Below are positions 1 through 21,656 of a stretch of 21,656 nt of DNA, piece by piece. The translations under genes and the position numbers were made by a program. The DNA lies in the IMG/VR virus record IMGVR_UViG_3300032163_000682, positions 1 through 21,656 of that record. One strand, 5' to 3'. Below the pieces are notes generated by a model, which was given only the letters and a program-made list of their open reading frames with translations, was not told where the DNA came from and made no database searches. Position 1 is the first letter of the stretch. Each line of letters opens with the position of its first letter. Origin of the DNA: a virus.

Positions 1-232
1 ACATTTCCGCGTAGCGTTCCAGTGACGGATCAACAACCTCTACAATTACATCAGGTTGTTCGTTTAGGATAGTGGTGGTATTAACAATCGAGACAGGACA
101 CACGCGACTTACTACAATCCCGGCTAAAATACCGGCGGTCATAAAGATACTAACAATGCAGATGTTTAATCCCCACTCTCGCAGGAAGGAAACAACGGAA
201 TTCCGCCACGTTGGTTCAAAATCTCGATACAT
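1..232 (-). CDS. Partial single-pass membrane protein, N-terminal part
   Basis: An open frame read leftward from the ATG at 232 runs off the window edge, so only about 77 residues are seen. It begins MYRDFEPTWRN, followed by one clear hydrophobic segment at about residues 25-43 (NICIVSIFMTAGILAGIVV). The tail beyond it is acidic and hydrophilic (NEQPDVIVEVVDPSLERYAE). The ATG lies 15 bases past the stop of the upstream gene; an in-frame GTG six bases earlier is an alternative start. A short N-terminal arm, one helix and a soluble tail would fit a phage membrane accessory or lysis protein, but no family is recognised. It is probably the last visible member of the leftward operon. Confidence 0.6.
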   Translation of the reverse strand, partial: MYRDFEPTWRNSVVSFLREWGLNICIVSIFMTAGILAGIVVSRVCPVSIVNTTTILNEQPDVIVEVVDPSLERYAEM

Positions 233-247
233 CGCAATCACCCACCA

Positions 248-868
248 TTAAGACACACGTTGATACCAACTATTAAAGGAAAACCCATATTTCTTTAACA
301 GTTCGGTATCCTTTTTAAAATCTTTTGAAGTATTAAAAAAATCCTGTGCAGCCTCCCCCGGCCCCTTCCCCCATCCCGGTTGCACAGGATGTCCATTCAA
401 GTTTGTATCCTCAACCACAAGATACTGTCCTCTTGTTACCTTGGGTGCCCATAACTGCAACTCTTTAAGTACATGAGGATAATGATGATCTGAGTCAAGT
501 ACCACCATCGTGCGAGCAATACCCGCTTCCATATGTTGCGCATACTCACCAACATCTTGGAAACTACTATCACCTTTCAGGTATTGAATACGAGGGTGTG
601 TGGGGCGATTTAATGTATCCGACGTATCTATGGAAATTATCCACCCCTCACCTAACTGATCTAATACCATAGCCATAAACAATGCTGAACCCCCACACCA
701 AGTTCCAGTCTCCACAATAATTTGTGGTTTATTGGTATAGATAATCTCTTGCAGAAGAATCAGGTCGGTCGGACTCTTGAGAACTTGATTTCCACACCAA
801 GCGCCTTTTGACCATCCATGAGAATCATAAAACCATTTATGATAAGCTTCTGCTGGAGTCGTTGACAT
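248..868 (-). CDS. CmcI-like SAM-dependent methyltransferase/hydroxylase family protein
   Basis: This 206-residue protein resembles the cephalosporin hydroxylase/rhamnosyl O-methyltransferase (CmcI) family, which has a Rossmann SAM-binding fold. The SAM motif I region is IVETGTWCGGSALFMA (about residues 50-65). It is followed by an acidic strand end (SIDTSD) and the typical metal/substrate segment VVLDSDHHYPHVLKELQLW. A later family signature is VVEDTNLNGHPVQPGWGKGP. Length is near that of a single-domain family member. The ATG at 868 has a good ribosome site (AGAGGA) about 7 bases upstream. It sits just downstream of a glycosyltransferase gene, so methylation of a sugar or surface glycan is a reasonable inference. 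Family assignment is good; the substrate is unknown. Confidence 0.85.
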   Translation of the reverse strand: MSTTPAEAYHKWFYDSHGWSKGAWCGNQVLKSPTDLILLQEIIYTNKPQIIVETGTWCGGSALFMAMVLDQLGEGWIISIDTSDTLNRPTHPRIQYLKGDSSFQDVGEYAQHMEAGIARTMVVLDSDHHYPHVLKELQLWAPKVTRGQYLVVEDTNLNGHPVQPGWGKGPGEAAQDFFNTSKDFKKDTELLKKYGFSFNSWYQRVS

Positions 869-880
869 CTAATCATTCCT

Positions 881-967
881 CTAAGAAAGGCTAAAAGTAT
901 GGGCAATAGCACAGGTACTATCGGCCATAATCTCACCGGCATTTACAGCAGTAGAACTAAGGTTCAT
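881..967 (-). CDS. Possible 28-residue peptide between glycosyltransferase and methyltransferase
   Basis: A short leftward frame starts at an ATG that overlaps the TGA of the upstream glycosyltransferase gene in an ATGA arrangement. It reads MNLSSTAVNAGEIMADSTCA and ends eight residues later at a TAG. It then leaves 12 bases before the next gene start, which has its own ribosome site. The ATGA coupling and the way it fills the intergenic gap are the only support. No family is recognised, and at this length it could be chance. Confidence 0.35.
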   Translation of the reverse strand: MNLSSTAVNAGEIMADSTCAIAHTFSLS

Positions 968-1986
968 TTACACCTTTCGGTATGCGCTACAATTTCGTCC
1001 ATCGCAACCAAGGCTTGTGGCATACTCTCATAAAAAGCGGAAGTCAGGACGTAAGAATATGGTTTGTGAACTTCCAGTTTAGGTCCATATTCAATCAACC
1101 ATTTATCAGCGGCAATTTTCCACTTTGGATCATTATAACCTCCCGTGGAGGCATGACCAAGATTAAGATCACAAGCAACCCCGAGTTTAAATCCCTTTTG
1201 CCACGCTCGATAGGACCAGTCCACATCGTACATGTGGAACGAATCACACATAACTTCATCGAAGGGGTGTTTTTCCAAGACTCCACGTTTACACGCAAGC
1301 CAGAATCCATCCAAGACATGAATACCACCCACTACCCTACCGGGAACTCCAAAGACCGACAAATTGTAGATTTGTACGGGCTTGAACCCATCGGGATATT
1401 GGAGGTATAGATGATCTTTTTGGCCATTAGTCGTCAATCGAAGGTTTTTACCACCTTTACTAATAGCTTCTTGTATTGCGGCAGAGAGATCGGCAGGAGA
1501 TGTAATCGCCTTATCATAGATATGAGTCACCGTCATACCGGGATGAAGAAAATGTTTAGAGGGTACGCTACCCGGTCGTACACCAGCGATGATGCACTTA
1601 TCGCCTTGAAACTGAAACCCCAATCCAATGTCTACCTGGGGAGGAGCGATATTGAGAACTTGGCCAAAAACGTGGTTAAGTCCCGCCGTGAACCACTGTG
1701 GACCAACCAGTTTATCAGCTCCCGCCCCACCAATGATATCAAATTTTTGCACGTGGGAGCGTATTTTTGATCCCACACAGGGACGAAGGGGAGCCGCATC
1801 GTCATGGGAGAGAATAACAATCTCTCCATGTGCGGACCTAAATCCTCGATTATATCCCTCCGCCATTGATTTAGCATCCGGAATACGGATAAGTTCCCAA
1901 TTTTCCCCCGCGAGTACTTGTTCGTAAGCACTCTTGACTTGTTGATATTTGTTGTCGTCACGAGAGTTTATCAGGACTGAAAACAT
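964..1986 (-). CDS. Family 2-like glycosyltransferase with an inserted PDZ-like domain
   Basis: The protein has 340 residues from the ATG at 1986; a TTG six bases earlier is also in frame. The N-terminal part is a GT-A nucleotide-sugar domain: FSVLINSRDD at the start, then GYNRGF (45-50) and the DXD-like metal site SHDDA (60-64). The family's second half is present at about 204-285: VVGGIHVLDGFWLACKRGV, FDEVMCDSFHMYDVDW and GVACDLNLGHAS. Between these halves, residues 119-198 form a block that reads as a PDZ domain. It has a GLGF loop (121-124), then IIAGVRPGS, LHPGMTVTHIYDKAITSPADL and a closing LRLTTNG strand. Membership in the glycosyltransferase family is clear; the PDZ reading is by pattern. 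The neighbouring methyltransferase suggests glycan decoration of the host surface or virion. Confidence 0.85.
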   Translation of the reverse strand: MFSVLINSRDDNKYQQVKSAYEQVLAGENWELIRIPDAKSMAEGYNRGFRSAHGEIVILSHDDAAPLRPCVGSKIRSHVQKFDIIGGAGADKLVGPQWFTAGLNHVFGQVLNIAPPQVDIGLGFQFQGDKCIIAGVRPGSVPSKHFLHPGMTVTHIYDKAITSPADLSAAIQEAISKGGKNLRLTTNGQKDHLYLQYPDGFKPVQIYNLSVFGVPGRVVGGIHVLDGFWLACKRGVLEKHPFDEVMCDSFHMYDVDWSYRAWQKGFKLGVACDLNLGHASTGGYNDPKWKIAADKWLIEYGPKLEVHKPYSYVLTSAFYESMPQALVAMDEIVAHTERCK

Positions 1987-2050
1987 AATCAATATCCGAA
2001 CGAACTTTACAGGAATGCTTTATAATCGCTGTCCCTTGACCGCACAAGCT

Positions 2051-2269
2051 TCAATTCTCCCTCAATGTGTAAGGTATAAACACAAAACCATCGACGGATA
2101 TTTTCTCGTCCTCCGTCAGTTCTCCTTCATCCTCACTCTCTTCATCCTCTGGCACGTTAGCCCACCACTCATCAGTGAGAAAAGACTCATACATCTGCAA
2201 TAAATCCCGGACAGAGATATCATTAACTTCTTTGCCCAGGTCCTCGAGAAATTTATCCCAGCTATTCAC
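2051..2269 (-). CDS. Small acidic protein, unknown function
   Basis: A 72-residue frame starts from GTG at 2269, with GGAG about 10 bases upstream. It begins MNSWDKFLEDLGKEV and is strongly acidic in the middle (PEDEESEDEGELTEDEK), ending in a short hydrophobic stretch (FVFIPYTLREN). Two amphipathic N-terminal segments (WDKFLEDL and VRDLLQMYESFL) suggest a small helical adaptor. It is the first substantial gene of the leftward operon, about 150 bases downstream of the promoter at 2415-2453. No family is recognised; acidic phage proteins of this size include DNA mimics, but nothing here proves that. Confidence 0.6.
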   Translation of the reverse strand: MNSWDKFLEDLGKEVNDISVRDLLQMYESFLTDEWWANVPEDEESEDEGELTEDEKISVDGFVFIPYTLREN

Positions 2270-2351
2270 GTTTGCACAACTCCAGTCTCTTTGAAAAAAT
2301 AGGAATAGGAATAAGAATAAAAACCGAAAGTCGTATTGACGGGGAAAGCAT
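2262..2351 (-). CDS. Possible 29-residue leader peptide
   Basis: A leftward ATG at 2351, preceded by GAGGG a few bases upstream, opens a 29-codon frame that starts MLSPSIRLSVFILIPIPIFS. It stops inside the start region of the acidic gene, overlapping its GTG by 8 bases. This is the layout of a translationally coupled leader, and the peptide has a hydrophobic core. The ribosome site is close to the start and the frame is short, so this is a tentative call. Confidence 0.25.
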   Translation of the reverse strand: MLSPSIRLSVFILIPIPIFSKRLELCKRE

Positions 2352-2414
2352 AACCCTCGAAAACGTCAGTTCTCCTTGAGACGTGGCTTTCACACAGCGG
2401 AAAATACGGCCTCC

Positions 2415-2453
2415 GGTTTAATTAACCTTACCACATAAATCGCTACCTGTCAA
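2415..2453 (-). promoter_or_regulatory. Leftward promoter with shared 18-nt element
   Basis: On the minus strand a consensus -35 box TTGACA (2453-2448) is followed by a 17-base spacer and a weak -10 TAAGGT (2430-2425). The -10 lies in GGTAAGGTTAATTAAACC (2432-2415), which recurs exactly at 7499-7516 in front of the rightward replication operon. The element contains the near-palindrome around TTAATTAA at the expected transcription start, so it could also be an operator. It would drive the leftward genes from 2351 to the window edge. Confidence 0.6.
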
Positions 2454-2469
2454 ATATATTTTTATAATA

Positions 2470-2490
2470 GGACTAGAATAGTACTAGTCC
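2470..2490. repeat. Inverted repeat upstream of the leftward promoter
   Basis: GGACTAG (2470-2476) and CTAGTCC (2484-2490) form a perfect 7-bp dyad around a 7-base centre. It lies in AT-rich DNA about 17 bases upstream of the leftward -35 box, a position suited to an activator or repressor site. Confidence 0.45.
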
Positions 2491-2843
2491 AATTTTTACA
2501 CACAGTCGGGAGGCGATAAGAGAAGGACCCACGCGGATGGGACCCAAAGTCAAAGGGTGGGACCGGGGTATGTCCCATAATACATGCCTTGCCATGCGTG
2601 AATGAACACATAAGCTTAACATAATATATATTATAAGTCTATATCTATGGGTTGTACACCCATGTTGCGAACCACAACCAATGGACCACGAATTGACGAC
2701 TAGCAGCTAATAGGACTGATAACCATAACACTACACCCGTCCTTACTGCCCGCCACAGCGACGCAGACACACGATCTCCCCTCAAACCATACCAAAGTAC
2801 CTCTGAGCTAGAGGGATGCGTCTGCGTTGACGTGACAGCCAAA

Positions 2844-2892
2844 GTGAACCGGAGCCAGGGTGAACCAAAGCCAGGTGTGAGGCTGCTCACAC
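2844..2892. repeat. 16-bp tandem repeat followed by a perfect hairpin
   Basis: GTGAACCGGAGCCAGG (2844-2859) is followed head to tail by GTGAACCAAAGCCAGG (2860-2875); 14 of 16 positions match. Directly after comes a perfect hairpin, GTGTGAG (2875-2881), loop GCTG, CTCACAC (2886-2892). The compact repeat-plus-dyad arrangement is typical of protein-binding control DNA. Confidence 0.6.
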
Positions 2893-3014
2893 AGGACCCC
2901 CGAATCCGGCGCCACGCACCCTCATTTTCAGGCCAATCCCCTATATATAAAGATATACGTGACATTCCATGGACTAAGTCTAGTAAAATCAAGAGCTTCT
3001 GGAGTTATTACCCC

Positions 3015-3069
3015 TGAATTCCATGTGAATTCCATGATCATGTAATTCACGGCCCTCTCATGTAATTCA
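3015..3069. repeat. Cluster of direct and inverted 11-bp iteron-like repeats
   Basis: TGAATTCCATG occurs twice with no gap (3015-3025 and 3026-3036). Two inverted copies differing at one base, CATGTAATTCA, follow at 3039-3049 and 3059-3069. A further degenerate inverted copy (CATAGAATTCA) begins at 3074, and a degenerate forward copy (TGACATTCCATG) lies upstream near 2960. AT-rich DNA with alternating TA runs follows immediately. The spacing and mixed orientation resemble initiator or repressor binding arrays. Confidence 0.6.
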
Positions 3070-3234
3070 TCCACCATAGAATTCATATATATAATAATTC
3101 CAGAAGTACTTATTATATATATATTTAGTACATGTAGTTCTTTATAATGTATGTATAGGGAAAACAGGGTCAATTCTAAACTGATTACAAGTGTAATTTA
3201 TCAGATTCTTGTGGTTAGTCCACTACTTAGTCCA

Positions 3235-3318
3235 TGTGGCAGATCGCCTCACCTATATGTTGCTCTGCCACACAGGGATATTACTTACGACAATTTGACC
3301 GTGTGGCAGATCGCCACA
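3235..3318. promoter_or_regulatory. Palindromic operator copies
   Basis: TGTGGCAGATCGCCACA at 3302-3318 is a perfect 6-bp dyad (TGTGGC/GCCACA) around AGATC. A second copy at 3235-3251 shares the first 14 bases and diverges in the second arm. An inverted partial copy (TCTGCCACAC) lies at 3264-3273. The perfect copy exactly occupies the promoter spacer at 3301-3318, so a protein bound there would block RNA polymerase. Confidence 0.6.
3281..3294 (+). repeat. Direct repeat TTACTTACGACAAT, copy 1
   Basis: This 14-nt sequence lies directly upstream of the candidate -35 box at 3295 and recurs exactly at 3549-3562. A function is not evident; position suggests an activator or leader-related site. Confidence 0.55.
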
Positions 3319-3324
3319 TATGAG
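3295..3324 (+). promoter_or_regulatory. Candidate rightward promoter for the small-gene/amidoligase operon
   Basis: TTGACC (3295-3300, five of six consensus) and TATGAG (3319-3324, four of six) are separated by 18 bases, and the 17-bp palindromic operator fills that spacer. Transcription would run through a roughly 270-base leader, containing a hairpin at 3515-3547, to the first gene at 3604. The -10 is weak, so the call is moderate. Confidence 0.45.
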
Positions 3325-3487
3325 TCTTACTGTATCACTGCAATCTTTGCACCCGACTTGACACACTGATATTCATCATGTATCATGTGTGCATGACAGG
3401 GCGACTGGTGGTCGGAGGATTTTTCCGACGTAGATATCTTTACGGTCCGTTTGCCTTTTTTGGAACATGGTGTATATTGATGTAGTG

Positions 3488-3550
3488 TTCTCTCTCTCTC
3501 TCCCTTCCCTCCCGCCCTCGTGCTTCTGCTCGCAAGCGGCACGGGGGTTT
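3488..3550 (+). terminator. Pyrimidine tract and terminator-like hairpin in the leader
   Basis: A 26-base pure pyrimidine run (3488-3513, including a CT microsatellite) precedes a 9-bp stem, 3515-3523 with 3539-3547 (CCCTCGTGC against GCACGGGGG, one U-G pair). The loop is 15 bases and only three Ts follow, so it is at best a weak intrinsic terminator or attenuator before the first gene of the rightward operon. Confidence 0.35.
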
Positions 3551-3562
3551 ACTTACGACAAT
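3549..3562 (+). repeat. Direct repeat TTACTTACGACAAT, copy 2
   Basis: This is the exact second copy of the 14-mer at 3281-3294, here just after the leader hairpin. It overlaps a small dyad, ACGACA (3555-3560) with TGTCGT (3564-3569), about 40 bases before the first gene start. Confidence 0.55.
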
Positions 3563-3603
3563 GTGTCGTGATGTTTGTTGTGGATGCCTTTGTTGGAGAT
3601 TAT

Positions 3604-3777
3604 ATGACGTTGAACGAATTGCTAGCTAAGATTGGAATCAAGACGTTGAATGAACTACTTAAACTGCTGGCACCTGCTCTAACGCAGCGGGCAATTGAGC
3701 TGTTCACTGCTGGGGAGGTGCGGGCGGCGGGCAACACCCGCAAACTTGCCGCGGTAATCGCCAAGCTTGTCGATTAG
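3604..3777 (+). CDS. 57-residue helical protein, unknown function
   Basis: The start was set at the ATG at 3604, which has TTGGAG six to seven bases upstream; longer upstream frames run into the leader hairpin. The protein begins MTLNELLAKIGIKTLNELLK and has an internal near-repeat (TLNELLAKIGIK and TLNELLKLLA), so it should be mostly amphipathic helix. It ends RKLAAVIAKLVD. Its TAG stop forms the 5' arm of the structured element at 3775-3824. It is first in the operon that leads to the amidoligase. No family is recognised. A small helical protein beside an amidoligase could be a ligation substrate, but that is inference only. Confidence 0.65.
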   Translation: MTLNELLAKIGIKTLNELLKLLAPALTQRAIELFTAGEVRAAGNTRKLAAVIAKLVD

Positions 3778-3824
3778 TGTTTCCGTTACTGCGCTCCACC
3801 AGGAGCGCGGTTGCTGCAACACTA
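3775..3824 (+). ncRNA. Structured intergenic element, copy A
   Basis: An outer stem TAGTGTT (3775-3781) with AACACTA (3818-3824) encloses an inner hairpin GCGCTCC (3791-3797), loop ACCA, GGAGCGC (3802-3808). The element begins at the stop codon of the preceding gene and ends about 15 bases before the next GTG start. Copy B at 4120-4170 keeps the outer stem and position but has a different inner stem that still pairs. No U-tract follows, so it is not a simple terminator. Confidence 0.6.
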
Positions 3825-3838
3825 GCAGAGAAAAGAGA

Positions 3839-4012
3839 GTGACCGTGGAAATTTATGTGGTGAAAATGGTATTTACAAACCCCATCACGGGGTTGCTTCG
3901 ATTTATCGAAGTGAAGCTTGAGGCGGAGTCCCTGGGGGCAGCGGAATGCTTGGCACGACGTACCTTGGAGGATGCCGTAGCTCATCCGTCATTACTAGCC
4001 ATCATTGACTAG
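3839..4012 (+). CDS. Small protein of about 57 residues, unknown function
   Basis: The likely start is GTG at 3839 or GTG at 3845, both following the purine-rich run AGAGAAAAGAGAG; the upstream part of the open frame crosses structured element A and is not used. The protein reads VEIYVVKMVFTNPITGLLRF, then IEVKLEAESLGAAECLARRTLEDAV, and ends LLAIID. The strand-strand-helix pattern with an alternating EIYVVKMVF strand suggests a small alpha/beta fold. It sits between the two structured elements and upstream of the amidoligase. No family is recognised. Confidence 0.6.
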   Translation: MTVEIYVVKMVFTNPITGLLRFIEVKLEAESLGAAECLARRTLEDAVAHPSLLAIID

Positions 4013-4020
4013 GAGAGCAC

Positions 4021-4122
4021 GTGTCGCAGTGGCAAGTTTTTTCGGGCGGCCATTGGTGGAATACGACCGCAGAGGGTGCGGCGTTTCATGCCACCTATGG
4101 GCATCTTGTTCGATTGATTTAG
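4021..4122 (+). CDS. 33-residue protein, unknown function
   Basis: GTG at 4021 follows a clear ribosome site (CTAGGAGAG) that itself starts at the previous gene's stop codon. The frame reads (M)SQWQVFSGGHWWNTTAEGA, ends HLVRLI and stops at a TAG that forms the start of structured element B. It is tryptophan-, glycine- and histidine-rich. The ribosome site, tight spacing and the same stop-within-element layout as the gene at 3604-3777 make it likely to be real despite its size. Confidence 0.55.
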   Translation: MSQWQVFSGGHWWNTTAEGAAFHATYGHLVRLI

Positions 4123-4170
4123 TGTTTCGATTTCCACCGCCCTGGTGAGGCGGCGGATACCGCAACACTG
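4120..4170 (+). ncRNA. Structured intergenic element, copy B
   Basis: The outer stem TAGTGTT (4120-4126) pairs with AACACTG (4164-4170; the last pair is U-G). The inner hairpin is CCGCC (4137-4141), loop CTGGTGA, GGCGG (4149-4153). The outer stem is conserved with copy A (3775-3824), while the inner stem changed on both sides and still pairs. Downstream, both copies lead into a purine-rich ribosome site and a GTG start, here that of the amidoligase at 4185. Confidence 0.6.
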
Positions 4171-4184
4171 ATAGGAAAGAGATT

Positions 4185-5549
4185 GTGCCGTTGCAAATTC
4201 CTTCACAATTGGTGCCTCCACCCAGCGGTCCCGGCGGTCCCGCCGGCGGCCCCGGTGATCTCGCCCCCAGCGGCCCCGGCGGCCCCGCAGGCGGTGCACT
4301 CGGCCCGCCCAATGGCCCCGGCGGATTCGGCCCCCCACCTACAGTAGACGGGCTTATCCCCTGCGCGGACTGTGGGCGGTCTTTTAATCCGGGGGATAGT
4401 ATTGTGTTCGCCGGCGAGCATGTTTGCCCCAACTGTCGGATATCGTGTGAGACATGTTCTGCTCATTTTCGTGCTTTCGATTCAACCAGTTATGTCAGGG
4501 CATACGATAGCTATCGTCGTACCAATCGACAGTTGTTGCCTTATTGTGAAATACACACTTTTGTGTGTGCTGATTGCAACACTCGATTTGCCGACGATAT
4601 GACCAGTTACTATAACTCTCATAATGAGCGCATTTGTCAAGACTGCACAGATAACTACACTAACTGCGAAGAGTGTGGGAATATCATTCACCAAAATGAT
4701 GTGTATAGTTACCGGTGCAATGCGTTTTGTTCATCATGCTATGATGAAATAGTATGTGAAGAAGAAAACGAAAATATTCGCCTTATCCATGACTATGATT
4801 ATAAGCCAGAGTCTGAATTCCACGTTGTCGATTGTGAAGAAAAACATGAAGATACCTTATATTTTGGGATTGAATTAGAGGTAGATTATGGAGGGGAAAC
4901 AGATGAAGGCGTGGAAACTGCAAATTTGAGTGAATTGTATTACTGTAAACATGATGGTAGTTTGGACAACGGCTTTGAAATAGTCTCCCATCCGGCCACG
5001 TGGCGATATTGGTTAGCAGCTGATCTAACCTGGATGAAACGGTTGAAATCGGCAGATTACAAATCCTATAACACCAAAACATGCGGTATGCACATTCACG
5101 TTAGCCGCAAAGCGCTCAGTGAATTAGATATCTTGAAGTTGGTAGAGTTTTTTAAACGTAATCAAGCGTTCATCATCTACATGTCGCGACGATTGCCAAG
5201 CCTCCTGCGACAGTGGGCGCAGGTTGATGAGTCTTGTCGGACCAATATATTGCGCAAAATTAAGCGCAAATTGGGCGATGACCGATATCGGGCGATTAAT
5301 ATTCGCCCCACCACTACAATTGAATTTCGCATTTTTCGCGGTACTCTGGATGCGCAGGCGTTCCTGCGTAATTTGGCGTTTATCCGATCACTAATCGCTT
5401 TCGTTAAACGTAGTAAGTTGCCACAAATGACGCACGCTGATTATCTGAGATACTTGCGCTCCCACGCAAACCAAGTGTTGGAAAATGAGCAGATTGCTCT
5501 ACAGTTGATTGCGTGGGTGACGGGGTTTAACGAAAGAGGAAACCACTAA
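4185..5549 (+). CDS. Zinc-finger amidoligase-family protein with Gly/Pro-rich N-terminus
   Basis: This 454-residue protein starts at GTG with AGGAAAG upstream. Residues 1-54 are Gly/Pro-rich and contain PSGPGGPAGG twice (13-22, 28-37), encoded by very GC-rich DNA. Residues 60-195 hold about eight Cys pairs or singles (CADC, CPNC, CETC, CADC, CQDC, CEEC, CSSC), consistent with several zinc ribbons or LIM-like knuckles. The catalytic part matches the amidoligase_2 (glutamine-synthetase-like COOH-NH2 ligase) family: FGIELEVD (about 227-234, metal-binding Glu), CGMHIHVSR (300-308) and TIEFRIFRGTL (378-388). The family is predicted to form amide bonds using ATP. The next gene, a class II amidotransferase, could supply ammonia or cleave amides. 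The substrate is unknown. Confidence 0.8.
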   Translation: MPLQIPSQLVPPPSGPGGPAGGPGDLAPSGPGGPAGGALGPPNGPGGFGPPPTVDGLIPCADCGRSFNPGDSIVFAGEHVCPNCRISCETCSAHFRAFDSTSYVRAYDSYRRTNRQLLPYCEIHTFVCADCNTRFADDMTSYYNSHNERICQDCTDNYTNCEECGNIIHQNDVYSYRCNAFCSSCYDEIVCEEENENIRLIHDYDYKPESEFHVVDCEEKHEDTLYFGIELEVDYGGETDEGVETANLSELYYCKHDGSLDNGFEIVSHPATWRYWLAADLTWMKRLKSADYKSYNTKTCGMHIHVSRKALSELDILKLVEFFKRNQAFIIYMSRRLPSLLRQWAQVDESCRTNILRKIKRKLGDDRYRAINIRPTTTIEFRIFRGTLDAQAFLRNLAFIRSLIAFVKRSKLPQMTHADYLRYLRSHANQVLENEQIALQLIAWVTGFNERGNH

Positions 5550-6289
5550 TGTGCATAATGATAGTACAACCGAAAGGTGTGGGCAAAATACCTGACGCCA
5601 CGCTCCGCAATTGTTGGCGTGGCAATCACGATGGGGCGGGGTATATGTTTGCCACCGGGGGTAAACTGATTGTGCGTAAGCCATTCTTTAGGCTCAGGGG
5701 GTTACTGCAAGCATATGGTGCGGACTATGCTGTTTACGGTGGACTATCACCATTCGTTTTACACTTCCGTTGGGCAACGCACGGCAGTCGGACAACGAGC
5801 AATACGCATCCGCATGACGTTATACCTGACACCGTAGCATTAGTGCATAATGGGATATTACCTGCAGCTATCCCTGTTGGTGAAGATATTTCGGACACAG
5901 TGTGGTTTATTCGCGAATATCTATCGGGATTGCCGGTAGATAAATTGATGAGTAGAAGATGGAAGTATAAATTAGGTAAGGTTATCGGTCCTTCCAACAA
6001 ATTTGCGATGATGGATTATCGTGGGCGAGTATCTATCGTTAATCAAAATATGGGGGAATGGGATAGCGGCGTGTGGTATAGTAACTCTGGTTATCGTGAG
6101 TCGCTGATTTACGCCCCTTTAACTACTCAAGCCTGGCTAAGCAAATGGGCAGATGCTCCAGAGCATCGAGTATACGACGACCACCAGCAAACAAACAATC
6201 GTTGCTTATATGGGGAATCATTTGGCGATATGGAGGATCAAGAACTACGGGACCTGGACGAGGCATTTGCTCAGCACATTGCAAAGTAG
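5549..6289 (+). CDS. Class II glutamine amidotransferase
   Basis: This 246-residue Ntn-hydrolase-fold protein starts at an ATG that overlaps the amidoligase TAA by one base, with AGAGGAAA upstream. Cys2 (MCIMIVQP) is the expected N-terminal nucleophile once Met is removed. Other family marks are NHDGAGYMF, the glutamine-binding block HFRWATHGSRTTSNTHPH and ALVHNGIL. The length covers only the glutaminase domain, with no synthase domain attached, so the released ammonia would have to be used by a partner. The coupled amidoligase and the phosphoribosyltransferase 11 bases downstream are both candidates. Family confidence is high; pathway is inferred. Confidence 0.9.
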   Translation: MCIMIVQPKGVGKIPDATLRNCWRGNHDGAGYMFATGGKLIVRKPFFRLRGLLQAYGADYAVYGGLSPFVLHFRWATHGSRTTSNTHPHDVIPDTVALVHNGILPAAIPVGEDISDTVWFIREYLSGLPVDKLMSRRWKYKLGKVIGPSNKFAMMDYRGRVSIVNQNMGEWDSGVWYSNSGYRESLIYAPLTTQAWLSKWADAPEHRVYDDHQQTNNRCLYGESFGDMEDQELRDLDEAFAQHIAK

Positions 6290-6300
6290 CGAGAGGTAAC

Positions 6301-6729
6301 ATGATATCCTGTGCAAGCTATTTGCGAAAAGTACTTGATCCTTCTAGCCTTACTAGAGTCACTCGTCAGATAGCTAAAGTATTGAACAACCAACAATTTG
6401 ATGCGATAGCGATATCCGGATTAAGTGGATTATTAGTTGGTCCAGTCGTATCGGTAACAATGAAAAAACCTTTAGTGGTAGTACGCAAAGATGAAACCAG
6501 CCATTCGTCTTATGAAATCGAAACCAGTTTGCCGAACGGGGTGACGTGGAACTATATCATTCTTGATGATTTAATTTGTCTTGGCCATACAGTGGAACGA
6601 ATCATTAGCACTATCGGAAGACAATTCTCACAAACTAAGTGCGTTGGTATCGTATTATATCACGCCTGTTGTATCAATAAATGGGTCCGAAATTCTGATG
6701 AATCCTTCCCCGTGTTTGATGCAACGTAG
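6301..6729 (+). CDS. Type I phosphoribosyltransferase-like protein
   Basis: The start is ATG at 6301 after GAGAGG; the open frame extends upstream but over the preceding gene. The 142-residue protein has the PRTase core: AIAISGLSGLLVGP (PPi-loop region, about 36-48), PLVVVRK (58-64) and the PRPP-binding motif YIILDDLICLGHT (85-97) with the paired acidic residues D89-D90. It lacks an identifiable base-specific hood, so the acceptor cannot be named. It follows a class II amidotransferase; the two domain types are fused in amidophosphoribosyltransferase PurF, but here they are separate genes beside an amidoligase. Confidence 0.8.
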   Translation: MISCASYLRKVLDPSSLTRVTRQIAKVLNNQQFDAIAISGLSGLLVGPVVSVTMKKPLVVVRKDETSHSSYEIETSLPNGVTWNYIILDDLICLGHTVERIISTIGRQFSQTKCVGIVLYHACCINKWVRNSDESFPVFDAT

Positions 6730-6753
6730 TAAACTTAACTCAGAGGTATGAAA

Positions 6754-6978
6754 ATGACGCGTAGAGATTATGTTATGATTGCGGGAGCAATCAATCGTGC
6801 TGTGCAATGCGGGCGCAACCTGGACACACCAGACCGGCAGCAAGCAGCCGACGTAGTACTTCAGCTTACCATTGCCGAACTAGGTTATGTGTTTAGTCAA
6901 GATAGCGAACGGTTTGACCGTGAGCGATTTGAGAATGCTTGCCGCAAAAATATACGCATTGGCGTAAGAGACGAATAG
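6754..6978 (+). CDS. Small conserved phage protein, RRDYVMIA type
   Basis: Two in-frame ATGs exist (6748 and 6754). The second is preferred because AGAGG then lies about 7 bases upstream and the protein begins MTRRDYVMIAGAINRAV. This N-terminus and the later RFDRERFENAC segment match a widespread short phage protein of unknown function (R/K-DY-x-LIA ... FDRxRFLxAC). At 74 residues it is a usual length. It belongs to the same operon as the amidoligase cassette. Confidence 0.75.
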   Translation: MTRRDYVMIAGAINRAVQCGRNLDTPDRQQAADVVLQLTIAELGYVFSQDSERFDRERFENACRKNIRIGVRDE

Positions 6979-6987
6979 GAGATAATC

Positions 6988-7185
6988 GTGCAGCGTTATT
7001 GGTGGACCTACAAAAACGAAAAAGTGTTGGATAGAGGAATAGCTAAAACTTTTAGAGGCATCGACCGCAGAGCGATGAGAGTTCATCGGTGTGGCGCAAA
7101 TTTGATGTATACTTACAGCAAAGAAGATAGGGAAGCGTGCATCCGCGAAATGGGTTTAATAGAGGTAAAAAATGTCGCCGATTAA
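6988..7185 (+). CDS. Small basic protein, unknown function
   Basis: GTG at 6988 follows GGAG by about 6 bases and lies 9 bases after the previous stop. The 65-residue product starts MQRYWWTYKNEKVLDRGIAK and is basic and aromatic-rich at the N-terminus. No family is recognised. Its end overlaps the next gene start by 14 bases, which supports translation. Confidence 0.65.
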   Translation: MQRYWWTYKNEKVLDRGIAKTFRGIDRRAMRVHRCGANLMYTYSKEDREACIREMGLIEVKNVAD

Positions 7186-7420
7186 GGTATCTAAAGTGGG
7201 CAAGCCTATTTGGCGTGAGTCAGAGCGCGAATACGCGGGCCGGGCAATAGTGGTGGGACTAGAACCGCTAAGTATTTGCTTCCGTCTCGCCGGTTGCCGA
7301 CAAGTGGTCCGCCTGCCCATTGGACTGGCTTATGAGCGGGCTTGTCAGCTTGAAGCAAATCACGTTAAACCAAAGCGCGTGCGGCGGACCTTCAGACGTG
7401 GCGCATTAGCCTTCCAATAA
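7172..7420 (+). CDS. Small basic phage-type protein
   Basis: ATG at 7172 has AGAGGTAAAA upstream and overlaps the previous gene by 14 bases. The 82-residue product has a beta-rich middle (GRAIVVGLEPLSICFRLAG, then RQVVRLPIGLAYERACQLEA) and a strongly basic tail (KPKRVRRTFRRG). Short phage proteins of this general shape are common upstream of replication genes. It is the last gene before the promoter at 7479-7506. Function unknown. Confidence 0.65.
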   Translation: MSPIKVSKVGKPIWRESEREYAGRAIVVGLEPLSICFRLAGCRQVVRLPIGLAYERACQLEANHVKPKRVRRTFRRGALAFQ

Positions 7421-7451
7421 TAACCGACCGCTATTGGGTGTTATCGGACGA

Positions 7452-7516
7452 GCAATCCGGGCAATCCGGGTATTTTGTTTGCTTTTCGTCTGAAATAGGG
7501 TAAGGTTAATTAAACC
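7452..7516 (+). promoter_or_regulatory. Rightward promoter of the replication operon, with shared 18-nt element
   Basis: GGTAAGGTTAATTAAACC (7499-7516) repeats exactly, in the transcription sense, the element of the leftward promoter at 2415-2432. Here TAAGGT (7501-7506) would be the -10 and TTGCTT (7479-7484, 16-base spacer) a weak -35. Upstream, GCAATCCGG is repeated in tandem (7452-7460, 7461-7469), possibly an activator site compensating for the poor -35. The first gene starts 14 bases after the element. Confidence 0.55.
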
Positions 7517-7530
7517 CGTATAGGTAAGCA

Positions 7531-7761
7531 ATGAAATCTGGAACATGTAACTGGAGTAGTGCAAAGCAACAAGGGCATAACCCAAAGGACACAAAGGCCA
7601 CTCAAATTTGGGCGGGTATTCAGGAAATGGAATTGAATAATCGCAGATCAGCATTGCGTGAAAGTCGCCGATCTTCAACGCGAATAGCGCGTTCTTTTTG
7701 TCAGCGTTTGGAAGATGGGTTTGAGATGCTACACCCCGATAATGGAAATGATCCGGCTTAA
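7531..7761 (+). CDS. Small protein preceding the DNA polymerase, unknown function
   Basis: ATG at 7531 follows AGGTAAGC. The 76-residue product is hydrophilic and basic in the middle, running from WAGIQEMELNNRRSALRESR to SSTRIARSF, and ends ...HPDNGNDPA. It is first in the operon behind the promoter at 7479-7506 and ends 3 bases before the polymerase start. A DNA-associated role would suit charge and context, but no motif is recognised. Confidence 0.6.
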   Translation: MKSGTCNWSSAKQQGHNPKDTKATQIWAGIQEMELNNRRSALRESRRSSTRIARSFCQRLEDGFEMLHPDNGNDPA

Positions 7762-7764
7762 TTT

Positions 7765-9846
7765 ATGACAAAACCCCCGCCTCCATTACCTAAATCTTTG
7801 CCCCCACTACCAATTGTAATCCCCACACTAAAGATGTGGACGGAGGTATTGCAGCAAGCCGATTATCCCAAAACAGTGATTGTCTTGGATTTTGAGACGT
7901 ACTATGATACTGAGTATTCGATGGGGCCAAAAAGACTGTCCACTATTGAATACATACAAGATAAACGGTTTGAGATATTGGGCGTTGGTTTATTGACGAT
8001 GAAGGCGGATTATCCATTCAAAGAATACGAACAGGGAAGCAAATTTTGGTCCCATAATTTAGGGATGATAGTTACTTTACAGGATTTGTACGGGCAAAAT
8101 TTGGAGCGTTGCACTGTTGTGGTGCAGAATGCAATTTTTGATGCGGGTATACTCGCTTACCGTTATGGTATTTATCCGCCCTATATCATTGACACCTTAT
8201 CCCTTGCTCGTCATTGGTGTGCGCGTTCCAAACACGGGTTAGCCGATCTTTGCAAACAATGGGGGTTGAAAGACAAGGGAGATACGAAAGAATTTGCCGG
8301 GTTATCCGCCAAGTTTCGATTCGTGCGACAGAAGAATAACAAACCGCCCATACGAATTGCTCCATCCGCTTCGACCGCCCCTATCTGGGTAAATCTAGCT
8401 CGCTATTGTGAGAACGATATCGCCCGTACATGGGAAGTTTTTACATTGCTCTTGCCTCGATTGTCTAATCCTCACGTGGAATTGCCGCTAATGCAGCGAA
8501 CATTAGAGCTATTCACAAAACCACAGTTGGAATTTGATTCAATCAAAGCAGAGATTCTAGAACGGCAAATACGGGGGGAGATGAATGCAGATTTAGAGGC
8601 GGTGAGCGCATCGCAAAAAGAAATTTCTGGGACGATAAGTTTTGATAGGCTTATGACTAAAGCTCTAGAGGATGCTGGGGAATCCCCTCTTAATTACATG
8701 AAAACAGGCAAGAAGGGTATGCTGCTGGCTTTAGCCAAAGGGGATGAGGGTCGAAAAAAGTTATTGACTCACTATAATGAACGGGTGAGAAACCTAATTA
8801 AAGCTCGTTTATCAGTTAAGAGTTGGCCATTGCATATATCTCGTATTGATAATATGCAGTTTCAAGCGATAGCGGCAAAAGGTAAACTTCCCATTGCTCT
8901 TAAATACTATGGAGCACATACCGGGCGTTGGAGTGGTGGGGAAAAAATTAACCCACAAAATCTCGGAGGCAAAGGTGACAACTACCTCATCAACGGAATA
9001 CGCAAACTCATTATCGCTCCCGAAGGATATAAGCTCGTCATTGCGGATGCTGCTCAGATTGAGGCTCGCGTGCTTGCCTGGCTTGCCGGGCAAGATGATT
9101 TGGTGGAACAATTCAGGCAGAACATTGACGCATATTCGGCCCTCGCCTCGAAGGTATTGGGGAAAACTGTAAGAAAAGCCAAAGACGGGGAACTAGATTA
9201 TGAGGAAATGAAAGAAGCCCGTGGCTTCGGCAAAGTGGGCGTACTCGGCTGTGGCTATGGTATGGGTGCGGAGCAAATGAAAATCTACGCCGCCACCCCA
9301 CCATTCAATTTAGAATTGACCGACGGAATGGCTCGGCGGATAGTTGATAGCTACCGCAAAACTAACCCAATGATTACCCTATTCTGGCAAGATATCGAAG
9401 ATGCCTTTAGATTTACTGCCCATTGGGGTAGACCCGGCAAGTTGCGAAATTTAGCCTTTTCTGGTACAAAAGAATGCCATGTACAGATTACCTTACCTAG
9501 TGGGCGAATGCTTTATTACCATAAAGTAAGACTAGTGAATAATGGTATTGAAGTGTGGAACGATTTGCATAATAAATGGGAGTATACCTGGGGCGGTTCG
9601 CTGACAGAAAATGTGGTACAGGCTATCGCGAGGGACATACTTGCAGAATCATGGTTACGATTGGAAGCTGCTGGCATCCACGTTGCCTTGACTGTTCACG
9701 ACGAATTAGTATCGGTTATACCCGAAACTCAAACCCAACACGCGTTACAAGCGTCCCTCTTTAGTTTAAGTGCGCCCCCCATATGGGCAAAAGACTTGCC
9801 ACTCTCGGCAGAAGGTAAGATCGCGGATAGGTATGGCGAACATTAA
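7765..9846 (+). CDS. polA: Phage family A DNA polymerase with 3'-5' exonuclease
   Basis: This 693-residue replicative polymerase has a proline-rich N-terminus. The proofreading exonuclease shows VIVLDFETYYD (D42, E44; ExoI), VVQNAIFDAGI (ExoII) and RYCENDIARTWEVF (ExoIII). The polymerase domain has the template-binding block AHTGRWSGGEKINPQN, motif A as ADAAQIEARVLAW (D428; the usual DYSQIE is DAAQIE), motif B RGFGKVGVLGCGYGMG (R486, K490, Y498) and motif C VHDELVS (H645-E647). Aligned on K490 and Y498, the position equal to E. coli Phe762 is Leu494. There is no 5' nuclease domain, as is usual for phage forms. It is followed two bases later by the methyltransferase gene. Confidence 0.95.
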   Translation: MTKPPPPLPKSLPPLPIVIPTLKMWTEVLQQADYPKTVIVLDFETYYDTEYSMGPKRLSTIEYIQDKRFEILGVGLLTMKADYPFKEYEQGSKFWSHNLGMIVTLQDLYGQNLERCTVVVQNAIFDAGILAYRYGIYPPYIIDTLSLARHWCARSKHGLADLCKQWGLKDKGDTKEFAGLSAKFRFVRQKNNKPPIRIAPSASTAPIWVNLARYCENDIARTWEVFTLLLPRLSNPHVELPLMQRTLELFTKPQLEFDSIKAEILERQIRGEMNADLEAVSASQKEISGTISFDRLMTKALEDAGESPLNYMKTGKKGMLLALAKGDEGRKKLLTHYNERVRNLIKARLSVKSWPLHISRIDNMQFQAIAAKGKLPIALKYYGAHTGRWSGGEKINPQNLGGKGDNYLINGIRKLIIAPEGYKLVIADAAQIEARVLAWLAGQDDLVEQFRQNIDAYSALASKVLGKTVRKAKDGELDYEEMKEARGFGKVGVLGCGYGMGAEQMKIYAATPPFNLELTDGMARRIVDSYRKTNPMITLFWQDIEDAFRFTAHWGRPGKLRNLAFSGTKECHVQITLPSGRMLYYHKVRLVNNGIEVWNDLHNKWEYTWGGSLTENVVQAIARDILAESWLRLEAAGIHVALTVHDELVSVIPETQTQHALQASLFSLSAPPIWAKDLPLSAEGKIADRYGEH

Positions 9847-9848
9847 AT

Positions 9849-10523
9849 ATGACCCATCAATTTAATATTGCGGATGCCCTGGATTTACCAATATCCAATC
9901 GGTTCGCCGATCTGGTATTTTACTTCCCACCTTATGAAGATGCGAGAACATACGACATACAGTTTTCTACACGCGGAGAATATTGGGTTGCTTGGGCTAA
10001 AGACCGATTTCTGGAATCGCTACGTATTTGCAAGGGACTTGTAGTATGGGTAGTCGAGGGTAAAACCCGCGATTTCCGTTGGTCCGCGACACCGGCTTTG
10101 CTAACGGCCGATTTACATAGAGCTGGCGTGCGCCTCCGTAAACCTCCCGTGTTTCATCGTGTTGGAATTCCTGGTAGTGGTGGTCCTGATTGGCTGCGGA
10201 ACGATTATGAATTCATCGTGTGTGCAACCAATAGTGGAAAGTTACCGTGGTCTGACAATGTAGCAATGGGTAAACCGTGTGGTTATCCGCCTGGCGGGGT
10301 AATGAGCAATCGTACACAAGATGGGCAGAGATGTCTTGCGGAGTTTTTCATCCGCTCATTTTGCCCACCCGGTGGGATTGTGATTGATCCTTTCAGCGGA
10401 TCAGATACTACGGTTTGTGTTGCTGAGAAGTGGGGACGAAGCGGCTATGGATTCGATATCAGGCAATCACAGGTAGACTTAGGATATCGGTGTTTGGCCG
10501 AAGTGAAAGTCGAGGCAACATGA
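9849..10523 (+). CDS. Phage DNA methyltransferase (N6/N4 class), apparently internally shortened
   Basis: The 224-residue protein has an N6_N4 methylase layout with the catalytic motif first: LVFYFPPYEDARTYD (motif IV, about 22-36), then CKGLVVWVVEGKTRDFRWSA, PGSGGPDWLRNDYEFIVCA and the SAM motif IVIDPFSGSDTT (177-188). Phage relatives known to me normally have SPPY at motif IV, SGSGTT at motif I, and a long middle segment between about residues 161 and 162 that ends in an LAxFFVRSFCPPGG-like stretch. Here NRTQDGQR joins CLAEFFIRSFCPPGG directly, so that middle part, perhaps target recognition, seems absent. It may be inactive or have changed specificity. The stop overlaps the resolvase start (ATGA). 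Confidence 0.85.
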   Translation: MTHQFNIADALDLPISNRFADLVFYFPPYEDARTYDIQFSTRGEYWVAWAKDRFLESLRICKGLVVWVVEGKTRDFRWSATPALLTADLHRAGVRLRKPPVFHRVGIPGSGGPDWLRNDYEFIVCATNSGKLPWSDNVAMGKPCGYPPGGVMSNRTQDGQRCLAEFFIRSFCPPGGIVIDPFSGSDTTVCVAEKWGRSGYGFDIRQSQVDLGYRCLAEVKVEAT

Positions 10524-11062
10524 ACTACATCGGAATTGACCCCGGTCGTAAGGGAGCTATTGGCTTTATCTCAGATGAGGGAACGATTATAAAAGTCTGG
10601 GATATGCCCCCAGAACAAAATCGGGGTATTGATTTAAGTGAGTGGGCAATTATCTTCGGTGATCTCTATAATAAGCATGTGAAAATCGCCCTCGAATGGA
10701 ATCAGGGTAGACCACACGATGTGCCGGACTTCGCTTTTCGCTTTGGCCTACAGACTGGACAGATTGACGGCTGGCTCAAGGCCAAAGGTTACGATGTTGT
10801 TCACCTTAGCCCACAGCGATGGAAACCTTATTTTGGCTTGCCTGGCAAACAGGATGATCCACATAGTATAGTTGGTTGCGAATTATTCGACCGATGTTAT
10901 CCAACAAGTGGGCATTTAGTTGTAGGACCGCGCGGAGGAATTCTTGACGGCAGACTCGACGCCCTATTGATTGCCCATTACCTTCGCACGATAGACCAGT
11001 CTCCCGTTGGCAATAAAGGCGGAAAGCGTAAACCCCGATTTTTAGGAATGACCAATGATTGA
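10520..11062 (+). CDS. RuvC-like Holliday junction resolvase
   Basis: The start is ATG at 10520, in an ATGA overlap with the methyltransferase, with CGAGG upstream. The 180-residue protein has an RNase H-like RuvC fold: IGIDPGRKGAIGF (D7), the second-strand acid in IALEWNQG (E59) and the C-terminal acidic pair ILDGRLDALLIAHYL (D143, D147). This complete acid set supports an active junction endonuclease that resolves recombination or branched replication intermediates. Its place beside polymerase, Sak4-like and PD-(D/E)XK genes fits. Confidence 0.88.
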   Translation: MNYIGIDPGRKGAIGFISDEGTIIKVWDMPPEQNRGIDLSEWAIIFGDLYNKHVKIALEWNQGRPHDVPDFAFRFGLQTGQIDGWLKAKGYDVVHLSPQRWKPYFGLPGKQDDPHSIVGCELFDRCYPTSGHLVVGPRGGILDGRLDALLIAHYLRTIDQSPVGNKGGKRKPRFLGMTND

Positions 11063-11258
11063 AATTGATTATGAGTTGAAGCACTTGATGGATAATGTGA
11101 GATTTTGGACAGTATTTCCTAACTACAAAGACACTAAAACAGATAGTAATTCTGAGACGTGTCTTAAAGAAGCTGTGGATAAATTAGTACGCCGCATCTG
11201 TGATTTAAGTTATTCTTGGAATTGGACATCGCCCGAATTCTCTGGAATGAAGTTGTAA
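11055..11258 (+). CDS. Small protein, unknown function
   Basis: ATG at 11055 has AGGAATG upstream and overlaps the resolvase gene by 8 bases. The 67-residue product starts MIEIDYELKHLMDNVRFW, has a helical middle (LKEAVDKLVRRICDL) and ends WNWTSPEFSGMKL. The next gene starts directly at its TAA. No family is recognised; operon position supports expression. Confidence 0.65.
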   Translation: MIEIDYELKHLMDNVRFWTVFPNYKDTKTDSNSETCLKEAVDKLVRRICDLSYSWNWTSPEFSGMKL

Positions 11259-11593
11259 ATGAAAACAATAGCTTACGATCCCCCGATTGTTACATTCGAT
11301 GATGATGGAATTCGTCCCAATGGAAAATCTGCTGAATGCCTTTATTGTAATCAAAAAATCGGACAAAAGCATACATATGATTGTGTGACGTTTACGAAAA
11401 AGTTCGTCTGCGATATATTTTCAATGTGGAGGTTGAAGTTCCGCATTTTTGGAATAAGCAAGACATTCAATTTCACTATAATGATAGTAGTTGGTGTGCT
11501 GATAATGCCGTAGATGATATTAATTCACAATTGAAAGATGACATTGCGTGCTTATGTCAGTTTTTTAAATGTGAATTTGTGGAAGAAATATAG
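11259..11593 (+). CDS. Zinc-knuckle phage protein split by a -1 frameshift near 11395
   Basis: Frame 1 from ATG 11259 reads MKTIAYDPPIVTFDDDGIR, then CLYCNQKIGQKHTYDC (a C-x2-C...H...C metal site), then DCVTFTKK. After the run CGAAAAAG (about 11395-11402) the sensible protein continues in the -1 frame: VRLRYIFNVEVEVPHFWNKQ, then IQFHYNDSSWCADNAVDDI and CLCQFFKCEFVEEI to the TAG at 11591. A short phage protein family with the order CxxC...H..DC, a strand-rich VEVP..W segment and N-SSWC-DN...C-C fits only if the two frames are joined. One extra A in the run restores it. It could be a sequencing or assembly slip, a real inactivating deletion, or recoding. Confidence 0.7.
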
Positions 11594-11603
11594 AAAAGGA
11601 CAT

Positions 11604-12128
11604 ATGCAAACAGATGTGTTTAATAAACCGTCGGCGTGGAAGGGATTGGAAACTAAATACAAGAAGTATTTACCGGATGGATTTGATCCGCGCATTATTG
11701 TTGAAATTGGCGTTGACTACGGATATTCATTCTTCCACTTTGCAAAAGATTGGCCATTAACTTTGGTGATGGGAATCGACTGGTATGGTCCATCCGCTCT
11801 TCACAGCGATGCAGAGGTGTGGGTTAAATCCCATTTGCCGGAATTTCCTAATACTCAACTAATTGTAGGTGATAGTCGTAAAGCCGCACAAGAGTGGAAA
11901 ATACCGATTGATCTCCTACACATTGACGCTATCCACGATTACGAGAATCTCAGGGTTGACTTCACCGCTTGGGAGCCGCACGTGCGTCCCGGTGGAGTAG
12001 TCATGTTCCACGACGTTATATCTTTCCCGGATATGGCATGTTTTTTTTGGGAAATTCCGGGGCATAAAGAATTGATACAAGAACATCATGGATTAGGTTA
12101 CTGGTTTAAACCAATGGAAAATAAATGA
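11604..12128 (+). CDS. Class I SAM-dependent methyltransferase
   Basis: The ATG at 11604 with AAAAGGA upstream is used; the frame extends further back over the preceding gene. The 174-residue protein has motif I IIVEIGVDYGYSFFHFA (about 31-47), MGIDWYGPS as motif II, VGDSRKAAQEW, and IDLLHIDAIHDYENLRVDF followed by VRPGGVVMFHDV, the metal and post-motif pattern of the Methyltransf_24 group. Such enzymes methylate small molecules or sugars rather than DNA. A second, CmcI-like relative is at 248-868. Why it lies in the replication operon is not evident. Confidence 0.82.
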   Translation: MQTDVFNKPSAWKGLETKYKKYLPDGFDPRIIVEIGVDYGYSFFHFAKDWPLTLVMGIDWYGPSALHSDAEVWVKSHLPEFPNTQLIVGDSRKAAQEWKIPIDLLHIDAIHDYENLRVDFTAWEPHVRPGGVVMFHDVISFPDMACFFWEIPGHKELIQEHHGLGYWFKPMENK

Positions 12129-12292
12129 CAATAACTGATTTGGTGCGACAGACTTTAGTGGATTTGAAAAAGCCTGTTGTAATGACTGAAGAGATCGTAG
12201 AGAAATTACAACAAGAGATGATATATCATCCAGAAATTAAAAATTCTGCGAGGCTGCTATTAAAATTTATTAGCCAACTTATTGAGGTATAA
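12125..12292 (+). CDS. Small helical protein of 55 residues
   Basis: ATG at 12125 overlaps the methyltransferase TGA (ATGA), and its TAA overlaps the next ATG (TAATG). The product begins MTITDLVRQTLVDLKKPVVM, continues EEIVEKLQQEM and ends with the hydrophobic helix ARLLLKFISQLIEV. Coupling at both ends is strong evidence that it is translated. No family is recognised. Confidence 0.65.
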   Translation: MTITDLVRQTLVDLKKPVVMTEEIVEKLQQEMIYHPEIKNSARLLLKFISQLIEV

Positions 12293-13536
12293 TGTATCAC
12301 CTTTCCGCTTCAAGCATCGCTACACTAAAGAATTGTCCACAAGCTTTCCGTCTCAAGTACCGAGAGGGCTTACGTCCTATTGAAGATACTGAGAGTCAGC
12401 GAGTTGGAACTAATTGGCATACGTTACATGAGATTTATGCTTCTGCTTTGGCTGGAAATTGGCAGAAGATCAGCGACCAATCAATTGGTGGAAGTAAGGG
12501 TTCTCAGTGGATCGGAGAATATTGTACGTCGGAACGTGCTCTTGAATGTGTTATTGAACATCTAAATAAGCAATACGCAGGTAAACCCGCCAACAAGACA
12601 AAGCAAGAATGGATGTTAGAGCGGCAGATTCTCTTGACCAGTTTCATTGGATATCTATGGTATTATCAAAATGATCTGATTGAGGTACTGGCCAGTGAGA
12701 TTCCATTTGAATTACCCCTTCGCGTACCTAACCTCAACTGTTATCTGCCTACTACCGAAGTTATGCGAGTTGGTAAGATCGACCACATTGTTAAATGGAA
12801 AAACATGATTGGCACTATGGAACGTAAAAGCACTGTTCGCTCCATTGCCAGTGATAGCGACTATTGGGATAAGAGTCAGAAAGATACGCAAATTAGCATG
12901 TATGCTTTGGCATTCCACGATTCAGTAGAACTTGAAGGCAATGACATTTACAGTGCTTTTGGCATAGAGTTTAGCGAAGCATCACGAATTGGCGGTGCGA
13001 CTATAGGTACAACTCTTTATGATGTGTGGCATCGGCCCACGATCAAACCCGCGATGCTTACTCAAAAAGATACCGCTGAATTTATTAGGACTGGTGAATA
13101 TTTTGGACAGAAGTTTGAGGTAAATGTCGCGGATAATTCCGTGTGGGTAAATAAATCCGATGTATGTGAAACCGAACAAGGTAAAAAAGGTTTTGCCATC
13201 CGTGAGACTGTAGAAATGTTCGGTGCTCGACTCCTGGCTGATATTCAATCTCGTTCCGATTTCTATTTCCAGCGACGAGAGATTGTCCGCACTGATGATG
13301 AGTTGAAGCGGTTTGAAAGTGAATTGTACAACATCTATCAAGCTATGAAGATGTTTGAAAAAAATAAATGCTGGTTTGAAAACGAAAACCATTGTCGAGC
13401 TACCTACCGATGTGAATATATACCCATTTGTTATGGTTGTCGAGCTGCTACTGTATGCGATGATAAGACAACGCCTGATGGATTTAAGCGTCGGTTAGTT
13501 GATATGAAACAAAACGAGGTGGTTGCCGATGAGTAA
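12292..13536 (+). CDS. PD-(D/E)XK nuclease with probable iron-sulfur cluster
   Basis: This 414-residue RecB/Cas4-like nuclease starts at an ATG within TAATG, with GAGGT upstream. It opens HLSASSIATLKNCPQAFRLKY (C15, followed by H43 in NWHTLHEIYA). The nuclease core shows VGKIDHIVKW (D164), GTMERKST (E177, K179) and DTQISMYAL (the Q200-x3-Y204 motif). Near the C-terminus are C368, C374, C380 and C383 (HCRATYRCEYIPICYGC). One Cys before the core and three after it is the layout of a 4Fe-4S cluster in AddB/Cas4-type nucleases. It probably acts as an exonuclease with the Sak4-like ATPase encoded next. Confidence 0.9.
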   Translation: MYHLSASSIATLKNCPQAFRLKYREGLRPIEDTESQRVGTNWHTLHEIYASALAGNWQKISDQSIGGSKGSQWIGEYCTSERALECVIEHLNKQYAGKPANKTKQEWMLERQILLTSFIGYLWYYQNDLIEVLASEIPFELPLRVPNLNCYLPTTEVMRVGKIDHIVKWKNMIGTMERKSTVRSIASDSDYWDKSQKDTQISMYALAFHDSVELEGNDIYSAFGIEFSEASRIGGATIGTTLYDVWHRPTIKPAMLTQKDTAEFIRTGEYFGQKFEVNVADNSVWVNKSDVCETEQGKKGFAIRETVEMFGARLLADIQSRSDFYFQRREIVRTDDELKRFESELYNIYQAMKMFEKNKCWFENENHCRATYRCEYIPICYGCRAATVCDDKTTPDGFKRRLVDMKQNEVVADE

Positions 13537-13711
13537 TGAAGCTGGTAAGGGGGGTCTTTACAGACCATGCGATTGGAAAAAATACGGGGAAAATTTTGAA
13601 AGGATATTCAGGAAAGAACATGCTCAAACCACCAATTCTACCGCCAAGAGTAATGCAACCAGTACGACAGCCACAAAAAGCCAAAACATTCAACATCAAG
13701 CCGTGGACTGA
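13529..13711 (+). CDS. Small conserved phage protein, AGKG..RP..KKY type, out of frame with the ATPase
   Basis: ATG at 13529 has GAGGTGG upstream and overlaps the nuclease end by 8 bases. The 60-residue product starts MSNEAGKGGLYRPCDWKKYG, followed by ENFERIFRKEH. This matches a very common short phage protein (GKG-x2-RP...Y-x2-N-F/Y-D-RIFGK). The tail is low-complexity Ser/Thr/Asn/Gln (TTNSTAKSNATSTTATKSQN). Its last 92 bases are read in another frame as the start of the ATPase. The conserved N-terminus makes it real; the tail probably arose through the overlap. Confidence 0.78.
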   Translation: MSNEAGKGGLYRPCDWKKYGENFERIFRKEHAQTTNSTAKSNATSTTATKSQNIQHQAVD

Positions 13712-14489
13712 TGAGGGCCAGGGTACAAAAATCCTGATTTACTCTGAGTCTGGCATGGGCAAGACTACGCTTGCCAGTATGGCTCCCGGAGCTGTTTTCA
13801 TTGGTGCAGATGATGGCGGGCGCATGATTATTAATCCGGTGACGCATAAACCAATACAGGCGATTGGAGGTGTTCAGACGTTCCAAGATGTACGGGATGC
13901 CTTACGGCAGTGGGAATTGTTTAAACCGAATGATACTCTTGTTGTGGATACAATTACATTCGTTGAAAAGTGGGCTGAGGCGTATATCTTTGAGCATGTA
14001 AAAACGGATCAAGGGCAGACCGCCTCGAACATTGAGGATTACGGTTATGGTAAGGGGTATAAACATCTACTTGACGCTATGCGGCTGCTGATCTCCGACA
14101 TGGAACCATTGGTACGGCAGGGTACGAATATTTTGCTCTTGGCGCAACAGAGTCAAACCACCGTCGCTAATCTTGAAGGCACGGACTACTTGCAAGATGG
14201 GCCAAAACTTGCGGCAGGTAAGTCATATAGTGTTCGCACAGAGTTTATTGAGTGGGTAGATCACGTTTTTCGCATCGGTCATCCACCTGTGAGCGTGGCT
14301 AAAACCAACAAAAAAGCCGCAAGAGGTAAAGTCAGTGGGTCAACAGAAAGGATGATTTATACAGAAAAAGAATTGTACTATGTGGCAAAGAACCGGATGC
14401 AGGGTAAACTTCCACCGGTTGTGACGTTTGCCGAACCCGCAGATGATAGTATCTGGCAGTTTGTTTTTGGAAAAAAGGAACAGATATGA
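13620..14489 (+). CDS. Sak4-like RecA-fold ATPase (AAA_24)
   Basis: The preferred start is ATG 13620, with AGGAAAG about 4 bases upstream; a longer in-frame form from 13536 would add 28 residues with no domain content. The 289-residue protein has Walker A ILIYSESGMGKTT (about 38-50), GAVFIGADDGG, Walker B TLVVDTIT and the sensor-like ILLLAQQSQTTVANLEG. This pattern fits the Sak4 group of phage single-strand annealing/recombination ATPases. A PD-(D/E)XK nuclease upstream and a candidate ssDNA-binding protein downstream complete a usual phage recombination set. Confidence 0.85.
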   Translation: MLKPPILPPRVMQPVRQPQKAKTFNIKPWTDEGQGTKILIYSESGMGKTTLASMAPGAVFIGADDGGRMIINPVTHKPIQAIGGVQTFQDVRDALRQWELFKPNDTLVVDTITFVEKWAEAYIFEHVKTDQGQTASNIEDYGYGKGYKHLLDAMRLLISDMEPLVRQGTNILLLAQQSQTTVANLEGTDYLQDGPKLAAGKSYSVRTEFIEWVDHVFRIGHPPVSVAKTNKKAARGKVSGSTERMIYTEKELYYVAKNRMQGKLPPVVTFAEPADDSIWQFVFGKKEQI

Positions 14490-14680
14490 TAAAAAAGTTG
14501 TGGACAATAGTGTCCGATGTTGCGGGTTATCCTCTTATTGTGGTGGGTAAAGATGAAATGGAAGCCGCTCGCAACTATAAGGCGCATATCGCGGAGGCGT
14601 ATTCAGACGGTGAAATTATTCTTAGGCCAAGAGACATAATGATAAATACTATAATTCGCGGAAAGGCGGTGCTAGTTTGA
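14486..14680 (+). CDS. Small protein, unknown function
   Basis: ATG 14486 overlaps the ATPase TGA, and the stop overlaps the next TTG start. The 64-residue product reads MIKKLWTIVSDVAGYPLIVV, then KDEMEAARNYKAHIAEAY. The strand-helix pattern suggests a compact alpha/beta protein. Coupling supports translation; function is unknown. Confidence 0.65.
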   Translation: MIKKLWTIVSDVAGYPLIVVGKDEMEAARNYKAHIAEAYSDGEIILRPRDIMINTIIRGKAVLV

Positions 14681-15054
14681 TTATTCCACGAAATACATTT
14701 ATTTTAGTACGATTGTTAGAAAAGCAAGAAGAAAAGATCGGTAATATCACTGTGCCAGGTTACAATGATCTTTTTTGTGAGGGTGAAATTCTCGCTGTTG
14801 GTCCTGGCACTGTGTCTGCCGCAGGGGGCGTGAGTGAGACATTCGATCTCAAGGTTGGTCAACGAGTATATGTCCAGCATATGCGACAAGCTTTTGGTCC
14901 AACGGGCAGACAAAATCAATTGGATGGATATCGCATCGTTCTAGACGGCGAAGCTGTTTACCTGTTTGAACAGATAAATATCCTCGCTGTATTAGCGGAA
15001 ATTTCGACTATCAACATCCGTCCTCGGGATGGTACGTTGAAGAACTTTAACTAA
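14677..15054 (+). CDS. GroES-like co-chaperonin
   Basis: The TTG at 14677, in a TTGA overlap with the previous stop, gives the full family N-terminus IIPRNTFILVRLLEKQEEKI. The 125-residue protein then follows the Cpn10 order: a mobile-loop-like region (GNITVPGYNDL), CEGEILAVGPGTV, LKVGQRVYVQ and a late YRIVLDGEAVYLFEQINILAVL hydrophobic strand. It carries an extra C-terminal tail of about 25 residues beyond the usual Cpn10 length. Phage co-chaperonins (such as T4 gp31) replace host GroES for folding viral proteins. No GroEL is present in the window. Confidence 0.78.
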   Translation: MIIPRNTFILVRLLEKQEEKIGNITVPGYNDLFCEGEILAVGPGTVSAAGGVSETFDLKVGQRVYVQHMRQAFGPTGRQNQLDGYRIVLDGEAVYLFEQINILAVLAEISTINIRPRDGTLKNFN

Positions 15055-15072
15055 ATATAGGAGCTTTGAACT

Positions 15073-15930
15073 ATGGCTAAGATTGATCGCGCTGGTTGGT
15101 ATCGTGGTGAGATTCTGGAATCTCACGTCGGACTATCTTCGGGTAGTTTTCCACAAGCCGTGTTGAAATTGTCGGCGGAGGAAAAGTTTGTAGATAATCA
15201 GGTGGAAAAAGAACACTTCAAACTTGAGACTGATGGCTGGGTTGATTGGTCCAGTTTTGAGGAGACTATTATCGGATATCTTATTTTGTTTAAGGATACA
15301 GATAATTTTTCTCCTGAAACTCAGTTATTTCATTATGACCAGTTGAAAATAGCCGCGGGTTGGAGTGGTTTAGATTTTGATGAACTCGAAAATTTGGCGG
15401 GGAAAAAAATTCTGTTTCGGGTTGATGAAGAAGAATACAAGGGCAAACCCAAACTGAAGGTTAATTGGATTGACCATATTGATGCGGAGCCATCACAACA
15501 GCTCAAGTCTCTTGATTCAGACGCAATCAAGGTTCTCAATGGCAAATTGCGATTTGCTAAAACCACAAAGGCGGTGAGTGCGAAAACAAACCCTACCCCG
15601 GCAGCGCCTACGACCTCAACTCCTGTCGCTATCACCAAAAAACCTTTCGCCGGTAAGAGTGGCGCTCAAGAAAAAATCGCCAAAGTGCAGGCGGAAATGG
15701 CTGCCAAGCGTAAAGTTATTGCCGATAAGGATACTGATGGATATACTAAGGATGATGCGTGGAATGATATCCAAGAAAAGAAAGGTGAGACAGACGATAG
15801 TGAAATTAATGACGCGTGGATCGCAGCATGTAATGAGATTAGTGGAGATGGAAATAAACCGGAAGAGGAATACACACCTACAGAATGGGCGAAAATTCGT
15901 GATGTTGTAATTAGGGATTTAGTTCTTTGA
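15073..15930 (+). CDS. Probable ssDNA-binding/recombination accessory protein
   Basis: ATG at 15073 has AGGAGC upstream. The 285-residue protein has an N-terminal beta-rich domain: GWYRGEILESHVGLSSGSFP, VLKLSAEEKF, ETIIGYLILF, and LKIAAGWSGLDFDEL leading to KKILFRVDEEEYKGKPKLK. This is reminiscent of proteins encoded beside phage Sak4-type genes. A Pro/Thr/Ala linker (about 168-195) leads to an acidic, helical tail rich in Lys and Asp/Glu. An OB-like body with an acidic tail would fit a single-strand binding protein, but homology was not tested. It is the last gene of the replication operon before a promoter. Confidence 0.55.
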   Translation: MAKIDRAGWYRGEILESHVGLSSGSFPQAVLKLSAEEKFVDNQVEKEHFKLETDGWVDWSSFEETIIGYLILFKDTDNFSPETQLFHYDQLKIAAGWSGLDFDELENLAGKKILFRVDEEEYKGKPKLKVNWIDHIDAEPSQQLKSLDSDAIKVLNGKLRFAKTTKAVSAKTNPTPAAPTTSTPVAITKKPFAGKSGAQEKIAKVQAEMAAKRKVIADKDTDGYTKDDAWNDIQEKKGETDDSEINDAWIAACNEISGDGNKPEEEYTPTEWAKIRDVVIRDLVL

Positions 15931-15954
15931 GGAGCTTGAAATTATCGGACAATT

Positions 15955-15985
15955 TTGAACTACGCGGATTGGGCGTGAATATAAT
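15955..15985 (+). promoter_or_regulatory. Promoter for the leader RNA and primase-helicase
   Basis: A perfect -10 TATAAT lies at 15980-15985, with TG three bases before it and TTGAAC (15955-15960) 19 bases upstream. The spacer is long, but the -10 and TG element are strong. Transcription would begin near 15992, at the start of the structured leader. Confidence 0.6.
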
Positions 15986-15990
15986 TTAAT

Positions 15991-16050
15991 CCGGTGTTGC
16001 TCGCACTGTAAAACGAGCCGATGGACGCATCCCGCGTGAGTGGGTGCATA
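15991..16050 (+). ncRNA. Structured 5' leader, two hairpins
   Basis: Two stems precede the tRNA-like fold: GCTCG (15999-16003) with CGAGC (16014-16018), and GCATCC (16027-16032) with GGGTGC (16042-16047, one U-G pair). Together with 16051-16120 they fill the region between the promoter at 15955-15985 and the start of the primase-helicase gene. No known riboswitch class is recognised. Confidence 0.4.
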
Positions 16051-16120
16051 GGACTGGTCATCTAACGATAGGACCCCTTGATGAGATAGGGGAACGCAGG
16101 TTTAACTCCTACCCAGTCCA
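16051..16120 (+). tRNA. tRNA-like element, degenerate
   Basis: The 70 bases fold with a perfect 7-bp acceptor stem, GGACTGG (16051-16057) with CCAGTCC (16113-16119), and an A discriminator at 16120. The T arm has a 5-bp stem with one mismatch (16096-16100 with 16108-16112) around the loop TTTAACT. The D arm is weak (TCT with GGA) and its loop lacks the usual GG pair. The anticodon arm pairs best as CCCCT with AGGGG around a 9-base loop (16079-16087), not seven. Strict numbering would give GAG as anticodon (16083-16085) but with a poor stem. CCA is not encoded. It is either a decayed tRNA gene or a tRNA-like leader; the ATG of the next gene is 7 bases away. Confidence 0.45.
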
Positions 16121-16126
16121 TTATAA

Positions 16127-18181
16127 ATGCCGCAAAACATCTTAACAACTACGGTCCAAAAACTGCTGGCCCAACTTGCACCTAGTCGTGTGGATGATCG
16201 CGATAGTTGGCTCAAGATAGGTATGGCAATCCACAAAGTTTTTAACGGGGGGGAAGATGGTTTACCAATTTGGATTGAATGGTCAAGACAGAGTTGCAAG
16301 TTTATAGATGGTGAATGCGAAAAAAAGTGGCAGGAATTCGATTGTAATAAAGCTAATGTAGTAAATCTTGGAACAATCCGAGCTTTTGCAAAAGCGGATA
16401 ATCTATTATCGCGGGATGATCCTTCAGTTGAGAAATTGCCCGTCGCGAAGGAAATTTCCCCCCCAAAAAAAGACGGATCAATCGCCAAACTACCCGCAAG
16501 AGTGATTATAAATCTTAATACCCTACTCAAAAAAGGTTTAAAGATACCGATTCAAACTCTGGATGAATTAATTACCGGAGTGAGATTGAGGGAAGTTGCT
16601 AGGTGGTTCTACCATGATAGAGATGGTAATGAAATATTGTGTGTTATTCGTTTTGAGAATTCAGAAGGGAAGAAAACTTACCGACAATTAACTAAAGTGG
16701 GTATAGATTGGCGTTGGGGTGGGATAGATTCACGGTGTCCGCTCTATAATCTGCCAACAATTATAGTCAATTCCGACGAACCTATTATTGTCTGTGAGGG
16801 CGAAAAAGCCGTTGATGCCGCAGTAAGTTTGGGTTATGTCAATGCCACAACTTCCTGTCAAGGGGCACAATCTCCCGGCAAGACAGATTGGACACCGCTC
16901 GCGGGACGAATAGTATATATCCTGCCCGACAATGACAAACCCGGCAAAGAATATGCGGCACGTGTTGTTCGTATCTTGACCGCTCTCAATCCGCCAGCTC
17001 AAGTCAAGATCGTGACGATCCCCAACCTTTCAGATGGGGGTGATGTTTACGATTTTGTGCAAATGGGCGGTACGCGAGAACAACTGGATAAGATCATAGC
17101 AACCCCCGCCCAATCGCCAGTCATCCCCCGCAAACGCTGGGAAACTATACGGGGGTGCGACTTAGAGATCGAGCCTATTGAGTGGCTTTGGCAGGACAGA
17201 CTTCAGGCGGGAGCTTTAAATCTTATCGTCGGTTACCCGAACGAAGGTAAGTCAATCATGGTGGAAGGTGACTTCGCCGCCCGCGTCACCCTAGGCAAAC
17301 CCTGGCCAGACGGTTCACCGTGCAAACAAGGCGACGTGTTAATTCTAGCTAACGAGGATTCTAAAACACAGATGCTTCTACCGCGCTTCAAAGCGGCAGG
17401 CGGTGACGATACAAGAGTGATTTATGGCGGCAATGTATACGTACCTTGCCGCGACGGAGCAGATAAACCGCGTAATTTTCGCATCGTTGATCTGGATTTG
17501 ATGGAAGAGGAATTAATCAATAATCCTCAGTGTAACTTAGTTATCGTTGATCCGATTACTGATTATGCAGAAGGGGATGTTGACGAAAAAAGTAATATAG
17601 CGATTCGTAACATCTTACAACCGATTAACGCATTAGCTGAGAAGTACAAACGAACCATAGTTGCCGTCCATCATCGACGTAAAGCAGGCAGCAATCGAGC
17701 GGCGGATGTAGTCCACGGGTCGATAGGTTATGTTGGTGTGAGCCGCACTGTGTGGCTTTTAGTTGCCGATCCAGACAATGAAGATAGGCGTAAATTTCTT
17801 CCTGTTAAAATCAATGCGGTAAAACGACCGAAGGGTTGGGCCTTCAATTTTCGGGGCGAGAGACAAGAAACATGGATCGAATGGGAAAATAAGCCGATTG
17901 ATGGTACGGCAGATGACGAAGTTAAACGAGAACAAGAGATCGCCCGTAAACCCAAATCATCTGAAGCGGCGGATTGGTTGAAAGGCATACTTTCTAATGG
18001 ACCAATGCGAGCCGCAGATATCGAAAAAGAGGGTCATCAGGCTGGTTTTAGCTGGTCTACTATTGGCCGTGCATCCGTAGCTTTAAATATAGACAAAGTA
18101 CGTCAAGGTTTTGGTGCAGGAGGAGCATATACGTGGAATTTACCAACAACAGAGGATAAAAAAGATGAAAAAACAAACTAG
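16127..18181 (+). CDS. Primase-helicase with PriCT, Toprim-like and RepA-type AAA domains
   Basis: This 684-residue replication protein begins with a PriCT-like helical domain (DRDSWLKIGMAIHKVF, CEKKWQEFD, LGTIRAFAKAD; about 20-90). A Toprim-like region follows, with VCEGEKAVDAA (E224) and ILPDNDKPGKEYA (D268). A RepA/AAA_25 motor has Walker A GYPNEGKS (369-376), LILANEDS, Walker B LVIVDPIT (D475) and IVAVHHRRKAGSNRAADVVH. A C-terminal winged-helix-like segment (EAADWLKGILSNGPMRAADI) closes it. It should unwind the fork and may prime, though a complete catalytic primase is not proven. No ribosome site precedes the ATG; the tRNA-like fold occupies that region instead. Confidence 0.88.
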   Translation: MPQNILTTTVQKLLAQLAPSRVDDRDSWLKIGMAIHKVFNGGEDGLPIWIEWSRQSCKFIDGECEKKWQEFDCNKANVVNLGTIRAFAKADNLLSRDDPSVEKLPVAKEISPPKKDGSIAKLPARVIINLNTLLKKGLKIPIQTLDELITGVRLREVARWFYHDRDGNEILCVIRFENSEGKKTYRQLTKVGIDWRWGGIDSRCPLYNLPTIIVNSDEPIIVCEGEKAVDAAVSLGYVNATTSCQGAQSPGKTDWTPLAGRIVYILPDNDKPGKEYAARVVRILTALNPPAQVKIVTIPNLSDGGDVYDFVQMGGTREQLDKIIATPAQSPVIPRKRWETIRGCDLEIEPIEWLWQDRLQAGALNLIVGYPNEGKSIMVEGDFAARVTLGKPWPDGSPCKQGDVLILANEDSKTQMLLPRFKAAGGDDTRVIYGGNVYVPCRDGADKPRNFRIVDLDLMEEELINNPQCNLVIVDPITDYAEGDVDEKSNIAIRNILQPINALAEKYKRTIVAVHHRRKAGSNRAADVVHGSIGYVGVSRTVWLLVADPDNEDRRKFLPVKINAVKRPKGWAFNFRGERQETWIEWENKPIDGTADDEVKREQEIARKPKSSEAADWLKGILSNGPMRAADIEKEGHQAGFSWSTIGRASVALNIDKVRQGFGAGGAYTWNLPTTEDKKDEKTN

Positions 18182-18374
18182 AGAAAAAGTGCTCGTGGCA
18201 TGGGTAAATTTCAATGATGGAACCAATCCAATGGAATTTCCACTTAAAACAGGTGGGAGGTTTATTCATCAAGAAAAATGGCTTATACTAACTAACGAGG
18301 CAAACACTAAATTGATTGCAGGTATTCGACAATCAGCCATCCGTAGTTATGGATTCTCGTGGAGGATTAAGTGA
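18165..18374 (+). CDS. Small protein, unknown function
   Basis: ATG 18165 follows AGAGGATAAA and lies inside the last 17 bases of the primase-helicase gene; an in-frame upstream extension is not needed. The 69-residue product starts MKKQTREKVLVAWVNFNDGT, then ...PMEFPLKTGGRFIHQEKW and ends ...YGFSWRIK. It looks like a small beta-rich protein. Its stop overlaps the next GTG start. Confidence 0.65.
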   Translation: MKKQTREKVLVAWVNFNDGTNPMEFPLKTGGRFIHQEKWLILTNEANTKLIAGIRQSAIRSYGFSWRIK

Positions 18375-19474
18375 CACGATTACCAACAGACAAGAATGAA
18401 CGAAAAGAGCGGCCGATTACTCGTGGTGTATTGGATTACTTCCCCGATGCTATCGCGGAAGTCGCCCACGTAAGTTATATTGGCAATCAACAACACAACC
18501 CCGGTGAGGAAATGCACTGGGCGCGGGAAAAATCCTCCGACCACGCGGATTGTATCGCTCGTCATCTAGTTGAGCGGGGTGTAATCGACGACGATGGTTT
18601 ACGTCATTCCGCTAAATGCGCGTGGCGAGCTTTAGCCCTACTACAAGAGGAAATAGAAGGGGACACAACATTGAAATATCCACACCCGAAATTACGGCGA
18701 GATCAACAACGACCAGAATTATTTGTCGCATCAGATGATCCATATGAACATGAAGCGAAGATGGAACAAGAAAAGGGACAAAAAGAAGTTCGGCAACACA
18801 TAATGGACTCCATTAAGAATGGGGATGATCCAAAAAACTACCTTCCGAAATGTTCCGCCGCGATTCCATCTACGCATAAGTTAGAAGTTGATGGCTTCGA
18901 CACCAGTATAATGGGTAGAATTAAGATGGGAATAATTAAAAATGAACCAATTACACCGGTTTGGACATTCAATTGGAAAGGTCAATACGTTTATGATGCT
19001 TTGGTTAAACTCGGTTGTAATTCGACTATTGCTACCGCTATTGCAAAAAGCACAACTTATTCAGATAAGGACGCATCTTGGGTCTATATTGCTGGACCAA
19101 TGCGGGGATATGAAAAATCCAATTTTCCCGCTTTCGATTCCGCCTGTAGCACCTTCGTAAAAATGGGTTATAACGTCATTAGTCCGGCGGATATCGACCG
19201 CAATAGTGGGTATACTGAGACTATACCGCTGGAACAAACTATTGATCCAAAACCATTTGTTTATCGTGACTTCTTCGCTCTTTATTTTATTGCTCACCAG
19301 AAAGGTGGGGCTATTGTTATGTTACCTGGTTGGGAAAATTCTATAGGGGCATCAGCAGAATTTTGTTTGGCCCGATGGTTAGGATTGAAAATATATGCCG
19401 AGAACGGTTCATTTCTTCGATCTATAAACTACGGTGAGTTAAGTCGCGCTATCAGCCGTTTTCTTGTCGGATAA
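18371..19474 (+). CDS. Fusion of dATP/dGTP diphosphohydrolase-type domain and DUF4406 nucleotide hydrolase-like domain
   Basis: GTG 18371 has a strong GGAGGA site and overlaps the previous stop. Residues about 12-100 match the phage DUF5664/dATP-dGTP diphosphohydrolase N-terminal family: ERPITRGVLDYFPDAIAEVA, GNQQHNPGEEMHWAREKSSDH, RHSAKCAWRALALLQEE. A charged linker follows. Residues about 235-350 match DUF4406, a relative of nucleoside deoxyribosyltransferase/dNMP N-glycosidases: VYIAGPMRGYEKSNFPAFD, FVKMGYNVISPADIDR, FVYRDFFALYFIAHQKGGAI and VMLPGWENSIGASAEFCLA. Together these could cleave dNTPs to dNMPs and then to base plus sugar phosphate, depleting or remodelling the nucleotide pool. 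Domain calls are good; activity is inferred. Confidence 0.82.
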   Translation: MTRLPTDKNERKERPITRGVLDYFPDAIAEVAHVSYIGNQQHNPGEEMHWAREKSSDHADCIARHLVERGVIDDDGLRHSAKCAWRALALLQEEIEGDTTLKYPHPKLRRDQQRPELFVASDDPYEHEAKMEQEKGQKEVRQHIMDSIKNGDDPKNYLPKCSAAIPSTHKLEVDGFDTSIMGRIKMGIIKNEPITPVWTFNWKGQYVYDALVKLGCNSTIATAIAKSTTYSDKDASWVYIAGPMRGYEKSNFPAFDSACSTFVKMGYNVISPADIDRNSGYTETIPLEQTIDPKPFVYRDFFALYFIAHQKGGAIVMLPGWENSIGASAEFCLARWLGLKIYAENGSFLRSINYGELSRAISRFLVG

Positions 19475-19485
19475 AAGGAAAATCA

Positions 19486-20181
19486 ATGGCAAAAGTTTTG
19501 GTGATAGGTGATATCCATCTACCCGCCGTACATCCGGGGTATCTCTCATTTTGTAAGGATTTATACACCAAACACAAGTGCAACACCGTGGTATTTATTG
19601 GGGATGTTGTAGACTGGCATTCTGTTTCCTTCCATACAAAACATCCGGGGGCGAAAGGACCTATAGACGAATATGAGGCGGCTCAAGAAGCTGTGCAAAT
19701 ATGGGTGAAGGCTTTCCCGATTGCCACAGTATGTATAGGAAATCACGACGCCAGAATTATGCGATTGGCAGAATCTGTAAATATACCTTCAAACTGTTTG
19801 AAAGATTATCGTGAATTATGGGGAACATCTAATTGGGATTGGCGGGATGAACACATCATTGACGACGTTTACTATTTTCACGGTATGGGCAGTAGCGGGA
19901 TTCATCCCGCCTTTACTTCCATGCAAAAACTCTTGATGAGTGTGGTGCAGGGTCACATTCATTCAGCAGCGGGAATTAAATGGAGGGCTAATCCTCAACG
20001 CAGAATCTTTGGTATGGATGTTGGTTGTGGTGTGGATGATAAGCAGATTGCTTTTGCCTATGGACAAAAGAATCAAATTAAAAGTATGCTAAGTGCAGGT
20101 GTAGTCTTGGATGGCATACCCCAACATTTTATTATGCCAATGGGAACGGGAGAAAAGTATAACAAAAGGAAATTCAAATGA
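19486..20181 (+). CDS. Calcineurin-like metallophosphoesterase
   Basis: The 231-residue protein has the full two-metal signature: VLVIGDIHLP (D9, H11), VVFIGDVVDWH (D40), TVCIGNHDARI and VVQGHIHSA. Its compact length, with no extra domain, fits the short phage phosphoesterases acting on nucleic acid ends, cyclic nucleotides or phosphoproteins. The ATG has AAAAGGAAA upstream and lies 11 bases after the nucleotide-hydrolase fusion, so a shared nucleotide-processing role is plausible. The substrate cannot be read from sequence. Confidence 0.9.
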   Translation: MAKVLVIGDIHLPAVHPGYLSFCKDLYTKHKCNTVVFIGDVVDWHSVSFHTKHPGAKGPIDEYEAAQEAVQIWVKAFPIATVCIGNHDARIMRLAESVNIPSNCLKDYRELWGTSNWDWRDEHIIDDVYYFHGMGSSGIHPAFTSMQKLLMSVVQGHIHSAAGIKWRANPQRRIFGMDVGCGVDDKQIAFAYGQKNQIKSMLSAGVVLDGIPQHFIMPMGTGEKYNKRKFK

Positions 20182-20801
20182 AAACATTAGTTGAAACGAT
20201 TTTCTGGATTGGATTGGCGTGGTTAGCGGTGGCGGTAATGATCTTTCTTGCTTGTGGGTGTAGTCCTATTAACAGTCCTTTGCCTGTTACTGATCTCCCA
20301 GTGATAGGCCAGGGACTTACCAGGATTGAAGGCGACGCTACGGATGCCAAAGCTCACGTCCAGCGTGCTACCCCCCATGCTGATCCCATTGGTAAGACAG
20401 AGTTGACCGGAGCGAACGATAGTTTGACTGACTTGTTGTTAGAGTTAGCAGATACTGAAATAGCATACGCCAGTGTAACCAAACAAGTTGAAGCTTTAGG
20501 TCGATCAAATTTCACTCTAGTTCACGATTTGGAAGCCGAACGTGACCATTGGTTGGGTTATAAGACTCGCCAATTAATCTTCTGGCTTTGTTTGGTAGTT
20601 GGATTAGGGTGGGTGAGTATTGGACTTGCTGGCATGTTACTTAAAGGTTTTGGCGGAGGAACAATGTTTGCTGTTGGTCAACAAATTCTTCGAGCTTTAC
20701 CTCTAGCCAATCTGTTCAGTGCTGGAGCAAATAAGATTATGGAGGTTCGTAGCGTACCCATAACTCAACCTGTGACTGTGAATGTCAATGTACCAAAGTA
20801 A
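20178..20801 (+). CDS. Two-span membrane protein with periplasmic-type middle domain
   Basis: ATG 20178 overlaps the phosphoesterase TGA and has AAAGGAAA upstream. The 207-residue protein has an N-terminal hydrophobic segment (about 8-26, IFWIGLAWLAVAVMIFLA) ending in CGCSP. That resembles a lipoprotein signal, but the residues before either Cys do not fit a standard lipobox well. A hydrophilic helical region (about 60-125, including LLLELADTEIAYASVTKQVE) is followed by a second span (about 131-157, RQLIFWLCLVVGLGWVSIGL). The tail is VTVNVNVPK. Topology fits a lysis or envelope-associated phage protein, such as a spanin- or holin-associated factor; not proven. Confidence 0.6.
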   Translation: MKTLVETIFWIGLAWLAVAVMIFLACGCSPINSPLPVTDLPVIGQGLTRIEGDATDAKAHVQRATPHADPIGKTELTGANDSLTDLLLELADTEIAYASVTKQVEALGRSNFTLVHDLEAERDHWLGYKTRQLIFWLCLVVGLGWVSIGLAGMLLKGFGGGTMFAVGQQILRALPLANLFSAGANKIMEVRSVPITQPVTVNVNVPK

Positions 20802-20807
20802 GGTAGT

Positions 20808-20918
20808 ATGCGTTTTACATTTACTCGATTCTGGACTAGTTGGCTTTTTGGTTTTGGGTGGGGCATTGACGCGATAGATTTTCATTTTGGTCCTTGGACC
20901 TGGAGAATTAATTGGTGA
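20808..20918 (+). CDS. 36-residue aromatic small protein
   Basis: ATG 20808 follows AAGGTAGT. The product is MRFTFTRFWTSWLFGFGWGI, then DAIDFHFGPWTWRINW. Its extreme Trp/Phe content and the IDxHFGPW-like pattern resemble tiny phage proteins. Its stop forms a GTGA overlap with the next gene. Function unknown. Confidence 0.6.
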   Translation: MRFTFTRFWTSWLFGFGWGIDAIDFHFGPWTWRINW

Positions 20919-21136
20919 AACCCATACGTACTGATGAAGGGGTGATCGCCCTGGTTCGCCAATATGCTCCTACACGAGCATGTGAGCGAGCTATTGATGA
21001 GGGCAATTGGAACGTAATCAAAGACCCCGCATTTTTCGGATGGAGGGTATACGTAGAGACTATAAATAAATGTTGGGCATTCACTGTGATCTGTGATGAG
21101 ATCAACAGAAAGTACAAGGTGATTACATGCGTATGA
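20915..21136 (+). CDS. Small protein, unknown function
   Basis: GTG 20915 overlaps the previous TGA and has GGAGAA about 8 bases upstream. The 73-residue product starts MKPIRTDEGVIALVRQYAPT, has an ERAIDEGNWNVIKDPAFFGW segment and ends in strands (WAFTVICDEINRKYKVITCV). No family is recognised. It overlaps the next gene by 10 bases. Confidence 0.6.
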   Translation: MKPIRTDEGVIALVRQYAPTRACERAIDEGNWNVIKDPAFFGWRVYVETINKCWAFTVICDEINRKYKVITCV

Positions 21137-21468
21137 TTATGCTAGATACTGATAAACTGGATTATGGTATTGTTCGCGACATAAAGAGTGCGTTTATATG
21201 GAATCGAAATGGTGAACAGAGATTAATACCTTTTACGGTACTTGATAATCTCCATCAATTATTTCGAGATTATAGTGATGCTTACCGTGCGGGTTTGATT
21301 TGGGAGATTCCACAACATTGTCTTACATTACGGTGGGAACAGACTACGCCTTTAACTGACGAACCGGAGTTTGCGAATAAGCCAATTCAACCCAGTTCCG
21401 ATAAGAATGCTTGTCGTGGTGAAGTAAACTCCCCACCCCCAAAGAGCTTTCCGCTGGCCCGCCTCTAA
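21127..21468 (+). CDS. Hypothetical protein, last gene of the rightward operon
   Basis: ATG 21127 lies within the end of the preceding gene, with AAGGTG upstream. The 113-residue product begins MRMIMLDTDKLDYGIVRDIK and has a helical middle (LDNLHQLFRDYSDAYRAGLI). Its Pro/Asn/Ser-rich tail (from about residue 76) is encoded in the 117 bases that overlap the opposing gene at 21352-21612. The stop lies 29 bases before the terminator stem. No family is recognised. Confidence 0.6.
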   Translation: MRMIMLDTDKLDYGIVRDIKSAFIWNRNGEQRLIPFTVLDNLHQLFRDYSDAYRAGLIWEIPQHCLTLRWEQTTPLTDEPEFANKPIQPSSDKNACRGEVNSPPPKSFPLARL

Positions 21469-21612
21469 GACATTGATTCGTCGTTCTAGTGGTCCAACTT
21501 GCGAGATGAGTGAGTCTATTTTAATGAACAATTCATCTCGCAGGTTTTTTATCATTGGTTCGGCAAGTGCTTTGTGATATTCAATCATCGCATCGAACAT
21601 GTTATTAGCCAT
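21352..21612 (-). CDS. XhlA-like small membrane-anchored protein
   Basis: This leftward 86-residue frame starts at ATG 21612 with AAAGGGAG about 10 bases upstream. It has an N-terminal helix (MFDAMIEYHKALAEPMIKNL), a coiled-coil-like stretch with regular hydrophobic spacing (LFIKIDSLISQVGPLERRIN, then VLEAGQRKAL), a membrane span at about residues 58-77 (WGWGVYFTTTSILIGTGLNW) and a basic end (LIRKLRFVS). This coil-span-basic layout resembles haemolysin XhlA/holin-associated phage proteins. It overlaps the convergent rightward gene, and its coding DNA contains that operon's terminator. Confidence 0.7.
   Translation of the reverse strand: MANNMFDAMIEYHKALAEPMIKNLRDELFIKIDSLISQVGPLERRINVLEAGQRKALWGWGVYFTTTSILIGTGLNWLIRKLRFVS
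21498..21550 (+). terminator. Strong intrinsic terminator of the rightward operon
   Basis: CTTGCGAGATGA (21498-21509) pairs with TCATCTCGCAGG (21533-21544), 12 pairs with one U-G, around a 23-base loop. Six Ts (21545-21550) follow directly on the plus strand. It lies 29 bases past the stop of the last rightward gene and within the opposing gene at 21352-21612. Confidence 0.85.
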
Positions 21613-21656
21613 GATTACTGCACTCCCTTTTGAATACTTTTAAGTGCCGCCACCTT

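Follow-up and report, generated by a model that had tools for sequence, protein, structure and literature searches.

Glycosyltransferases of the GT-A fold commonly expand the loops between their DxD and xED motifs for acceptor recognition, in a region called hypervariable region 2 (PMC7185993). The PDZ domain is described as a generalist and promiscuous inserted interaction domain, found in 13 host groups (PMC13114784). In the HtrA, DegQ and Do proteases, a PDZ domain follows the protease domain. Among phage-encoded glycosyltransferases, those of mycobacteriophage Maravista have been proposed to glycosylate virions, and the abstract of that study mentions no PDZ domain (PMC11256854). The enzyme described here is likewise encoded by a phage. 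Unlike the Maravista enzymes as described in that abstract, it carries a PDZ-like block, and unlike the PDZ domain of the proteases, this block sits within a glycosyltransferase. PDZ insertion as such is already known (PMC13114784); the unusual features here are the enzyme that hosts the domain and the origin of this enzyme from a phage. An earlier note on this DNA knew of no phage glycosyltransferase with such an insertion, and we also found no report of a PDZ-bearing phage glycosyltransferase in the open-access literature.

The window, i.e. the whole stretch of DNA that was analysed, corresponds to a complete IMG/VR record, which has 21,656 bases and is classified as linear. The glycosyltransferase gene lies at 964-1992 on the minus strand and has 342 codons from a TTG start, or 340 from an ATG at codon 3 (1984-1986). 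Residues are numbered here from the TTG; the earlier note counted from the ATG. The gene product is a GT-A-fold glycosyltransferase of the Glyco_tranf_2_5 family. The Pfam profile PF13712 matched both halves of the protein in two stretches (E = 1.2e-12, 48.4 bits against a curated cut-off of 27). When the insert was cut out, a single stretch was matched over residues 6-209, with 51.7 bits as compared with 48.4 bits in the presence of the insert. The proposal that two glycosyltransferase halves are split by an extra block was thus borne out.

In an alignment of 56 rows, H63, D65, G88, G91, D228, G229, F252, H253, Y255, D256 and D258 are invariant, and all of them were kept in the window protein, as were the nearly invariant H280, S282 and G284. 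The family-invariant patterns HxD, DG, FHxYDxD and HxSxG were all found. On the minus strand, these patterns include HDD (residues 63-65; 1798-1806), FHMYDVDW (residues 252-259; 1216-1239) and the C-terminal His motif HASTG (residues 280-284; 1141-1155). From what is known of GT-A enzymes (PMC7185993), we infer that HDD represents the DxD-like metal/donor site and that YDVD belongs to the xED-like catalytic-base region; the role of HASTG is similarly putative. With its conserved motifs intact, the glycosyltransferase is apparently catalytically active. AlphaFold, supplied with the 56-row alignment of glycosyltransferase rows only (run 2), predicted the core with pLDDT above 90 over most of its length and an overall pTM of 0.81. 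A Foldseek search with the whole model, which picks up the enzyme and not the insert, gave majastridin (2nxv/2qgi; E = 4e-8) as the top PDB match, followed by other GT-A enzymes. Majastridin, a GT-A protein from Rhodobacter blasticus with a known structure, matched the model with a TM-score of 0.61 (normalised by target); it shares 14% identity with the window enzyme and has 249 residues as compared with 342.

Homologues were gathered from viral contigs and bacterial genomes, and 114 distinct ones, including the window protein, span the insertion site. The nearest relatives are encoded by the contigs of three sister phages (L003, L010 and L012), all without the insert. They share the conserved motifs with the window enzyme, with 52-61% identity in the N-terminal half (residues 1-114; 1651-1992, minus strand) and 40-50% in the C-terminal half (residues 199-342; 967-1398, minus strand). 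In these relatives, a GQVLN strand is followed by a short turn and then by the strand LSVYG or LSVYS. The spacing from N114 to L211 is 96 residues in the window protein, whereas it is 7-20 residues in the 113 other homologues, these three included. The segment is therefore inserted and does not belong to the regular core of the glycosyltransferase, as the earlier note had proposed. The net gain is about 80 residues, in frame. By alignment to the sister phages, the block spans about I115-L197 (about 1402-1650, minus strand), and the comparison with L010 suggests that it stands in place of about four residues; it is absent from every other homologue examined. Its limits are close to the positions 1393-1632 given for the insert previously.

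In the AlphaFold model, the insert is located between strands 108-115 and 209-215, which form a hairpin. The PDZ-type domain would thus sit on the tip of this beta-hairpin, which comes after the DxD-like motif and before the xED-like one. PDZ domains bind C-termini or internal peptides of proteins. The termini of a PDZ domain are close together; therefore, such a domain would fit at a hairpin tip and leave the core undisturbed. By its general region, the site may be likened to hypervariable region 2 of GT-A enzymes (PMC7185993). We consider, with a probability of about 0.5, that the PDZ-type domain in this tailed-phage GT-A enzyme is a docking module that recruits a protein partner. The module would lie towards the acceptor side, and its peptide groove would hold the partner by the C-terminus or by an exposed strand. 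This partner may be the acceptor, for example a protein of the virion or of a membrane, or it may be a further enzyme from the same glycan pathway, and docking would then deliver the sugar to a chosen target or place. Alternatively, the insert may be a PDZ domain that recruits no acceptor; it would then have a structural role, mediate dimerisation or cap the active site allosterically. Loop extensions between the two motifs shape the acceptor site in GT-A enzymes (PMC7185993), and the hairpin-tip position in the model could set the insert beside the active-site cleft. However, GLGF, the signature of the PDZ carboxylate-binding loop, is kept in the translation at residues 123-126 (1615-1626, minus strand), where the predicted strand 123-129 starts, and we regard a purely structural or allosteric role as unlikely.

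The assignment of the insert to PDZ comes from several sequence searches. Against all of Pfam, the insert by itself matched only PDZ_2 (PF13180; E = 0.034, 14.9 bits) and PDZ (PF00595; E = 0.17, 12.7 bits), scores that are under the curated cut-offs of 27 and 23.2 bits, respectively. Because of this shortfall, we call the insert PDZ-like. In the six-frame translation of the window, PF13180 gave a single match, inside the insert, at 1441-1632 on the minus strand (profile positions 2-63 of 80; E = 0.0012, 13.9 bits, again under the curated 27). As controls, one reversed and six shuffled inserts showed no Pfam match at E <= 10. In NCBIfam, the top two entries for the insert were a Trx7/PDZ protein and DegP/HtrA, both of which are PDZ-bearing. 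The top PDB sequence matches were weak (E = 0.3) and included PDZ chains of Rho guanine nucleotide exchange factor 11. A tblastn search of the insert against plasmids returned 57 records, with annotations as DegQ, Do or trypsin-like proteases in 39 of the best 40 listed, and in all three records that were opened the match fell within a Pfam PDZ domain. The reversed insert returned six unrelated plasmid records, the best with an E-value of 5.

The best database matches to the insert were the PDZ domains of HtrA/DegQ/Do proteases (PDZ_2, PF13180), with an identity of up to 42% across 60 residues and with the VRPGS and tSPxDL motifs in register. The insert differs from these domains by lacking the long loop that follows their first strand, by having PGM in place of the canonical PGD, and by its score under the cut-off. 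A profile built from three HtrA PDZ domains gave the insert 33.5 bits against 8.3 bits for the best of 2000 shuffles, although the former score is inflated because the three seeds were picked by their likeness to the insert. Over the fetched loci, this profile detected only protease-type ORFs besides the insert. With a viral HtrA PDZ profile, the seeds of which were not picked by likeness, the insert scored 8.9 bits and was beaten by one of 2000 shuffles, a result not significant alone. The motifs quoted by the earlier note, i.e. GLGF (121-124 in its numbering), IIAGVRPGS, LHPGMTVTHIYDKAITSPADL and LRLTTNG, are all present.

The insert was predicted with pLDDT of 35-70, and residues 136-159 were below 50. 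The predicted elements are strands 123-129 and 132-137, a helix at 166-178, and strands 184-188 and 193-197; for residues 138-165, where PDZ domains contain one helix and one strand, no element was predicted. The PDZ fold is a barrel of five to six strands with two helices. A run on the single sequence of the whole protein (run 1) reached a pLDDT of 32. The same secondary structure, with small shifts, appeared in both runs, neither of which was given PDZ rows. Such rows were dropped from the structure alignment, as MAFFT set them over the glycosyltransferase core. The predicted secondary structure of the insert fits the order of elements in PDZ. Structure prediction for the whole protein, which had been suggested previously, thus delivered a core above pLDDT 90 but, for the insert, PDZ-compatible secondary structure only. 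The earlier identification of the block as PDZ accordingly holds for the sequence searches, all of which point to PDZ where they give any signal; the PDZ fold remains putative. Judged by these searches, the insert is very probably a PDZ domain. It is doubtful that the insert instead belongs to another family of small beta-rich domains and resembles PDZ by convergence or by chance. The sub-threshold scores, the poor prediction of the insert and the replacement of PGD by PGM would agree with such a domain, but separate libraries and collections return PDZ and little else, and the scrambled or reversed controls do not.

The insert is known from one metagenomic contig. No second copy was found with whole-protein patterns in viral contigs or with the insert combined with a PDZ pattern, nor was any copy found in the sister phages that were reached through the neighbouring membrane protein. 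A first genome scan detected no relative of the window enzyme, and by tblastn none of the phage records encoded one. In 399 genomes from the order of a Burkholderiaceae relative, the enzyme was present in 15, with its halves close together and the insert in none. The GC content of the insert is 0.456, compared with 0.465 and 0.451 in the flanks, and its synonymous codon usage equals that of the flanks. Since its composition is the same as that of the rest of the gene, a very recent arrival is less likely. The presence of the insert in a single contig, together with the fact that no co-varying partner was found, could mean that it is a neutral passenger tolerated at the hairpin tip and functionless in this phage. 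However, the open frame, the hydrophobic pattern and the PDZ motifs are all kept, and we find this explanation improbable. An assembly artefact that joined the block from another genome, which a single metagenomic contig might bring to mind, is highly improbable, because both junctions are in frame and GC and codon usage resemble those of the flanks, and the block starts and ends at a loop able to accommodate a domain.

For a docking module, the candidate partners would be an acceptor protein, the membrane-anchored neighbour and a methyltransferase. An RMNT_CmcI-type (rhamnosyl) O-methyltransferase, a possible pathway partner (248-868, minus strand; PF04989, E = 2e-47), is encoded in the window by a gene that separates that of the glycosyltransferase from that of the membrane protein; L003, L010 and L012 have no O-methyltransferase gene at this place. 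A second methyltransferase, of the Methyltransf_24 type, is encoded at 11538-12128 on the plus strand, and the two suggest glycan methylation. Of the membrane-anchored protein, the N-terminal part is present (2-241, minus strand; E = 2e-6 to L012:5757-6326 and 35% identity over 71 aa to L170), and its C-terminus falls beyond the contig end. The gene set suggests that a sugar is built and methylated on a surface or virion component.

The membrane-anchored protein belongs to a family of small phage proteins with the motifs VEVLDPSL, HGG and CN and with no clear Pfam match; this family repeatedly adjoins glycosyltransferases or tail genes. Besides the window and L012, its members are found at L010:1080-1682 and L003:3900-4586 and in three further contigs (L168, L169 and L170). 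In two of these three, tail-type genes or other glycosyltransferase-like proteins adjoin the membrane protein, and a relative of the window enzyme is absent from the fetched stretch of all three. In L168, a pair of glycosyltransferase-like proteins (2081-4816 and 5503-7884, plus strand) flanks the same membrane-anchored protein; by eye, each apparently has an intein-like insertion (a block ending in HN before Cys).

In the sister phages, the glycosyltransferase is located near terminase genes, and its gene is followed by that of the membrane-anchored protein. In L012, it is followed by the membrane-anchored protein with VEVLDPSL and then by small genes and the terminase. The window and L012 agree in gene order and also share a glutamine-amidotransferase-like gene and an amidoligase, divergent from the glycosyltransferase, with 45% and 36% identity, respectively. 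In the window, the amidoligase (4185-5549, plus strand) is directly followed by the glutamine-amidotransferase-like gene (5549-6289, plus strand), which was named by eye and has an N-terminal Cys; the pair is conserved in L012. Elsewhere in the window, 14677-15054 (plus strand, TTG start) encodes a GroES-like co-chaperonin (Cpn10, PF00166; E = 2e-7), and 18371-19474 (plus strand) encodes the N-terminal domain of a dATP/dGTP diphosphohydrolase (PF18909) fused with DUF4406.

How phage glycosyltransferases choose their acceptors is mostly unknown. It is possible, and we put it forward tentatively, that in this phage a glycosyltransferase with a general action on the surface or virion has become targeted: with a PDZ domain inserted beside its acceptor site, the enzyme would dock on one particular protein of the phage or host, by the C-terminal tail of that protein, and would glycosylate it or work in a complex with it. 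If true, the phage would possess a glycosylation machine that is guided by a protein, and a viral glycosyltransferase would join the known hosts of PDZ insertions. Related phages that encode this enzyme either with or without a docking domain would provide a natural pair in which redirected glycosylation could be tested.
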